Source: Candidatus Manganitrophus morganii (GTDB lineage: Bacteria > Nitrospirota > Nitrospiria > SBBL01 > Manganitrophaceae). From it: a stretch of 64,000 nucleotides of DNA. The stretch lies in NCBI GenBank assembly GCA_021651055.1, contig JAJHOH010000001.1, forward strand, positions 1,426,001 through 1,490,000. The letters are read 5' to 3'. Under the pieces are notes generated by a model. That model had not been told where the DNA came from, made no database searches, and saw only the letters and a list, made by a program, of their open reading frames with translations. Position 1 is the first letter of the stretch, and every line of letters starts with the position of its first letter. Shown in pieces: positions 1 through 64,000 of this stretch. Position numbers and translations under genes: made by a program.

Positions 1-9
1 TCGGCTCAC

Positions 10-1887
10 TTAACCCTCGCTTGGAATGGCACTCGGAGGGGGCGCCGGGCTTTTAACGGTGATCGGCTCCAACGGAGGGGCGATACCGAGATAGGCCTCG
101 ATCAACCTTTTGGAGAGCGGCGCTGCGGCCGAACCGCCGTGGCCTCCGTTCTCTACCAATACAACGACGGCAATCTTCGGACTCTCCACCGGCGCGAATG
201 CAACGAACCAGGCGTGATCGTTAAACTTATCGGGAAGTTTTCCGTGCACCCCTCCCTTCATTCCGATCACCTGCGCCGTTCCGGTCTTTCCTCCGATCGA
301 GACGAACTGAGACTTCGATCCGTTGGCCGTCCCATGCGGGTCGGAGACGACGCCGGCCAAAGAAGCGTGCAGGACCCGAAACGTCTCCGGCGAGATGGGG
401 ATTCGTTTTCCTTCCGCGGTCGGGATCTCCTGGATCGATCCGGTCACTTGATCCCGTACTTTCTTCAGGATCTGCGGCGGGTGCGAAATCCCCTTGTTCG
501 CCACCACGTTGGTCATCATCGCGAGCTGCAGCGGCGTCGTCGACACATAGCCCTGTCCGATCGAAACGGAGAGGGTCTCTCCCGGATACCACGGCTCTTT
601 GCGGGCCTGCCGTTTCCACTCGGTGCTTGGAATCAACCCCCCCTTTTCGGAAGCAAGCTCAATCCCGGTCGGGTGCCCCAGGCCGAAGAGATGAGAGAAC
701 TTGGCAATGTTATCGACACCGAGGCGGTTTCCCATCTCATAGAAATAGACGTCGCACGATTCGACCATCGCCCGGTGAAGATCGACCGTCCCGTGGCCTC
801 CTCTTTTCCAGTCTCTGAAATTTCGATTTCCAAAGTGGAGAAATCCGCGGCATTCGACCCGGCTCGCCGGAGAGGCCTCTTTCGTTTCAAGGAGGGCGGC
901 GCCCATCACGATCTTAAAGGTCGATCCGGGCGGATATTGTCCTTGAATCACCCGGTTCGTCAAAGGACGCCCCTCATCTTTTAGAATGGCTTCCCATGCC
1001 TCGGACGAAGCCCCCTGCGAGAGGAGATTAGGATTAAATGCCGGATGACTGACCATGGCGAGGACCTCGCCGTTCCTAGGATCCATCGCCACGATCGCTC
1101 CGTTTCGACCTCCCAACGCTTCTTCCGCCACCTTTTGGACATTGAGATCCAACGTCAGAAAAACATCGTTCCCCCGCTGCGGCTCATTGACCTCCAAGAC
1201 GCGAATCTCATGGCCGAGGGCGTCGACCTCAATCCGTTTCTGGCCGGGAATTCCGCGGATGACCGCGTCAAAGCTCTGTTCAATGCCGTACTGCCCGATA
1301 ATCCCCCCCCGTTTAAGGTTCTGATAACTTCCCGATTCAAGCTGCGACTGCGTGATTTCGCCGACGTAGCCGAGAAGGTGGGCGGCCAGGTTTCCATGGA
1401 TGGCATTCCGCTTGAATTCAGCCTCAATCTTCACGCCGGGAAGATCAAGTCCATGGCCCTCGATCAGGGCCACCTCTTTCATTGTCAGGTCGTCTTTAAT
1501 TTTAATCGGAAAGAAAGGGTCCTCCTTTTTGAAAGTAACCCTTCGCACGATTTCTTCCTGAGGCATACCGATGAGGTCGGCCAGACGCGAGAGAACCTCC
1601 GTCTGATCCGGCATGTCGCCGAGAACGACGTAGAGGTTGAAGCTGGGGACATTATTCACCAGGAGGGCGCCGTTCCGATCGTAGATCAGGCCGCGGGGAG
1701 GGGGGGTCTCTACCACCCGGATCCGATTGTTTTCAGAGAGCTCGTAGTAGAACTTCCCTTTGACAACCTGCAGGTACCACGCCCGAAGCAGAAGGCCGCA
1801 GAGCGCCAGGACGATCAGGCCGAAGAGCCAATAGATCCTACTCTGTAGATCTCGTGTTTCCTCCTGCGGAAAATAGGACTCCCGCAT
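10..1887 (-). CDS. mrdA: Penicillin-binding protein 2 (elongasome transpeptidase)
   Basis: Class B penicillin-binding protein that cross-links peptidoglycan with RodA and the MreBCD complex during cell elongation. About 625 residues: a single N-terminal membrane segment, a PBP dimerisation region, then a transpeptidase domain. Visible motifs are STFK with nucleophile Ser near residue 322, SCD in the SxN position, and KTGTAQ near residue 534. The reading frame is open further upstream, but the ATG at 1887 has an AAAGGA ribosome site about 10 bases upstream and starts just before the membrane segment. From this start it overlaps the end of mreD by 50 bases. Last gene of the mreB-C-D-mrdA set; the next downstream gene (rodA in many genomes) would lie beyond the window edge. 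Family assignment is firm. Confidence 0.95.
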   Translation of the reverse strand: MRESYFPQEETRDLQSRIYWLFGLIVLALCGLLLRAWYLQVVKGKFYYELSENNRIRVVETPPPRGLIYDRNGALLVNNVPSFNLYVVLGDMPDQTEVLSRLADLIGMPQEEIVRRVTFKKEDPFFPIKIKDDLTMKEVALIEGHGLDLPGVKIEAEFKRNAIHGNLAAHLLGYVGEITQSQLESGSYQNLKRGGIIGQYGIEQSFDAVIRGIPGQKRIEVDALGHEIRVLEVNEPQRGNDVFLTLDLNVQKVAEEALGGRNGAIVAMDPRNGEVLAMVSHPAFNPNLLSQGASSEAWEAILKDEGRPLTNRVIQGQYPPGSTFKIVMGAALLETKEASPASRVECRGFLHFGNRNFRDWKRGGHGTVDLHRAMVESCDVYFYEMGNRLGVDNIAKFSHLFGLGHPTGIELASEKGGLIPSTEWKRQARKEPWYPGETLSVSIGQGYVSTTPLQLAMMTNVVANKGISHPPQILKKVRDQVTGSIQEIPTAEGKRIPISPETFRVLHASLAGVVSDPHGTANGSKSQFVSIGGKTGTAQVIGMKGGVHGKLPDKFNDHAWFVAFAPVESPKIAVVVLVENGGHGGSAAAPLSKRLIEAYLGIAPPLEPITVKSPAPPPSAIPSEG

Positions 1888-2374
1888 GATCGAATGATCC
1901 TTTCTCACCGCTTCTCTTCGAGAAGAGGAATAAAAGCCCGACTGCAAAAAGGGAATTATAGAGGGCTCTTCCAACCATATTGGGTTGAATCATCAGAAAG
2001 AGGCTCCCCTCTCTCATTCCTTCCACCAAGAGGGTTCCGAGGAAGTCATGCAAAATCGAAATAAAAAAGAAAATCAGCACATTCCAGAGCAAGGAGAGAT
2101 TCAAGAAAGATCTCCCCAGCATTCCGATCGTAAGACCGATCGTTGTTTTCAAGATAAAATTCACGCCGAGGAGTCCAACGGAAAAAAGATCGATCAGCCC
2201 CCCCAGGGCAACCCCCCAAAGCAGACCATGAATTTCTCCTTTGGCCCAACTAAAACAATAAACCAAGATCAAAGCAAGATCGGGCTTGACCCCTGCGATC
2301 TGAATTTTCTCCAAGAGAAGGGTCTGGACCGGAATCAGAAGAAGAAAGATCGTGATTCGGAAAAACCATTTCAT
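1838..2374 (-). CDS. mreD: Rod shape-determining protein MreD
   Basis: Small polytopic inner-membrane protein (178 residues) that links MreC and MreB to the elongation machinery. The sequence is almost entirely hydrophobic, with about five predicted membrane segments and the short charged loops usual for MreD. It starts within the last codons of mreC (4-base overlap) and its 3' end lies inside the beginning of mrdA, so translation is likely coupled. MreD is poorly conserved, so the call rests on hydrophobicity, length and position between mreC and mrdA. Confidence 0.9.
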   Translation of the reverse strand: MKWFFRITIFLLLIPVQTLLLEKIQIAGVKPDLALILVYCFSWAKGEIHGLLWGVALGGLIDLFSVGLLGVNFILKTTIGLTIGMLGRSFLNLSLLWNVLIFFFISILHDFLGTLLVEGMREGSLFLMIQPNMVGRALYNSLFAVGLLFLFSKRSGEKGSFDHAGVLFSAGGNTRSTE

Positions 2375-3198
2375 TCATCTCTCTCGTCGGTTGAAGTAAT
2401 AATCAGGACTTCTTCAAGTTTTGAGAAACTGATTTGAGGGGTCACCTTTACCTGAAGAAAGAGTTCATGCTCCTTTTTTTCCACTTTTTCAATCTCCCCA
2501 ATCTTAAGACCTTTCGCGAAACTTCCTTCGAGCCCGGAGGTGACGAGAACATCTCCGACCACCACCTCCGAGAAATGGGGGAGGTATTTCAGACGAACAG
2601 CCCCCTCCTCGATCCCCTGAACGATTCCTTCATCCCGGGTCCGCTGCACAATCGCTGCGACGGCGCTGTTCCGGTCGGTCAGGAGGAGGACCTGCGCATG
2701 GCGCGGTCCGGTCTTGATCACCTTCCCGACGACCCCCTCCGGAGTGATCACCCCCATATCGACCTTGATTCCCTCGGCCTCCCCCTTGTTGACAATGACG
2801 GTCTGATACCAATGGCTCGGCTCCCGACCGATTACAGAGGCTGCGACGAGGTTGAAGGGAGCGCTTTGCTTGTAATCGAGGATCCCCTGGAGCCGCTCGG
2901 CGAGGACCTCCTCCTCTTTTAACAGATTGTTCTCCCCCCGAAGCCGACCGATCTCCTCGCGAAGCTGTTGGTTTTCCTGCTGAACGTGAATCAGGTTGAT
3001 ATAGCCGTTCCAGACACCGCCGATCCCGTCGAGCACCGCATGGGTTCCCTGCTGGACGTAGTAGACCACCCCTCCGATCGGGACTTCCACCCATCGCAAC
3101 GGCCTTTTTTGAAGCTCGGGAGAGATAAAGATGATCGTCAGACCGAGGATAAAAGAGAGAATGAGGAAACGTTTATAGATATTTCGGCGGCGAAGCAT
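2371..3198 (-). CDS. mreC: Rod shape-determining protein MreC
   Basis: Bitopic inner-membrane protein (275 residues) whose periplasmic part scaffolds PBP2 during rod-shaped growth. An N-terminal membrane segment (about residues 10-27) is followed by a coiled coil around residues 65-105 rich in Glu, Gln and Leu, then a beta-rich MreC domain with the characteristic region VIGREPSHWYQT and a G-VGKV stretch. It overlaps mreD by 4 bases and follows mreB after a gap of about 77 bases that contains no obvious terminator. Length and domain order match the family. Confidence 0.95.
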   Translation of the reverse strand: MLRRRNIYKRFLILSFILGLTIIFISPELQKRPLRWVEVPIGGVVYYVQQGTHAVLDGIGGVWNGYINLIHVQQENQQLREEIGRLRGENNLLKEEEVLAERLQGILDYKQSAPFNLVAASVIGREPSHWYQTVIVNKGEAEGIKVDMGVITPEGVVGKVIKTGPRHAQVLLLTDRNSAVAAIVQRTRDEGIVQGIEEGAVRLKYLPHFSEVVVGDVLVTSGLEGSFAKGLKIGEIEKVEKKEHELFLQVKVTPQISFSKLEEVLIITSTDERDE

Positions 3199-3275
3199 CC
3201 GCTGACCTAGCTGTGCGATTGAAAACCCTCCTAAAACAACGTGCCTTTACTGGATAAAAACGCCCCGCTTCTAAA

Positions 3276-4800
<1,525 letters not shown>

Positions 4801-4812
4801 AAAATAGATGCC

Positions 4813-4842
4813 ATTATACATCAAAAAATAAAAAATGTTTAA
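4813..4842 (-). promoter_or_regulatory. Predicted sigma-70-type promoter for the RDD gene / mreB unit
   Basis: On the minus strand TTAAAC (4837-4842) is separated by 18 bases from a perfect TATAAT (4813-4818). Transcription would begin close to the ATG at 4800, giving an almost leaderless message. The -35 box is weak, so this is a prediction only. Confidence 0.45.
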
Positions 4843-4873
4843 GAAAAATGTCGCCGCTTCGCGGCCGGCGGGG

Positions 4874-4902
4874 TTGCTTTTTGTACCGACTGATGTTATC
4901 CT
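4874..4902 (+). promoter_or_regulatory. Predicted sigma-70-type promoter for the SurA_N-like gene
   Basis: TTGCTT (4874-4879) and TATCCT (4897-4902) are spaced by 17 bases and lie 24 bases before the TTG start at 4927. A strong ribosome site (AGGAGG) follows the promoter. Confidence 0.5.
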
Positions 4903-4926
4903 AACCTCCGCAAAAAGGAGGATCAC

Positions 4927-5598
4927 TTGCTAAAGGTCATTCGTAAAGGAGCCATCGAAAATCCCTGGTTCTTCCGGCTCGTCATGATCGGACTCGCCGT
5001 CGTGTTCACCGCCACCATGGGATGGTGGGGCTTCGAGCAGACCGAAGACAACGCCATCGCCAAAGTGGACCGCGCCTCCGTCTCCATTGAGGAGTATCAG
5101 CGCGCCTATAAAAACGCGTCCGACTTCTACCGGGAGGTCTTTCAGGATAAATTCGACGATAAAGACCTGCGAAAACGGGTGATCGACGAGCTCGTCGACC
5201 GAAAACTTTGGCTGCAGGAGGCGCGTCGGATGAAGCTGGTGGTGAGCGATGAGGAACTCAAGCGCTCGATCACCGAGCTTCCCGGCTTCCAGAAAGAGGG
5301 CAAATTCGACCCGGCGGTTTACCGTCTCGTTCTCGCCAGAGAACATTATACCCCCGAAGGCTTCGAACGGCAACATCGGGAAGAATTATTGATTGAAAAA
5401 GTGAAAACGATCGTGAAGGAGTCGGTCGCGCTGACCCCTTCAGAGGAAGAAGACGCAAAAAAGAGCAACCCCGCCAACCCAGACCCGGATCGGGCCGCCT
5501 CAGACCTGCTTTTTCAGAAAAAGCAAAGAGCGCTGAACGCCTACACCCTCGCCCTTCGCGAGAAGGCGGCGATCAATGTGAAGGAAGAACTCCTTTAA
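4927..5598 (+). CDS. Membrane-anchored SurA N-terminal-like chaperone domain protein
   Basis: 223-residue protein with one N-terminal membrane segment (about residues 15-33) and a periplasmic part resembling the SurA/PpiD N-terminal chaperone domain: a short strand (AIAKVDRASVSIEEYQR) followed by helices with RVIDELVDRKLWLQEA and a VSDEELKRSI region. The architecture looks like PpiD cut off before its parvulin domain; no prolyl isomerase domain follows. The TTG start is supported by AGGAGG five bases upstream. The tail after residue 175 is charged and low in complexity. Transcribed divergently from the RDD gene. A role in folding exported proteins is inferred from the domain only. Confidence 0.75.
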   Translation: MLKVIRKGAIENPWFFRLVMIGLAVVFTATMGWWGFEQTEDNAIAKVDRASVSIEEYQRAYKNASDFYREVFQDKFDDKDLRKRVIDELVDRKLWLQEARRMKLVVSDEELKRSITELPGFQKEGKFDPAVYRLVLAREHYTPEGFERQHREELLIEKVKTIVKESVALTPSEEEDAKKSNPANPDPDRAASDLLFQKKQRALNAYTLALREKAAINVKEELL

Positions 5599-5676
5599 AA
5601 CCGATCGCATAATCCATATCGTCCCTCCTTATCCTCAGAAAAGAACAGAATAGCCCGCTCTCTCCGAATAAGAAGT

Positions 5677-6000
5677 CTAGAGATGCAGACGGTCAATCAG
5701 TGCTTTGTATTCATCCGGAATGTTGAGAAGATGAATTCCCATTCCATGTTTTTGGATGACCCTGTTAAAGGCAGGGGGAATCCGCTTCGCCCACATGACG
5801 ATGCCGCGCACATGGATCACCTTATTATCGGGCAGGGTCAGCTCGATTTGAAGTCTTGTATTCGGTGGGAAAACAGTGGTCGTTTTGAGAAAAATACCGG
5901 TTGAGGAAAGATCATGGGTAAACGCAATGTGGTCCGGCTTTTGAGTGCCAAATCGGACCGACAGCCGCTTCAGGACCCGTTTCTTTCCTCTTTTCTCCAT
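5677..6000 (-). CDS. PilZ-domain protein (probable c-di-GMP binding)
   Basis: 107-residue single-domain PilZ protein. It shows the RxxxR motif at residues 8-12 (R8, R12) and the DLSSTG motif that together bind cyclic di-GMP, followed by a beta-barrel core (IELTLPD, VRGIVMWAKR). PilZ proteins relay c-di-GMP signals to motility, secretion or exopolysaccharide systems; the partner here is unknown. It lies three bases downstream of the hypothetical gene at 6004-6567 and probably shares its transcript. A second PilZ protein, fused to a receiver domain, is at 59773-60489. Confidence 0.88.
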   Translation of the reverse strand: MEKRGKKRVLKRLSVRFGTQKPDHIAFTHDLSSTGIFLKTTTVFPPNTRLQIELTLPDNKVIHVRGIVMWAKRIPPAFNRVIQKHGMGIHLLNIPDEYKALIDRLHL

Positions 6001-6003
6001 GTC

Positions 6004-6567
6004 TCAGCTTAAGATTTGTTTTTTGGACTGCCATTCGCTGGAACGATCCAACTCCTCACGAATCAAACCTAATCCTGCAATGCAGATCTCAAAGTGCTCG
6101 GCCAGTTTTCGATAAAGGGGGGTCCACTCTTTAAATCGGCCATAGTTGAACTCGGCCGCCCGCCGGTACGACTTCTTCCCGACCCGCACATAATCGATCA
6201 GGAAGTCGGGATGTTCGATCTTCTGCCCGGATTTCAACCGCTTCAGATACTCCGGGAAGAGACCGCTCATAAAGAGAGTATAATCGCCGATATGTCGGTG
6301 GACCTCCCACTCCCGCTCAATGGTCTGGGCCCGGAGCAGGATATCCCCTTCCATCAACATTTCAGCGATGGTATCGATCCGATTCCCCTGGCTGTTTCGA
6401 ATGGCATAGAGGCAATCGGTCCGGGTGAAATAGAGAAGAAGATTCGAGATATATTCGGTGACGACCGGGTCGGACCAATTCAATGTTTGATGAAAGCTCT
6501 TTTCGATGAGGATCAGAAAATGAAGACGTAAAGGATGATTTTCAGGAATACCGCTTTCCAGCATCAA
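6004..6567 (-). CDS. Conserved-looking hypothetical protein
   Basis: 187-residue soluble, helix-rich protein that I do not recognise. It has no signal peptide, membrane segment or Cys cluster. Noticeable features are an aromatic and charged middle (HRHIGDYTLFMSGLFPEYLKRL), a basic patch (GKKSYRRAAEFNYGRF) and a helical end. Codon use and position, tightly linked to the PilZ gene downstream (3-base gap) and 27 bases after the M23 peptidase gene, suggest a real gene in an operon. Function not assigned. Confidence 0.7.
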   Translation of the reverse strand: MMLESGIPENHPLRLHFLILIEKSFHQTLNWSDPVVTEYISNLLLYFTRTDCLYAIRNSQGNRIDTIAEMLMEGDILLRAQTIEREWEVHRHIGDYTLFMSGLFPEYLKRLKSGQKIEHPDFLIDYVRVGKKSYRRAAEFNYGRFKEWTPLYRKLAEHFEICIAGLGLIREELDRSSEWQSKKQILS

Positions 6568-6594
6568 AACCCCGAAAATGTCATTATTCGTGAA

Positions 6595-7476
6595 TCAGCC
6601 GAGCTTCTTTTCTATCAAAGAGAAGGGATTCACACGCGCCCCGTTGAGCCGTATCCCCCAGTGAAGATGGGGGCCGGTCGCCCGACCCGATTGCCCTACC
6701 GATCCGATCGCTTGTCCCTTTATCACAGTCTCCCCCTCTTTGACCGTTGTCTCCGAGAGGTGAAAATACATGCTAAAAAGACCGAGACCATGATCGATAA
6801 TGACCGAATGCCCGTTAAAGTAAAAATCGCCGACGAGGATCACCTTCCCCCCGTTCGATGCCAAGACAGGCGCGCCGAGCGGAGCGCTGATATCTTCCCC
6901 GGTGTGAGGGTTTCTCGGCTGGCCGTTCATCATCCGGCGGAGGCCGAAGGTTCCCGCCACCTTTCCTTCGGTCGGAACAATAAAGGCCGCTTCCCACAAC
7001 TTCTGATCGGCGCTCTTGTCGAAGATCTCCTTCATTCGCGCCTGCTCCTTTTGTACCCGTGCGAGGGTGGGGGGATCCAAATCGACCATCCCTTTCGGAA
7101 GTTTCAACGATTGGGTGGCGAATGCGGCGGAGACCACTTCGATTGCAATCTCCCGGCGGACGGTCGATTCCCCCTTCTGCCACGTGACCGTCAGGGGCTG
7201 CAAGCCGACCGGCTGGTCGAGATCGATCCCGATCATCGCGGCATATTCATTCGTATTTTTCTTGAAAAAAGAGATCGGTTGGTCCAAAAATTTTCCGGCA
7301 ACGGAGGGGATGTCCGACTCGAGTGTCAGCGTGATCAAAGCGATCTCGCCCTGCTTCACCTGAATCGGCGCGGATGTTTCCTGTGCTTGGAGGGGAATCG
7401 AGAGGAAATAAAAAAAGAGAATTGAAAGAGAAGTAATCGTCCGGACCGGACTATTTAGGAGGCGCTGCGGCGGCAA
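6595..7476 (-). CDS. Secreted M23-family peptidase (LytM-like)
   Basis: Zinc metallopeptidase of the M23 family, expected to cut peptide cross-bridges in peptidoglycan or to be a LytM-type activator of amidases. An N-terminal signal sequence (about residues 12-32) is followed by an immunoglobulin-like region and a C-terminal M23 domain with the metal motifs HTGED (HxxxD) and HLHWG (HxH), so the catalytic site looks intact. The TTG start at 7476 has GAAGGA six bases upstream and lies 26 bases inside the end of pafA, which suggests co-transcription with the proteasome operon. That link is positional and need not be functional. Confidence 0.88.
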   Translation of the reverse strand: MPPQRLLNSPVRTITSLSILFFYFLSIPLQAQETSAPIQVKQGEIALITLTLESDIPSVAGKFLDQPISFFKKNTNEYAAMIGIDLDQPVGLQPLTVTWQKGESTVRREIAIEVVSAAFATQSLKLPKGMVDLDPPTLARVQKEQARMKEIFDKSADQKLWEAAFIVPTEGKVAGTFGLRRMMNGQPRNPHTGEDISAPLGAPVLASNGGKVILVGDFYFNGHSVIIDHGLGLFSMYFHLSETTVKEGETVIKGQAIGSVGQSGRATGPHLHWGIRLNGARVNPFSLIEKKLG

Positions 7477-8818
7477 TGAGTTCCTTCACACGTTGGTTGG
7501 CGGAGCAAAAAGGATCCATGCAGAGGATGGTCTCTTCCCAGTATCCATTTAATTTGAGATACGTCCAGTCGACGGTGTAAGAGCGGTTTTTTTCTTTGGC
7601 AAACCGGATGAAATCGCCACGGACCTTCGCCCGGGTCGTCTGCGGTGGGGTCTGAATCGCTCTTTGGATATCTTCCTCGGTTGCAATCCGCTCGACCATA
7701 TCTTGCCGGCATAGAAGCGAGTAGAGTCCCCGGTTCTGATTGACGTCGTGATATTGCAGATCCATCATTGCCACACGGGCATCATCCCAGCCGCATCCCT
7801 TCCGCTCCATATAAGAGCCGATCAACTCCTTCTTGATCACCCAATCCAACTCGCGGGAGAGACGGTTGGGATCTTCTTCAAGCTCATTGAGCACATATTC
7901 CCACCGCTCCAGGATATCGTAGCTGACCTCATCTTCGTCTTCCGAGGCGACATACTCCTTGGCCTTTTCGAGATAAATCCGCTGAATCTCGATGGCGGTC
8001 ATTTCTTTTCCCCCTTCCAGGCGAACCCGTTTTTTCATCGTCAGATCGCGGGAGATCTCTCTCATCGCCTTAACCGGATCTTCCAGCTCCAACCCTACTA
8101 CATTGAACCCTTCTTCAATCATAGAGAGGACCAGCGCCGTCGTTCCGACCTTCAAATAGGTGGCGTACTCCGACATGTTGGAGTCGCCGACGATGATATG
8201 AAGCCGCCGGTATTTTTCCGCGTCGGCATGGGGCTCATCGCGTGTATTGATGATGCTTCTAGAAGAGGTGGTGGAAGAAGAGGTCTTCTCATGGATATGT
8301 TGGGCGCGCTGCGAGATGAAGTAGTGGCTCTTCCCTGAGACTTTGAGGACCTTTCCCGAACCGCTATAAATCTGCCGGGTGACGAAGAAGGGAATCAACT
8401 GTTCTGTCACCTTCCAGAAATCAAGATCGCGGCGCATGAGATAGTTTTCATGACAGCCGTAGGTGTTTCCCATCGAATCTGTATTGTTCTTGAAGATGTA
8501 GATTTCCCCGGAGAGACCTTCCTCTTTCAGCCGTTTTTCCGCGATGGGAAGACACGATTCCAGGAGGCGCTCTCCCGCTTTATCGTGAACAACCAGATCG
8601 AAAACGTTATCGCATTCTGGGGTTGAATATTCCGGATGACAACCGGTGTCTTGATAGAAACGGGCGCCGTTCACCAAGAAGGCATTCGACGGCCAGCTGT
8701 TTGGAATGAGTCCCTCGAAGATATAACCCAAAATCTTCTCCATCGGAAGATACACTTTTCCGTTGGGAGAAAAGATCAATCCGTATTCGTTTTCAAGACC
8801 AAAGATTCTATTTTTCAT
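7451..8818 (-). CDS. pafA: Pup-protein ligase PafA
   Basis: Carboxylate-amine ligase of the glutamine synthetase-like superfamily that joins the C-terminal Glu of Pup to lysines of target proteins. 455 residues, normal for PafA. Diagnostic segments include GLENEYGL at the N-terminus (Mg-ATP site), HPEYSTPECD, FKNNTDSMGNTYGCHENYL, RSIINTRDEPHAD and the C-terminal PPQTTRAKVRG. It lacks the long insertion (Dop loop) seen in the paralogue at 10522-11997, which separates ligase from depupylase. Last core gene of the arc-dop-pup-prcB-prcA-pafA operon, 14 bases after prcA. Confidence 0.96.
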   Translation of the reverse strand: MKNRIFGLENEYGLIFSPNGKVYLPMEKILGYIFEGLIPNSWPSNAFLVNGARFYQDTGCHPEYSTPECDNVFDLVVHDKAGERLLESCLPIAEKRLKEEGLSGEIYIFKNNTDSMGNTYGCHENYLMRRDLDFWKVTEQLIPFFVTRQIYSGSGKVLKVSGKSHYFISQRAQHIHEKTSSSTTSSRSIINTRDEPHADAEKYRRLHIIVGDSNMSEYATYLKVGTTALVLSMIEEGFNVVGLELEDPVKAMREISRDLTMKKRVRLEGGKEMTAIEIQRIYLEKAKEYVASEDEDEVSYDILERWEYVLNELEEDPNRLSRELDWVIKKELIGSYMERKGCGWDDARVAMMDLQYHDVNQNRGLYSLLCRQDMVERIATEEDIQRAIQTPPQTTRAKVRGDFIRFAKEKNRSYTVDWTYLKLNGYWEETILCMDPFCSANQRVKELIAAAAPPK

Positions 8819-8832
8819 TTTACCCTAAAACT

Positions 8833-9510
8833 TTATTTGCGTAGATACTCCGTTAACTCTTTTGTGCCAAGCCGCTGGAACGTCCGGCCGATGCGATCTC
8901 GATCTAAAACCGCCACCTCCAAACCTTCCGGCGTCGTAGTCTGGTTATACCCCGCTTCGAGCGCATCGACAGAGAGCCGTAAGGCATCTTTTAAAGGAGA
9001 AAGATTGTACCGGCTTTTGAGATACGTAATGAGCGCTTCCGATTTGCCTCCGATGGCGGTAAACCCTGTCTCATCAAAAATACTGCCGTCGAATGAGATC
9101 CGATACATCTCGTTTTCTTCCGTCGCGCTGCCGACCTCTACTACCAAAATCTCTACCTCCAGCGGTTTCAGCTCCTGACTGAAAATCGTTCCGAGCGACT
9201 GTGAGTAGGAATTGGCCAGCGACTTGCCGGTGACATCGGCTCGGCTGTATAGATAACCCTTCATATCGGCATGCCGGATGCCGGCTTTTCTCAAATTCTC
9301 GAACTCGCTGTATTTCCCCGCTCCCGCAAAAGCGATTTTGTCGTAGATCTCCGAGATCTTGCTCAATGAGCTCGGATTATCCGCAACAAGAAGAATTCCC
9401 TTGTCATATTCCATCGCAATGATCGATCTGCCCCTGGAAATTCCCTTCTTGGCGTACTCCGCCTTGTCCTGCATCACCTGTTCAGGTGAAACATAATATG
9501 GCATTGCCAC
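8833..9510 (-). CDS. prcA: Proteasome alpha subunit
   Basis: Forms the outer heptameric rings and gate of the 20S core particle. 225 residues with the typical bacterial alpha start PYYVSPEQVMQDKAEYA-KGI-RG, the gating segment. It lacks a catalytic N-terminal Thr, as expected for alpha subunits. A GTG at 9510 with AGGA six bases upstream is the likely start; an ATG two codons later is the alternative. It starts 3 bases after prcB ends. Confidence 0.95.
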   Translation of the reverse strand: MAMPYYVSPEQVMQDKAEYAKKGISRGRSIIAMEYDKGILLVADNPSSLSKISEIYDKIAFAGAGKYSEFENLRKAGIRHADMKGYLYSRADVTGKSLANSYSQSLGTIFSQELKPLEVEILVVEVGSATEENEMYRISFDGSIFDETGFTAIGGKSEALITYLKSRYNLSPLKDALRLSVDALEAGYNQTTTPEGLEVAVLDRDRIGRTFQRLGTKELTEYLRK

Positions 9511-9513
9511 CGC

Positions 9514-10311
9514 TTATCCTCCCCCTTGTCGCTGCATCATCCGCTCTAGAAGCGCTTTTATCTTTTCATCCGGAATATCGGTAATGCCTTGTGCGTTGAT
9601 CACTTTCATCGTGGGGAAAATTCCACGGATGAGATCGGGTCCTCCGGTGGCGACATCCGCCTCCGCCGCATCATACAACGCCTCCAGCGCGACTTGAATC
9701 GCTCTCTCCTGGTCGAGATCTTCCTTATAAATTTTTTTCAACGTTCCCCGAGCGTCTCTCCCGCCCGAGCCGATGGCGTAGTATTCTATCTCTTCGTACT
9801 GCCCTCCCGCGATATCATATTTAAAGATTCGGCCGACTCCGCGTCTGGCGTCATATCCTGCGTAGATCGGAATCACAACCAGCCCCTGCACGGCCATCGG
9901 GAGATTTCCCTTGATCATCTGCGCAAGTTTATTCGCCTTACCGTCCATGGAGAGCTCGGCCCCTTCCAGCTTCTCATAATGTTCCAACTCAATCCGGAAG
10001 AGACGGGTCATCTCCAAACAGGGACCGGCCGCGCCGGCGATCGCGATGGCCGAATATTTGTCCGCATTATGCACCTTCTCGATGCGGCGCTCCGAGACGG
10101 CATAGCCTTCCGTCGCCATTCGGTCTCCGGCCATGACGATCCCATCCGCATAACGCAAGGCAAGGACGGTTGTTCCATGGGGAACCATTTGAGAGAGATC
10201 CTTTTTTTCAGAAGGAAGAATTCCTGGAAGCGAGGGTAGAAGTTGAGGATGTTGCGAGGTGAGTAACTGATAGAAGCTGGAACCCGGGTCGTGGAATCGG
10301 AACTCGGTCAC
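9514..10311 (-). CDS. prcB: Proteasome beta subunit (threonine protease)
   Basis: Catalytic subunit of the 20S core. The 265-residue precursor carries a propeptide of about 46 residues ending in PHG, followed by TTVLALRY; Thr47 becomes the N-terminal nucleophile after autocleavage. The Lys/Asp-containing active-site neighbourhood (GDRMATEG), the segment LEHYEKLEG and the C-terminal ATGGPDLIRGIFPT match bacterial PrcB. The GTG start shares one base with the pup stop codon, and its ribosome site (AGGGAGGAG) lies within the last codons of pup, so the two genes are translationally coupled. Confidence 0.96.
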   Translation of the reverse strand: MTEFRFHDPGSSFYQLLTSQHPQLLPSLPGILPSEKKDLSQMVPHGTTVLALRYADGIVMAGDRMATEGYAVSERRIEKVHNADKYSAIAIAGAAGPCLEMTRLFRIELEHYEKLEGAELSMDGKANKLAQMIKGNLPMAVQGLVVIPIYAGYDARRGVGRIFKYDIAGGQYEEIEYYAIGSGGRDARGTLKKIYKEDLDQERAIQVALEALYDAAEADVATGGPDLIRGIFPTMKVINAQGITDIPDEKIKALLERMMQRQGGG

Positions 10312-10511
10312 TATTCTCCTCCCTTTTGAACATAATTTTTAACAAACTCTTCTGCGTTTTCCTCCAAAACATCGTCGATTTCGTCCATGAGCTTATCCAG
10401 GTCTTCCTTGATCTTTTTCCCCTTATCGACAACCTCCGGGTTGGCCGCAACCGCCTCCTCTTTCTTGTCCGACTCCTTCTTCTTCTCTCTTTTTTTGTCT
10501 TGCTTAGCCAT
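10311..10511 (-). CDS. pup: Prokaryotic ubiquitin-like protein Pup (ends in Gly-Gly-Glu)
   Basis: 66-residue, highly charged, probably disordered protein. The central part (KKIKEDLDKLMDEIDDVLEENAEEFVKNYVQ in overlapping view) forms the coiled-coil stretch that docks to Mpa/ARC, and the C-terminus is GGE at residues 64-66. In mycobacteria Pup ends in GGQ and must be deamidated by Dop before PafA can use it; here Glu is already encoded, so it can be ligated directly. The last codons also supply the ribosome site for prcB. Located between dop and prcB, as in other Pup loci. Confidence 0.96.
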   Translation of the reverse strand: MAKQDKKREKKKESDKKEEAVAANPEVVDKGKKIKEDLDKLMDEIDDVLEENAEEFVKNYVQKGGE

Positions 10512-10521
10512 TGAAACCCCC

Positions 10522-11997
10522 TTATGTTGCGATAATGGCGAGCAATTCCTCGATGGTTCTGGCCCCGTCCAACAAAGGCCCCACCAGGGCGCGACTCCCC
10601 TTGAGAGGGTCCATCAGAGGAACTCTTTTAATGCTGCTGTTTCCGATATCAAATAAGATGGAGCTCCAGCTCGCCGCGTAGACCTCTTTCGGGAACTTTT
10701 TGAGGCAGCTCCCACGGAAGTAAGCGCGTGTATCCTCGGGTGGATTGTTCTGGGCATCGGAAATGGTGTTTTCCGAAACAATGCGCTCGACATAATTGCC
10801 CCGCTCCAGCGCATAGTATAACCCTTTTCCTTGCGTCACATCGTGATATTGAAGATCCATCATCGACACGCGCGGATCTCTCCAATCACATCCTTTCCGC
10901 TGCATATATGATTCAATGAGCTCTTTCTTAATCACCCAATCAATATGCCTTGAAAGCTGCATCGGATCTTCTTGCAGCTTATCGAGCACCATCCGCCATT
11001 TTTCAAGAAGATCGTGGGTCACCGGATCGTCGCTCTTGGCGAAGTGGACCTCCGCCTGCTCCAGGTAGGCCCTCTGAATTTCAATCGCGCTCCACTCCTC
11101 CCCCCGCAAGAGCTTCATTTTTTTCTTCAGGGTCAAATCGCGAGAGATCTCTTTAATCGATCGGACCGGGTTCTCAAGTTCAACCCCTTGCACTTCCCGC
11201 CCCTCTTCGATCATGGCGAGCACCAGCGCAGCGGTGCCGACCTTGAGATAGGTGGTAAACTCCGACATGTTGGCATCGCCGACGATGACATGCAACCGTC
11301 TGAAACGAGCGGTATCGGCATGCGGCTCATCGCGCGTATTGATGATCGGCCGCTTGACCATGGTATTCAGGTCGACCCAGACCTCGAAAAAGTCCGCCCG
11401 TTGCGAAATCTGATAAGCGGCCGACTCGGTTTTGTTTTCGGAGCCGACCTTCCCCGCCCCCGCGAACACCTGTCGCGTCACCAAAAAGGGGGTCAACTGC
11501 GCCACGATCTTCTCGAAGGGGACTTCCCGCGACACCAGGTAGTTTTCATGGTAGCCGTAACTGTTCCCCTTGCTGTCCGTGTTATTTTTGTAAATCGAGA
11601 AACGACTCTCACCCGGTTTCAAGCGGCTTGCCATCTCGAGGCAGGTTTCCAAAATGCGCTCGCCCGCCTTTTCGAAAGCGACCAGATCTCTGGCATTGGT
11701 GCACTCGGGGGTCGAGTATTCCGGATGCGCCCCATCGACATAGAGCCGCCCGCCATTTGGTAAAAGCTTGTTGAGGAGACGGTTATATTCCGGGCCGGGT
11801 CGCTCGCGTTCGCCGTCGGCTTCGAAACCGCGCGCGTCGAGCAGGGGATTCTCATTCTCGTAATCCCAAAACGCAGACGAGGAGGGAAGGTAAGGGTAGC
11901 TGTTGATTAAAAAAATGGAATTTGAAACAGGATCTATTGATTCAGAATTTTTGGAGGCGATTCCAAACTCCGTCTCTGTGCCCAATATTCTCTTCAT
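10522..11997 (-). CDS. dop: Depupylase / Pup deamidase homologue Dop
   Basis: Paralogue of PafA (491 residues) that hydrolyses the isopeptide bond between Pup and its substrate, and in actinobacteria also deamidates Pup-Gln. Compared with PafA it has an extra stretch of about 35-40 residues after the first 38, rich in acidic and Pro residues (the Dop loop), then HPEYSTPECT, YKNNTDSKGNSYGYHENYL and RPIINTRDEPHAD. Since Pup here ends in Glu, deamidation should not be needed, and the expected role is recycling of Pup. It lies 10 bases upstream of pup and about 34 bases after arc. Confidence 0.94.
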   Translation of the reverse strand: MKRILGTETEFGIASKNSESIDPVSNSIFLINSYPYLPSSSAFWDYENENPLLDARGFEADGERERPGPEYNRLLNKLLPNGGRLYVDGAHPEYSTPECTNARDLVAFEKAGERILETCLEMASRLKPGESRFSIYKNNTDSKGNSYGYHENYLVSREVPFEKIVAQLTPFLVTRQVFAGAGKVGSENKTESAAYQISQRADFFEVWVDLNTMVKRPIINTRDEPHADTARFRRLHVIVGDANMSEFTTYLKVGTAALVLAMIEEGREVQGVELENPVRSIKEISRDLTLKKKMKLLRGEEWSAIEIQRAYLEQAEVHFAKSDDPVTHDLLEKWRMVLDKLQEDPMQLSRHIDWVIKKELIESYMQRKGCDWRDPRVSMMDLQYHDVTQGKGLYYALERGNYVERIVSENTISDAQNNPPEDTRAYFRGSCLKKFPKEVYAASWSSILFDIGNSSIKRVPLMDPLKGSRALVGPLLDGARTIEELLAIIAT

Positions 11998-12031
11998 CGA
12001 TCAGAGGCCTCCGATAGCTGCTCTCAGCCGG

Positions 12032-13798
12032 TCATAGATAGTGTCCTGTCGTCACGTTTTCAATCTTTTTGGCATCGGCGGTCGCTCTTCCAGCCATGGT
12101 GCGAACGTGGATGATCTTTTCACTCTTTCTTCCGGCGATTTTCGCCCAATCATCCGGGTTCGTCGTGTTTGGAAGATCCTCGTTCTCCTTAAATTCATCT
12201 TTGATCGCACGGATCAGATCTTCTTGCTTCAACCCTTTCACGCCGGACTCAAGCATTCGCTTGATGGCATGTTTCTTTGCCCGGGAAACAACCCCTTCGA
12301 TCATCGCGCCGCTCGAGAAATCTTTGAAGAAGAAGGTCTCTTTCTCGCCGTTCGCATAGGTGACCTCAAGGAATTTGTTCTCCTCGCGGACGCTGTACAT
12401 CTCTTCAACGGACTCGTGGATGAGCCGCTCGGCGATCTTGGCTGAATCGCCTTCGTTTCGTTCGAGCTCTTCCGGATGATAGGGAAGGTCCTGGGTCAGG
12501 TATTTGTGGAAGATCTTGACGGCCGCCTTTTTATCGGGCCGCTCGATTTTAATTTTGATGTCAAGCCGCCCCGCCCGAAGGATCGCCGGGTCGAGTAGAT
12601 CTTGCCGATTGCTTGCTCCAATGACGATCACATTGCGAAGGCGCTCCACCCCATCGATTTCCGACAAGAATTGCGGAACGATCGTCGCCTCCATATCCGA
12701 AGAGATGCCGCTTCCCCGGGTTCTGAAGAGGGCGTCCATTTCGTCGAAGAAGACAATCACCGGGTGCCCCGCCTCGGCGCGTTCTTTCGCTTTCTTGAAG
12801 ACCTCTCGGATTTGACGCTCGCTCTCACCGACATATTTATTTAAGAGTTCAGGACCTTTGACGTGGAGGAAGAAGCTTCGCATCTCTCTCCCGGAACGAT
12901 CTCCCAACTTCCGAGCGATAGAGGCGGCCACGGCTTTAGCGATCAGCGTTTTACCGCATCCGGGAGGGCCATAGAGCAAGATCCCCTTCGGAGGAAGCAG
13001 TTTATGCTCGGCAAAGACTTCCGGGTGGAGGAAAGGGAGCTCCACGGCGTCTCTCACCAATTCAATCTGTTCTTCGAGTCCGCCGATGTGATCATAGGTT
13101 ACATCGGGAATCTCTTCCAAAACGACCTCTTCGATCTCCGATTTCGGAAGTTTCTCCAAAACATAGCCGGAGCGAACATCGTAGAGGAGATGATCGCCGA
13201 CCGACAAACGCTCCCGCATCAACGGATCGGCCAATTCAACCACGCGCTCCTCTTCGGCCCGGAGCGTGACGATCGCGCGATGGTTCTCGAGAAGGTCCTT
13301 GATCCGGACAACCTCTCCCTGAACGTCGAACTCACACGCCTCGATGGCGTTGAGCGCTTCGTTCAGCAGAACCTGTTGTCCTTTCTTCAGATCCCGGATC
13401 GAAATGTTCGGATGGATATTCACCTTCATCTTCCGCCCGGCGACGAAGACATTGACAGTGCCGTCTTCGTTTGCCCCGGAGAAGATCGCATAGCTGGAAG
13501 GAGGGGTCGTCAGCTTTTCGACTTCTTTCTTCAGCGCCTCGATCTGATTTTTTGCTTCGACGAGGGTCGCCGCAAGCTTTTCATTTTGTCTGAAGGCCTG
13601 CTCCAGCTGAGTGCGCGACTGACGAAGCTCCTTCAACTCTTGCTCCATCGAGGCCACTTGAACGAGAAGTTTCTCTATTTCCCGCTCGTACTCGATGATC
13701 TTGGTTTCCGAGTCGCCGCCGCCGAATTGTTCAGAGAGTTTTTTCATCGTATTTTTGAATGGATTTGACTTCCCCTGGTTCTTTTTTGATTCACCCAT
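12032..13798 (-). CDS. arc: Proteasome-associated AAA ATPase ARC/Mpa
   Basis: Hexameric ring ATPase that captures pupylated proteins through N-terminal coiled coils, unfolds them and feeds the 20S core. About 588 residues: coiled coil (about 30-95), OB domains, then an AAA domain with Walker A GPPGCGKT, Walker B VIVFFDEMDALF and an arginine-finger region. The C-terminus is GHYL, matching the hydrophobic-Tyr-X rule for docking into the proteasome alpha ring. The ATG at 13798 has AGAGGAG six bases upstream and is preferred over the GTG five codons earlier. First gene of the Pup-proteasome operon. Confidence 0.96.
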   Translation of the reverse strand: MGESKKNQGKSNPFKNTMKKLSEQFGGGDSETKIIEYEREIEKLLVQVASMEQELKELRQSRTQLEQAFRQNEKLAATLVEAKNQIEALKKEVEKLTTPPSSYAIFSGANEDGTVNVFVAGRKMKVNIHPNISIRDLKKGQQVLLNEALNAIEACEFDVQGEVVRIKDLLENHRAIVTLRAEEERVVELADPLMRERLSVGDHLLYDVRSGYVLEKLPKSEIEEVVLEEIPDVTYDHIGGLEEQIELVRDAVELPFLHPEVFAEHKLLPPKGILLYGPPGCGKTLIAKAVAASIARKLGDRSGREMRSFFLHVKGPELLNKYVGESERQIREVFKKAKERAEAGHPVIVFFDEMDALFRTRGSGISSDMEATIVPQFLSEIDGVERLRNVIVIGASNRQDLLDPAILRAGRLDIKIKIERPDKKAAVKIFHKYLTQDLPYHPEELERNEGDSAKIAERLIHESVEEMYSVREENKFLEVTYANGEKETFFFKDFSSGAMIEGVVSRAKKHAIKRMLESGVKGLKQEDLIRAIKDEFKENEDLPNTTNPDDWAKIAGRKSEKIIHVRTMAGRATADAKKIENVTTGHYL

Positions 13799-13857
13799 CA
13801 ATGCTCCTCTCACACTCCGAGATGATGAAGGTTAGATCCCTCTTCTCTCAGGAGCTA

Positions 13858-13886
13858 ATTTTATCATCTCTCCCTGGGACGGTCAA
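13858..13886 (-). promoter_or_regulatory. Predicted promoter of the Pup-proteasome operon
   Basis: On the minus strand TTGACC (13881-13886) and TAAAAT (13858-13863) are 17 bases apart, about 60 bases before the arc start. It is the only good sigma-70-like match I see upstream of arc and probably drives arc to pafA. Confidence 0.55.
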
Positions 13887-13996
13887 CTATACGAGGAAGA
13901 TTCGGAGCAACAAACACGCGACTGAGACAGATTTGCGACATGAATTTGGCAGAGAACCGACCAACGAGCAAAGCTTCTCGCACAATGTGCATAAGC

Positions 13997-14635
13997 TTAC
14001 ACACCTTGCAGCCGCTTTATCTCGTCGATCAGCTGTCGGCACTCTCGATAAACGTCGGGCGAAGAGAGAATCGCCGAGACCACAGCGACTCCATCGGCCC
14101 CCGCATCGATCACCTCTTTTAGTTTTGAGCGATCCACGCCGCCGATCGCAAAAAGTGGAATCGCGGCGGACCGTCGCACCTTTTTAAAAACGTCGATTCC
14201 GAGAGGAAGACCGTAAGCACGTTTCGAAGGGGTGTCATACACCGGCCCCAGGAGGGCGAAATCAGCCCCTTCCCACTCCGCCCGCTGAACCTCCTCCATG
14301 GAGTGACAAGAGACGCCGATCAATTTGCTCCCCCCCAGAATCTCTCTCGCAACGGTTACCGGAAAGCCCGAGGAAGGAAGATGCACCCCTTCCGCATCGA
14401 GGGCCAGGCAGAGATCGACTCGATCATTCACAAAAAACTGCATCTTGTGCTGCTTGGCAATAGAGCGGATCTCCGAGGCGAGTTCGAACTGCTCCCGAAG
14501 CGTGAGATCTTTTTCTCGGAACTGAACCGCTGCGATGCCCGCGCGACCCGCCTCTCCGATGACCTGGGACAAGGGACGGCCGAGCGTTTTTGTGCGATCA
14601 CTGATCAGGTAGACTTTAAAGTCGATTGAAGGCAT
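13997..14635 (-). CDS. thiE: Thiamine-phosphate synthase ThiE
   Basis: Couples hydroxymethylpyrimidine pyrophosphate with the thiazole phosphate to make thiamine phosphate. 212 residues, a TIM barrel of normal length. Typical segments are QFREKDL, VNDRVDLCLALDAEGVHL, a SCHS element and the phosphate-binding loops GPVYDTPSK and FAIGGVD. It lies about 50 bases downstream of thiG and ends the thiS-thiG-thiE unit. Confidence 0.93.
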   Translation of the reverse strand: MPSIDFKVYLISDRTKTLGRPLSQVIGEAGRAGIAAVQFREKDLTLREQFELASEIRSIAKQHKMQFFVNDRVDLCLALDAEGVHLPSSGFPVTVAREILGGSKLIGVSCHSMEEVQRAEWEGADFALLGPVYDTPSKRAYGLPLGIDVFKKVRRSAAIPLFAIGGVDRSKLKEVIDAGADGVAVVSAILSSPDVYRECRQLIDEIKRLQGV

Positions 14636-14687
14636 ACCAATTTCAATGCTGGATTAAAACAGGGTACGCCGCAAGAGAGGAGAGAGC

Positions 14688-15467
14688 TTACTCGATCATC
14701 CCTTCAACAGGGCTGCTCGCTTGAGCATAGAGTTTCTTCGGAATTCTCCCTGCCAGATAGGCGAGTCGTCCGGCACGAACAGCGTAATTCATCGCTTCAG
14801 CCATTTGGATCGGATTCTCCGCGCCGGCGATCGCCGTGTTCATCAAAACGCCGTCGCAGCCCAGTTCCATCGCAATTGCGGCATCCGAAGCGGTTCCGAC
14901 GCCTGCATCCACAATGATTGGGACGGAGATCGTTTCCAAGATGATTCTGATATTGTAAGGGTTCCGGACCCCCAAACCCGATCCGATGGGAGCCGCCAGC
15001 GGCATGACCACCGCCGCTCCCGCATCCTGAAGTTTCTTCGCCATAATCGGATCGTCGTTTGTGTAAGGAAGGACGGTGAACCCCTCCTTCACGAGAATTC
15101 GGGTCGCCTCCAGGAGCGCCTCGTTGTCGGGGAAAAGGGTCTTCGGGTCGCCGATCACTTCCAATTTGACCATGTCGGAGATCCCGGCCGAACGCGCCAG
15201 CCGCGCCGTCCGAACCGCTTCCTCGGCCGTATAACAGCCCGCCGTATTGGGAAGGATTTTATAGACCTTCGGATCGATGTAATCGAGCAGATTTTCCTGG
15301 GAACGGTCGATGATATTGACACGCCGCACCGCGACGGTCACACAATCGGCTCCCGATGCCTCGATCGCTTTTTTGGTCTCTTCAAAAGAGGCATATTTCC
15401 CGGTCCCCACGATTAGACGGGATCGGAACTCGTGATTTCCCACGACCAAAGGTCGGTCTATCGGCAT
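14688..15467 (-). CDS. thiG: Thiazole synthase ThiG
   Basis: Makes the thiazole ring of thiamine from deoxyxylulose phosphate, a glycine-derived imine and sulfur delivered by ThiS thiocarboxylate. 259 residues. Characteristic features are the start [19 protein letters not shown], the barrel segments [29 protein letters not shown] and [23 protein letters not shown]. Its ATG lies inside the last codons of thiS (10-base overlap), so synthesis of the two is coupled. No thiH or thiO is adjacent. Confidence 0.95.
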
Positions 15468-15670
15468 GAACTTCCCCCTCCCACAAAACCGATGATCTCA
15501 ATCTGGTCTCCTTCATTTAATGGGACCTGATTGTACCGCTGACGATGAATGATCTTCAAATTTACTTCGACTGCAACACGCTCCGGCTGTACCTTGAGTT
15601 GATCAAGGAGCTGGGAAAGATTCATGCCCGGCGGGACGTCTTGCCGGGTTCCGTTGACAACTACCTGCAT
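15458..15670 (-). CDS. thiS: ThiS-like sulfur carrier with a SSCR tail after GGG
   Basis: Small beta-grasp sulfur carrier (70 residues from the ATG at 15670, which has GAGG four bases upstream; the frame is open to 15694). The fold is indicated by [13 protein letters not shown], the LSQLLDQL helix and the end [12 protein letters not shown]. ThiS normally ends in Gly-Gly, the site of adenylation and thiocarboxylate formation. Here GGG (residues 64-66) is followed by SSCR and then the stop. The tail must be removed, or the protein must act differently. The tail codons contain the thiG start, so it could be partly a by-product of overlap. Confidence 0.88.
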
Positions 15671-15748
15671 TCGACCTCGGAGATGACGGGACATCCTACG
15701 TCAAAAATCCGCACTACATGAGGAGAGCTGGGCATGATAACGAAGAAG

Positions 15749-15782
15749 GCGGTTCAGGGTTGCCGGCAGCCGCCAGAACCGC
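15749..15782 (-). promoter_or_regulatory. Structured leader of the thi operon (hairpin, riboswitch-like, type unknown)
   Basis: Between the promoter and thiS the minus-strand transcript can form a perfect 7-base stem (GCGGTTC at 15776-15782 pairs with GAACCGC at 15749-15755) around a 20-base loop containing GCCGGCAACCC. That phrase resembles part of S-box/SAM-IV riboswitch cores. I do not see the conserved CTGAGA and ACCTGATC elements of a TPP riboswitch. Function is unknown. Confidence 0.4.
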
Positions 15783-15798
15783 TGTAGGATTGGCTTTC

Positions 15799-15828
15799 AG
15801 TATAGTATAGATGCAAAAAAGTTGTCAA
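15799..15828 (-). promoter_or_regulatory. Predicted strong promoter of thiSGE
   Basis: TTGACA (15823-15828, minus strand) and TATACT (15799-15804) are 18 bases apart. The leader to the thiS ATG would be about 120 bases and includes the hairpin at 15749-15782. Confidence 0.6.
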
Positions 15829-15832
15829 CGAT

Positions 15833-16246
15833 TTAAGTCGATTGAGGCAGCGGAGCAAGAGCGATCCGGTCGAAGATCTTATTCACCCTTTCGACAAGGT
15901 CGGCTGGATCAAACGGCTTCAGCACGTATGCATCCGCTCCCGCCGCCACAGCCCCTGCCCTCGCTTCGTGGTCCGATTTCGCCGTGACAATAACCACAGG
16001 GATATGAGCGGTAGAAAGATCTTGTTTCAGCCGACGACAAACCTCCACGCCGCCGATGTTAGGCAACCTCATATCGAGCAGAATGAGCATCGGCTTATTG
16101 CGGGTCGCTTTCGTTAAAACGGTTTCACTGTCAAGAGCGGTGTCGACCCGGTATCCCTCCGACTCAAGAACCACTTTTAAGATCTGGAGGGTATCAGGGT
16201 GATCCTCTCCGATGAGGATTGCTCCTTCCGGTTTCCTCTGTTTCAT
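15833..16246 (-). CDS. Stand-alone response regulator receiver protein
   Basis: Single receiver (CheY-like) domain of about 137 residues with no output domain. It has the acidic pair in IGEDHPD, the phospho-acceptor Asp in LLDMRLPN, the Thr in VIVTAKS and the Lys in VLKPFD. The ATG at 16246 has AGGAG six bases upstream, although the frame is open another 26 codons. No histidine kinase gene is adjacent, so the partner is unknown. The stop lies a few bases from the thi promoter. Confidence 0.9.
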   Translation of the reverse strand: MKQRKPEGAILIGEDHPDTLQILKVVLESEGYRVDTALDSETVLTKATRNKPMLILLDMRLPNIGGVEVCRRLKQDLSTAHIPVVIVTAKSDHEARAGAVAAGADAYVLKPFDPADLVERVNKIFDRIALAPLPQST

Positions 16247-16324
16247 CGCGATCTCCTCATCGATCTCTCCTGATTGAACTTCATCGCTTCTTAACTCACT
16301 GGAATAAAAGTGACGCGCAATCAT

Positions 16325-16624
16325 TCAAGATTATACGAAACTCTCCACCTCGTTTGCAAGCCGATCCGGCAGCAATAACCGGTTGAATAAAACACCCAGA
16401 AAACCTCCACCGGTTCTTTTGAGCCGTTGGAATCGAAAGACCCCTTCACTCGCGAGGAGGACTCCTTTCCAATGCCCCTCCCTTTTTCGAAACGGATGGC
16501 CCCTTCCACTCGCCTTGACGGTATCCCTTTCTTTGCTATACTTGCTCGGAGCGAGTAAACCGTTTCGGTATCCACGTCCATTCATATCGAGAAAGAACAC
16601 ACAACATCAACTGGAGGAAAGAAC
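16325..16624. other. 300-base stretch without a gene, holding an outward promoter
   Basis: Lies between the divergent receiver gene and the lipoprotein gene at 16625. Apart from the promoter at 16515-16542 and the ribosome site GGAGG before 16625, I see no gene, repeat or terminator. Short open frames on both strands look non-coding. Confidence 0.6.
16515..16542 (+). promoter_or_regulatory. Predicted strong extended -10 promoter for the DUF2135 lipoprotein
   Basis: TTGACG (16515-16520), 16-base spacer, TATACT (16537-16542) preceded by TGC, an extended -10 arrangement. The leader to the ATG at 16625 is about 75 bases. Confidence 0.6.
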
Positions 16625-18409
16625 ATGTTCCTTTTTAGAAAACGTTTCAGCCTGACGATTGGGATGCTCCTTTCAATATCATTGCTGGTCTATGCTTGCG
16701 GCGGAGGGGGCGGCTCAAGCAGCGGCGGAGGGGGGGGCGGAACCACGCCTATTAGTAATGCTTCCCAGGGATCGCAGGCGGCGAGCTCCGGCACGACCGG
16801 AGCCCAGTCCGGGACAGCCTTGTCGGACATTGCGTCATCACTCGGCTCCGCCGCGGGTGGAGGCGTGTTCGGCCTCAGCAAACCGATGAGCCCTTTTACA
16901 AAACAGAATCCCAAGTACGCTAAAATCGTCGCCATGAACAATAAGGTGGCGCGCAGCAAATCGATGATGAAAATTTCCAATCGGATGAAAGCCGTGAAAG
17001 CGAAGACCTCCTTTGCCGTTGGCGATGGGGAAGCCGTTGATTGCACGGATGGAGGAACGGTGACGGCCACCGGATCACCTGATTCAAGCGGAGCATTCGA
17101 CTTAGATCTCGTCTTTTCTGACTGCCGTGAAGAGGGAACACAAATTAACGGCCCCGTCAGCATGACGGCCACCGGCAACTTTGATGAAAATACACAGGCC
17201 GGCATTCTTACGATGAACATGACATTGGGAGAAGGAAGTAACGCGTTCTCGATACAAGATTATGAAGAGATCAACGGGAACGCCTATGCGAACCTCGTCG
17301 GCGTCATGGAATCGACCATGACTCTGAACACCTCCTTCAATATGACGTCAGCGACGGCCGGCTCAGTGACCCTTGCGGCCACTGGCGATGCTTCATTCGA
17401 CGACTTTACCGAAACGATGAACATCCTCTTTGTCGGTTTTGAGGATGAGAGCGCCTTCGACGAAACGGCCGGGACATTCAGCAATAACCTGAACGGCGCG
17501 ATTACACAATCGTTCACTGAAGACGACGGCACCCACACCACCGCGATCAGCTTTACCAACATGGCCGTCAGCGCCACGGAAAATGATACCGGAGAAGCCG
17601 TCTCCCTTTCAGGAACGGTCGCCGTAAATTTCACCCCCGATACCGATTGCGGGATCGAGGGGACCTTTAGCTTCCAGACGGTGACCCCGCTTCAATATGA
17701 CAGCGGCGAGAGCTGCCCGGTGGCGGGACACCTCGTCATCAACAGCAATACCAATATCGAATTCAACAGCGACCAGAGCGTCGACGTAACCGTCGGCAGT
17801 GAAACGTCTAGCTTTGCCAGCTGCGATGAGCTCTTCGATATCTGCGAAGTGGAAGACTTAGAAGAGGACTCAGACAACGTCACCGTGTCGGGCGATACGA
17901 CCACCAGCGGAGACAGCATGCTGATTACGCTGACCTGGACAGATGACGGCACCGACCTGAGCGACATGGATCTCCATGTCGGCTATTATAGTGATCCGTT
18001 GGCGACTTCGGGGCCGGCCGATGCGGTGGTACATTGGCAAGATACCAGTGCAACTTTCGGAACCGCCGGCGCCATCCTCGACTTCGATGACACCGACGGG
18101 CTCGGTCCGGAGCATGTGACGGTCAGCAGCCTACCGGCGGGCCGATATGTCATCGCGGTCAACAGCTACGACCTGGCTGATGCAACCAGCGCCACCGTGA
18201 CGGTCACAGTGAAGATCGGAGATTCGGTTTACTCCTTTCCGACCCATTCATTCCAAGTGGCTGATGGTGACGGAACAACGTCCGCAGCCTGGCATCGCGT
18301 CGTCGATCTTCAATGTATCTCAGGCACCTGCACCCTCGTCGCTCCGAATACGAGCTTGATGGTACATGACGGAGCCAACGGCGGATTCAAGCCGAAAAAA
18401 GGAAAGTAG
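16625..18409 (+). CDS. Secreted lipoprotein with C-terminal DUF2135-like domain
   Basis: 594-residue exported protein. The N-terminus has a signal peptide ending in LLVYAC, a relaxed lipobox with Cys25, followed by a Gly/Ser-rich linker. The middle is a Thr/Ser/Asn-rich beta-type region with repeated short strands (MTATGNF, LAATGDASF). The C-terminal part, from about residue 430, has the pattern LTWTDDGTDLSDMDLHV and DFDDTDGLGPEHVTV, which matches the DUF2135/YfaP type domain. GGAGG precedes the ATG by seven bases. A strong terminator follows, so it is a single-gene unit. Role unknown; surface or periplasmic location inferred. Confidence 0.8.
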   Translation: MFLFRKRFSLTIGMLLSISLLVYACGGGGGSSSGGGGGGTTPISNASQGSQAASSGTTGAQSGTALSDIASSLGSAAGGGVFGLSKPMSPFTKQNPKYAKIVAMNNKVARSKSMMKISNRMKAVKAKTSFAVGDGEAVDCTDGGTVTATGSPDSSGAFDLDLVFSDCREEGTQINGPVSMTATGNFDENTQAGILTMNMTLGEGSNAFSIQDYEEINGNAYANLVGVMESTMTLNTSFNMTSATAGSVTLAATGDASFDDFTETMNILFVGFEDESAFDETAGTFSNNLNGAITQSFTEDDGTHTTAISFTNMAVSATENDTGEAVSLSGTVAVNFTPDTDCGIEGTFSFQTVTPLQYDSGESCPVAGHLVINSNTNIEFNSDQSVDVTVGSETSSFASCDELFDICEVEDLEEDSDNVTVSGDTTTSGDSMLITLTWTDDGTDLSDMDLHVGYYSDPLATSGPADAVVHWQDTSATFGTAGAILDFDDTDGLGPEHVTVSSLPAGRYVIAVNSYDLADATSATVTVTVKIGDSVYSFPTHSFQVADGDGTTSAAWHRVVDLQCISGTCTLVAPNTSLMVHDGANGGFKPKKGK

Positions 18410-18432
18410 GTCTTCACACTTTCTTGATGAAA

Positions 18433-18462
18433 GGCGCCCCGGTAAACCGGGGCGCCTTTTTT
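18433..18462 (+). terminator. Intrinsic terminator after the DUF2135 lipoprotein gene
   Basis: A perfect 10-base GC-rich stem (18433-18442 with 18447-18456, loop TAAA) is followed by six T residues at 18457-18462. Confidence 0.93.
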
Positions 18463-18655
18463 ATTCTCGTCTCTTACCCTTCCATATAACCTCACACTCA
18501 GCCGGTACAACTCTTGCTCTTTTCATCTGTCCAGATGAAGTTTCGTTCAAAAAGAGCCCCTTTCTCTTTCCTAAAGGCGGCATCTCGCCGCAGGGTTGCT
18601 TCCTCGTTTTGCAGAAGAGTTGCAATCCCCTGCAGGATCGATTGGAGAAATTGCA

Positions 18656-21475
18656 ATGAACAGACAATCCATTCTCCTTTTCTCAACCCTTTATGTCGGG
18701 CTCTTCCTCTCCGGTTGCGGCGGATCACCCTCCTCTCCGACCCCTCCCGGCCATCCCCCGCCCGAACACCCCCCCGCAAGCGATGCCCAGCCCCCCCGGT
18801 TACTCTCTCAATCTCCTGAACCTGAAGGAGAAGAGATCGCTCCCGATACCTCGGTTCAAATCGTTTTTGACGAACCGATCGATTTCACCGGCCTGGCCGA
18901 GCATATTCGACTGACCGCCTCTAACGGAGAAATCGCCCACATTGAGGTTGACTGTGAAAGTCCCTGCATTCAAATCACTGTCACCCCCCAGACGCCGCTT
19001 CGCTACAACATGCGTTATACGGTGACGGTCGATCCGATCGGCGATCTCTCCGGTAACCTCCTTCCGGCGCCGATCAGCTGGTCCTTTACCACACAACCCA
19101 CCGCCCCCACATCGGATACAACGCCGCCCCGCCTTCTCTCGATCACCCCTTCGAACGGCGCCACCGGGATCGATGAGGGGACCTTGGTCACCTTCACCTT
19201 CGATGAGGGAATCGACCCGAATCGAATGAACAGCACCACCTTTAAACTGGTCCCGGACGGTGAAAGTGTTCCGATCCTCGGCACCTACGGCTGTGATCCT
19301 TCCTGCACCGTCGTCACCTTCGCCCCGGCCGTTCAGCTTCGTCTGAATGCGATTTACCGCGTGGAAGCCACCACCGAGATCGCCGATTCCGCCGGGAATC
19401 GTTTGACCGCCCCCTATCTGGGTCAATTCGTTACCCGACCCCGGCCGCTCCCTCCCCCCTCTCCTTGGTCGAAGGGAATGGGCAATCGTTTCAACCAGCA
19501 TCTCTACCGGGCCGATGCCATTTCAGCCGACCGCGCCTGGGCCGTCGGAGAACGGGGGCTGATCGTCGCCACCTCCGACGCCGGGACAAACTGGCGCCTT
19601 CAGGAGAGCGGAACATCCTTGCCGCTGTACGGAATCGACTTCATCGATGCTCAAACCGGCTTCGCCGTCGGAGGCGATCCGGCGGGATCGAATTCATTTG
19701 CCAATGCCATTTTAAAAACAGCCGATGGCGGGCAGACCTGGGAAGGGAAAACGCTCCCGCCGCTCCCGGGGGTATTGAAGGCGGTCCACTTCCTCGAGGG
19801 AAAAAACGGTTGGGCCGTGGGAGGAGGCGGGACGATCATCGCCACGCAAAACGGCGGGGAAAGCTGGTCCCTTCAGCAGAGCGGCGTCACCTCGGAGTTG
19901 GCCGCGGTCGATTTTGTCGATGCCGATTACGGCTGGGCAACCGGACCGGGAAGGGTTCTCCTGAAGACCGACGACGGCGGGACCCGATGGACCCCCCAAT
20001 TTACTTTTTCCTCTCCGATCCGGCAGATCGACTTCATCGATCGGAATCGGGGATGGGCCGTCGGCGATGGAGGGGCGCTGTTCGAAACCGTCGACGGGGG
20101 GACACATTGGACACCGATCTCCGCCACGACGGCGAACCTGACCGGCATTCGGATGGCGACCGCCACACAGGGTTGGGCCGTCGGCGACCGGGGGACCCTC
20201 CTTCGTTTCGACGGAACCGGTTGGACGACTGTCCCTTCCGGAACAACGATCTCACTCAAGGGGGTCGCCCCTTCCGGCGAAAATGCCGCGTGGGGGGTCG
20301 GTGATTACGGGATGGTGACCTTCGCCTCATCCCAAGAAACGCCGCGCGTTCAAAACCCGACCAATACCTCCGAGGTTTATGGACCTTTCTTCATCGATTC
20401 GGGAAACGGATGGACCGTCGGGAGCAACGCCCGGATCTTCCGCACGCAAGACGGCGGGACGACCTGGTCGCAGCCCGTGCGGGATTGGAGGCGCGACATC
20501 CGCTGGACCCATCTCTCAAATCCAGCCCGGCTCTGCAATAAAAACCCGGACGGTACCTGGGCCGAAGATCCGGCGACCGCCCTCTGCATCCGAACAAGCA
20601 GCATCCATCTTTATCACGTCTTTTTTCTGACGCCGCTCAAAGGATGGGCGGTCGGTCAGCCGAGCCTGATTCTCTCCACCGAGGATGGCGGTCTCACCTG
20701 GACCGAGCAGAACGTCGATCCCTATGCGGAGGATTGCTACCAGTGCGCCAAGGCGGGGGTCTACCTCCGGCAGGTCCAATTCGCCGACGAGAACAACGGC
20801 TGGGCCGTCGGACGCTTCCGGACGATTTACAAAACCACCGACGGCGGCAGGACGTGGCGGCTCCTCTCGAACAACTGGCGGTTTACGACGATCGACGGCA
20901 CATGCACCACCCCCGGCGGTGTCACCCTGCCGAGGATGGGAGGGCATCTCTTCGGTCTCTCGGTGAACCCCGCCGATCCCAACGACCTCTTCGTCGCCGG
21001 CGGCTGCTGCGCCCCGTGCAACCCCGAATCGATCATTGCTCACACAACCGACGGAGGACTCACCTGGGATCTCCGAACCTCGGTGGTGTGGGACGCAAGG
21101 GTTGAAAACAGGATCACCGTCTCGGACCGGCTTCTCCCCGAAGTGGGGCGATTTCATGCTTTTCAGATGATCGGAAATGTCGGCTGGGCCGCCGGGCGGG
21201 GCGGCGTGTTGATGCGGACGGAGGACCGGGGAGCGACCTGGACCCGGGTCCCGACCGGCACGTCACTGACGATCAACAATCTCTTTTTCATCAATCAAGA
21301 AAAAGGATGGCTGGCCGGATGGATGGGGACCCTTCTCGAGACCGGCGACGGGGGAAAAAACTGGCGGCGGGTTTCGGCCGGAACGCGGAACGACCTCTTC
21401 GGGATTCACTTCGTGAACGATCAGCAGGGGTGGATCTCCGGATCGGGAGACTTGATCTTAGCGACCGGGAACTGA
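18656..21475 (+). CDS. Lipoprotein with Ig-like domains and YCF48-type propeller repeats
   Basis: 939-residue exported lipoprotein. Signal peptide with lipobox LSGC (Cys21), then a Pro-rich linker, two Big_5/SbsA-like immunoglobulin domains (about 45-255, with VQIVFDEPIDFTGL and VTFTFDEGIDPN), then about eleven repeats built on GWAVG plus TxDGGxTW. These repeats are typical of YCF48/Hcf136-like and BNR-type beta-propellers. YCF48 helps photosystem II assembly in phototrophs; in heterotrophs and lithotrophs the family role is unclear. The ATG at 18656 with GGAG upstream is chosen over an earlier in-frame ATG at 18596. Its stop is 3 bases from the convergent TPM gene. Confidence 0.85.
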   Translation: MNRQSILLFSTLYVGLFLSGCGGSPSSPTPPGHPPPEHPPASDAQPPRLLSQSPEPEGEEIAPDTSVQIVFDEPIDFTGLAEHIRLTASNGEIAHIEVDCESPCIQITVTPQTPLRYNMRYTVTVDPIGDLSGNLLPAPISWSFTTQPTAPTSDTTPPRLLSITPSNGATGIDEGTLVTFTFDEGIDPNRMNSTTFKLVPDGESVPILGTYGCDPSCTVVTFAPAVQLRLNAIYRVEATTEIADSAGNRLTAPYLGQFVTRPRPLPPPSPWSKGMGNRFNQHLYRADAISADRAWAVGERGLIVATSDAGTNWRLQESGTSLPLYGIDFIDAQTGFAVGGDPAGSNSFANAILKTADGGQTWEGKTLPPLPGVLKAVHFLEGKNGWAVGGGGTIIATQNGGESWSLQQSGVTSELAAVDFVDADYGWATGPGRVLLKTDDGGTRWTPQFTFSSPIRQIDFIDRNRGWAVGDGGALFETVDGGTHWTPISATTANLTGIRMATATQGWAVGDRGTLLRFDGTGWTTVPSGTTISLKGVAPSGENAAWGVGDYGMVTFASSQETPRVQNPTNTSEVYGPFFIDSGNGWTVGSNARIFRTQDGGTTWSQPVRDWRRDIRWTHLSNPARLCNKNPDGTWAEDPATALCIRTSSIHLYHVFFLTPLKGWAVGQPSLILSTEDGGLTWTEQNVDPYAEDCYQCAKAGVYLRQVQFADENNGWAVGRFRTIYKTTDGGRTWRLLSNNWRFTTIDGTCTTPGGVTLPRMGGHLFGLSVNPADPNDLFVAGGCCAPCNPESIIAHTTDGGLTWDLRTSVVWDARVENRITVSDRLLPEVGRFHAFQMIGNVGWAAGRGGVLMRTEDRGATWTRVPTGTSLTINNLFFINQEKGWLAGWMGTLLETGDGGKNWRRVSAGTRNDLFGIHFVNDQQGWISGSGDLILATGN

Positions 21476-21478
21476 GGA

Positions 21479-22114
21479 CTATTCTCCGACCCGCAATTGG
21501 TTCGACAGCTCGTCGGTATCGTCCGGTCTTCTTGGGAAATGCTCCGCCAGCAGTTGGCCGCACGCATCGATCGCGCCGCGCAGCGCCTCGAAAGGATGTC
21601 CTTCTTTTACGCCGGATGCGATCTGCTGCACCAGCGTCTCCCAGGTCTCCGGCGGAACCCGCTGGTGGATGCCGACATCGGCCAGAATCTGAACCCGGTG
21701 CTCCATCAAGGAGAGAAGGATCAACACGCCGCTCTTCTCCCGCGTCTCATGAAGCCGATTTGAATAAAAGGCCTCCTCCGCCCGCCGCCGGACGACCCGG
21801 TCTTTCAAGGCCTCCGGAACCAGCCACGACCAGATCAGGTTTACCCGTTGGATCAAAAAGAAAGCGACCCAAAAGGTAAAAAACTCGATGAGCAGAATTT
21901 GGGGCGCGGTCACCCGCGGCTGAACGGTCATCCAAATGACCGCGGCAAAGAAGGTAAAAAAGATCGCGCCGGTTAATGCAAACTGAAGATAATGCCCGCT
22001 CTGGTCGACCACCATCGGAACGATCTCACCCGCAGAGCGGCTCTCTGCCCGAGCCACCGCCTGCTGAATTTGCTCCTTCTCATCCGCTGTAAAAAAATCT
22101 TCCGCTTTTTTCAT
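21479..22114 (-). CDS. Membrane TPM-domain protein
   Basis: 211-residue protein with a cytoplasmic-looking start (MKKAEDFFTADEKEQIQQAV), two membrane segments (about 45-90) and a TPM-like second half containing REKSGVLILLSLMEHRVQILADVGIH. TPM domains are named for TLP18.3, Psb32 and MOLO-1 and some have weak phosphatase activity. The frame is open far upstream, but that part is a shadow of the neighbouring gene; the ATG at 22114 lies 13 bases after the ygcG-like stop. Third gene of the lemA-TPM-TPM unit. Confidence 0.82.
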   Translation of the reverse strand: MKKAEDFFTADEKEQIQQAVARAESRSAGEIVPMVVDQSGHYLQFALTGAIFFTFFAAVIWMTVQPRVTAPQILLIEFFTFWVAFFLIQRVNLIWSWLVPEALKDRVVRRRAEEAFYSNRLHETREKSGVLILLSLMEHRVQILADVGIHQRVPPETWETLVQQIASGVKEGHPFEALRGAIDACGQLLAEHFPRRPDDTDELSNQLRVGE

Positions 22115-22127
22115 CGCTCTTGTACTC

Positions 22128-23009
22128 TCACCATCGTCCCGACGCGCCACCCCCCCCGAAACTCCCCCCGCCGCCGGAGAAGCCTCCCCCTCCGAAACCG
22201 CCCCTGCCGGCCGACCAGCCGGTGCCTCTGTAAGCCCGCCCGCCGAGCCCGCGGCCCGGTCCGCCCCCCGTCCCTCGAAAGAGGAGCGGGAGCAGAATGC
22301 CGAGAAAAACACCGGCCAGCGCCGGCAAGAAGATCGACCCGATCATGAATGACCCCACCACCCCTCCGATGATCGCGCCGGCCAATCCGGTGACCGGCAG
22401 AGGGAGGTAAGAGAGAAAAGAGGAGAAAAGAATCAGGAGGATCAGACCGAGCGAGAAGACCTCATTGGAGTCGTCCCGGGATCGGCGCGGGGTGGGGGTC
22501 TCCGGCGCCGTGAACTCGCCGGCGATCGCGGCCTGAATCGCATCGACCCCCGCATCGATTCCCCGATTGAAATCTCCCTCACGAAAGGCGGGGATCATGA
22601 TGTTGCGGATAATGATGCTGCTCTGCGCGTCGGTCAGCGCCCCCTCCAGGCCGTAGCCGACCTCGATCCGGATCCCCCGCTCCTCGGCTGCAATAAAGAT
22701 CAAGACCCCGTTGTTCCGCTTCTCCTGGCCGAGCTGCCACTCGCGCGCCACCCGGATTGAAAAATCCTCCGATGCCTCCCCTTCCAAACTCGGCACTGTC
22801 AGAAGCGCGATCTGATTGGTCGTCTTCGCTTCGTAAGCACGGAGTTTTTCCTCCAAAGCAGCGGCCTGTTCCGGACTTAAAAGGCGGGCGTGATCATTGA
22901 CGCGGCCCTGCAGGGCGGGAACGTTCAGGGCTGAGGCGGGGGAAGCGGCAACCACGAAGAACAAGAGGAGTACCATCAAGCCCAATCTGAGCATTTTAAT
23001 CCGGCTCAA
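22128..23009 (-). CDS. YgcG-like TPM-domain protein with Gly-rich tail
   Basis: 293 residues: signal peptide ending near ASA (about residue 27), a TPM domain (about 28-170, with GRVNDHARLLS, NNGVLIFIA and IRIEVGYGLEGALTD), two hydrophobic segments and a Gly/Ser-rich end. This is the YgcG architecture found beside lemA in many bacteria. It overlaps lemA by 4 bases. Such pairs are thought to act in envelope maintenance, but the mechanism is not known. Confidence 0.88.
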   Translation of the reverse strand: MSRIKMLRLGLMVLLLFFVVAASPASALNVPALQGRVNDHARLLSPEQAAALEEKLRAYEAKTTNQIALLTVPSLEGEASEDFSIRVAREWQLGQEKRNNGVLIFIAAEERGIRIEVGYGLEGALTDAQSSIIIRNIMIPAFREGDFNRGIDAGVDAIQAAIAGEFTAPETPTPRRSRDDSNEVFSLGLILLILFSSFLSYLPLPVTGLAGAIIGGVVGSFMIGSIFLPALAGVFLGILLPLLFRGTGGGPGRGLGGRAYRGTGWSAGRGGFGGGGFSGGGGSFGGGGASGRW

Positions 23010-23590
23010 AACTGGACCTTCGGCGCTTCCTGCGCCCCTTGCTCTGCGCTGAAATTCTCACGGACTTTCAAGTCAAGAAGGTACTTGGCGGTCAGATTGG
23101 TGGGAAAGGAGCGGACCGACGTATTGTAGTCGCGGACCGCTTGGATGTAATCGCGCCGGGCCACGGTGATCCGGTTTTCGGTCCCCTCCAGCTGAGCTTG
23201 CAATGTAAGGAAATTTTCGTTCGATTTCAGCTCCGGGTAGCGCTCCACCACTACCATCAAGCGGGAGAGGGCCCCGGAGAGCTGCCCCTGCGCCTCTTCG
23301 AATTTTCGGAACGCCTCCGGATCCTGGATGATCTCCGATGAGATCTTCATCTGACCCACCTTCGACCGGGCTTCCACCACCTGGGTGAGGACCTCCCGCT
23401 CCTGCGTCGCGAAACCTTTGACCGTTTCGACCAGGTTGGGGATCAGGTCAAACCGGCGCTGATACTGATTCTGAACCTCCGACCAGGCGGCGTTCACCTG
23501 CTCGTCCATCGCCTGCAGCGAGTTGTAGCCGCAGCCGGTCAGCATGAGAAACAAAATAAAAAAAGCCGATGTGAAATTTAATTTTTTCAA
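23006..23590 (-). CDS. lemA: LemA family lipoprotein
   Basis: 194 residues with a lipoprotein-type signal (LMLTGC, Cys20) instead of the plain membrane anchor, then the conserved LemA helical domain: VNAAWSEVQNQYQRRFDLIPNLVETVKGFATQE and the C-terminal YNTSVRSFPTNL. First gene of the lemA-ygcG-TPM unit. Function of the family is poorly defined (membrane stress or protein quality control has been suggested). Confidence 0.93.
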   Translation of the reverse strand: MKKLNFTSAFFILFLMLTGCGYNSLQAMDEQVNAAWSEVQNQYQRRFDLIPNLVETVKGFATQEREVLTQVVEARSKVGQMKISSEIIQDPEAFRKFEEAQGQLSGALSRLMVVVERYPELKSNENFLTLQAQLEGTENRITVARRDYIQAVRDYNTSVRSFPTNLTAKYLLDLKVRENFSAEQGAQEAPKVQF

Positions 23591-23703
23591 GCCTTCTTAT
23601 CCCCTCCGTGAATATTCGATTTACACACATTCGGTTATTATAACCGAAGCGGAGGGGAAGAACAACAAAGGCGTCAAAAATCGTGAGGCGAGAAAGTAAA
23701 GTA

Positions 23704-23764
23704 GCGTGAGACGTAAGGGGTAAGACCCAAGCGTCTTTTATCTTTAACCCCTCACGTCTCACGC
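23704..23764. repeat. Long imperfect inverted repeat
   Basis: Arms at 23704-23725 and 23741-23764 are nearly perfect inverse complements (GCGTGAGACGT and GGGGT blocks) around a 15-base loop. Weaker pairing continues outward (GTGAGGCG near 23682 with CGCCTCTCG near 23770). It lies between lemA and the DUF4091 gene and has no T-tract suited to either gene. It looks like a dispersed intergenic repeat. Confidence 0.6.
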
Positions 23765-23783
23765 CGTACGCCTCTCGTGTTTT

Positions 23784-25784
23784 TTACTTCAGGACCGAAG
23801 CCAGTTTCTCACGCGCCTCCAAAAGCCGCTCCGGCCGGCGGGTCCACCGATAGACGTTCAGCGGGGTTTGGTCATCCTGCTTCAAAAGGGTGAGGACATT
23901 CGACGCGATCCACTCCCGCCCTTTCTTCACCTCGGCCAGCTTGAGATATTCATAATCTTCCATCCCCTCCCGAACCAGCTTCAGGCGGATCGATTCGATC
24001 GGGATATGATTCTTACCGCCGACGTAATCGGGCTTTCCCGGATAGAAGAGGACGCCGTCGCCATGGCCTCCGAAGTAATGGACATGTTCGAACGGATTTC
24101 GGTCGGCGACCTTGGATTCTTTCCCGCCGGAACCTTTCTTCATTTTATAAGAGTAGGGATATTGGAAGATTGTTTCATAGTAGAGCTCCCCGGAAGTATT
24201 GTAGAGGTAGGTCAGCCATTCGAAGATCCGCGTCGAGACGGCGGGAAGATCAACCATCACGGTCGGCCATCCCTTCTCCGATCCGTCGCCGCAGCCGTGC
24301 GAGCCGCAGGCGTGGTACCACCAGAGCTCCTGTCCCGGCCCGATAAACGATCCGTCGTACACCGACCGGAAGTTGCGATTATAAAGGTCGCTGCCGGGCT
24401 TCCCATCCATCCGTTTGATGCTGACGACCCAGATATCGATGAACTTTTGCACCTCCTTGACCTCGAAGAGCCGTTTGAAGCAAGACTCGGCCGCATGGCG
24501 ATCGGTCGTCACCAGCAGCCTCAGACCGGGGGCGTGTTTGTGGAGGAACTCCGAGCGGCGCTTGATTTTGTCCCAGTCGGTATCGGGGCGCTCCGCGACC
24601 TCCTCGACGTTCCAGCACTCCCGCTGCTTCGTGAGCCGCTGGTAGAGAAATTTCGGCTCGTCCCGGGTGTAATCAAAGAGCCGGTCGAGCCAGCCGTTCT
24701 CCTTAAAGTAGCGGACATATTCCTGATAATAATCGGGGTTGAGCTTCTCCGGATCGTATCGCTCGGGATCGTTGAAGCCGTAGCCGTCGCGCAGGCGAAG
24801 CGAGGTCAGCCGCGCCCCCTTCAGCTTCCCGCCCGGGAGGGAGTTGATGCCGTTCATAAACTCAGGGTACTTCTCCCGGCAACCTGTTTTCCCCTCCGGG
24901 AAATTCCATTTGATCCTTCCCCCCTGTTTGTCCCAGCGCGGAGGAGGCCAGATCGCGTTCTCGTTGGAGAGCCGATGAAGCAGCAGCGCCTTGGTATAAA
25001 GACAGACCAGCTCGCTCGTCCGGTCATCGCTGATGAAGCCTCTGGCATTTGAGCGGGGATCGTCCCAGTCGTGCCCCCTTCCCAGCTCGGTGATCCCGAC
25101 GGCAAACGCGTTTCTCAGCGAGGCGGTTGAAGGGAGACGAAACGGTTGAACGGTGAGGCGGATCGGGATCACCGCCTCCTTCTTCTCGCCGACCGTCACC
25201 GTCGCCGTGCCCGCGTAGAGACCGGGCGGCGCATCGGGGGGAACATACACATCGACCCAGACCCCCTGCTTCATTCCGCGACGGACATCGAAGGGGAAGG
25301 CGGGCTGCCCCTCGCCGGGAATCGACCGCCGCTCGCCGAAATACTCGTCGACCTTCGGAATCAGCGCATCGGGCCAGGCGCCCGGCTGCGCCTCGGCGGT
25401 GGTCGGCTTCTCGATCAAAATATAATGCTGCCGGTAGATCATGATCGGCCCCGGCAGGCGCGACGAAATTCGATAACCCTCTTTTTCTGTCTCTTGCACA
25501 AGATCGCTCACCGCCACATCGACACTGCGAAGTTCGTCTTTCTCCGCGGCGATGAAAATCTGGAACGGCTCGAACTCATTCTGCGCCGCGGCAATCCGGA
25601 CCCCCCCCTTTGTGCACTTCTCCTCCTGACAAAGGTCGGCATTCTTCGGGACCGGATCCCCCTCCGGACCCCCATTTTCCATCCGGAGTTTCACCATGCC
25701 GGTTTCCCACCAGATCGTCTGCCCCATGGCGGGGGAAGCAAAAACCAAAACGACCGAAACACTCCAGACCAGCCTCTTCCACAT
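23784..25784 (-). CDS. Secreted glycoside-hydrolase-like protein (DUF4091 / GH123-like)
   Basis: 666 residues: signal peptide ending near MGQ (about residue 22), an N-terminal beta-sandwich region (about 30-220, with VWVDVYVPPDAPPGLYAGTATV type strands), a TIM-barrel-like centre and a C-terminal DUF4091 segment (GDGVLFYPG, IESIRLKLVREGMEDYEYL). The motif DYTRDEP resembles the Asp-Glu pair of GH123 beta-N-acetylgalactosaminidases. A Cys-rich loop CGSHGCGDG is unusual. The ATG at 25784 has GGGAGGGG about 8 bases upstream. Substrate is unknown; activity on an extracellular or wall glycan is inferred. Confidence 0.75.
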   Translation of the reverse strand: MWKRLVWSVSVVLVFASPAMGQTIWWETGMVKLRMENGGPEGDPVPKNADLCQEEKCTKGGVRIAAAQNEFEPFQIFIAAEKDELRSVDVAVSDLVQETEKEGYRISSRLPGPIMIYRQHYILIEKPTTAEAQPGAWPDALIPKVDEYFGERRSIPGEGQPAFPFDVRRGMKQGVWVDVYVPPDAPPGLYAGTATVTVGEKKEAVIPIRLTVQPFRLPSTASLRNAFAVGITELGRGHDWDDPRSNARGFISDDRTSELVCLYTKALLLHRLSNENAIWPPPRWDKQGGRIKWNFPEGKTGCREKYPEFMNGINSLPGGKLKGARLTSLRLRDGYGFNDPERYDPEKLNPDYYQEYVRYFKENGWLDRLFDYTRDEPKFLYQRLTKQRECWNVEEVAERPDTDWDKIKRRSEFLHKHAPGLRLLVTTDRHAAESCFKRLFEVKEVQKFIDIWVVSIKRMDGKPGSDLYNRNFRSVYDGSFIGPGQELWWYHACGSHGCGDGSEKGWPTVMVDLPAVSTRIFEWLTYLYNTSGELYYETIFQYPYSYKMKKGSGGKESKVADRNPFEHVHYFGGHGDGVLFYPGKPDYVGGKNHIPIESIRLKLVREGMEDYEYLKLAEVKKGREWIASNVLTLLKQDDQTPLNVYRWTRRPERLLEAREKLASVLK

Positions 25785-25835
25785 AACAATCCCCTCCCAT
25801 CCATCAATGATGAAGCGATGAAATATTCTCCTTCT

Positions 25836-25865
25836 ATGATAGAGAGGCTGAGTCAGAGGAGTCAA
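25836..25865 (-). promoter_or_regulatory. Predicted promoter of the DUF4091 gene
   Basis: TTGACT (25860-25865, minus strand) and TATCAT (25836-25841) with an 18-base spacer, about 50 bases before the ATG at 25784. Confidence 0.5.
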
Positions 25866-25888
25866 ATAACAAAATCACAAAAGCTCGG

Positions 25889-25917
25889 TTGAATGTAACG
25901 GAGATTTCCCATAAAAT
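25889..25917 (+). promoter_or_regulatory. Predicted promoter of the ferritin-like gene
   Basis: TTGAAT (25889-25894) and TAAAAT (25912-25917) are 17 bases apart, 27 bases before the ATG at 25945. It is back to back with the promoter of the divergent DUF4091 gene. Confidence 0.5.
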
Positions 25918-25944
25918 AGAACAGTAACCGTGGAGGCCCATATT

Positions 25945-26409
25945 ATGGATACGAAACAGGTTCTTCAGATTCTGAATCAAGCGCTCCAGATCGAATATGC
26001 CGCTGGGATTCAATATTTGCAGCACAGCTTTCTCGTGCAGGGAATCGACCGGCGCGTCTTCGCCGACTATTTCCGCAGTCAGAGCGAGAGCTCGCTCAAC
26101 CAGGCCAAACAGATCGGCGACCACATCGTCAATTTGGGAGGGCTCCCGACCGTGGAGCCGTACGCGATCAAACAGAGCACCGATCTGAAAGAAATGCTTC
26201 AGCTCGATCTTGAACTCGAACGGACCGGTTTAAAAATTTATCAAGAGGGGATCAAGGCCGCGGCAGAAGAGATGCCCTTGAAATTTTTCTTCGAAGACCA
26301 AGCCTATCATGAATACCAAGACGTCAATGAACTGGAGAAACTGCTGGATCAGAAGAAGGTCAGTGTCACTGAAAAAGAGGTTCAGCTCAAGAAAGTGAAA
26401 AGTGCGTAG
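25945..26409 (+). CDS. Bacterioferritin/ferritin-like protein with incomplete diiron site
   Basis: 154-residue four-helix protein of the ferritin-like fold. Helices A (QALQIEYAAGIQYLQHSFL), B (SQSESSLNQAKQIGDHI), C (LDLELERTGLKIY) and D (FEDQAYHEYQDVNELE) line up with bacterioferritin by eye. The helix A Glu, helix C Glu and helix D His are present. The helix B positions equivalent to Glu51 and His54 appear to be Ser and Gln, and the Glu127 equivalent appears to be Gln. The diiron centre may therefore be absent or rearranged. The ATG at 25945 has GGAGG upstream. Single-gene unit; iron storage, Dps-like or binding roles are possible. Confidence 0.75.
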   Translation: MDTKQVLQILNQALQIEYAAGIQYLQHSFLVQGIDRRVFADYFRSQSESSLNQAKQIGDHIVNLGGLPTVEPYAIKQSTDLKEMLQLDLELERTGLKIYQEGIKAAAEEMPLKFFFEDQAYHEYQDVNELEKLLDQKKVSVTEKEVQLKKVKSA

Positions 26410-26419
26410 CGGTTCGTCT

Positions 26420-26452
26420 GGAGAGAGGATCGGCGTATCGCCGGTCCTCTCC
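26420..26452. terminator. Hairpin between convergent genes, possible terminator
   Basis: GGAGAG-x2-GGATCGGCG pairs with CGCCGGTCCTCTCC around a TAT loop, with a 2-base bulge. There is no T-tract on either side, so it would be a weak or factor-assisted terminator between the convergent ferritin-like and cupredoxin genes. Confidence 0.35.
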
Positions 26453-26466
26453 GCTGGATATCTATA

Positions 26467-26955
26467 TCACTCGGTCGAGAGCGTGGGGGATTCGACCTTG
26501 AACGCGATCCGCATTCCCATCGCGTAGTGTCCCTCTTTTTGTCCATTCTCCGTCTCAACGATATTGCAGAGAAGGACATAGGACCCCGGCTCCAGATCGA
26601 GGGTCAGCTCTTTCTCCGTTGCCGGCGCAAACGGCTCGATCTCTCCCTGGATTCTCCCCGCCGCCGCCTCATCGACCCGATCATCCCTCAGAGAGAGGGC
26701 ATCGGCCGGCAGATCGGTTCTCAGAATCACCAGTTCGTGATCCTCCGTGCCGCGATTCGCCGTCTGAAAGGTGATCCGGCCGGGTCGGACCGTCCCCCGA
26801 TCGACCGCAACGCTCCATTCCCTGAGGGTGACTTGAACCTCCGATGGACTCGCATCCGATTTCAGGTTTCCCGATCCAGGGCTGCAACCGGCGAAGACAA
26901 TCCCCAAGAGGAAAAACACCGCCCCAAAATGCAAAAACACTCTCTCAAACTGCAT
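26467..26955 (-). CDS. Cupredoxin-like lipoprotein
   Basis: 162-residue lipoprotein: signal peptide with lipobox FAGC (Cys24), then a cupredoxin beta-sandwich. Candidate copper ligands are His in EDHELVI, Cys in YVLLCNI, His in GHYAMGM and one Met in the same stretch, the order expected for a type 1 copper site. It could be a periplasmic electron carrier or copper-binding protein. The Cys-to-His spacing (about 13 residues, with a charged insert) is longer than in plastocyanin. Convergent with the ferritin-like gene. Confidence 0.75.
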   Translation of the reverse strand: MQFERVFLHFGAVFFLLGIVFAGCSPGSGNLKSDASPSEVQVTLREWSVAVDRGTVRPGRITFQTANRGTEDHELVILRTDLPADALSLRDDRVDEAAAGRIQGEIEPFAPATEKELTLDLEPGSYVLLCNIVETENGQKEGHYAMGMRIAFKVESPTLSTE

Positions 26956-27088
26956 TCCTTACCCCCACTTTTGAAATGAGAAGGCCGTAAGCGCCTCCAC
27001 GTTTTGATCAGGATTCCTGTTATATTATACTTGCAAAAAAAGCCATTCCCTGAAATGATCTGATTTCAGAAAAGATCAAGACGCAGAG

Positions 27089-27106
27089 ATTGAGACAATT
27101 CTCAAT
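27089..27106. promoter_or_regulatory. Palindrome resembling a Fur box, probably a 3' hairpin
   Basis: ATTGAGA and TCTCAAT arms are separated by 4 bases, two bases beyond the stop of the HTH gene. The half-sites equal those of the Fur-like box at 30700-30718, but the spacing is one base shorter. It may be a transcript-end hairpin or a diverged operator. Confidence 0.3.
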
Positions 27107-27107
27107 C

Positions 27108-27554
27108 TTAAAACTTTCGGTAATCTTCGAGAATCTTTTCTCTCGACGGATCGGAAGTCCGGCGCGCGCTGTATTCGAACAGTCCGATCCTGACTCCCCT
27201 GACCAACAGTTGCCGAACGCGCTCCCGGCTCAGCCCGATCGTTCGGCCGACCGCCTCCAGCGTTCCTTTCTCCAGATAGAGCCGATGGATCTCCCGCAGC
27301 CGCTCCACCTTCGAGGGCTGCCCGGGAACCCCTCCGGAAGAGGGCGCGACTTCCAAGCCGGCGCGAATCTTCTTCTCGACATAATGCGAGATGGGGCGCG
27401 CCTCCAAGATCTTTCGCAGCGTCGTCGGGTTCACGCTGCATCGCGAGGAGAGCTCCAGAAGATCGATCTCGTCCCGGACGATTTTCGCGACTTCGGAAAA
27501 AAGCGACGGGACGCTTTCATCAAGGGCGATCCCTCCTGAGCTTGTCTGCAACAT
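27108..27554 (-). CDS. HTH protein with sigma-70 region 4-like motif
   Basis: 148 residues from the ATG at 27554, which has GGAGG about six bases upstream. The C-terminal half contains TLEAVGRTIGLSRERVRQLL, the helix-turn-helix of sigma factor region 4. The N-terminal half (LLELSSRCSVNPTTLRKIL) may form a second HTH. There is no region 2, so it is unlikely to be a complete sigma factor. It is the last gene of the minus-strand set running from 29862 and probably is a DNA-binding regulator; targets unknown. Confidence 0.65.
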   Translation of the reverse strand: MLQTSSGGIALDESVPSLFSEVAKIVRDEIDLLELSSRCSVNPTTLRKILEARPISHYVEKKIRAGLEVAPSSGGVPGQPSKVERLREIHRLYLEKGTLEAVGRTIGLSRERVRQLLVRGVRIGLFEYSARRTSDPSREKILEDYRKF

Positions 27555-27596
27555 CTTCTCCCTCCTGTCGTTCTTACGAGAAACAAACACGGAACC

Positions 27597-27806
27597 TCAC
27601 CCTTCCCATTTGGAGAAGAGAACCGCCTCTTCCTCCCGCTCCTGCGCCCGCTCGAAGAGATCGGCGAGGGCGGCGAACTCCTCCCGGTTGAAATGGAGCA
27701 TGATGTTCCGAAGGCTGACGTGATAGCCGTCGCACCGGCATCGATCGATCGAACCGAATTCGGACTTCGCAAGGGGAACGGAATGATGGCCTGATTCGCT
27801 GCTCAT
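27597..27806 (-). CDS. Small protein of an unnamed CRCxxYHV family (paralogue 1)
   Basis: 69 residues. The core CRCDGYHVSLRNIMLHFNRE is followed by FAALADLFERAQ. A paralogue with the same pattern (Cys-x-Cys, x-x-Tyr-His-Val, Leu-His, then a hydrophobic helix) is encoded at 29638-29862 in the same transcription direction. The strong ribosome site AAAGGAGG before the ATG at 27806 supports translation. The two Cys and two His could bind a metal. I cannot name a function; DUF6686-like small proteins are a possible relation that I cannot confirm. Confidence 0.65.
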   Translation of the reverse strand: MSSESGHHSVPLAKSEFGSIDRCRCDGYHVSLRNIMLHFNREEFAALADLFERAQEREEEAVLFSKWEG

Positions 27807-27854
27807 GAAAAACCTCCTTTGCATGTGAGTGTTAACATTTTCTCGCTGGAATGC

Positions 27855-29561
27855 CTATCGACGACGGGAAGCGGCCGCTTCGACCGGTCGTTTTCCATCC
27901 ATCGCCGCGATCTCCCGCTCGATTCCCGCCTCCAGCCATCGGGTGAGGACCGGATGGGGGGTGAATCCCTTTCCGTTGATCTCATAGTCCTCCCCCTCTT
28001 TGAGGCCGACCTCCTCCAGAAGGCTTTTATACGGCCCTGCGCCCCGGAGCCGGTGCGAGATCAGCACGACCCGCCCGTTTCGCTTCCCCGCTTCGATCAT
28101 CTCCTTGAGCTTCGCCACCGCCTCCTTCCGCTTCTCCGGCCAATCCTCGCGGATCGTGGCGGGAAGGATCGCCTTGAGCTCGGCGCAATGGGGATCTTTC
28201 CGAAGCCGCTCGATCTGGCGGCCCATGGCCGAAAGCCACCGGGCATCGACCGCATCGTCCCCCGCGCCGTGGGCCACCAGGATGACCGTCTCCTCCGAGG
28301 ACTTCCGGCTGATTTCGGTGATCCGGTCGTGGAGAATCTCGGCCAGCGCCGGATCTTCTTCATAACCGCCGAAGGTGGAGAAGACCGCGCCGCTTCGAAC
28401 CTGAGGAGGGGGAGGCCCGTCATGGTCATGCCCGGACGGAGCGGCGGAGAGCCCCAGGAGGTAGTCGGTGTCTTCCTTCATCTGGTCGGAGAGAGAATAC
28501 ATCCGGACGAAAACGATCCGGCGGACCCCTTTTTCCTCCAGGCGGGAAACCGCTTTCTGGAGGGTGACCGGATCGGCCATGCCGTAGGCCATCTCGATTC
28601 GGTAGCGGGACTTCAGCGGCGCGATCACCGCTTCGACGGCGTCGTTCCAGGGGAGGGTCGCGCCGTGCGGCATGATCACCACCCCGGTTTCTTCCGGAGA
28701 AGCGGGAAGATGGGCGTTCGCCGTTTGCTTCAACCAGAGGAGAAGGTTGGGATGGGGAAAAATCTCCTGGCCGTCATAGACGACGTCAAGCTCCTTAAGC
28801 TTATCGGCCAGCCATCGGGTGAGCGACATGTGGCTGTCGAACTTGGGACCGATGAAGAAGGGAACGACGAGGGTTCTCCCCTTCTTCGCCGCCGTCTTGA
28901 CGATCATCTCTTCGACTTCACGGCTCTTCTTCTCCCGCAGCTCCGCTTCGGCCTCACGGTCGTAGTAGATCCCGATTTGGGTCTCCTTGAATGGACGATA
29001 GCGGGAAACATAGTCGGTAAGGGACCGCAGATCGGCGCGAAGCGCCGCTTCGCCGGCTTCGTCGACCGCGCCGATCCCCAGCACCACCAGCCGTTCTTGG
29101 TCCGGATCCCGGCTCAATGCTTCCACGCGGTCAAGAAGAATCTGCGCGGTGAGATGGCTCTCCCCCATCGAGGGGGCCCATCGGATCGTTCCCCCCGCGG
29201 CGTAAACCGGAAGGTGCGGCGCCACCTTTTTCAAGATCGGATCGGCCGACGAGAGAAAAAGGGGAACGGCAACGATCTCGGTCGCCCCGGCCCGTTTCAG
29301 ATCAGCGACCGCGCGGGTCAGATATTCGGAGTATTCCCCCCCGACGCGGTTGTATCCTCGGCCGACCCAAGCGAGCGCGGCAGTGTAGTCCCTCTGAAAT
29401 GCCTCATACAGCGCTTCAATTTCCTGATTTCCGAGAAAGCCCCGGTCCGGAGCGACCAGAAGAAAGCCGGTCTTCGACGTCACGCTTCCTTCGGCGCTGG
29501 CGCGCGGCGTCGCGAGCGAAAAAGAGACGAAACAAACGATGACTCCGAAAATGGCCTGCAT
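27855..29561 (-). CDS. Exported protein with CbiX-like chelatase domains
   Basis: 568 residues: signal peptide ending near ASA (about residue 23), followed by at least three CbiX-like alpha/beta segments. Recognisable parts are FLLVAPDRGF, VVPFFIGPKFDSHM, VVIMPHGATLPWNDAVEA with its partner VRRIVFVRMYSLSD, and VILVAHGAGDDAVDARW. A His/Asp/Pro-rich linker (SGHDHDGPPPP) lies between the last two. CbiX/SirB enzymes insert Co, Ni or Fe into sirohydrochlorin-type tetrapyrroles in the cytoplasm using His residues; an exported multi-domain form is unusual. Metal handling outside the cytoplasm is an inference. Its neighbours are small Cys/His proteins. Confidence 0.78.
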   Translation of the reverse strand: MQAIFGVIVCFVSFSLATPRASAEGSVTSKTGFLLVAPDRGFLGNQEIEALYEAFQRDYTAALAWVGRGYNRVGGEYSEYLTRAVADLKRAGATEIVAVPLFLSSADPILKKVAPHLPVYAAGGTIRWAPSMGESHLTAQILLDRVEALSRDPDQERLVVLGIGAVDEAGEAALRADLRSLTDYVSRYRPFKETQIGIYYDREAEAELREKKSREVEEMIVKTAAKKGRTLVVPFFIGPKFDSHMSLTRWLADKLKELDVVYDGQEIFPHPNLLLWLKQTANAHLPASPEETGVVIMPHGATLPWNDAVEAVIAPLKSRYRIEMAYGMADPVTLQKAVSRLEEKGVRRIVFVRMYSLSDQMKEDTDYLLGLSAAPSGHDHDGPPPPQVRSGAVFSTFGGYEEDPALAEILHDRITEISRKSSEETVILVAHGAGDDAVDARWLSAMGRQIERLRKDPHCAELKAILPATIREDWPEKRKEAVAKLKEMIEAGKRNGRVVLISHRLRGAGPYKSLLEEVGLKEGEDYEINGKGFTPHPVLTRWLEAGIEREIAAMDGKRPVEAAASRRR

Positions 29562-29637
29562 TTTTCTTCCTCCTTACTTCAGATCCTCGAAGGACGCGAG
29601 CGGCGCGCTGGATCGATCCTGCCTCGACCTCTCCTCT

Positions 29638-29862
29638 TTATTTTCTCTCCAAACCTGCCTGCGGCATCGGAGAAAGCGCTCCGGCTCCAGCCGCTCTCCC
29701 CATCATCAGTTTAAAAACCCGAGCGACCCTATCAAATTGAGCCGCCGTCAGATGCAGCGTGGCCGTATGAATTTGAACATGGTAGATCCCGCATCGACAC
29801 TGCCAAACGGTGCAATCTCGGTTGGAGAACAGGGCCTCTCCCCGACAGGACGGCGGTTCCAT
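29638..29862 (-). CDS. Small protein of an unnamed CRCxxYHV family (paralogue 2)
   Basis: 74 residues with CQCR-like start of the core: WQCRCGIYHVQIHTATLHL, then a helix (AAQFDRVARVFKLMMG) and a low-complexity tail. It is clearly related to the product of 27597-27806. Extra Cys residues (CRGEALF, RDCTVW) give more possible metal ligands. A GAGGAG site lies about 11 bases before the ATG. It starts just after a terminator for the upstream unit, so it may have its own promoter, and it precedes the CbiX-like gene. Function unknown. Confidence 0.62.
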   Translation of the reverse strand: MEPPSCRGEALFSNRDCTVWQCRCGIYHVQIHTATLHLTAAQFDRVARVFKLMMGRAAGAGALSPMPQAGLERK

Positions 29863-29983
29863 CCCATTTTCATCTCCTCACGCGCGGTTGCGGACGATCG
29901 GTCGACGGGCTCCCGCTTCAAGAACCTCATTCTTCCCCTTCACGGCGGCCGGAGGGAACCAAGCGGTGCGCTCCCCTCAGAAA

Positions 29984-30018
29984 CAAAAACGCCCGGAATG
30001 ATTTTTCCATTCCGGGCG
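29984..30018 (-). terminator. Intrinsic terminator after the 97-residue hypothetical gene
   Basis: A perfect 11-base stem (29990-30000 with 30008-30018) with a 7-base loop, followed on the minus strand by five T residues (A at 29985-29989 on the plus strand). Confidence 0.88.
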
Positions 30019-30089
30019 TGGGGTAAATGACCTCGAGCCGCTCTATCATTATTCTATATAAAAAGACACCTGCGGATGCGGCGCCCCGA

Positions 30090-30383
30090 TCAGGTTGATT
30101 GAACGGGCGGGACGAGCCGCAGCACGCGACCGCCGACCGCGCGCGTGATTTTTCTTTGAGATCGAGAGAGATGCTCGGCCTGCTGAAGCAGATGTTGAAC
30201 CGTTCCAATCTGGCCGGTCGGGATGAAAAAACGCTTTTGAGGATACCATCCGATTCCGTTTCCCCATATCATCCGGCGGATCTCCACCCCGCTTCGATCG
30301 GCCTCGTCGATCAGGACAATTTCGATTTTTTCATCGGAATGATTTCCATCTAAAACTCCCAACGGAGATTCATCACGCTGCAT
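30090..30383 (-). CDS. Small hypothetical protein
   Basis: 97 residues from the ATG at 30383, which has GGGAG four bases upstream. The central part (IEIVLIDEADRSGVEIRRMIWG and GWYPQKRFFIPTGQIGTVQHLLQQA) suggests a compact alpha/beta domain; the end is basic. Not recognised. It follows the Com-like gene after 43 bases and is closed by a strong terminator, so the two form a unit under the Fur-like site at 30700-30718. Confidence 0.58.
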   Translation of the reverse strand: MQRDESPLGVLDGNHSDEKIEIVLIDEADRSGVEIRRMIWGNGIGWYPQKRFFIPTGQIGTVQHLLQQAEHLSRSQRKITRAVGGRVLRLVPPVQST

Positions 30384-30426
30384 CTTTCTCCCTTTCTGTA
30401 AAAAACACGAGCCGGCCGGAGCCGTC

Positions 30427-30615
30427 TCAAGAAGCATCCCCTTTATTCGTTTCTTTTCCCGACGCCGAAGAAGACTTCCGGAGCGGCAAAAGGTGAATCC
30501 GCTTGCATCGTTTGCATTTCAGTTCCAAATTCCCATCCACAATCCGGGCGACCAGGCTCCCACAGAGACATCGAAGATGATTTGGATCCGCTTTCTTATT
30601 GGAAGGCTTCTTCAT
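30427..30615 (-). CDS. Com-like zinc-ribbon protein
   Basis: 62-residue protein with two Cys pairs: LRCLCGSLVARI and LELKCKRCKRIH. This spacing matches the Com family of small zinc fingers, known from phage Mu as an mRNA-binding translational activator and widespread in bacteria with unknown roles. The frame is open to 30717, but that part would cover the palindromic operator, so the ATG at 30615 is preferred; its ribosome site is weak. First gene behind the promoter at 30728-30757. Confidence 0.6.
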   Translation of the reverse strand: MKKPSNKKADPNHLRCLCGSLVARIVDGNLELKCKRCKRIHLLPLRKSSSASGKETNKGDAS

Positions 30616-30699
30616 CGACCCAATAAAACCCAAAGACAATCTAAATGAACCTTCGGGCTTGGGCCTAACATCGCGATGGCGCGAGCCGCACGGAGTGCG

Positions 30700-30718
30700 A
30701 TTGAGAATCATTCTCAAT
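30700..30718. promoter_or_regulatory. Fur-box-like operator (perfect 9-1-9 palindrome)
   Basis: ATTGAGAAT-C-ATTCTCAAT is a perfect 19-base inverted repeat with the TGAGAATnATTCTCA pattern typical of ferric uptake regulator sites. It lies directly downstream of the -10 box at 30728-30733 and would cover the transcription start, as in Fur-repressed promoters. Confidence 0.72.
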
Positions 30719-30727
30719 ACTAGAAGT

Positions 30728-30757
30728 AGAGTACACCCTTCTGCATTTTTCTGTCAA
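30728..30757 (-). promoter_or_regulatory. Predicted promoter overlapping the Fur-like site
   Basis: TTGACA (30752-30757, minus strand) and TACTCT (30728-30733) with an 18-base spacer. The expected start near 30721 sits at the edge of the palindrome at 30700-30718. Confidence 0.55.
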
Positions 30758-30830
30758 GCACTTTTTATCAAGGGGAAAGAGAAAACGTCGATCAGTATCA
30801 ATGGAAGGAATGGCGGGGCGGAGACGGCGC

Positions 30831-32072
30831 TTACTGACTGGCTACTTTACGGAGATTTTCAGACCGGAAATAGGCGGCAAACCCCTCCTTGGCAGCCTGG
30901 GAGGCTTTGATATGCCATTTGGGTTGGTTGATGATCATGGCGGCCACCACGATTTCGGGATCTTCCATGGGGGCCATTCCGACGAACCAGCTGTACTTGC
31001 CGGGGGGATCTTCCCCGGTCAGAGAGCCGGTCTTTCCGCCGATGGTAATGCCCCGCAGACTCGCCTCGCGCCGCTTGACCCGAAACGCCTTCCGGGAGGT
31101 TCCCTTGATGACCGCCATCGCCATCATCTCCCGGAGCGACGCCGCCGTCTGGGGGGCGATCGCCGTGGCGAACACCTTCGGCTCGCATTGGTAGATGGGC
31201 GTGCCGTCGGCGTCCCGGACCGCGTCGATCATGCAGGGGGCCATCATCACGCCGTCGTTGGCGATCGCCGCGCCGATCATCGCCCCGTGAAGCGGAGAGA
31301 GTCCCACATCGCCGAACCCGGCGGCCGACATCGCCAATCCCCGCTCGCTGTCGTCGATCTCCATCCGGCTGACCTGGACTGGAAGCTCGAACGGAATCGG
31401 GCGATTGAACTGAAAGCGCTCTCCGTAGCTCAACAAGGTCGGCACATCGAGCCAACGCAGGGCGGTCTTCGCAAAGACCACATTGCTCGATTTCGCCATC
31501 GCCTCGGCCAGCGACATCTTCTGTTTGTCCCGTTTCGGATTATCAACCCAGTTCTTCGGCCCCAGGCGGTAGAGCCCGCCGTGGAAGGCGATCTCGGTCT
31601 CCGGCCGGGCCTTCCCTTCCTCCAGGGCGGCGGCGCCGGTCACCAATTTGAAAATCGAAGCGGCGGGATAGGTCGCCCGGAATGCAAGACGGTCGGCCTT
31701 CGGGTCGATCGCGGAGTATTCCACGGAGGCGAGGAGCTTGCCGCTCTTCGGGTCCATGGCGATGAAAACGCCATAAGGGACCCGGTACCGCTTGAAGTAG
31801 CGCTCCATCGTCGTCTGAAGGTCGGGATCGAAGGTGTAGACGGCGGTCACCCCGTTCTCGAAACGCGAGAGATATTTTCCCTGCTCGGTATGATCGAATG
31901 GAGAGAGCGCACCCCGGATTCGAATGCCTTCTTCAACCAGCGCGAGGGGGGTCTTCCGCAGCGGATCTTCCGTCAGCTCCCCCAACACCCCGCTTTCCAC
32001 GGAAAAGATAAAGACAAGGCCGAACACAATCAGGCCTGTCACCCAACCCCACCGACGCCCTTCAACCCCCAC
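30831..32072 (-). CDS. Penicillin-binding transpeptidase-domain protein (compact class B type)
   Basis: 413 residues: one N-terminal membrane segment (about 10-27) and a transpeptidase domain with SIFK, SSN and KTGS motifs in order. There is no large N-terminal dimerisation domain, so it is shorter than PBP2 (10-1887) and FtsI (50602-52512) and resembles small PbpA-like proteins. It probably cross-links peptidoglycan in a special growth state. The GTG start follows a GGGG-rich site. It starts 3 bases after DUF167 ends, so it belongs to the same unit as the division-linked genes. Confidence 0.9.
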   Translation of the reverse strand: MGVEGRRWGWVTGLIVFGLVFIFSVESGVLGELTEDPLRKTPLALVEEGIRIRGALSPFDHTEQGKYLSRFENGVTAVYTFDPDLQTTMERYFKRYRVPYGVFIAMDPKSGKLLASVEYSAIDPKADRLAFRATYPAASIFKLVTGAAALEEGKARPETEIAFHGGLYRLGPKNWVDNPKRDKQKMSLAEAMAKSSNVVFAKTALRWLDVPTLLSYGERFQFNRPIPFELPVQVSRMEIDDSERGLAMSAAGFGDVGLSPLHGAMIGAAIANDGVMMAPCMIDAVRDADGTPIYQCEPKVFATAIAPQTAASLREMMAMAVIKGTSRKAFRVKRREASLRGITIGGKTGSLTGEDPPGKYSWFVGMAPMEDPEIVVAAMIINQPKWHIKASQAAKEGFAAYFRSENLRKVASQ

Positions 32073-32074
32073 GT

Positions 32075-32377
32075 TTACCCCGCCAAGATTTTATCGAGCT
32101 GTTGATTCAGAACCGACGGATCGACCTCTTTAAACAAAATCCATTTTTCTCTGGATTTCTCCCCACGGATAATTTCAAGCCGGGATTTCGGGAAAGAAAA
32201 CAACCCAGATAAATATCGAATGCAGGCCGCATTCGCGGCCCCCTCCGCCGGGATCGCCCTTAATTTTAACCGAAGCATTCCCGCGACGCAACCTTCGATG
32301 CTGTCCCGGGATGCATTCGGCGTCACGCGCAGATGGAGGAGCGCGCCCGATTTATAGGGGCGGAACGGCGATTCCAT
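32075..32377 (-). CDS. DUF167/YggU family protein
   Basis: 100-residue protein of the UPF0235/YggU family with the signature LHLRVTPNASRDSIEG, KLRAIPAEGAANAACIRYLS and SRLEIIRGEKSREKWI. The family is widely conserved and often sits next to yggT, as nearly here. Function is not established. Its start overlaps the end of the HicB-like gene by 26 bases, which suggests the latter was inserted between yggT/divIVA and this gene. Confidence 0.92.
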   Translation of the reverse strand: MESPFRPYKSGALLHLRVTPNASRDSIEGCVAGMLRLKLRAIPAEGAANAACIRYLSGLFSFPKSRLEIIRGEKSREKWILFKEVDPSVLNQQLDKILAG

Positions 32378-32636
32378 TTTCGGAGGGGACGTTCAATATC
32401 GAACGGCCTGATGCGCCCCGAGGGAAAGAAGGCAAATGCTCGGAAAGCTTGACGACCTTGACCTTCGGCGCCGTGCGGTTTTTCTTCCGCAGGCTTTGAA
32501 GGTACCCTCGAACCACATCCCGGATATTTTCCAGAACCTCCGCCTCGCTTCGACCGAAAGTGCGGCACCCCGGTAGGGCGGGAACGTCGGCGATAAAACA
32601 GTGATCGACTTGCGTGATATAGACGTAGTAACTCAT
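32352..32636 (-). CDS. HicB-like (HicB_lk) orphan antitoxin-fold protein
   Basis: 94 residues with the HicB partial RNase H fold: YVYITQVDHCFIADVPALPGCRTFGRSEAEVLENIRDVV. In HicAB systems HicB neutralises the HicA mRNA interferase, but no HicA is encoded on either side. The ribosome site AGGAGGAG is strong. Orphans of this type are common and may be regulators or relics. Confidence 0.8.
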   Translation of the reverse strand: MSYYVYITQVDHCFIADVPALPGCRTFGRSEAEVLENIRDVVRGYLQSLRKKNRTAPKVKVVKLSEHLPSFPRGASGRSILNVPSENGIAVPPL

Positions 32637-32795
32637 CTCTCCTCCTGTGCAAAGGTGAAGGTGGATGAAATTCCATCCGTCCGAACCGAAAATTTTCTTT
32701 CCAACCGAATTGCTTACTTCGAAACAGTGCTCATAGGCCGGCGATCCGATGAAGACAAATCGGACGGCACAACCGAACCGTCGGTCTCTCAGATG

Positions 32796-33275
32796 TTAAA
32801 GAGAGGCCTCTTCTTCCCTCTGATCCGCTTTTTCATCTTCCCATTGCATTGTCTTTTCGAGATTCTGCATTAAAGATCGAATCTTCTCAACAAAAAAATC
32901 GCGCTGCCGTCTCAGGTTCAGGATTTCTCCCTGGACTTGGCTGACCTCTTTCATGGCCGACCGGGTGATTTCCTCCGCCCGCAGCTCGGCCTGGCGGATA
33001 ATGAGATCCCCTTCCTTCTGCGCGGTCCGCTTCATCTCCTCGATCGCCTTCTGCGCCATCAGCAGGGTGTTCGTCAGCGCCCCCTCGGTTTTCTTCAACT
33101 CGGCGATCGTTTGTCCCTGATCGTCGATCCGCTCCCGGAGGTCGGCATTCTCTTTGAGGATCTCTTCGATTTCACTCGCCAGATTTTCCAGAAAAGCATC
33201 GACCTCGCCCGGAGCGTACCCCCGGAAACCGGAGGAGAAGGTCATTTGGCGGATATCGATCGGTGTCCATTTCAT
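32796..33275 (-). CDS. divIVA: DivIVA-domain coiled-coil protein
   Basis: 159 residues from the ATG at 33275 (GAGGTG upstream). The N-terminal segment MKWTPIDIRQMTFSSGFRGY-PGEVDAFL is the DivIVA membrane-binding signature, followed by a long coiled coil (about 35-140). DivIVA marks strongly curved membrane at poles or septa and recruits division or wall enzymes. Located immediately after yggT, in the extended division cluster, as in many Gram-positive and some diderm genomes. Confidence 0.92.
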   Translation of the reverse strand: MKWTPIDIRQMTFSSGFRGYAPGEVDAFLENLASEIEEILKENADLRERIDDQGQTIAELKKTEGALTNTLLMAQKAIEEMKRTAQKEGDLIIRQAELRAEEITRSAMKEVSQVQGEILNLRRQRDFFVEKIRSLMQNLEKTMQWEDEKADQREEEASL

Positions 33276-33285
33276 ATTCACCTCT

Positions 33286-33585
33286 CTATCGCAGTCGGTT
33301 GGCCAATTCAAAAAGGGAGCTGACCAGGAACTGTTTTAAAAACATAATAATCAAGATCGCCACCAGCGGGGAGAGGTCGATTCCGGTGCTGTAGGTCCGC
33401 ATCAGTTTCCGGAGCGGATAGAGGACCGGCTCCGTCACCTTATAGAGAAACTGGACGACCGGGTTATAGGGATCCGGGTTCACCCAGGAGATCAACGCGC
33501 GAATGATAATGACCCATGTATAGATTTCCAGGACGTAATTGAGAATCGTCGCAAGCGCCGAGACGAAGTTTGCCGCAATGAACAT
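33286..33585 (-). CDS. yggT: YggT family membrane protein
   Basis: 99 residues with two membrane segments and the conserved intervening region SWVNPDPYNPVVQFLYKVTEPVLYPLRKLM. YggT proteins are linked to osmotic stress or division in different bacteria. It precedes divIVA by 10 bases. Confidence 0.93.
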   Translation of the reverse strand: MFIAANFVSALATILNYVLEIYTWVIIIRALISWVNPDPYNPVVQFLYKVTEPVLYPLRKLMRTYSTGIDLSPLVAILIIMFLKQFLVSSLFELANRLR

Positions 33586-33716
33586 GATCTCTCCTCATCG
33601 ATTCCAATCGGAGCAACCCGCTTTTTTCGATGGCTCGCAATAAAAAATACTATACCACTTTCAATGTGAGAATGAGGTCCCCTTTTTTGTTGCTCTTACC
33701 AAGAGACGCAAATTCT

Positions 33717-34547
33717 TTATTTTGCCTTTCCCAGCTCTTCGGACCGCCGCGTCGCCGCCTCCACGGCAGAAATAAACGCCGACCGGACCTTTCCTTCTTC
33801 AAGTTTATGGAGCCCGGCGATCGTCGTCCCCCCCGGAGAGGCGACAAAGTCTTTAAGGCGTGCCGGATGATCCCCGGTCTGGAGCGCCATCTGCGCAGCT
33901 CCGAGAACCGTCTGCACCGCCAGGGCGAGGGCCACTTCGCGGCTCAGCCCGCTCTTTACCCCGCCGTCGGCCATCGCCTCGATCATCACAAAAACAAAGG
34001 CCGGCCCGCTTCCGGAGAGGCCGGTCACCGCATCGAGGTAGCGCTCTTCCAGGATCCAGCTTTTTCCGATCGAATCAAAAATCTGGAGGACCAGATCGAG
34101 GGTTTCTTGCTCCACCCCTTTTCCCGGCGCCAGCGCCGTCGCCCCCGCCTGGACCAGCGCCGGCGCATTCGGCATGGCGCGGATGATCTTCGCCTCCCGC
34201 TCCAGGCCGGCGGCCAATCGGGCCAGGGGAACGCCGGCGGCGACCGAGACGAGGACCTTCTCTTTCAGCTCCGATTTAATTTCGGCCAAGACCCCGTCGA
34301 CCCCCAGCGGTTTCACCCCGAGGATCACCAGATCTCCTTCGCGGACCGCTTCCCGATTATTCCGGGTGGTTCGAATGCCGTATTTTTGATGAATGGACTT
34401 CAGCCTTGCCTCGGAGGTATCAGAGGCAAGAAGATCGCCCGCCTTGAAGAGCCCGGCGGCGAGCACCCCCTTCATGATCGCCTCCGCCATGTTCCCCGAT
34501 CCAAGAAAAGAGAGGCGGGTCGGCAGTTTCGCAGTCTGTTTTTTCAC
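33717..34547 (-). CDS. proC: Pyrroline-5-carboxylate reductase
   Basis: Catalyses the last step of proline synthesis with NAD(P)H. 276 residues: Rossmann start LSFLGSGNMAEAIMKG, then VILGVKP, IIRAMPNAPALVQAGATA and the family signature near DAVTGLSGSGPAFVF. The GTG start is the first in frame. It lies between yggS and yggT, a common arrangement in the extended dcw neighbourhood. Confidence 0.95.
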   Translation of the reverse strand: MKKQTAKLPTRLSFLGSGNMAEAIMKGVLAAGLFKAGDLLASDTSEARLKSIHQKYGIRTTRNNREAVREGDLVILGVKPLGVDGVLAEIKSELKEKVLVSVAAGVPLARLAAGLEREAKIIRAMPNAPALVQAGATALAPGKGVEQETLDLVLQIFDSIGKSWILEERYLDAVTGLSGSGPAFVFVMIEAMADGGVKSGLSREVALALAVQTVLGAAQMALQTGDHPARLKDFVASPGGTTIAGLHKLEEGKVRSAFISAVEAATRRSEELGKAK

Positions 34548-34581
34548 AGAATATCCGTCCTATCCGTCCTAATAGATCTTA

Positions 34582-35274
34582 TTATTTTTGTTCTTTTTTT
34601 CTTTCCCCAAAAATCGCCGTTCCAATACGCACCCAGGTCGCCCCTTCTTCAACGGCCACTTCGAAATCGGCTGACATCCCCATCGAGAAGCGATTCAACC
34701 CCAGATCCTGTCCCAGTTTGCGCAGCCTCGAAAAATAGGGACGCGCCCCCTCCGGCTCCGGGGTCGGGGGGGGAAGGGTCATCAGCCCCTCCAAAGAGAG
34801 CGGGGCAAGCTTTCGAACCTGCGCGATCAGCGCCGGCGCTTCTTTGATCGAAATCCCCCGTTTGGTCGTCTCTTCCCCAACGTTCACCTCGATCAATACC
34901 GGTTGGGTGATCTGCTGCTTCTCCGCCTCCTGTGCCACCTTTTCGGCCAGACGAACCGAGTCGATGGAGTGGATCAGAGAAAAAAAGCCGACCGCCTGTT
35001 TAACTTTATTCGTCTGAAGCGGACCGATCAGATGGACCGCAGCCGTTTTGTTCTCTTCAAGAAATCGACTCTCCAGAAACTTGGCGCGGGCCTCCTGAAC
35101 CCGGTTCTCGCCGAAGATCTGTATTCCCGCCTCCGCCCCCTCCCGGACCCGATCGAGCCCAACCCCCTTCGATGCCGCAACCAGCGTGATCTCCGCCGGA
35201 TTTCGGCCACAACGGCGTGCCGCTTCCTGAATCCTCGCCGCGATCCGCTCGACAGCCCGGGCAATCTCCCCCAT
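34582..35274 (-). CDS. yggS: YggS-type PLP homeostasis protein
   Basis: 230-residue PLP-binding alanine-racemase-like fold protein (PLPBP family) that buffers pyridoxal phosphate. Visible features are TLVAASKGVG with the PLP Lys, FGENRVQEA, HLIGPLQTNKVK, VLIEVNVGEE and the C-terminal FSMGMSADFEVAVEEGATWVRIGTAIFG. Located between pgeF and proC. Confidence 0.95.
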   Translation of the reverse strand: MGEIARAVERIAARIQEAARRCGRNPAEITLVAASKGVGLDRVREGAEAGIQIFGENRVQEARAKFLESRFLEENKTAAVHLIGPLQTNKVKQAVGFFSLIHSIDSVRLAEKVAQEAEKQQITQPVLIEVNVGEETTKRGISIKEAPALIAQVRKLAPLSLEGLMTLPPPTPEPEGARPYFSRLRKLGQDLGLNRFSMGMSADFEVAVEEGATWVRIGTAIFGERKKEQK

Positions 35275-35294
35275 GAAATTGGCTTCCCTCTCGA

Positions 35295-36056
35295 TTAGGT
35301 CCCATCAATCAGCATAATCCCGCTGGTCATGTTCCCCACCCTCTTTTTATCCCGACGAAAAGAATAGAACAGACCGGGAAGACAAGAGGTACAGAGGCCG
35401 GAAAAGGCGATCTTGTCCGGATTGAGACCCGCCTCGGCGAGTTGCAGCGCATTTAATCGGGCCAGATCCAGCTTCGCCTTTCCCTCCCTTTCATGGATCA
35501 CCACTTCCGGACCGGGAGAATACTTCGCCTCGATCTCCCCCCAGACATCTTCCCCTACCTCATAGCAGCAAGGGCCGATGCAGGGGCCGATGCCGGCGAG
35601 AAGCGCGCTCGGTTCCGAACCGTACCGTGATGCCATCTCACGAACCGCTTTCCCCGAAATGTTCAAGGAGGTCCCCCGCCACCCGGCGTGAATCGCAGAG
35701 ACCGCCCTCTGGACCGGATCGAAGAGGAGGACCGGCACACAATCGGCCGTCGACACGGTGATCAACAAATGCGAACGATCGGTTGCCAATGCGTCACCGA
35801 TCAACCGCGGTTCCGGGCCTTCCCCCCTTCCCGCGTCCGATTCGGAGACCGGCCAGATCCGATCCCCATGAACCTGGCGCACACGGATTGCTTTCCCCAG
35901 CCTCCCTGAGCCGGCCTCGTAGAGCGCGCTTTCGGAGAGAAGACGGGTCCCGAAGAAATGGAAAACCCCCGGCGCGCTGAGCCGGGGAAGGACGATATAC
36001 CCTTGTCCGCTGTTCTGAACCCACTGATACGGCTGCATCTGTGTCAGGATCTCCAT
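35295..36056 (-). CDS. pgeF: PgeF/YfiH family laccase-domain peptidoglycan editing factor
   Basis: 253-residue protein of the multicopper-oxidase-like DUF152 family. The metal/catalytic motifs ADCVPVLLFD and HAGWRGTS, GIGPCIGPCCYEVG and the C-terminal GLCTSCLPGLFYSFRRDK are intact. In E. coli PgeF/YfiH removes wrongly incorporated L-Ser from UDP-MurNAc peptides, which fits its place beside ftsZ and the mur genes; purine nucleoside activity has been reported for human relatives. GGAGG lies about 10 bases before the ATG. Confidence 0.92.
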   Translation of the reverse strand: MEILTQMQPYQWVQNSGQGYIVLPRLSAPGVFHFFGTRLLSESALYEAGSGRLGKAIRVRQVHGDRIWPVSESDAGRGEGPEPRLIGDALATDRSHLLITVSTADCVPVLLFDPVQRAVSAIHAGWRGTSLNISGKAVREMASRYGSEPSALLAGIGPCIGPCCYEVGEDVWGEIEAKYSPGPEVVIHEREGKAKLDLARLNALQLAEAGLNPDKIAFSGLCTSCLPGLFYSFRRDKKRVGNMTSGIMLIDGT

Positions 36057-36087
36057 GGCGTCCGTGCCTCCTATTGGTAGAAGGGTT

Positions 36088-37230
36088 CTAATCCGCCTGC
36101 TTTCTTAAGAATGTCGGCACATCCCATTCGTCATCCCCTTCCATGCGGATGACCTCTTTGCCCCCTTCACGAACCACCTTTCTCAGGTAACCGGTCCGAT
36201 CGAGGCTCTTCTGGGGCGCCCGTTTGGCCGGCCGGCTCTCTCCATCGACCGGCTCTTCGTGACGTTCATTCTCTTCAAACCCTGTCGCGATGACGGTCAC
36301 CTTGATCTCGTCGGTCAACGACTCGGAGATCACCGATCCGAAGATGATGTTCGCATCGGGATCGACCGTCTTTTGAATAATGGACGAGGCTTCATCAACC
36401 TCGCCGAGCGAGAGGTCGAGTCCGCCGGTGATGTTGATCAACACCCCCCGCGCCCCCTCGATGGAGCTGTCCTCCAGCAAGGGGCTGGAAATGGCTTTTT
36501 GCGCCGCTTCGATCGCCCGGTTCTCCCCTTTGGAAACCCCCATCCCCATGACGGCCCGGCCGGTGTGGGACATGATCGTCCGGACATCGGCAAAGTCGAC
36601 ATTGACCAATCCGGGGGTCGTGATCAGGTCGGAGATCCCCTGAACCGCCTGGCGGAGGATATCGTCGACCACCAGGAACGACGCGCGAAGCGGGGTTCCT
36701 TTTTCGACGACATTCAGGAGTCGTTGGTTGGGGATAATAATGACCGTATGGCAGGCCCGCTTCATTTCATGGACCCCGTCTTCGGCCTGATGGGAGCGCT
36801 TGGCCCCTTCGAATTGGAACGGCTTGGTCACCACCCCGACGGTCAATGCCCCCATCTCTTTGGCGATGCCGGCAATGATCGGCGCGGCGCCCGTTCCTGT
36901 CCCGCCCCCCATGCCGGCGGTGACAAAGACCATATCGGCCCCGGCGAGCATCTCCCGGATCTGATCGACCGCTTCCAAGGCCGACTCCCGTCCGATCTGC
37001 GGCTTCGCCCCCGCCCCTAGACCCCGCGTCAGCTTGGTGCCGAGCTGGATCTTATTCGGCGCCGGATTCATATACAGCGCCTGGATATCGGTGTTCGCCG
37101 CAACGAAATCGACCCCCTGGAGACCGCATTGGATCATGCTGTTGATCGCATTACAACCGCCTCCTCCGACACCGACGACCTTAATTTTCGCCGATGTTGA
37201 CTCTTGTTCCTCCTCATCAAAGAGAAACAT
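36088..37230 (-). CDS. ftsZ: Cell division GTPase FtsZ
   Basis: Tubulin homologue that assembles the Z ring. 380 residues with the nucleotide motif GGGTGTG at residues 108-114, the T7 region with NVDFADV, a linker rich in charged residues, and the C-terminal conserved peptide [12 protein letters not shown], which binds FtsA and other partners. Starts 46 bases after ftsA with an AGGGAGG ribosome site. Confidence 0.98.
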
Positions 37231-37276
37231 TCAGACCTCCCTCTTTTTAGGCACCTCACGGGGCGCCGATCCTGGT

Positions 37277-38509
37277 TTAAAAAAATTCCTTCACCCAGCT
37301 CTTCATTTGGCTCTTGATCCGCTGGAACAACTGCCCTTTTCCATTTCTTCGATGATCTTCTTTCTCTTGATTCCGAAACGCGTAGAGGATGAGCCCCGCA
37401 CCGGTGGCATACATCGGGCTTCCGACGACGTCGATCAGCCCCCCCATGCCGGCAGGCACCCCCCGCCGGACCGGAAGACCGAGCACCCGCTCGGCCACCT
37501 CGACCATCCCGTTTAAACAAGAGGTCCCCCCGGTAATCACCACCCCGGAGGCGACCCGCTCTTCAAAACCCATTCGTTCGATTTCGCGCGCGACCAGCAT
37601 GAAAATCTCCTCGGCCCGCGGCTCGATAATCTCGGAGAGAAGCTGGCGTGAGAGAACCCGCGGCGGACGCCCGCCGACGCTCGGAACCTCGATCGTCTCA
37701 TTGTCCTTCACCATCTCCGTGGAAGCGCAGCCATATTTGACCTTGATCTTCTCCGCATCGGCGGGAGGGGTCCGAAGCCCAATGGCGATGTCGTTGGTAA
37801 AGTGGGTCCCCCCGACCGCCAAGACCGCGGTATGGCGGACACTCCCTTCGATGTAGGTCGCAATATCGGTCGTCCCGCCGCCGATGTCGACCATGACGAC
37901 GCCGAGCTCTCTCTCCTCCGGGGTGAGCACCGCCTCACTCGACGCGAGCGGCTGAAGGATCATCTCCGCCATCTGCAGCCCCGCCCGGTTGATGCTCTTG
38001 ACGATGTTCTGGGCCGACGTCACCAGGCCGGTGATAATGTGGACCTCCGCCTCCAGGCGGACCCCCGACATGCCGAGGGGATCTTTGATCCCATCCTGGC
38101 TGTCGACGATAAACTCTTGCGGGAGAACATGCAGGATCTCCCGGTCCATCGGGATGGCGACCGCCTTCGCGGCATCGACCACCCTGGCGATATCGGCCCG
38201 GGTCACCTCGTGATCCTTCACGGCGATCACCCCGCGGCTGTTGAGCCCTTTGATATGCCCCCCGGCGATGCCGGTGTAGACCGAATTGACCTCCACCCCC
38301 GCCATCAGTTCGGCCTCTTCGACCGCCCGCTTGATCGAATCGACGGTGCTCTCGATATTCACCACCATCCCCTTCTTGAGCCCCTTCGAGGGGTGGGTCC
38401 CGATGCCGATGATATCGATCCGCTTCTCATCGACGACTTCGCCCACAATCGCGCAGATCTTCGTCGTTCCGACATCGAGGCCGACTAAAATATTTTCACG
38501 CTTCGCCAA
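37277..38509 (-). CDS. ftsA: Cell division actin-like protein FtsA
   Basis: Membrane tether of FtsZ and activator of septal synthesis. 410 residues; actin-like motifs [28 protein letters not shown] and VITGGTSCLNGM, and a C-terminal amphipathic end (SWVKEFF) for membrane binding. The start is TTG with AAGGAGG five bases upstream. Lies between ftsQ and ftsZ as usual. Confidence 0.97.
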   Translation of the reverse strand: MAKRENILVGLDVGTTKICAIVGEVVDEKRIDIIGIGTHPSKGLKKGMVVNIESTVDSIKRAVEEAELMAGVEVNSVYTGIAGGHIKGLNSRGVIAVKDHEVTRADIARVVDAAKAVAIPMDREILHVLPQEFIVDSQDGIKDPLGMSGVRLEAEVHIITGLVTSAQNIVKSINRAGLQMAEMILQPLASSEAVLTPEERELGVVMVDIGGGTTDIATYIEGSVRHTAVLAVGGTHFTNDIAIGLRTPPADAEKIKVKYGCASTEMVKDNETIEVPSVGGRPPRVLSRQLLSEIIEPRAEEIFMLVAREIERMGFEERVASGVVITGGTSCLNGMVEVAERVLGLPVRRGVPAGMGGLIDVVGSPMYATGAGLILYAFRNQEKEDHRRNGKGQLFQRIKSQMKSWVKEFF

Positions 38510-38582
38510 GAGATCCTCCTTGAGAAGGTCGTCCGACCCTCTCGTTCAGCCCCGCCCGAAGAAGCGGCGCTGTATTGCCGAT

Positions 38583-39413
38583 TTAGAACTGAGACTCTCG
38601 CCCGGCCTCTTTCTCGCCGGGCCACAATCCGCGCTCCCCCTCATCGGGGATGAAACCATCCTTCACAATCACCTTTCGCCGGTATCGGAGATCGATCTCC
38701 CGATCGGAAATTCCCCGCCGTTCGAGATCTTCTCTAATTTCAAGAAACCGCCGCCACCGCTCGGGATACTCTTCCTTGCCGAAATGGAGAACACCTTCCG
38801 GGAAATGAACCATCAGGTTCTCCGGATCGGCCAAATCGATCACGAAAAGAGAGGGTTCGGCCCCCTCCTTCTCCAGCGTGTCCGATATGAGCGAGGCCAA
38901 TTGGAGCCCTTGCGCATAAGCAGCCGGATTGTAATGAATGATCCGGGGCAACTCTTCGGGGGGCTCTCCGTTCTGCTGTAAAATCTTTCCCTCCTCATCC
39001 CGGAGGAGCGGCCGGCGGGCCGAGTCGATCTCGACCGCCGCCGGAACCCGTTCGATCACCTGAATGCGCAGCCGATCGGGAAATTCCTTCCGGACGACCG
39101 CCTCCTTGATCCATGGATTCGCCTGGATCTCCCGTTGGATCTGGGCGATGTCGACGCGAAAGAGACTCCGTCCCACAATCGACCGAAAACGCGCCGTCAT
39201 CTCCGGCTCTTTTAGATGATGAAGGCCGGTCCACCGGATCTCCCGAACTTGGAATGCAGGGGAGGCCGTCAATCGCTGTCCGCCGAGATAAAGCGCGAAG
39301 AGACTTCCACCGAGGAGAACGGCCCAGAGCGTCGGCCGGAGCCAGGTGATCAGTCGCGCCCAAGAGAGCCGGCCTCTTCTTCTTTTATTCCTCTGGATCG
39401 CAAGTGCCTTCAT
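38583..39413 (-). CDS. ftsQ: Cell division protein FtsQ
   Basis: 276-residue bitopic protein. A basic N-terminus and one membrane segment (about 27-45) are followed by a POTRA domain (FQVREIRWTGLHHL, SLFRVDIAQIQREI) and the FtsQ beta domain (PDRLRIQVIERVPAAVEI). It links early and late division proteins through FtsB/FtsL. Located between ddl and ftsA. Confidence 0.92.
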   Translation of the reverse strand: MKALAIQRNKRRRGRLSWARLITWLRPTLWAVLLGGSLFALYLGGQRLTASPAFQVREIRWTGLHHLKEPEMTARFRSIVGRSLFRVDIAQIQREIQANPWIKEAVVRKEFPDRLRIQVIERVPAAVEIDSARRPLLRDEEGKILQQNGEPPEELPRIIHYNPAAYAQGLQLASLISDTLEKEGAEPSLFVIDLADPENLMVHFPEGVLHFGKEEYPERWRRFLEIREDLERRGISDREIDLRYRRKVIVKDGFIPDEGERGLWPGEKEAGRESQF

Positions 39414-39441
39414 TTGGTGTCCGACCCGTCCGACTGAAATT

Positions 39442-40374
39442 TTATTTGTCTAATCCTGCCGTCTCTAAAATGCATTCGACCAGCGCGTCGAAATCGATCC
39501 CGACCCCCCGGGCGATCTCCGGGAGGAGGCTCGTTTCGGTCATCCCCGGAAGTGTGTTGACCTCCAGAACAGAGGGGTGATTCTGCCGATCGACCAGAAG
39601 GTCGACCCGGCTGTAGCCGGTGCACCCTAATACGTGATGCGCTCTCAGCCCCCAGTCGAGGACCTTTTGATAAACATCGGCCGGGAGCGGCGCCGGGAAG
39701 AAATGCTCCGACATGCCGGGAACATACTTGGCGGTATAGTCATAAAATTTTGTCTTCGGCCGGATCTCGATCGCCCCGAGCGCCTTGCTTCCCAAAATCC
39801 CGACCTGGACCTCCATCCCTGAGATATACTTCTCGATCAAAATCCGGGGACCATATTGAAAAGCCTCTTTCAGCGCGGAATCGATCTCTCCCGGCCCCGA
39901 GACGATCGTGACCCCGACGCTGGAGCCTTCCATCGCCGGCTTCACCACAAGGGGAAACCCGAACGAGAGGCCGTCTGCGCGGAACCCGGAGAGCGCTTCC
40001 TCCGTCAAAACCTGAAACGGCGGAACCGGAATCCCATGCGATTGGAAGAGATCGTGCGAGGCGATCTTATCCATTCCGAGGGCGCTCGCCAGGATGCCGG
40101 AGCCGGTGTAAGGAATCCGCATCACCTCCAGCGTCCCCTGAATCGCGCCGTCTTCCCCATACCGGCCGTGCAGCGCGTTGAAGGCGATCTCGATTCGCTC
40201 GGCCCGAAGGGCCTGCGCCACCTCGGAATCGACATCGATCGGGACGGCGGTGTAGCCGAGCCGGTCGAGCGAAGCGGCGATCGCCCGCCCGCTCTTCAGC
40301 GACACCTCCCGCTCCGCCGACATCCCTCCCATCAACACTCCGATCCGCTTTCCGAGAAACTGATCTAAAGGCAT
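39442..40374 (-). CDS. ddl: D-alanine--D-alanine ligase
   Basis: ATP-grasp enzyme making D-Ala-D-Ala for peptidoglycan precursors. About 310 residues from the ATG at 40374: GVLMGGMSAEREVSLKSG, GRYGEDG, PLVVKPAMEGSSVGV, ILIEKYISGMEVQV and the C-terminal LEVNTLPGMTETSLLPE. The frame is open to an ATG at 40401, but the first residues (MRRPY) would be encoded by a repeat-like element, so the inner ATG is preferred; neither start has a strong ribosome site. Confidence 0.95.
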   Translation of the reverse strand: MPLDQFLGKRIGVLMGGMSAEREVSLKSGRAIAASLDRLGYTAVPIDVDSEVAQALRAERIEIAFNALHGRYGEDGAIQGTLEVMRIPYTGSGILASALGMDKIASHDLFQSHGIPVPPFQVLTEEALSGFRADGLSFGFPLVVKPAMEGSSVGVTIVSGPGEIDSALKEAFQYGPRILIEKYISGMEVQVGILGSKALGAIEIRPKTKFYDYTAKYVPGMSEHFFPAPLPADVYQKVLDWGLRAHHVLGCTGYSRVDLLVDRQNHPSVLEVNTLPGMTETSLLPEIARGVGIDFDALVECILETAGLDK

Positions 40375-40388
40375 AATAATCTCGATGT

Positions 40389-40449
40389 ACGGGCGACGCA
40401 TGCGCCGGGGTCCCCAAAAAGCCTGCTTTTTGGGGTGAATGCGCCGGCC
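40389..40449. repeat. Repeat-like element with perfect hairpin between murB and ddl
   Basis: An 11-base perfect stem (40412-40422 with 40425-40435) is flanked by TGCGCCGG direct repeats at 40401-40408 and 40440-40447 and by a GGGCGACGCATGCGCC block. The organisation resembles small dispersed palindromic elements. It fills the only sizeable gap in this part of the mur gene series and reaches the 5' end of the ddl frame. Confidence 0.55.
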
Positions 40450-41385
40450 CTACATGTCCCTTCCAACCACCTTGGCTTCCAATTCCAGATCGATCCCGTG
40501 CCGCTCCTTCACCCGCGTCTGCATCTCTGCGACGAGGGCCAGCACCTCGCCGGCTTTGGCGTTTCCGAGATTGATGATGAAGTTGCCGTGCCGCTCGGAG
40601 ATTTGCGCATCGCCGATCCGGAACCCCTTGAGCCCGACCGATTCGACCAGCCGGCCGGCATAATCCCCCGGCGGATTCGTAAAAACCGAACCGACATTCG
40701 GAAAGGAGAGGGGCTGGGTTTCCCGCCGCCGTTTCAGCAGCCGCTTCAACTTCTGTTCGACCTCCGCGGGGGCGGCCAATGTCAGCCGAAAGGAGGCGGA
40801 GGTCACGATTCCCTTGGGAAGCGCCGCGGTCCGATAACCGAATTGGATCGCTTCTTTCGGAAGGGTTTTCACTCTTGCCTCTTCATCGACGAGAGTGACG
40901 GAGCTCAAGACCGATGCCGTCTCTTCTCCCGGAATGCCGGCGTTCATCGCGATCGCCCCGCCGACGGTCCCCGGAATCCCGGCGGCGAACTCCAATCCGG
41001 AAAGACCCTTCGCCATCGCTTCGGTGGAGAGCTTCGGATAAGAGACCCCCGCATCGGCAAGAAGGGTATCGGGCTCCTGGAAGGCGATCCGGCTTAAATG
41101 TTTCAGGTGAACGACCACCCCCGGAATTCCGCCGTCGCGCACAATCAGGTTGCTCCCCCCTCCCAGGACAAAATAGGGGAGCCGATACCGGCCGATCCGC
41201 TCCATCAGGAGAACCACCTCCGCCGAAGATCTCGGGAAGACCATCGCCTCGGCCGGCCCGCCGACCTTGAGCGAGCTGTACGGCGCGACCGGCTCGTCGA
41301 AGCGGACCTCCCCCGGATAATCTTTCAAGGCCTCTTTCAGCGGAAGGCCCTCTTTTTTCTCCGGCTCCATTTGCATTACTCTCAT
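40450..41385 (-). CDS. murB: UDP-N-acetylenolpyruvoylglucosamine reductase
   Basis: FAD enzyme reducing the enolpyruvyl ether to UDP-MurNAc. 311 residues: PYSSLKVGGPAEAMVFP (FAD binding), LGGGSNLIVRDGGIPG, FAAGIPGTVGGAIAMNAG and FPNVGSVFTNPPGDYAGRLVE, the Ser of GSVF being the usual proton donor region. It starts right after murC (1-base gap). Confidence 0.96.
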   Translation of the reverse strand: MRVMQMEPEKKEGLPLKEALKDYPGEVRFDEPVAPYSSLKVGGPAEAMVFPRSSAEVVLLMERIGRYRLPYFVLGGGSNLIVRDGGIPGVVVHLKHLSRIAFQEPDTLLADAGVSYPKLSTEAMAKGLSGLEFAAGIPGTVGGAIAMNAGIPGEETASVLSSVTLVDEEARVKTLPKEAIQFGYRTAALPKGIVTSASFRLTLAAPAEVEQKLKRLLKRRRETQPLSFPNVGSVFTNPPGDYAGRLVESVGLKGFRIGDAQISERHGNFIINLGNAKAGEVLALVAEMQTRVKERHGIDLELEAKVVGRDM

Positions 41386-41386
41386 C

Positions 41387-42763
41387 CTACTTCACTCCCT
41401 CCGACCCGGAGAGAAACGCTTTCCCCAGCTTCCAAATATCGCCGGCGCCGAGGGTGATCACCATCATCCCGGGCTTTGCCTTCTTTTCGACCGCGGCGAG
41501 CATCTCGGCGCGGTCGCGGAGAAACATCACATCGGGATGACCGCTCGCCGCGACCGCCTGGCAGAGCCGCTCCCCGTCGATCCCCGGAATCGGCGGCTCG
41601 CCGGCGGCATAGATGTCGGTGAGAATCAGGTGATCGGCGTCGGTGAACGATCCCGCTAAATCATCCAGAAGATCGCGGGTTCGTGTATACCGGTGCGGTT
41701 GGAAGAGGACGACCAGCTCACATCCCCACCCCCGCTTCGCCGCCGCCAGGGTCGCCCGGATCTCGGTCGGGTGGTGCCCGTAATCGTCGATGACCCAGAC
41801 TCCGTTTTTCTCCCCTTGCAGTTGAAAGCGCCGCTCGACCCCCCGGTATCCTTCCAATCCCTTTCGGATCGATTCGACCGGAATCTCCAGCTCCAATCCG
41901 ACGGCGATCGCGGCCAGGGCATTCAGCACATTGTGCCGGCCCGGCACCGGCAGCGTGAAGCGCCCGAGCGCTTCGCCGTGAAATCGCGCATGGAAGGTCG
42001 TCTTCCAGGGCTGGAAGGCCATCTCTTCCGCGACCAGATCAAGATGGGTCGCCGTGCCGTAGGTCAGATAACGCTTCTCCACCCGCGGGATCAGTTCAGC
42101 GATCGCCCGATCGTCGCCGCAAAGGATCGCCAGTCCATAAAACGGAATCTTGTTGATGAAGCTGAGGAACGTCGCCTGGATCGCCTCGAACGTCCGGTAG
42201 TAGTCGAGATGCTCCCGGTCGATCGTCGTCACCACCGCCACCGTCGGCGAGAGCTTCAAAAACGAGCCGTCGCTCTCATCGGCCTCGGCCACCAGAAAGT
42301 CTCCCTCCCCCTTCTTCGCATGGCCGCCGAAGCTGTTCACCTTTCCCCCGATCACCGCCGTCGGATCGAGCCCCCCTTCGGCCAGGACGGTTGCGACCAT
42401 CGTCGTTGTGGTTGTCTTTCCATGCGCGCCGGCGACGGCGATTCCGTATCGAAGCCGCATCAACTCCGCCAGCATCTCGGCCCGGGGGATCACAGGAACT
42501 TTCTGCTGCTTCGCCGCGACGATTTCGACATTGTCGGGCCGGACCGCCGAAGAGTAGACGAGGACCTCCGCCCCTTCGATGTGGCGGGAGTCGTGGCCCA
42601 CATAAATGGTCCCCCCCATCGACGCCAGCCGGCGGGTCTGCTCCGACGCCGCCCTGTCCGATCCGCTGACCTGGAAACCCATGTTGAGGAGAATCTCCGC
42701 GATCCCGCTCATCCCGACCCCGCCGATCCCGACAAAGTGAATATGTTGAACCTTACGAAACAT
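41387..42763 (-). CDS. murC: UDP-N-acetylmuramate--L-alanine ligase
   Basis: Adds L-Ala to UDP-MurNAc. About 458 residues from the ATG at 42763: HFVGIGGVGMSGIAEILL, AGAHGKTTTTTMVA (ATP), EADESDGSFLKL, and DDYGHHPTEI. The frame is open 46 codons further, but that part is a shadow of murG. It overlaps the end of murG by 11 bases. Confidence 0.96.
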   Translation of the reverse strand: MFRKVQHIHFVGIGGVGMSGIAEILLNMGFQVSGSDRAASEQTRRLASMGGTIYVGHDSRHIEGAEVLVYSSAVRPDNVEIVAAKQQKVPVIPRAEMLAELMRLRYGIAVAGAHGKTTTTTMVATVLAEGGLDPTAVIGGKVNSFGGHAKKGEGDFLVAEADESDGSFLKLSPTVAVVTTIDREHLDYYRTFEAIQATFLSFINKIPFYGLAILCGDDRAIAELIPRVEKRYLTYGTATHLDLVAEEMAFQPWKTTFHARFHGEALGRFTLPVPGRHNVLNALAAIAVGLELEIPVESIRKGLEGYRGVERRFQLQGEKNGVWVIDDYGHHPTEIRATLAAAKRGWGCELVVLFQPHRYTRTRDLLDDLAGSFTDADHLILTDIYAAGEPPIPGIDGERLCQAVAASGHPDVMFLRDRAEMLAAVEKKAKPGMMVITLGAGDIWKLGKAFLSGSEGVK

Positions 42764-43850
42764 GTTTCGATCCCGAGCCCTCGGCCCCCACCAGCTGATA
42801 ACAGGCTTCCACAATTTCCTCCGCCGAATGCGGATGTCCCTGACGCCGGGCCGCCCCGGCCATCTCGGAAAGCCGCTTGGGATCGGAGAGAAGAAAGACA
42901 ATCCGCTCGGCCAGCCTTCGCCCGTCGAGATCCCGATCCAATATCATCTCAGCCGCCCCCGCCGACACAAAGGCCGCCGCATTCTTCTCCTGATGGCCGG
43001 TGGCGAGCGGATAAGGGACCAAAAGCGACGGCTTCCCGACCGCTCCCAATTCCGAGAGGGTTCCCGCCCCCGCGCGGCTGACGACCAGATCGGCTTCTGA
43101 GTAGACGGCGGCCATGTCGTGGATGAACGGCTCGACGCGGGCCGAGAGTCCGGAGCGCTCGTAAGCTTCCTTAACCTCTTCCCAATCACGTTTGCCGGTC
43201 TGATGGATGATCTGAAACGATCCTTTTTCTTGCCCCAAATGAGGAAGGGCCGCGACCATCGCCCGGTTGATCGATTGCGCCCCCTGGCTCCCCCCCAGGA
43301 TCAGGAGGGTCTTCTTGTCGGACCGGGTGGTCGATTTTGATTGAACGATCTCCGGCCGGACCGGAACACCGGCGCGCAGAAAGCGGTTTGTCCGAAGATA
43401 GGCGCGCGTCTCCTCAAAGGCGATCACCGCCAGATCGACCCAGGGGGCAACCAGCTTATTGGCCAACCCCGGCACCAAGTTCGGCTCTAAGATGACCCGT
43501 TTGATCTTCAGCAAGACCGCCGCCAGCAAGACCGGCCCCGCGGCATACCCGCCGATCCCGATGACCAATTGCGGAGAGAAATCCCTCAGAATCGAAATCG
43601 ACTGGATTAACCCCACCGGTACAAGGAAAAGGGATTTGAGCCGGCCGGTAATCCCTTTTCCGACGAATCCCTTCGCCGAAATCGCGGCAAATAAGAATCC
43701 TTTCTCGGGAAGGAGCTTCGCTTCCATCCCCTGCGCGGTTCCGACAAAGAGAACCTTGGCGTTCGACTCAATCTTCTGAAAGGTCTGCGCCAGGGCGATC
43801 CCCGGGTAGAGATGGCCGCCGGTTCCTCCCCCCGCAATCACCACCCTCAT
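42753..43850 (-). CDS. murG: UDP-GlcNAc:lipid I transferase MurG
   Basis: Peripheral membrane glycosyltransferase that makes lipid II. 365 residues: MRVVIAGGGTGGHLYPGIAL at the N-terminus, GIGGYAAGPVL, LILGGSQGAQSINRAM and SRAGAGTLSELGAVGKPSLLVPYP. The start at 43850 overlaps the ftsW stop by 4 bases; the longer open frame upstream is out-of-phase ftsW sequence. Confidence 0.96.
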   Translation of the reverse strand: MRVVIAGGGTGGHLYPGIALAQTFQKIESNAKVLFVGTAQGMEAKLLPEKGFLFAAISAKGFVGKGITGRLKSLFLVPVGLIQSISILRDFSPQLVIGIGGYAAGPVLLAAVLLKIKRVILEPNLVPGLANKLVAPWVDLAVIAFEETRAYLRTNRFLRAGVPVRPEIVQSKSTTRSDKKTLLILGGSQGAQSINRAMVAALPHLGQEKGSFQIIHQTGKRDWEEVKEAYERSGLSARVEPFIHDMAAVYSEADLVVSRAGAGTLSELGAVGKPSLLVPYPLATGHQEKNAAAFVSAGAAEMILDRDLDGRRLAERIVFLLSDPKRLSEMAGAARRQGHPHSAEEIVEACYQLVGAEGSGSKHVS

Positions 43851-45079
43851 GCCCGTCCCCCTTCCGCTGCAAGTCCTCTCGCGCCGGTCCTCGCCCGATA
43901 AGGGGCGGCGCTCCGCGAAACATTGTAGAGGAGCCCCATCGCCACCCAGTTCATTAAAAGAGAAGAACCGCCATAACTCACGAAGGGAAGGGCCAATCCC
44001 TTGGTCGGGAGAAGCCCGGTCACCACCCCCATGTTCATCAGCGCCGGCAGGGTCATCATCAGGGTTGTTCCCATCGCCAGCATCCGGTGGAAGGGATCTT
44101 CGACCGACCAGGCGATCCGGGTTCCTTTCCACAAAAGAAAGACATAGAGAAGGAGAAGCGAGAGGGTTCCGATCAACCCCAGCTCCTCCCCGATCAGGGC
44201 GAAGATAAAATCGGTGTGCGGTTCGGGAAGAAAGAAGAGCTTCTGCCGCCCCTCCCCCAATCCGTTCCCGAAGATCCCGCCGCTTCCCAACGCGAGGTAC
44301 GATTGGATCATCTGGAAGCCGCTCGCCGACGGATCGCTCCAGGGATTCAGATACGACATCACCCGCTCCCGCCGATAAGGGGTCTTGAAAATCCAGTAGA
44401 GGACCAGTGGAATCATCAGCAGCCCCAGCGACGCCAGGTGTTTGAACGACACCCCGCCTAGAAAGAGGAGGAGCGTCGCGAGAGCGAGGATCGTCACGGT
44501 CATTCCGAGATCGGGCTCCACCAAAATCAAGGCAACCTGTAGACCGATGACGACCAGCGCCGGCGCCAGCCCCTCTAAGAAATCGCGAATCCGATCCCCC
44601 TTCTTGACCACATAGTGACTCAGATAAATGACGGTGAAGAGCTTGGCCGCCTCGGAAGGCTGAAAAGCGGCCGGCCCCAGCCGGATCCATCTGCGGGAGC
44701 CGTTGACTTCAGACCCGATCCCGGGGAGAAGCACCGCAATCAGCAAGGCGAAAACAACAATGGTCATCGGAGCGACCCAATCCCGTAGATGATCGAGCGG
44801 GATGCGTGAAACGATTAAGAAAGAAAAAAAGGCAATCCCCATCCAAAGGAATTGTCTCTTCAGGAAAAAGGCGGAGTCTTGATAGTTTTTCCCCGCCAGA
44901 ATACCGCTGGCGCTGTAGATCATCACCAACCCAACAACGCCTAAGAAAAGGGCAATCATCAGCAGAAGGCGGTCGCCGGGGGTGCGGCGCCTCCGCACGG
45001 CTTTCAGATTCCTTTCAGATTGCGGAATAGAGGCGAAAAGAGAATGACTTTCTATGTCCGCTCTTTTTCTTGCACTCAC
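43847..45079 (-). CDS. ftsW: Septal lipid II polymerase FtsW
   Basis: SEDS-family polytopic protein (410 residues, about ten membrane segments) that polymerises glycan strands with FtsI. Typical motifs are GSEVNGSRRWIRLGPAAFQPSE, YKNPW-like LNPWSDPSASGFQMIQSYLALGSGGIFG and LPEPHTDFIFALIGEELG. GTG start, overlapping murD by 4 bases. Confidence 0.96.
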   Translation of the reverse strand: MSARKRADIESHSLFASIPQSERNLKAVRRRRTPGDRLLLMIALFLGVVGLVMIYSASGILAGKNYQDSAFFLKRQFLWMGIAFFSFLIVSRIPLDHLRDWVAPMTIVVFALLIAVLLPGIGSEVNGSRRWIRLGPAAFQPSEAAKLFTVIYLSHYVVKKGDRIRDFLEGLAPALVVIGLQVALILVEPDLGMTVTILALATLLLFLGGVSFKHLASLGLLMIPLVLYWIFKTPYRRERVMSYLNPWSDPSASGFQMIQSYLALGSGGIFGNGLGEGRQKLFFLPEPHTDFIFALIGEELGLIGTLSLLLLYVFLLWKGTRIAWSVEDPFHRMLAMGTTLMMTLPALMNMGVVTGLLPTKGLALPFVSYGGSSLLMNWVAMGLLYNVSRSAAPYRARTGARGLAAEGGRA

Positions 45080-46470
45080 GACGGCAGTCCCTCCACCGCT
45101 TGCCTGAAGACCTCGCCCCGATGCCGATAGTCCCGGAACATGTCAAAACTCGCGCAGCCGGGGGAGAGAAGGACGATTTCGCCCGCCGCCGCGGAGGCGG
45201 CGGCCCGCTCGACCGCCTGCTCCATCGACCCGGCCCGTTCCACCGCGGGATGATCCGAAAAACAGCGGGCGATCTTCTCCTGCGCCTCTCCCAGCAAGAT
45301 CAGCCGCTTCACCTTCTTTAACATCAACTCCCGCATCGGGGTGAAGTCGCTCTCCTTGTCCTTCCCCCCGGCGATCAGGATCACCGGAACGGTCAATCCC
45401 TCGATCGATTTGATCACCGCCCCGACGTTCGTCCCCTTCGAATCATTGATGTATTTGACCCCGCGCACCTCCCGGACCAGTTCCATTCGATGCGGAAGTC
45501 CCTTAAAATTCATCAGCGCCTGTCGAATCCCCTCGGGGGAGCAACCGCAGAGAAGGGTGACGGCAATGGCGGCCATGGCGTTCTCGATATTGTGAGACCC
45601 TTTGATCTTCAGGGACTCCACCCGAATCACCGGATCGGGCTCTCCCCAGAGGTTGGAGACGATCTCCCCCTCCCGCCAATGAAGATAGACCCCCCGCTTC
45701 GGGATCACCAGCCGGCTGAAAGAGACCGCCGAACCGCTCAACGTCGGCGGCATCGTGGCCGGATCATCTTGATTGAGGACCGCATAATCCCCCTCCGATT
45801 GATTCTCGAAGAGCCGCCACTTCGCCGCCTGGTACGACTGAAAGTCGGGATAACGGTCGAGGTGATCGGGGGTGACGTTCAACAGGGCGGCGATCCGGGG
45901 CCGGAAGGTTTGGATCGTCTCCAACTGAAAAGAGCTCAACTCCGCCACGATGAAATCCCACGTTCCGGCGACCGCCTCCGACAGCGGCGTTCCCAGATTC
46001 CCGCCGACGAAAACCTTCCACCCCCATCCCTTGAGGATCTCTCCGACGAGGGTGGTGGTGGTGCTCTTTCCGTTCGTCCCGGTGATCGCAATGATCGGCG
46101 CCGAGAGGGCCGAAAGGAAGGTCGAGGCAAGCTCAATCTCCCCGATGACCGGGACGCGGCGCGCCTGGAGTTCCTTTAACGGGAGGGTTTTCAATGGAAC
46201 CCCGGGGCTCAGAACAACCAACTCGGAGGAGAGGAGATCTTCCTCGCGTCGGCCGCCGAGGCGGAAGTGGAGAGAGCCGGCCTCCCGGCCTCCCTGGGAG
46301 AGAGAGGAGAGAGAAGACGGGACCGCTTTTTGACGATCGTCGACGACGAGCACGTCGGCCCCCTCGCGGACCAAAAGAGAGGCGGCGGCCATTCCGCTGG
46401 CTCCCATCCCGACGACTGTGACCCGCTTTCCTTTAAATGACTCCTTCAATGCAACCCCGTTACGCGTCAT
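45076..46470 (-). CDS. murD: UDP-MurNAc-L-alanine--D-glutamate ligase
   Basis: Adds D-Glu in the stem peptide pathway. About 464 residues: VTVVGMGASGMAAASLLVREG, ITGTNGKSTTTTLVGEI (ATP), NVTPDHLDRYPDFQSYQAAKWRL and NDSKGTNVGAVIKSI. The ATG at 46470 directly follows a GTG that could also start the gene. Overlaps ftsW by 4 bases. Confidence 0.96.
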   Translation of the reverse strand: MTRNGVALKESFKGKRVTVVGMGASGMAAASLLVREGADVLVVDDRQKAVPSSLSSLSQGGREAGSLHFRLGGRREEDLLSSELVVLSPGVPLKTLPLKELQARRVPVIGEIELASTFLSALSAPIIAITGTNGKSTTTTLVGEILKGWGWKVFVGGNLGTPLSEAVAGTWDFIVAELSSFQLETIQTFRPRIAALLNVTPDHLDRYPDFQSYQAAKWRLFENQSEGDYAVLNQDDPATMPPTLSGSAVSFSRLVIPKRGVYLHWREGEIVSNLWGEPDPVIRVESLKIKGSHNIENAMAAIAVTLLCGCSPEGIRQALMNFKGLPHRMELVREVRGVKYINDSKGTNVGAVIKSIEGLTVPVILIAGGKDKESDFTPMRELMLKKVKRLILLGEAQEKIARCFSDHPAVERAGSMEQAVERAAASAAAGEIVLLSPGCASFDMFRDYRHRGEVFRQAVEGLPS

Positions 46471-46534
46471 CACTCGTTCCGTCCGCCGAAGGCCGATCGC
46501 CGAGAAAATAGAGCGGCCGCTCGAAGAGGGGATA

Positions 46535-47611
46535 CTACCTCAGCTTGAGGGTACTTAAACTCAACAAGGCTAAAATGATCGAGACGATCCAAAACCGGAC
46601 GACGATCTTCGGCTCCTTCCACCCCTTCAGCTCGAAGTGATGGTGAATCGGCGCCATCAGAAAGACCCGCTTCCCGCTCGATTTGAATGACGCGACCTGG
46701 AAGATCACCGAAAGCGCCTCCATGACAAAGATGCCGCCGACCAGCGCAAGCAGCAGCTCGTGCTTCGAAATCACCGCCACCGTCCCCAGCGCGCCGCCGA
46801 GGGGGAGCGAGCCGACGTCCCCCATAAAAATTGACGCCGGATAGGCGTTGTACCAGAGAAAGCCGAGGCTCGCCCCGATCATCGCGCCGCAGAAGACCGA
46901 CAGCTCCCCCGCCCCCTCGATGTATGGAATCAGAAGATACTCCGAAAAGGTCTTGTGGCCGGTCACATAGGCGACAATCGTGTACGCGACCGCCGTCACC
47001 GTAATCGGCCCGATCACCAGCCCGTCCAAACCGTCGGTCAGGTTCACCGCGTTCGAGGCCCCGACGATCACCAAGATCGCGAAGGGAATGTAGAGCGCCC
47101 CCAGATCGGGGGTGATATTCTTGAAAAAGGGAACCGAGAGAATCGGGGAGTAGGCGGCGGAGCGATAAACCCCCAGGGCGATAATCAGCGCGACCAGGAT
47201 CTGCAAGCTGAATTTGTAGCGGGGAAGGAGCCCCTTGGTGTTTTTTCGAATACATTTCAGATAGTCATCCATAAACCCGATGGCGCCGAACCCCATCGTT
47301 GCAGTCAGCACCAGCCAAACATATCGATTCGTCAGATCGGCCCAGAGAAGCGTCGAACCGACCATCGCGATGAGGATCAGGATCCCTCCCATCGTCGGGG
47401 TCCCCGATTTGCTCATGTGCGATTTCGGCCCGTCGCTCCGGATCTGCTGGCCGATTTGATACCGGCGTAGAAACTCGGTGACCACCTCCCCGATCAGAAA
47501 CGAAATCACCAAGGCGGTCACGATGGCATAAATCGTCCGGAAAGTGATGTATCGAAAAACGTTAAAGAACGAATAGGTCGTATGGAGCGGATAGAGGAGA
47601 TGATAGAGCAT
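46535..47611 (-). CDS. mraY: Phospho-MurNAc-pentapeptide transferase MraY
   Basis: Integral membrane enzyme forming lipid I. 358 residues, about ten membrane segments; catalytic-region motifs [51 protein letters not shown] and [15 protein letters not shown]. The ATG at 47611 shares one base with the murF stop (TAATG). Confidence 0.97.
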
Positions 47612-49119
47612 TAACCTTTTCCCCTCTCCTGAGGGAGGGTCTCCGCCCGCTTTCCCCGATCCGATCGCTCGACCCCGAGCCACGCCAGGACCGTTTCCAT
47701 CCGCATTCCGCGCGATCCTTTAATCAACAACACATCCCCTTTCCGAACAGAAGACAAAAACACTTTTTGAAGCGACGGAAGATCGGCATGCGCCGAAATC
47801 TTCTCGCCGGCCATTCCCGCCTGACTCGCCCCCTCCGCCATCGCCCCGGCCCATCGACCGACGGCGATCAACAGATCGATCCCGTTTTGTGCCGCCGCCT
47901 CTCCGATCCCTCGGTGGGCCGCCTCTGAAAAGGTTCCCAGCTCGAGCATGTCGCCAAGCAGCGCAATCTTCCGGGAGGAACCCCCCACCCGCCTCGGAAA
48001 GGCGGCGAGCATTTCGATGGCCGCCTTCATCGAGGCCGGATTGGCATTATAAGCATCAAGGAGGATCGTTTTTCCCTCCACCTCCAGCACCTCCGCCCGG
48101 AGCGCCACCGGCCGAAAGGCGGCGAGCCCCTCGCGAATCTCCTCCAGCCGGTACCCCAACGCGCAGGCGACCGCGGCCGCGCCGAGCGCGTTCGCCACCT
48201 GATGCCGCCCCGAGGTCGCCAGATGAATTCTCCCCGCCTCCCCGGTCCGGCGAAGCGTCAGGAGAAAACCGATTTCCGCCCCCTCGGGCCGGATCTCGGT
48301 CGCCGTCACATCGGCCGGCGCATCGAGCGCAAAGGTCCATTTCCGGGTGGGCGCTTTATTCCCCAGGCTATTAGAGAGCCGATTCTCCCAGGGAGCCAGA
48401 TGCGGATCGTTGAGGTTGATGATCGCTGTGCCGTCGGGACGAACCGCTTCGAACAACGATCCCTTCTCCTCGGCCACCCCTTCGATGCTTCCCAGGAACT
48501 CCAGGTGGGCCGGGCCGATGTTGGTAATCAAACCGACGGTCGGCCGAGCGATCTCGCAGAGGCGCCGCATCTCCCCCTTGAGGCTGATTCCGATCTCCAG
48601 GACCGCCGCCCGATGGCTTGCGTCGAGACGAAGAAGGGAAAGGGGAAGACCGAGGTGATTGTTGAGATTCCCTTCCGTCTTTAAGACCGGCCCTCTCCGG
48701 GAGAGGATGGCGGCAATCATCTCTTTCGTCGTCGTCTTCCCGTTGCTCCCCGTCACCCCGATCAACGGAACGTCGAATCGCATCCGGTGCCAGGTCGCCA
48801 ACGCCTGAAGCGCCGTAAGGGGATCATCTACCAGGGTCAAAAAATGGCGATCGAGAAGCGGCCGCCAAGCCACTTCCCGAGCCTGAAATTCGGGGCGTGA
48901 AACAATGGCGCCCGAGGCCCCCTGCTCCAACGCCTGCGCCACAAAGTCATGTCCGTCGAACCGCGGCCCTTTGACGGCAACAAAAAGGTCGCCCGGACGG
49001 AGCGTGCGGGTATCGATTGAGACGCCGGTCACCTCCACCGAGGCGTTCCCCCGCCGCTCGCCGCCGCTTCCAATCGTAATTTCCTCAACGCTCCACACGA
49101 CCTGCTCCTGAACCTTCAT
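47611..49119 (-). CDS. murF: UDP-MurNAc-tripeptide--D-Ala-D-Ala ligase
   Basis: Adds the D-Ala-D-Ala dipeptide from Ddl. 502 residues: ITIGSGG-type start region with [36 protein letters not shown] (ATP), [12 protein letters not shown] and [19 protein letters not shown]. Overlaps murE by 4 bases and mraY by one. Confidence 0.95.
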
Positions 49120-50615
49120 TCTCGTCCCACCCTGGCGGTCAGCGCGGTCCGGGCGACTTCTCGATCGTCAATACGAAGGCGCTCACTCCCGATGATCTGA
49201 TAATCTTCGTGGCCCTTTCCGGCGATCACGACCGCGTCCCCCTCGGCGGCGAGACGGACAGCCCGCTCGATCGCCTCGCGCCGATCGGGAATAACCTGAT
49301 ACTCCACAGAGGAGTCGGCCGATCGAAGCCCGGCCTCGATTTCTTGAATGATCGCCATCGGCGGCTCGCTCCTCGGATTGTCGGAGGTCAGCACCGTCAC
49401 ATCGCTGTGGCGGGCCGAAACCGCCCCCATCTTCGGCCGCTTTCCCCGATCGCGGTCGCCGCCGCAGCCGAAAACAGTGATGATCCGGCGGGGCTGCAGG
49501 TCCGACACCGCCTGGAGCAGTCGATCGAGCGCATCTTCGGTGTGCGCATAATCGACAATGACCAGAAACGGCTGGCCGGCGTCGATTTTCTCGAACCGCC
49601 CCGGCACCCCGGCCATCACCGCCACACCGGCGATGATCGACTCTTTTGACAATTCCAACGCCGCCCCCGCCCCGATCGCCGCCAACAGGTTATAGACGTT
49701 ATAGCGCCCGACGAGAGGAGATCGGATTTCCATTTCTCCCATCGGGCTTGCCACCGTCATCCTGATTCCCCCCGGACCGATCTCCATCGACTTCGGATAG
49801 AATTGGCCTCGCTCGGAGATCCCGTAGCCCCAACACCGGCCCGGGATCTCTTCCCGGATTCTCCTTCCCCAAGGATCATCGAGGTTCACCAGCGTCGTCC
49901 CGGCTTGATCGAAGAGCTTTCGCTTCGCAGCGAAATAGGCCTCGATCGTTCCGTGGTAATCGAGGTGGTCCTGGGTCAGGTTCGTAAAGATCGCCGTGTC
50001 GAACCAACATCCCTCCACCCGTCCTTGGTCGAGCGCGTGAGAGGAAACTTCCATGACCGCATGGGTCGCGCCGGCCCCTCTCATCTCCGCAAAAAGCGCC
50101 TGTAGCTCCATCGGCCCGGGGGTGGTATGCGTTGCCGGCCGGACGGCATTCCCCAAGTCGAACCGGACCGTTCCGATCAGTCCCGTGTTGAAACCGGCCG
50201 TTCTCAAAAGCGCCTGGATCAGGAAAGTCGTCGTCGTCTTTCCATTGGTGCCGGTCACCCCGATAAGATGAAGACCATCGGTCGGATTCCCATAAAAATA
50301 AGAGGAAAGATGAGCGAGCGCTTGCCGGGCATCGGACACCTGAATATAAGTGATCGGGCGATCTTCCTTCCGAGATGTCGCGTTAAGGGTGCTCGCCGGG
50401 GTAGTCACCGGCCCCTCCGCGACAACGACGGTCGCACCGTGCTCAATCGCTTCCGAAATAAACCGGCGGCCGTCCTGCTTTGACCCGGCCACAGCGACGA
50501 AAAGCCCCCCCGGCGCGACATTCCTTGAATCGGACGCGATCGACCCGATCTCCAGATCGGTTTTCCCGGAGACCGCCACGGTCGAAAAAAGGGTCAACCA
50601 GTCATTCAGCTTCAA
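49116..50615 (-). CDS. murE: UDP-MurNAc-L-Ala-D-Glu--diaminopimelate ligase
   Basis: Adds the third amino acid of the stem peptide. About 499 residues: SRNVAPGGLFVAVAG, VTGTNGKTTTTFLIQALL (ATP), LTQDHLDYHGTIEAYFAAKRKLF and the specificity motif DNPR, which indicates meso-diaminopimelate rather than lysine. The TTG at 50615 with AGGA upstream is the best start; it lies 14 bases inside ftsI. The open frame to 50666 is less likely to be translated. Confidence 0.95.
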   Translation of the reverse strand: MKLNDWLTLFSTVAVSGKTDLEIGSIASDSRNVAPGGLFVAVAGSKQDGRRFISEAIEHGATVVVAEGPVTTPASTLNATSRKEDRPITYIQVSDARQALAHLSSYFYGNPTDGLHLIGVTGTNGKTTTTFLIQALLRTAGFNTGLIGTVRFDLGNAVRPATHTTPGPMELQALFAEMRGAGATHAVMEVSSHALDQGRVEGCWFDTAIFTNLTQDHLDYHGTIEAYFAAKRKLFDQAGTTLVNLDDPWGRRIREEIPGRCWGYGISERGQFYPKSMEIGPGGIRMTVASPMGEMEIRSPLVGRYNVYNLLAAIGAGAALELSKESIIAGVAVMAGVPGRFEKIDAGQPFLVIVDYAHTEDALDRLLQAVSDLQPRRIITVFGCGGDRDRGKRPKMGAVSARHSDVTVLTSDNPRSEPPMAIIQEIEAGLRSADSSVEYQVIPDRREAIERAVRLAAEGDAVVIAGKGHEDYQIIGSERLRIDDREVARTALTARVGRE

Positions 50616-52512
50616 ACACGTTCCTCGGCGCGCGACGTGTCCCCAGACCGCTCGACGCGACCGCATCGGATACCTTCACGGCCGAGGCGGTTCCCCGCAC
50701 CTTCGGAGCGCTTCGCGCTTTCAGTGAAGCGGTCAAGACCTGCTCGTTCAGCGACGGCTGCGGCGGAACCTTCAGATAGTGGAGAACCTCCCGGCCGATC
50801 GTGGAAAAAACCGGCGCGGCGACCGTCCCCCCCCATCCCTCCCCTTCCGGCTCATCGATCATCACAAGAATCGCCACGGCCGGATCTTCCGCCGGCGCAA
50901 AGCCGACGAAGGAGCTGACAAAAGCATGCCGGGAGTAGCGGCCCGTCGCGGGATCGATCTTTTGCGCCGTGCCTGTTTTTCCCGCAACCGAATATCCCGG
51001 AATCGCCGCCAGCAGCCCTGTTCCTGATTTCGAAACAACCCCTTCGAGAATTCGAACCATCTCCTGGGCCGTCCCCTCCGAAACCGCCCGCCGGCGGACC
51101 TGAGGCGACGACTCCCTGACCACTCTTCCCTCGCCGCCGACGCGCTGAAGATCGATCTCCTTGACCTGCCGGATCAGATGCGGGGTCATCAACCACCCTC
51201 CGTTCGCAATGGCAGAGACCGCGGTGATCACCTGCAGCGGGGTGACGCCGATCTCCTGACCGATCGAGATCGAAGCGAGAGAGCGCTTTGACCACTGCTT
51301 CGGGTCCCGGACCAGGCCGGGCATCTCCCCGAGCAGATCGATTCCGAGACGCTCTCCAAACCCGAAGGCGCGGATGTAGTCGGACATCCGTTTCTCGCCG
51401 AGACGCTGCGCCACCTTCGCCGTCCCGATGTTGCTCGACTTCGCGATGACCTGGTGAAAAGGAACCACGCCGACCGGGTCGTGATCATTCATCACCGTTC
51501 CGAAGATTCGATAGGATCCCTCCTCGCAGTCGATCATCTCGTTCGGATCGACCACCTTCTCTTCGAGCGCCGCGGCGGCGGTCACAATTTTAAAGGTAGA
51601 GCCCGGCTCATAGGCGTCGGTGATCGCCCGGTTGCGCCACTCGGAGGGTTGATGCGTTCGGACCGTATTGGGATTGAAGCGCGGCCGGACCGCCATTGCC
51701 AAGATCTCCCCGCTCCAGGGATCCATCACGATGATCGTTCCCCCCTTGGCGCGCGTCTGATCGACCACCCGGTCGAGTTCCCGCTCGCTGATATGCTGAA
51801 TCACTTCATCAACCGTAAGGTAGAGATCTTTGCCGCGAGAGGGGGCGATATAATTCAGATCTTTCGGGAAGATCGATTTTCCGTGGGCATCTCTCTCCAA
51901 GACCAGCCATCCCTTTTCTCCCCGAAGGGTGGTGTCATATTTCAGCTCGATCCCCTCCAGGCCGCGGTTGTCGAGACCGGCGAATCCCAAGAGATGGCCG
52001 AAGAGGGCCCGCTTCGGATAAAAGCGCTGGCTCTCCATGACGAATCCGATTCCGTCCAATTGAAGACGCCGGATCTCCTCCGCCTTCGCCGGATCGATTT
52101 TCCGGGCCAGCCAAACGAAGCTCTTTCCATCGTCCAATTTTTTCGCCAGGTTTTTCGGGTCGATCTTTAAAATCGGCCCCAGCTTTCGGGAAACCGCCGC
52201 GGAATTCCGGATCTCTCCCGGAACGGCATAAACCGACGGAACCTCGACATTCATGGCAAGGACAGTCCCGCTTCGATCGTAAATGGCCCCCCGCTCCGCC
52301 TCGATCGAAACATGCTTCTCGTGCTCGCGTTCGGCCCTCTTCGACCATTCGTCGTGCTGGAACACCTGCAACACGACGAGGCGAACCGAAACGAGAAGGA
52401 ATCCGACCGTCAAAAGAGAAGAGACCAGAAACAATGCAGCCATTCCCCCACGTTTATTTCTGGAGGAACCGGGCACAAGCCTCTCCCCGGGGGTGGAGCG
52501 TTTGAAAATCAT
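50602..52512 (-). CDS. ftsI: Septal transpeptidase FtsI (PBP3)
   Basis: Class B penicillin-binding protein of the divisome. 636 residues: basic N-terminus, membrane segment (about 24-46), dimerisation domain, then transpeptidase motifs STFK, SSN and KTGTAQ. The long C-terminal tail of about 45 residues is rich in Ala, Ser and basic residues. A PASTA domain is not seen. Overlaps ftsL by 4 bases. Confidence 0.95.
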   Translation of the reverse strand: MIFKRSTPGERLVPGSSRNKRGGMAALFLVSSLLTVGFLLVSVRLVVLQVFQHDEWSKRAEREHEKHVSIEAERGAIYDRSGTVLAMNVEVPSVYAVPGEIRNSAAVSRKLGPILKIDPKNLAKKLDDGKSFVWLARKIDPAKAEEIRRLQLDGIGFVMESQRFYPKRALFGHLLGFAGLDNRGLEGIELKYDTTLRGEKGWLVLERDAHGKSIFPKDLNYIAPSRGKDLYLTVDEVIQHISERELDRVVDQTRAKGGTIIVMDPWSGEILAMAVRPRFNPNTVRTHQPSEWRNRAITDAYEPGSTFKIVTAAAALEEKVVDPNEMIDCEEGSYRIFGTVMNDHDPVGVVPFHQVIAKSSNIGTAKVAQRLGEKRMSDYIRAFGFGERLGIDLLGEMPGLVRDPKQWSKRSLASISIGQEIGVTPLQVITAVSAIANGGWLMTPHLIRQVKEIDLQRVGGEGRVVRESSPQVRRRAVSEGTAQEMVRILEGVVSKSGTGLLAAIPGYSVAGKTGTAQKIDPATGRYSRHAFVSSFVGFAPAEDPAVAILVMIDEPEGEGWGGTVAAPVFSTIGREVLHYLKVPPQPSLNEQVLTASLKARSAPKVRGTASAVKVSDAVASSGLGTRRAPRNVFEAE

Positions 52513-52844
52513 TGCGCTCTTCCTCCCTTCCCTTCCGGGGCTTCCCTTCCGTCTTTTGCTTGCCGGATATAGACGCGCTGTTCAGGAAGGATCGGAGACA
52601 TTTTCAACTGACGCGCGGCAATTTGCTCAACCCGTTCGATCGCACTTAAGCTCTCCGCCTCGACCAAGAGGGTTTGATGAATACGGCGCAACTCCGCCTT
52701 CTGCTGGTGGAGCTGCTCGATCTCATAGCCAAGATGGATCATCTGGTTGCGCTGCCAGAGGGAGAGAAAAACAAAAAAGAGAATCGCCCCTCCCAGAATG
52801 AAGAAGGCAATCCGTGACTCCAATTGGCGAAACCACTCGTTCAT
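52509..52844 (-). CDS. ftsL: Cell division protein FtsL
   Basis: 111-residue bitopic protein: short N-terminus, one membrane segment (about 12-29) and a leucine-zipper-like coiled coil (IEQLHQQKAELRRIHQTLL) ending with IAARQLKMSPILPEQRVYI. It forms FtsQLB with FtsQ and FtsB. The call relies on this architecture and position between rsmH and ftsI. Overlaps both neighbours by 4 bases. Confidence 0.9.
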   Translation of the reverse strand: MNEWFRQLESRIAFFILGGAILFFVFLSLWQRNQMIHLGYEIEQLHQQKAELRRIHQTLLVEAESLSAIERVEQIAARQLKMSPILPEQRVYIRQAKDGREAPEGKGGRAQ

Positions 52845-53797
52845 GCGGCCCTCTCAAGGGCGCGGAGTTTGGCGCTTCGCGCCCTCGGATTCCGCGCAAT
52901 CTCCTCTGGTCCCGCCTGGATCGGCTTCTTGTAAAGATTCACGAAACGGCGCGGCTCCTGCATCGCCCATTTCTTGAACGTCTGCTTGACGAGCCGATCC
53001 TCCAGGGAATGGAATGAAATGACGACCAGCCGCCCTCCTACCGCCAGCAGAGAGACGGCCGTTTCCAAGCCGGCTTCCAGTTGCGCCATCTCTTGATTGA
53101 CGACCATCCGGAACGCCTGAAAGGTCCTCGTCGCCGGGTGGATTCGGCCGTGGCGCTCTTTTGCAGGATACGCCCGCCAAATCGCCCCCTCCAGCTCTTC
53201 CGTTCGGGTGATCGGTCCGCTCTCCGATCGAAAACGGATGATCGAGGAGGCGATCCGCTTGGCCCATCGCTCCTCTCCATACGTCCGGATAATCTCGACC
53301 AGTTCGTGTTCGGTGGCGCGATTGACCCAATCGGCCGCCGTTTCTTTTTCCGTTTGGCTCATCCGCATATCGAGGGGACCCGGTTTCTGAAATGAGAATC
53401 CTCGCTCCGGCCGATCCAATTGGAGAGAAGAGATCCCGAGGTCGAAAAGAAGACCATCGACCTCCTTCAGATTGAGTTCCGCCGCAATGCTCGAGAGTTC
53501 ATTGAAAGAACCTTTACGAAGAATGATCCGATCGCGGTAAGGATGAAGCCGTTTTTCCGCCAAGGCAAGCGCCTCCTCATCCCGATCGAGTCCGACGACC
53601 CGTCCTTCGGGATTTGTCGCGGCAAGGATCGCCTCCGTATGACCTCCCAATCCAACGGTGCAATCGAGATAGCGTTTTCTTCCGTTTGGTTTGCAGTCCA
53701 AGGCGATGAGAACCTCTTCGACGAGAACAGGCTGGTGGATCCGCCCCCCTTCATCTTCTCTTTCCGAGAAACTCGGTTCGACCATTGCTGCGAGCAC
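52841..53797 (-). CDS. rsmH: 16S rRNA m4C1402 methyltransferase RsmH (MraW)
   Basis: SAM-dependent methyltransferase acting on C1402 of 16S rRNA. 318 residues: HQPVLVEEVL, LDCTVGLGGHTEAIL (SAM binding), GLLFDLGISSLQLDRPERGFSF, RTFQAFRMVVNQE and VISFHSLEDRLVK. Starts are ambiguous between a GTG at 53797 and an ATG four codons later. Second gene of the dcw cluster. Confidence 0.96.
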   Translation of the reverse strand: MLAAMVEPSFSEREDEGGRIHQPVLVEEVLIALDCKPNGRKRYLDCTVGLGGHTEAILAATNPEGRVVGLDRDEEALALAEKRLHPYRDRIILRKGSFNELSSIAAELNLKEVDGLLFDLGISSLQLDRPERGFSFQKPGPLDMRMSQTEKETAADWVNRATEHELVEIIRTYGEERWAKRIASSIIRFRSESGPITRTEELEGAIWRAYPAKERHGRIHPATRTFQAFRMVVNQEMAQLEAGLETAVSLLAVGGRLVVISFHSLEDRLVKQTFKKWAMQEPRRFVNLYKKPIQAGPEEIARNPRARSAKLRALERAA

Positions 53798-53930
53798 TTG
53801 TTGAATCGCCTTGAAGGGTTTTTACTTCTCGATGGCGCTCGGATCACAAATTCTATCGAAATCTTTACACGGAGTGGAAAGCGATTTCAAAACTGATTTT
53901 CAGGAGAATCGTGGATGTCGGCTCGCCCGC

Positions 53931-54374
53931 TCACATCCCCAAGCTGGCCAACGCCTCCTGAATTCGCTCGCTGTTTTCGGTCACGAGCGCCTCATTCTCC
54001 TGCCATTTTTGCGGGCTCCAAATCTCGAATCGATTTTCAATTCCGACGACAAGGACGTCGCCGTTGACCTGCGCATATTCCCGGAGCGGCGGAGAAAGAA
54101 GGATCCGCCCTTGTTTGTCGAGCGGACATTCGGTCGCGCGGGAATAAAAAAATCTTAAAAAATTCTTGACCCCTTTGTCCATGGTCGGCAGCTTTTTCGC
54201 CTTCTCGGTCATTACGTTCCACTCTTGAAGCGGATATGCCGCCAGGCACCGATCGAGATCGGTGGTGATGATGACGGTGCCGTTGGAGTAGGCGTTCAAA
54301 AACTCCCTAAACTTTACCGGGATACTCAATCGCCCTTTCGCGTCAATCGTATGCTGGTATTTCCCCAGGAACAC
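53931..54374 (-). CDS. mraZ: Transcriptional regulator MraZ
   Basis: 147-residue AbrB-like double SpoVT fold protein that binds upstream of its own gene and represses the dcw cluster in E. coli. Two repeats are visible: YQHTIDAKGRLSIPVKFRE near the N-terminus and CPLDKQGRILLSPPLREYA near residue 83. GTG start with GAGGGGG upstream. First gene of the cluster, 133 bases before rsmH. Confidence 0.95.
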   Translation of the reverse strand: MFLGKYQHTIDAKGRLSIPVKFREFLNAYSNGTVIITTDLDRCLAAYPLQEWNVMTEKAKKLPTMDKGVKNFLRFFYSRATECPLDKQGRILLSPPLREYAQVNGDVLVVGIENRFEIWSPQKWQENEALVTENSERIQEALASLGM

Positions 54375-54394
54375 GCTACCCCCTCAGCGAAACC

Positions 54395-54411
54395 CCACTT
54401 CATCCCACTTT
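54395..54411 (-). promoter_or_regulatory. MraZ-box direct repeats
   Basis: On the minus strand AAAGTGG (54405-54411) and GAAGTGG (54395-54401) are spaced with a 10-base period, matching the AAAGTGGN3AAAGTGG type MraZ operator. A third AAAGTGG at 54435-54441 lies in the promoter spacer. The repeats are just downstream of the -10 box. Confidence 0.7.
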
Positions 54412-54418
54412 GGGGGGA

Positions 54419-54446
54419 ATTATACCCCAGCTTTCCACTTTGTCAA
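54419..54446 (-). promoter_or_regulatory. Consensus sigma-70 promoter of the dcw cluster
   Basis: Perfect TTGACA (54441-54446) and TATAAT (54419-54424) on the minus strand with a 16-base spacer, about 45 bases before the mraZ start. MraZ boxes overlap it and follow it. Confidence 0.85.
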
Positions 54447-54937
54447 GAGAAAAAGGGCCGATGTCCCAAAAGGTTATACCGGGTAGACATGAGGAGGGAG
54501 GCGCTGACAGAAAGCGACCAGAATGTTATCGAAATATTTGATTCGGAAGTGTTTTTTCTGAGCGTTCTGAGACGATCGGGCGTTTTCAGGCGGTGGATGA
54601 GGGACCAGCTGTTGGGCGTTGACCGATCAGCTCCCCCTATAGGTAGAACCCCAAATTGAAGTATGCGTTAGAACCGTCCTCCAAAAAATATTCTCGACAT
54701 TCTCACATCGATCCTTACTCTCCGAGATATTCTTAGTCATTTCCTCTAATCGTCAAATATTTTTCTTATCGCGGCACGATTGAAAATAAAATGAAGCTCC
54801 TCCCATGCAGCTTCATCGTCATCTAAAAGCGGCTAAAATGCCTTGACATTCGAGATGCTTATTTGATAAGTTTCCATATTCCTCAATAAGTTGGCTACTA
54901 TATAACACTGATTTAAAATGGCTGTCAAGAAAGCGGC
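54447..54937. other. About 490 bases without a recognisable gene
   Basis: Between the dcw promoter and the sulfur-carrier locus. Short open frames occur on both strands but none has a ribosome site or a recognisable product. AT content rises from about 54650. There is a small hairpin (ATGAAGCT with AGCTTCAT near 54791-54816) and, near the end, a weak TTGGCT-17-TAAAAT promoter-like pair (54891-54919) in front of the gene at 54938. Confidence 0.55.
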
Positions 54938-55156
54938 ATGATGCGCGTTAAAATCAATGGAAAACAAGAAGAAGTTCAAGAGACAACGCTTTCAGATCTG
55001 CTCAAGGCAAAGAATATCGAGCCCCGAATGGTCACCGTTGAATTGAACGCCAAAATGGTCGATCGATCCAGCCTGGATCAAACCCGCATCCGCGAGGGAG
55101 ATGAGATCGAATTCCTCTTTTTCATGGGGGGCGGATCCGAGACAAAATTGCTTTAA
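54938..55156 (+). CDS. ThiS-like sulfur carrier with a SETKLL tail after GGG
   Basis: 72-residue beta-grasp protein: VKINGKQEEVQETTLSDLLKAK, RMVTVELNAKMVDRSSLDQ and the end GDEIEFLFFMGGG at residues 64-66, followed by SETKLL. The carrier is normally adenylated at a terminal Gly-Gly; the six extra residues would have to be removed first. Sulfur carriers with a blocking tail are known (HcyS of Wolinella, QbsE of Pseudomonas) and are trimmed by JAMM-type proteases, one of which is encoded at 60687-61124. Cysteine synthase follows after 21 bases, so a role in cysteine or homocysteine synthesis is likely. Confidence 0.88.
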   Translation: MMRVKINGKQEEVQETTLSDLLKAKNIEPRMVTVELNAKMVDRSSLDQTRIREGDEIEFLFFMGGGSETKLL

Positions 55157-55177
55157 ACCATTCCAGTTAGGAATCTC

Positions 55178-56101
55178 ATGAAATCACATCCGAATGTCAC
55201 CGAATTAATTGGGCGAACCCCGATGGTTCAATTGAACCGGTTCGCCGACGATGAAAGCGCCCGCCTCTTTGCAAAGGTCGAATTCTTCAATCCCGGTGGA
55301 AGCGTGAAAGACAGAATCTGCCTCAGCATGATCGAGGCGGCCGAGCAGTCCGGGAAGCTCCGGCCGGGGGGAACGATGGTAGAGCCGACCAGCGGCAACA
55401 CCGGAATCGGTCTCGCCCTGGTCGCCGCGGTCCGCGGATACAAGTTGATTCTCGTCATGCCCGAATCGATGAGCATGGAGCGGGCCAGCCTGCTCTCTTC
55501 CTACGGCGCCCAACTTGTCCTCACCCCCGCCTGGGAGGGGATGCGCGGCGCCATCAAAGAGGCGGAGAGCATTATCGAGCAAAACCCAAATTACTTCATG
55601 CCGAATCAGTTCTCGAACCCTGCGAATCCTGAGGTCCACCGGAAGACGACCGGGCCGGAGATCCTGGAAGCGCTGGACGGAAAGGTCGATGCCTTTGTCG
55701 TCGGGGTCGGGACGGGCGGGACGATTACCGGGGTTGGCGAAGTGCTCAAGGCGAAGAATCCGAAGACGATGATTGTGGCGGTCGAGCCGTCCGCCTCGCC
55801 GGTCCTCTCCGGCGGGGAGCCGGGTCCGCATAAAATCCAGGGGATCGGCGCCGGTTTCGTTCCGAATGTTCTCAATCGGAAAATCATCGACCGGGTCATC
55901 ACCGTCAGCGATGACGACGCCTACAAAACCGCCAAGCTGCTCGCGCGCCAAGAGGGACTTCTCGTCGGGATCTCCTCCGGCGCCAACGCGCTGGCCGCAC
56001 AGCAGATTGCACGGGAACTTGGCCGAGGCAAGACGGTCGTGACGATCCTTCCCGACACCGGGGAGCGATACATCAGCATCGAGAAATATTTTAATATTTA
56101 G
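55178..56101 (+). CDS. PLP-dependent cysteine synthase
   Basis: 307-residue beta-replacement enzyme of the CysK/CysM family. PLP Lys is K44 in NPGGSVKDR, the substrate loop TSGNTG is at 71-76, and the phosphate-binding GTGGTITG and C-terminal SSGANA are present. In Mycobacterium the CysM paralogue uses O-phosphoserine and the thiocarboxylate carrier CysO instead of free sulfide. The position between a ThiS-like carrier and a ThiF/MoeB-like enzyme suggests such a mode here, but the substrate cannot be read from the sequence. AGGA precedes the ATG. Confidence 0.9.
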
Positions 56102-56112
56102 GCGGTAAGAAA

Positions 56113-56955
56113 ATGGCCTTTACGGAAGAACAACTCGTCCGGTACAGCCGGCATATTATTCTCACGGAAGTCGGCGGCAAGGGACAAAAGAAGATTGGAC
56201 AGGCGAAGGTTCTGATCGTCGGCGCCGGAGGTTTGGGCTCTCCGATCGCCCTCTACCTCGCCGCGGCGGGGGTCGGCACCATCGGTCTGATTGATGCCGA
56301 TGTCGTCGATCTCTCCAACCTGCAGCGCCAGATCATCCATCATACCTCCGATATCGGCCGGCCCAAGGTCCTTTCGGCTCAGGAAAAAATGGTTGCGATC
56401 AACTCCGATGTGAAGGTCGTTCCGTACCAAGAGAACCTCGATGCCGACAATGCGCTGAAAATTTTCAACGACTTCGACTATGTGATCGACGGGACCGATA
56501 ACTTTCCGGCCAAATTTTTAATCAACGACGCCGCCCACTTCGCGAAGAAACCGCTCATCCACGGGGGGATTCTCCGATTCGAGGGACAGCTCTTCACGAT
56601 CCTTCCCGGTACCAGCGCCTGTTATCGCTGCATCTTCCCGGAGCCTCCCCCGGCGGGTCTGATTCCGACCTGCCAGGAGGCCGGGGTGCTCGGGGCGCTC
56701 GCCGGATTGATTGGAACCCTTCAAGGAACCGAAGTTTTGAAACTGATTCTAGGGATTGGAAAACCGTTGACCGACCGAATCCTGAAATATGATGCCCTCC
56801 GGACACAGTTCCGAGAGATCCCGATCCGGAGGAATCCAAACTGTCCTCTCTGCGGCGGCAATCCGACAATCAGAACACTGGAGGTCCAGGAATCGCCGGT
56901 CTGTGATACAGATCCGGCCCCCCTCCGATCACAGGGAATGAATCACCAGCCATAA
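56113..56955 (+). CDS. ThiF/MoeB-type E1-like adenylyltransferase (copy 1)
   Basis: 280-residue enzyme that adenylates the C-terminal Gly of a sulfur carrier. N-terminal RYSRHIILTEVGGKGQKK, ATP loop VGAGGLGSPIALYLAAAGVG, DADVVDLSNLQRQI, the zinc Cys pairs CYRC and CPLC, and the Cys in LIPTCQEAGVLG are all present. No rhodanese domain is attached. It is a close paralogue of the protein at 58885-59709; the C-terminal 20 residues differ. Ten bases after cysteine synthase, so clearly in the same unit. Confidence 0.92.
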   Translation: MAFTEEQLVRYSRHIILTEVGGKGQKKIGQAKVLIVGAGGLGSPIALYLAAAGVGTIGLIDADVVDLSNLQRQIIHHTSDIGRPKVLSAQEKMVAINSDVKVVPYQENLDADNALKIFNDFDYVIDGTDNFPAKFLINDAAHFAKKPLIHGGILRFEGQLFTILPGTSACYRCIFPEPPPAGLIPTCQEAGVLGALAGLIGTLQGTEVLKLILGIGKPLTDRILKYDALRTQFREIPIRRNPNCPLCGGNPTIRTLEVQESPVCDTDPAPLRSQGMNHQP

Positions 56956-57059
56956 AATCCAAAGAAAAAAATCGGTGCGCCAGCGTGGGAGCGTGACGAT
57001 GAGAAGCATTTCTTAGTGATGAACGATCCACGATCAGCCTCAATTTAGGATAGAACACG

Positions 57060-58325
57060 ATGAGCAAGATGAAAGGGTTGAAATGTAAAGAGTGCGGCAA
57101 AACCTATCCCGCCGCGGCCCTTCACGTCTGCGAATTCTGCTTTGGCCCGTTGGAGGTCTCCTACAATTACGACTACATCAAAACAAAAATTACGAAAGAA
57201 AAAATTCTTCAGGGACCGAAGAGCCTCTGGCGATATCAGGATCTCCTCCCGATCGAGGGGGAGCCGACGGTCGGCCTGAACGCCGGCTTTACGCCGATGA
57301 TCCACGCCAAGAATCTCGGCGCGGAGTTGGGGCTCGATTATCTCTATTTGAAAAACGACACGGTGAATTGCCTCACCCTCTCTTTCAAAGATCGGGTCGT
57401 CGCCGTCGCCCTCACGCGGGCGAAGGAGCTCGGCTTCGACACGGTCGCCTGCGCTTCCACCGGGAACCTGGCCAATTCGGTCTCCGCACATGCCGCCGAA
57501 GCGCGGCTTCGCTGTTTCGTCTTCATCCCGGCCGATCTGGAAGCGGGAAAAGTCCTCGGGAATTTGATTTACCGGCCGAACGTTGTGGCCGTTAATGGGA
57601 ACTATGACGACGTCAACCGCCTCTGCAGCGAGATCGCCGGAGAGTATCCGTGGGCGTTCGTCAATATCAATATCCGCCCCTACTACTCCGAGGGATCGAA
57701 AACCCTCGCTTACGAGGCGATGGAGCAGCTCGGATGGCGAACGCCGGATCACGTGGTCGTGCCGATCGCATCGGGATCGCTTCTCACGAAGATCTCAAAA
57801 GGCTTCAACGAGTTCGCCGACCTTGGTTTCGTTTCACCGGTGAAGACACAGATTCATGGGGCCCAGGCAGAAGGGTGCTCTCCCGTCGCCACCGCCTTTA
57901 AAGAAAAGCGAGATTTCATTAAACCGGTCAAACCGAAGACGATCGCAAAATCGCTCGCCATCGGAAACCCGGCGGACGGTTTCTACGCAGTCAAGGTTGT
58001 CCTCGCAAGCGGCGGGGTGATCGAGCATGTGACCGATGAGGAGGTCGTCGAGGGAATGACCCTGCTCGCTCGGACCGAAGGGGTCTTCGCGGAGACCGCA
58101 GGAGGGGTCACGATCGGCGTTCTGAAAAAGCTGGCCAAGAAGGGTCTTTTCAAGAAGGGGGAATCGGTGGTGGCTTATATCACCGGGAACGGCCTCAAGA
58201 CTCAGGAAGCGGTCGCACCGGCCCTGGGCGTTCCCTGGCTGATTCAGCCGAGCCTGGCGAATTTCCAGGAGGCGCTGAAAGCCGCCTCGGCCGATGCCCA
58301 GAATAGGGAAAGAGGAGTCCAATGA
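57060..58325 (+). CDS. thrC: Threonine synthase-like PLP enzyme
   Basis: 421 residues. An N-terminal zinc-ribbon-like part has C9-x2-C12 and C24-x2-C27; the PLP Lys is K110 in LTLSFKDRV; CASTGNLANS and the Gly-rich phosphate region VPIASGSLLTK follow. Threonine synthase makes Thr from O-phosphohomoserine. In this setting, next to sulfur carriers and an NIL-domain protein, an alternative or second role in sulfur amino acid synthesis from O-phosphohomoserine is conceivable, but only inference. Its stop overlaps the start of the MoaD/CysO-like gene by 4 bases. A 104-base gap separates it from the E1-like gene. Confidence 0.88.
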   Translation: MSKMKGLKCKECGKTYPAAALHVCEFCFGPLEVSYNYDYIKTKITKEKILQGPKSLWRYQDLLPIEGEPTVGLNAGFTPMIHAKNLGAELGLDYLYLKNDTVNCLTLSFKDRVVAVALTRAKELGFDTVACASTGNLANSVSAHAAEARLRCFVFIPADLEAGKVLGNLIYRPNVVAVNGNYDDVNRLCSEIAGEYPWAFVNINIRPYYSEGSKTLAYEAMEQLGWRTPDHVVVPIASGSLLTKISKGFNEFADLGFVSPVKTQIHGAQAEGCSPVATAFKEKRDFIKPVKPKTIAKSLAIGNPADGFYAVKVVLASGGVIEHVTDEEVVEGMTLLARTEGVFAETAGGVTIGVLKKLAKKGLFKKGESVVAYITGNGLKTQEAVAPALGVPWLIQPSLANFQEALKAASADAQNRERGVQ

Positions 58326-58594
58326 TCAAGGTTCGCATTCCGACCCCTTTGCGTAAACTGACCGGCGGTCAGGGAGAGGTCGCCGCCGAAGGGGAAACCA
58401 TCGCCGCATTGATTAATCTTCTGGACAAAGAATATCCCGGCCTCAAAGAACGGCTCTGCGATGAGCAGGGGGAGCTCCGCCGGTTCGTCAATATCTATGT
58501 CAATGAAGAAGACATCCGTTTTCACCAGGGGATCATGACCCCCGTGAAAAAAGGGGATGAAGTCTCGATCGTCCCGGCCATCGCAGGAGGATAG
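58322..58594 (+). CDS. MoaD/CysO-like sulfur carrier ending in Gly-Gly
   Basis: 90-residue beta-grasp protein: IKVRIPTPLRKLTGGQGEVAAEG, LINLLDKEYPGLKERL, RRFVNIYVNEEDIRFHQG and the end VSIVPAIAGG. The terminal Gly-Gly (89-90) is free, so it can be activated directly. The RFVNIYVN-EDIR pattern is that of CysO, the cysteine-synthesis carrier of Mycobacterium, more than of MoaD. Translationally coupled to thrC. Confidence 0.9.
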   Translation: MIKVRIPTPLRKLTGGQGEVAAEGETIAALINLLDKEYPGLKERLCDEQGELRRFVNIYVNEEDIRFHQGIMTPVKKGDEVSIVPAIAGG

Positions 58595-58625
58595 TTTTGT
58601 AATAACGATACCAAGGGAGGGATAA

Positions 58626-58865
58626 TTGGCCAGTCTAAAGGTTCATATTACATTTCCGGAAGAGAAAATTCGAGAGCCGATTATTTATCAGATTGGAAAG
58701 GACTATAAACTCATCACCAACATCCGGCGGGCCGACGTGACCGAGAAAACGGGATGGGTCGATTTGGAATTGACGGGAGAGCCCGATGAAATCGAACGGG
58801 CCATCGCCGGCCTCAAGCAAAAAGGGGTGAAGGTCGATCCGATCGAAAGAAATATTATCGAGTAA
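58626..58865 (+). CDS. NIL-domain protein
   Basis: 79 residues covering one NIL domain: LKVHITFPEEKIREPIIYQIGKDYKLITNIRRADVTEKTGW and LELTGEPDEIERAIAGLKQKGVKVDPI. NIL domains occur at the C-terminus of methionine ABC transporters and beside homocysteine synthesis genes, where a sulfur amino acid link is known. The start is TTG with GGGAGGG five bases upstream. Confidence 0.9.
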   Translation: MASLKVHITFPEEKIREPIIYQIGKDYKLITNIRRADVTEKTGWVDLELTGEPDEIERAIAGLKQKGVKVDPIERNIIE

Positions 58866-58884
58866 TACGGGAGCATCCATAAGA

Positions 58885-59709
58885 ATGGCATTCACAGAAG
58901 AACAGCTTCAACGATACAGCCGGCACATTCTCCTCCCCGAGGTGGGAGGAAAAGGACAGAAGAAAATCGCCGCGGCGCGGGTTTTTTTGATCGGGGCCGG
59001 CGGGCTCGGCTCCCCCTCGGCTCTCTACCTGGCGGCGGCCGGCGTGGGAACCCTCGGCATCATCGATAGCGACGTGGTCGATCTCTCCAACCTTCAGCGC
59101 CAGGTCCTGCACAGCGCAAAGACACTCCATCGCCCGAAAGTCGAATCGGCCCAAGAAACCCTTTCAAGTATGAACCCGGACGTCAAGATCGTCCCTCATC
59201 TCGGGAAAATTTCATCCGAAAACATCCTTGATCTCATCAAGGACTACGACATCGTTCTCGACGGCTCGGATAATTTCGCAACCCGATTCCTCGTAAACGA
59301 CGCCTGCTTTTTCCTCAAGAAGACCCTTGTCTCCGGAAGCATCTTCCGGTTCGAGGGGCAACTGACCACCCTCAAACCGCACGAGACCTCCGAACCGAAA
59401 CCCTGTTATCGGTGTCTCTATCCGGAACCTCCCCCCGCGGGGCTGGTCCCAAGCTGCCAAGAGGCCGGGGTGCTCGGCGTCCTCGCCGGAACAATCGGTG
59501 TGCTCCAGGCCGCCGAAGCGCTGAAGGAAATTTTAGGAATCGGGACCTCCCTCGCCGGAAGACTCCTCGTTTATGACGCTCTCGAGATGTCGTTCCGGAC
59601 GGTGAAGGTTCCAAAGAACAAGCAGTGCCATCTCTGCGGCCCGAACCCCACCATCACACAGCTTCTCGACTACGAAATCTCGTGCACCCTTCCCCCCCCC
59701 GGGAAATAA
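58885..59709 (+). CDS. ThiF/MoeB-type E1-like adenylyltransferase (copy 2)
   Basis: 274 residues with the same layout as copy 1 at 56113-56955: RYSRHILLPEVGGKGQKK, GAGGLGSPSALYLAAAGVG, DSDVVDLSNLQRQV, CYRC and CHLCG zinc pairs, and LVPSCQEAGVLG. The two genes are recent-looking paralogues; two E1 enzymes in one locus suggest that different carriers (the two here plus ThiS at 15458-15670) are activated separately. Ends 63 bases before the convergent PilZ-receiver gene. Confidence 0.92.
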   Translation: MAFTEEQLQRYSRHILLPEVGGKGQKKIAAARVFLIGAGGLGSPSALYLAAAGVGTLGIIDSDVVDLSNLQRQVLHSAKTLHRPKVESAQETLSSMNPDVKIVPHLGKISSENILDLIKDYDIVLDGSDNFATRFLVNDACFFLKKTLVSGSIFRFEGQLTTLKPHETSEPKPCYRCLYPEPPPAGLVPSCQEAGVLGVLAGTIGVLQAAEALKEILGIGTSLAGRLLVYDALEMSFRTVKVPKNKQCHLCGPNPTITQLLDYEISCTLPPPGK

Positions 59710-59772
59710 GCGCGCCGCTCCCGCAGGACAAATCGGTCCCGTATCAAAATTCTCTCTGACCATTTTTTTGGA

Positions 59773-60489
59773 TTAATGCCCCGGACGCCGGTGACGCATG
59801 ACTTCTTTGATTTTTTCGACGACCTTGTTGGGAGAGGTGGTCGCCTTAACGAGGAAATCGACGGCGCCTAAACCGATCGCGCGGTCCACCTCGTGAGACG
59901 CCCCTTTGACTGAAGAGACGATAACCGGAATGTCTTTGACCTCCGGTTGGGATCGAATGATGTGGAGAACCTTGTAGCCGTCCATCCCATCCATCACTAG
60001 ATCGAGCAGAACAAGCGCGGGACGTTCTTTGAACAAAATCTTGAGTCCCTCAATTCCGTTATTGGCCACCAGGACAGAAAAGCCCTCCGAGAGGAGACGT
60101 TGCCGATAGACCGCCTGGTAGAATTGAGTATCATCGATAATCAAGACCTTCTTGTGGTTCGAGCTTGAAGAGTTGTGCGAATGGGAGAGCTTCTCAATGT
60201 ACCCCTTTAGATAGTCGAGATCTCCCGGTTTGAGTCCGACGAACCGCACCCCCATCCCCACCCCTTCATGGAGATAAACCACTTTTGCTTTCACCTCGAT
60301 TTCATGCTTATCGAGGAAAAAACGGAGCGAGATCGTCGCGTTTCTCTCGAATTTTTCATGCGTCGTGATATACATCCCTTCGGTGCTAAGATCAATCGCC
60401 TGGCCGGAGGCGGCGCCGTTGATCTCGACCTCCTGGACCACCAGGACGCGCTCCTTCCTTCTCTTTTTTTCACCGTTTTCTGCCGTCAT
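59773..60489 (-). CDS. PilZ-receiver fusion protein
   Basis: 238 residues: an N-terminal PilZ domain (about 8-105; R10xxxR14 and DLSTEG motifs, so c-di-GMP binding is expected) joined by a Ser/His-rich linker (SHSHNSSSSNHKK) to a receiver domain (about 115-235; IIDDTQF, LLDLVMDG phospho-acceptor, VKATT Lys). It could integrate phosphorylation and c-di-GMP signals. No kinase is adjacent. Divergent from the JAMM gene with a symmetric promoter-palindrome between them. Confidence 0.9.
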   Translation of the reverse strand: MTAENGEKKRRKERVLVVQEVEINGAASGQAIDLSTEGMYITTHEKFERNATISLRFFLDKHEIEVKAKVVYLHEGVGMGVRFVGLKPGDLDYLKGYIEKLSHSHNSSSSNHKKVLIIDDTQFYQAVYRQRLLSEGFSVLVANNGIEGLKILFKERPALVLLDLVMDGMDGYKVLHIIRSQPEVKDIPVIVSSVKGASHEVDRAIGLGAVDFLVKATTSPNKVVEKIKEVMRHRRPGH

Positions 60490-60542
60490 CCGACAACCGT
60501 CAATTAAGGAGTGTTATTGGTAAAGGTACCACGTGACCGGAA

Positions 60543-60567
60543 AATGTCAAACAGTCTGTTTGACATT
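60543..60567. promoter_or_regulatory. Perfect 25-base palindrome carrying two divergent -35 boxes
   Basis: AATGTCAAACAG-T-CTGTTTGACATT is a perfect 12-1-12 inverted repeat. Each arm contains TTGACA, one facing each way (60560-60565 plus, 60545-60550 minus). A regulator bound here would control the JAMM gene and the PilZ-receiver gene together. The core ACAGTCTGT recurs near 60609. Confidence 0.7.
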
Positions 60568-60588
60568 CTTTAGAGTTTTCAATACTAT
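60560..60588 (+). promoter_or_regulatory. Predicted promoter of the JAMM protease gene
   Basis: TTGACA (60560-60565) and TACTAT (60583-60588) are 17 bases apart; the -35 box is inside the palindrome. The leader to the ATG at 60687 is about 90 bases. Confidence 0.6.
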
Positions 60589-60686
60589 CAGGAGGTTCCA
60601 ACGGCGGGACAGTCTGTACTGACGAAAATCATCCACATTTTCACTAATAAATTGCATCGATCGAGAACAGGATAGACAAAGGGATA

Positions 60687-61124
60687 ATGCTTCAAATTCC
60701 AAAAAACATCATCGATGAAATGATCACCCATGCGCAGGTGGAGGCACCGAACGAGTGCTGCGGTCTACTGTCGGGGAAGGAAAACGTGGTGAGTGAAATT
60801 TACAAGATCGGCAATCTGCCGGCGGATGATCCGGCCGTCGCCGATCTGAAGGTCCCGCCGGACCGCCGATTCCGATATGTGATGGATCCCAAGGAACAAC
60901 TCCGGGCCTTCAAGACAATGCGAACGAGCGGGACCGAGCTCCTCGCGATCTACCACTCGCATCCACATTCTCCTGCCTACCCTTCGGCCACTGATGTCCG
61001 CCTGGCCTTCTATACGGATACATCCTATCTGATCATTTCCTTGGAAAAGGAGAAGCCGGAAATTCGCACGTTCCGGATTATCGACCAGAAGATTACAGAA
61101 GCGACGATCGCGGTCTTACCCTAA
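60687..61124 (+). CDS. JAMM/MPN+ metalloprotease (Mec/HcyD-like)
   Basis: 145-residue zinc isopeptidase. The motif is complete: Glu23 in PNECCGLLSG and H90-x-H92-x7-S100-x2-D103 in YHSHPHSPAYPSATD. In Mycobacterium Mec cuts the cysteine adduct off CysO; in Wolinella HcyD and in Pseudomonas QbsD trim the tail of a sulfur carrier to expose Gly-Gly. It is transcribed toward the BNR gene and overlaps its stop by 9 bases. It lies about 1 kb from the end of the sulfur-carrier genes, separated by the PilZ-receiver gene. Confidence 0.92.
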   Translation: MLQIPKNIIDEMITHAQVEAPNECCGLLSGKENVVSEIYKIGNLPADDPAVADLKVPPDRRFRYVMDPKEQLRAFKTMRTSGTELLAIYHSHPHSPAYPSATDVRLAFYTDTSYLIISLEKEKPEIRTFRIIDQKITEATIAVLP

Positions 61125-63050
61125 ACGTTTCCGAAGCGTTGCGAGAAGTCCTCCTTTGGGAATCCGATCCACTCCCAACAAAACCCCGTTCTCCTCGGTG
61201 GCAACCCAGATGGAGCCGTCCGAAAGCGGGAGGAGTTGATTGACCTGCTTCTCGAAGCGCTCCCCCTGGTAAAGCCGGGCGGGATGCCACTCGGCCCCCC
61301 CGTCGTTGCTCCAGAAAAGGCCCCGTTCCGTGCCGATGTAGACGATCTCCCGGTTTTTCGGATCGACCGACAGAGCGGTTATCCTCACCTCATTCGGAAG
61401 AGCCCCCTTCATCTCTCTCCACTCGCCATTAAGATCGCCTTCCCATATTTTTTGTTCATTGGCCACCAGGAAATGCCCCTCGTCTCTCCAAGCGATGTAG
61501 CGAAACGGGGCGCCTTCCTTGGAAACAACTTTTTTCCAACCCTCATTCGATTTTGACCAGAGGGTGTTCTCCATCATTGCGAGAACCATCTCCCCTTTCA
61601 CAGCCAGCGCCGAGATCGCCCCCGATTCGATCGCCTCCACCTTCTCCCAGCCCTTTCCGTGATCGGAGGAATAAAAGAGACCCGCCTCTGTCCCGGCGTA
61701 GAGCCGCTCCGTTCCGTCCACCGCGATGGAGAGCACGCGGGCCGGGAGAGAACCCTCCGCGGCCGCCCATGTACCCCGACCATGCTGCCTTCTGGAAATT
61801 CCATCTTCAGTGATGATATAGAGGAACGTCTTGCCGCGGGCCATTCCGCGGACAGAGAGATTGACCAGTCCCACATTCTCCCCGATCCAATTCCCTCCCT
61901 GACCGGTGATGACCCCTTTTCCATCGGTACCGACGGTGATCTCTCCCTCTGCATAATCGAGGGTCCGGACGGGAGCGATCAGCAATCCCTGATGCAGTGC
62001 CTCCCAGGGGGATCGAATTCTTCCCCGGAAGAGCCCTCCGCCGGTCCCGGCATAGAGATCGCCCCCCTCGCCGGCGACGAACGAGTGAATCTGAATATCG
62101 GTCATCTCCGTCCCTGCCTCGAGCGGAAACCAACGCGCCCCGTCATCTTCACTGTAGAAAACCCCTTCGCCGGTCCCAGCATAGAGGATCCCGCTGCCAT
62201 CCACACTCAGCGAGCGGATAGAAATATTGGGAAGACCTGCATTGGCCCGTTGCCAACGGACCCCGCCGTCCCGGCTCCGGAAAATACCGGCTCCCAATGT
62301 GCCTGCATAAAGCGCCTCATCTTTTCCCAAAACCAAGGCCCGAATGACCTGCTCTTCAATCCCTTGAAAATCGAACGCGCGGATGATCTGCGTCCATTGC
62401 GAATCCCGGGGGCGCCGTTTATAAATTCCTTTACCTTGCGTCCCCGCATAAAGGGTTCCGTCTTTCGTCGCAACGATACTCCGGACCAAGACCGATCCGA
62501 TCCCGTCATTAAAAGGCTCCCAATGCGCTCCCTCATCCTTACTGCCGTAGACCCCCTGTCCCGTCCCCGCATAGACCACCCCTCCGGGAAGGGAGACCAT
62601 CGATTCCACGCTGGTATTCTCCAATCCCCGATTGATCGAGACCCAGTGCCGTCCATCATCGCGGCTTTTGAAGAGGCCGGCCCGAATCGTCCCGGCATAG
62701 AGGGTTCCTCCATCCACGCGCATCAGATTGACGATGAATTTATCCCCCAGGCCGAGATTGGAAGGAGCCCAATGCTTTCCGCCATCCTCGCTTCGGAAAA
62801 GACCTTCCCCGTAGGTTCCGACGAAGAGGGTCTCTCCGGACCCCGCCGCAATCGTCTGGATCACTCCCACGCCGTAGGGACCGTCGGTCGGATAAAGGGT
62901 GACCCCCTCCATCGGGGGACGGTAATCGGCCTTTCTTTGGATAATCGATGCGAAGGGAATCGTAGAGGCCTGCGGTTTGTTGGAGAGATAAAAAAAACCG
63001 GCAACGGCCACCATGCCGAGGATGAGGAAAAACGCCTTCGGTCGGCTCAT
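61116..63050 (-). CDS. Membrane-anchored BNR/YCF48-like propeller protein
   Basis: 644 residues: short basic start, one membrane segment (about 6-22), then about twelve repeats with patterns such as TLYAGTxxxGxFxSxDxGxxW. These form sialidase-type BNR or YCF48-like beta-propellers in the periplasm. No catalytic sialidase residues are evident, so it is probably a binding or assembly protein. The ATG at 63050 overlaps the tatC stop by 4 bases (ATGA) and has GGGGGAG upstream, so it is translationally coupled to tatC. It resembles the repeats of the lipoprotein at 18656-21475 but is not its duplicate. Confidence 0.82.
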   Translation of the reverse strand: MSRPKAFFLILGMVAVAGFFYLSNKPQASTIPFASIIQRKADYRPPMEGVTLYPTDGPYGVGVIQTIAAGSGETLFVGTYGEGLFRSEDGGKHWAPSNLGLGDKFIVNLMRVDGGTLYAGTIRAGLFKSRDDGRHWVSINRGLENTSVESMVSLPGGVVYAGTGQGVYGSKDEGAHWEPFNDGIGSVLVRSIVATKDGTLYAGTQGKGIYKRRPRDSQWTQIIRAFDFQGIEEQVIRALVLGKDEALYAGTLGAGIFRSRDGGVRWQRANAGLPNISIRSLSVDGSGILYAGTGEGVFYSEDDGARWFPLEAGTEMTDIQIHSFVAGEGGDLYAGTGGGLFRGRIRSPWEALHQGLLIAPVRTLDYAEGEITVGTDGKGVITGQGGNWIGENVGLVNLSVRGMARGKTFLYIITEDGISRRQHGRGTWAAAEGSLPARVLSIAVDGTERLYAGTEAGLFYSSDHGKGWEKVEAIESGAISALAVKGEMVLAMMENTLWSKSNEGWKKVVSKEGAPFRYIAWRDEGHFLVANEQKIWEGDLNGEWREMKGALPNEVRITALSVDPKNREIVYIGTERGLFWSNDGGAEWHPARLYQGERFEKQVNQLLPLSDGSIWVATEENGVLLGVDRIPKGGLLATLRKRLG

Positions 63051-63775
63051 GGCGACATCTCCCCCGGCTCTTCCTTGCGAAGTGAGATCTTGGTTCCGAA
63101 AATCCGAACGATGATGATCCCAACCTCGTAAAGGACAATCAGCGGGATCGCCATGATGCACTGGTTAAAGATATCGGGGGTCGGCGTGAGAATCGCCGCG
63201 ATCAGAAATGCCAAGAGAACGGCGTACTTCCGATTTTGTCTGAAAAAGGCGGGGGTCAACAGCCCCATCCTTGATAAGAAGAGCATCACCAACGGAAGCT
63301 CGAAGACAAGACCGAACCCGAGGAGGAACTTCAGATTAAAATCGATATACATTGAAACGGAGATTTGGGGGGTGATGCCGCTTCGACGTCCGTAGTCGAT
63401 CAAGAAATTGAGCGCGAACGGCAGGGCGAAGAGATAACAAAAAGCCATCCCGGCGAAAAAGAGCACCGTCGCAAAGATTAGAAACGGGAAAAGATATCCC
63501 CGCTCATTCGGAAGAAGGCCGGGCGCGACGAATTGCCAAATCTCATAGAGAATCACCGGGAGGGCCGCCAAAAAACCGACGAAGAGGGAGACCTTTAGGT
63601 CGGCCCAAAAAGCTTCGGCGGGGGCGAGGAAGACCAATTCGGCAGGGAGGGGGCGCTTCAGGAAAAAAAGGAGGCTGTCCGAAAAATAAAAAGCCGCCCC
63701 AAAGGCAAAAGAGATAATCAGGACCGACCGAATCAGTCGGCTCCGAAGCTCTTGAAGATGCCCGGAGATCGGCAT
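63047..63775 (-). CDS. tatC: Twin-arginine translocase subunit TatC
   Basis: Core receptor of the Tat pathway, which exports folded proteins. About 242 residues, six membrane segments. Typical parts are MPISGHLQELRSRLIRS (the HLxELRxRL start), FWADLKVSLFVGFLAALPVILYEIWQFVAPGL and a conserved F-GL-FELP segment. The frame stays open to a GTG at 63859, but residues added by that start are Lys/Gly-rich and partly encode the ribosome-site-like GGGGGG stretch, so the ATG at 63775 is preferred. A probable tatA/B tail lies upstream. Confidence 0.9.
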   Translation of the reverse strand: MPISGHLQELRSRLIRSVLIISFAFGAAFYFSDSLLFFLKRPLPAELVFLAPAEAFWADLKVSLFVGFLAALPVILYEIWQFVAPGLLPNERGYLFPFLIFATVLFFAGMAFCYLFALPFALNFLIDYGRRSGITPQISVSMYIDFNLKFLLGFGLVFELPLVMLFLSRMGLLTPAFFRQNRKYAVLLAFLIAAILTPTPDIFNQCIMAIPLIVLYEVGIIIVRIFGTKISLRKEEPGEMSP

Positions 63776-63952
63776 CTCCGCCCCCCCTTTACTACTCCCG
63801 GCCGGCTTTTTCACTTTTTTCCAACTCTCCCTTTTCCTCCGCTCCTCTTGCCGACGCACGCCAACACGACAGCGAGGCTTAAAACAGCTTCCCCGATTTT
63901 GATCAAGGCAAAACCCTCTGAATGGAAAGATGCGAGATGACGTCTATACACG

Positions 63953-64000
63953 TTATTTGTCACTGATTTCGGGTGAGGCGCTTTCAGGTTTAGCGGCAGG
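63953..64000 (-). CDS. Partial 3' end of an upstream gene, possibly tatA/tatB
   Basis: An open frame entering from the window edge ends PAAKPESASPEISDK and then TAA. The Ala/Pro/acidic composition resembles the tails of TatA/TatB proteins, and the gene lies directly upstream of tatC. The fragment is too short for certainty. Confidence 0.4.
   Translation of the reverse strand, partial: PAAKPESASPEISDK

Follow-up and report, generated by a model that had tools for sequence, protein, structure and literature searches.

What does a protein made of several CbiX-like segments do once it has left the cytoplasm, and does it deal with free metal ions or with metal held in a larger complex? The gene that raises this question lies in a window of 64,000 nucleotides (the whole stretch of DNA that was analysed) from the genome of Candidatus Manganitrophus morganii, which comprises 4.29 Mb on a single contig. 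A sequence-only reading had proposed a periplasmic metal-binding protein or metallochaperone rather than a tetrapyrrole chelatase.

27855..29561, minus strand: putatively exported, four-lobed CbiX/class II chelatase-like protein of 568 aa (P0001), recognised from its ORF, PF01903, an AF2 model and homologues
29493..29561, minus strand: residues 1-23, an N-terminus that resembles a signal peptide with probable cleavage behind ASA, judged by eye and from the N-termini of homologues, with low pLDDT over residues 1-28

The reading frame begins with an ATG at 29561, has the ribosome-binding site TAAGGAGG and an in-frame TAA five codons upstream, and its product has full-length homologues with identities of 31-96%, which mark the antisense frame at 27819-29714 (plus strand) as the spurious one. 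The N-terminus, read by eye, is signal-like, ends at an ASA/EG boundary and has an n-region without Lys or Arg; the N-termini of homologues (MKKRILNFVV..., MRKKRSKRFV...) are typical signal peptides. These sequence features suggest that the protein is exported and resides in the periplasm, in agreement with the sequence-only reading, although that reading's premise of an always cytoplasmic CbiX/SirB type was too strong, since exported class II proteins (CbiK-P, FetB) are known. Elsewhere in the genome, separate CbiX matches comprise a 310-aa protein (L109) and a 181-aa ORF (L111), both without a signal peptide by eye, and a third ORF (L110) with two strong lobes that lies, also by eye, among apparent cobalamin-biosynthesis genes.

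In sequence class, the protein exceeds the curated cut-off of the Pfam CbiX family (PF01903, 26.8 bits against 22), which all 14 aligned family members match at E<=0.1. The Ferrochelatase and CbiK Pfam models match it weakly, under their cut-offs, the CfbA model NF033198 gives 22.8 bits against an equivalog cut-off of 120, and PF02514 (CobN) gives no match at E<=10. Searching the PDB with the single 568-aa sequence found nothing; a profile of 14 sequences recovered CbiX, CfbA and SirB chains (E 0.001 to 0.06) and, marginally, Porphyromonas gingivalis FetB (E 0.19). An S25e ribosomal chain recovered by the same profile (E 0.0031) was taken as a chance match.

The AlphaFold (AF2) model (pLDDT 87.5, pTM 0.85) resolves what had been described as three or more CbiX-like segments into four lobes:

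29106..29474, minus strand: lobe A, residues 30-152, with an invariant DRG (39-41) replacing the CbiX HGS region
28710..29105, minus strand: lobe B, residues 153-284, with invariant Met245 and His270
28302..28700, minus strand: lobe C, residues 288-420
27906..28301, minus strand: lobe D, residues 421-552, carrying the REDWPEKR motif

Profile-profile comparison of the lobe alignments paired A with C (probability 96.6, E 5e-10), B with D (probability 98.4, E 4e-15) and AB with CD (probability 99.4, E 6e-22), and A with B, C with D, A with D and B with C were not significantly alike, a pattern that identifies a tandem duplication of a two-lobed chelatase. The protein is therefore two fused class II chelatase-like units, A-B and C-D. 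The C+D unit alone is present in four loci (L043-L046), in exported proteins or apparent lipoproteins, with lipoprotein-like N-termini in three of the four.

Compared with the PDB, the whole model matched SirB (Z 20.6, rmsd 2.7 A, 234 aligned), CpfC (Z 18.2), the periplasmic CbiK of Desulfovibrio vulgaris (Z 16.8) and FetB (Z 16.3, 227 aligned). The C+D unit modelled alone (pLDDT 91.2, pTM 0.87) gave SirB (Z 18.1, 3.4 A, 234 aligned), Paracoccus CbiX (Z 16.3), the D. vulgaris periplasmic CbiK (Z about 16, 15.9-16.1) and FetB (Z 15.4, 3.5 A, 222 aligned). Sugar-binding periplasmic proteins and LacI-type domains also ranked high for this unit in Foldseek, with larger rmsd and lower TM-scores than SirB, a resemblance familiar from two-lobed folds. 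The models place the four-lobed protein in the class II chelatase fold, in which two alpha/beta lobes face a cleft as in SirB, HemH and CbiK, and its sequence places it in the Pfam CbiX family. In the four-lobed model (m5415ce95b6f5), SirB aligned over residues 30-564 and ferrochelatases (HemH) over 27-288.

The positions that bear on how much of a chelatase metal site these units have kept are the following:

28665..28667, minus strand: codon of His299, equivalent to CfbA His9 and SirB His10 in the HMMER alignment, kept in 39/39 members
28482..28484, minus strand: codon of Gln360, at the CfbA His75 position in the HMMER alignment to CfbA
28395..28448, minus strand: residues 372-389, a short His/Asp linker that coincides in the alignment with the His-rich stretch of CfbA
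28269..28271, minus strand: codon of His431, first-strand His of lobe D, kept in 38/39 members

Metal is reported to be bound in CfbA by Glu42 together with two His of each subunit, His9 and His75, and in SirB by His10, Glu43 and His76 (PMC11301274); for Paracoccus CbiX, two His in the C-terminal half, His127 and His187, are described as essential (PMC4063343). Among the 39 full-length members of the family, His299, Met245 and His270 are invariant, the one exception at His431 is a gap, and position 360 is occupied by His in 16, by Gln in 14 (the window copy included) and by Ser in 9. His431 follows the first strand of lobe D, and this position makes it the probable equivalent of His127 in Paracoccus CbiX (Pp-CbiX) and His145 in CbiK. 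The N-terminal unit (lobes A and B) has no His at either first-strand position, the invariant DRG standing in place. Judged from these alignments, only the C-terminal unit keeps part of the chelatase site, since the conserved His299 and His431 belong to C+D and the corresponding residues are absent from A+B; the N-terminal unit is degenerate yet strongly conserved.

A loss of all metal-ligand His residues, which the sequence-only reading had named as contrary to its proposal, has not occurred; in the comparison with CbiX the first ligand stands as His299, and the second canonical one is Gln360 in the window copy. Because the metal-binding His pair is incomplete there, we do not file the protein as a functional CbiX, SirB or CfbA enzyme. 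The label of a cytoplasmic CbiX enzyme was also rejected, on account of the Gln at the CfbA His75 position and the signal-like N-terminus.

In 16 of the 39 members the His299/His360 pair is complete in lobe C, and with His431 their C-terminal unit has three His of the catalytic type (299, 360 and 431), a set that resembles the engineered R134H variant of SirB (PMC11301274). This pair, together with the precedent of FetB (PMC13402209) and the additional exported CbiX that adjoins the receptor in several Nitrospirales loci, a two-lobed protein with both His, speaks for an exported chelatase that would insert metal into a tetrapyrrole, by analogy with FetB and its Mn-protoporphyrin. Such an activity nevertheless appears very improbable, given Gln360 in the window copy and no evident supply of free exported tetrapyrrole in an autotroph.

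The His/Asp linker bears on another proposal, that of the sequence-only reading: a periplasmic protein that binds or chaperones free metal ions and has nothing to do with tetrapyrroles. The His/Asp-rich linker noted there is real, if short (GHDHD); it aligns where M. jannaschii CfbA has its His-rich stretch, and at least two His are found in 26 of 39 members, a frequency that fits binding of free ions, as do the degenerate active site and the Metal_resist protein, cupredoxin and ferritin encoded nearby. However, nine of the 39 members lack His in the linker altogether, the conserved residues of the family sit in the lobes, and the receptor and HmuY context described below indicates a bulky ligand, which leaves a free-ion carrier quite improbable. 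The linker was likewise set aside as a shared metal site, for want of His in those nine members.

Of 58 close genomes, 12 contain full-length homologues, and by profile at E<=1e-30 so do 20 of 295 sampled Nitrospirota genomes; the best named relatives belong to Candidatus Manganitrophaceae and to Manganitrophus plasmids. A search of genome contigs gave 18 loci whose MAG titles, taken as labelled for the phylum names, read Nitrospirota, Gammaproteobacteria, Nitrospinaceae, KSB1, Bacteroidota, Acidobacteria, Planctomycetota and Parvularculaceae, together with Luteimonas (Luteimonas lumbrici has the short form, L046, 16 bp behind a receptor that exceeds the heme cut-off). Some copies of the gene are broken by stops or frameshifts (L041/L049 on plasmid CP114562; L106, G002:C8) with intact-looking copies elsewhere, and the plasmid copies L047/L048 have no ordinary start codon ahead of the signal-like region.

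In the window, the four-lobed gene is accompanied by genes that point towards metal handling, as had been supposed, and that are as previously described, the cupredoxin match being weak:

25930..26409, plus strand: ferritin-like protein (PF00210, E 4.2e-21)
26467..26955, minus strand: exported cupredoxin-like protein (weak match)
27108..27590, minus strand: sigma-70 region 4-like HTH protein (PF04545, 28.2 bits)
27597..27824, minus strand: small Cys/His protein of 75 aa, weakly DUF6686-like (E 0.0023, under the cut-off)
29638..29862, minus strand: small Cys/His protein of 74 aa, placed in one family with its 75-aa paralogue by iterated HMM

The HTH gene and the small Cys/His neighbours recur in related genomes: the former is kept beside the four-lobed gene in Manganitrophaceae, and the 74-aa protein adjoins that gene also in L082, L102, L103 and L105. 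The two small proteins resemble each other over a C-x-C-x2-YHV region and flank the four-lobed gene in several related genomes. The cupredoxin-like protein falls into one iterated-HMM group with the cupredoxins and HmuY proteins of other loci; it also has a weak EfeO N-terminal match (32.3 bits against a cut-off of 270).

An HMM census of the whole 64-kb window found no TonB receptor, the nearest relative locus (L105) has none nearby either, and the genome itself yielded no HmuY match. Among relatives, a TonB receptor lies within 5 kb of 19 of 24 copies from 21 genomes, against 1.03 expected from random placement of 233 plug domains in 71.4 Mb, a figure to be read with the loci of related genomes not being independent. 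Across 42 full-length rows, which include near-duplicates (L029/L104 on the same contig, L047/L048, window/L105) and some short stretches, the retrieved DNA holds a receptor in 30, within 5 kb in 28, and on the same strand as the gene in all 30. PepSY_TM, TonB, ExbB, ExbD and ferritins are also found near the four-lobed genes of relatives.

On Manganitrophus plasmids the four-lobed gene is followed by genes for a Metal_resist-domain protein, an HTH protein, a TonB receptor, PepSY_TM and ferritin; in L082, L102 and L103, from the same order of Nitrospirota, the series is small protein, four-lobed gene, small protein, TonB receptor and HmuY. L094 (Nitrospirales) presents a MacB-type transporter, TonB, the four-lobed gene, a TonB receptor, an exported two-lobed CbiX, a PepSY_TM-like protein and ferritins, and L092, L095 and L096 are similarly arranged. 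The separate two-lobed CbiX of L094 (11908-12882, plus strand), which matches CfbA 6m25 (E 1.4e-9) and keeps both catalytic-type His (NHGSRS, PHTFDDIP), has counterparts beside the receptor in L085, L088, L091-L093, L095, L096 and L108.

HmuY exceeds its Pfam cut-off in seven loci (L031, L032, L039, L040, L082, L102 and L103), and in the five HmuY-bearing genomes searched (G012, G015, G017, G313 and G314) it occurs only on the contig of the four-lobed gene; it is absent from 19 of 22 and 4 of 6 genomes in two searched sets. The HmuY and cupredoxin neighbours may be connected through one protein of L031 (2389-3966, plus strand), which has HmuY as its N-terminal domain and a weak match to cupredoxins in its C-terminal part. 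The CobN/HmuS family (PF02514) was found in 0 of 12 genomes, a count to be taken with a Bacteroides control that was also negative, so that the model's sight of HmuS is unproven.

Scanning with NCBIfam models covered the 24 linked receptors and six unlinked ones of the source genome. The top-scoring model is a heme one for 18 of 24 linked receptors and for 1 of 6 unlinked; that one, L114, reaches 207 bits, short of the heme cut-off, which no unlinked receptor exceeds. A curated heme-receptor cut-off is passed by six linked receptors (L030, L034, L046, L083, L084 and L086), and 17 of the 24 pass no curated cut-off. In a loose reading by eye of eight receptors, the FRxP-His-NPxL motif was seen in L034, L083, L084 and L086, and a strict FRAP/NPNL expression with His was positive in L034 only. 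L089 alone passes a siderophore cut-off; the best model is a siderophore one for L047 and L087 and a B12 one for L040, the L047 plasmid receptors resemble RhtA, and L090 and L101 gave no match at the thresholds used. Altogether, TonB-dependent uptake with heme-type receptors and HmuY across relatives points towards a tetrapyrrole, and the earlier clause "rather than as a tetrapyrrole chelatase" finds no support. What stands of the metallochaperone proposal is export, as judged from sequence, the multi-lobed CbiX-like build and the metal-handling context, and what falls is its exclusion of tetrapyrroles.

The same loci also bear on a scheme of periplasmic iron release from a siderophore or metallophore, in which the complex would enter through the TonB receptor, PepSY_TM would reduce the iron, the four-lobed protein would take up iron or ligand, and a MacAB-like pump would re-export the ligand, as described for pyoverdine recycling by FpvG, FpvC, FpvF and PvdRT (PMC6954188). 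PepSY_TM family proteins beside the four-lobed gene, the ABC ATPase, FtsX/MacB-type permease and TonB that precede it in L094, the L089 receptor and the RhtA-like receptors of L047 all accord with it; set against the 18 linked receptors with a best heme model, six of them over the cut-off, and against HmuY in seven loci, the scheme, which is the main rival to a heme reading, seems unlikely. The only PepSY_TM gene found in the source genome (L107, G000:C1:1193892-1197141) adjoins a Fiu-like catecholate siderophore receptor.

We consider it somewhat probable that this putatively exported two-unit class II chelatase-like protein serves a TonB-dependent route by which a metal complex is acquired; heme or some other metal-tetrapyrrole is the most likely cargo. 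The observations behind this are the lobes, their duplication, the fold match, the conserved His residues and the gene neighbours in relatives. Because relatives of the gene adjoin outer-membrane importers of heme or iron, it is probable that the protein deals, outside the cytoplasm, with heme or chelated iron that has been imported; its most likely role would be that of a periplasmic handling factor for a tetrapyrrole or for chelated iron, with heme as the ligand that we infer. An outer-membrane TonB receptor, joined in some lineages by the hemophore HmuY, would admit the complex to the periplasm, where it would be held in the C+D cleft near His299 and His431; the protein might then pass the ring on or aid the exit of iron through metal release or exchange, and the freed iron could go to ferritin. 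FetB and HmuS are precedents for tasks of this kind.

A more specific proposal, tentative and rather doubtful, is that of a class II periplasmic heme de-chelatase or metal exchanger, which would fill the place of the class I HmuS in hmuYR-like loci of those Nitrospirota, Gammaproteobacteria and Bacteroidota that are without HmuS. Ring-sparing removal of iron from heme outside the bacterial cytoplasm is largely an open question. If the proposal were true, organisms that use heme iron would include free-living chemolithoautotrophs, among them Manganitrophus and relatives of Nitrospira, and one could test directly whether proteins of the ferrochelatase type can run in reverse in nature, a question of long standing. 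Even if the protein only binds its ligand, no exported chelatase with four lobes in tandem, encoded near receptor, hemophore and ferritin genes, has been described as far as literature searches show.

Among known systems, SirB, CbiX and CfbA share with the four-lobed protein the fold (they are the best structural matches), the Pfam CbiX family and His299 at the position of CfbA His9. They have one or two lobes, whereas the window protein has four and is probably exported, with both first-strand His lost from its N-terminal unit and Gln at the His75 position in this copy. FetB (IhtB) of P. gingivalis, a lipoprotein, offers an exported class II fold with a link to heme and matches both units. 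Its solved structure (PDB 9b86) has 261 residues and one unit against two here, and a review credits FetB with the formation of Mn-protoporphyrin in that species (PMC13402209). CbiK-P, the periplasmic cobaltochelatase of D. vulgaris (PDB 2xvz), likewise has an exported class II fold. It is a single two-lobed unit that inserts cobalt, unlike the two-unit protein described here. We know of no TonB-receptor link for CbiK-P. DR2241 of Deinococcus radiodurans (PDB 2jh3), multi-domain by its structure title, is comparable through its chelatase-like part, which Foldseek matched to C+D (E 5.8e-05).

HmuS, from the hmuYRSTUV operons of Bacteroidota, is exported and accompanied by HmuY and a TonB heme receptor, as in loci of the relatives. 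This class I protein is reported to remove iron from heme and to be the first de-chelatase characterised in detail; heme is described as held by Met79 and His254, and the head and neck domains as distantly like class II chelatases (PMC12583661). Iron removal from heme has also been reported for P. gingivalis HmuS (PMC13227078). The difference lies in class, HmuS being of class I (CobN-type) and the four-lobed protein of the class II fold. Literature searches found nothing that joins Nitrospira, a TonB-dependent receptor and sirohydrochlorin, and what pairs HmuY with a class II chelatase concerns HmuS only; the Manganitrophaceae comparison in PMC9040806 makes no mention of TonB, chelatase or siderophore. 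The four-lobed protein may work like FetB or like HmuS, while being neither.
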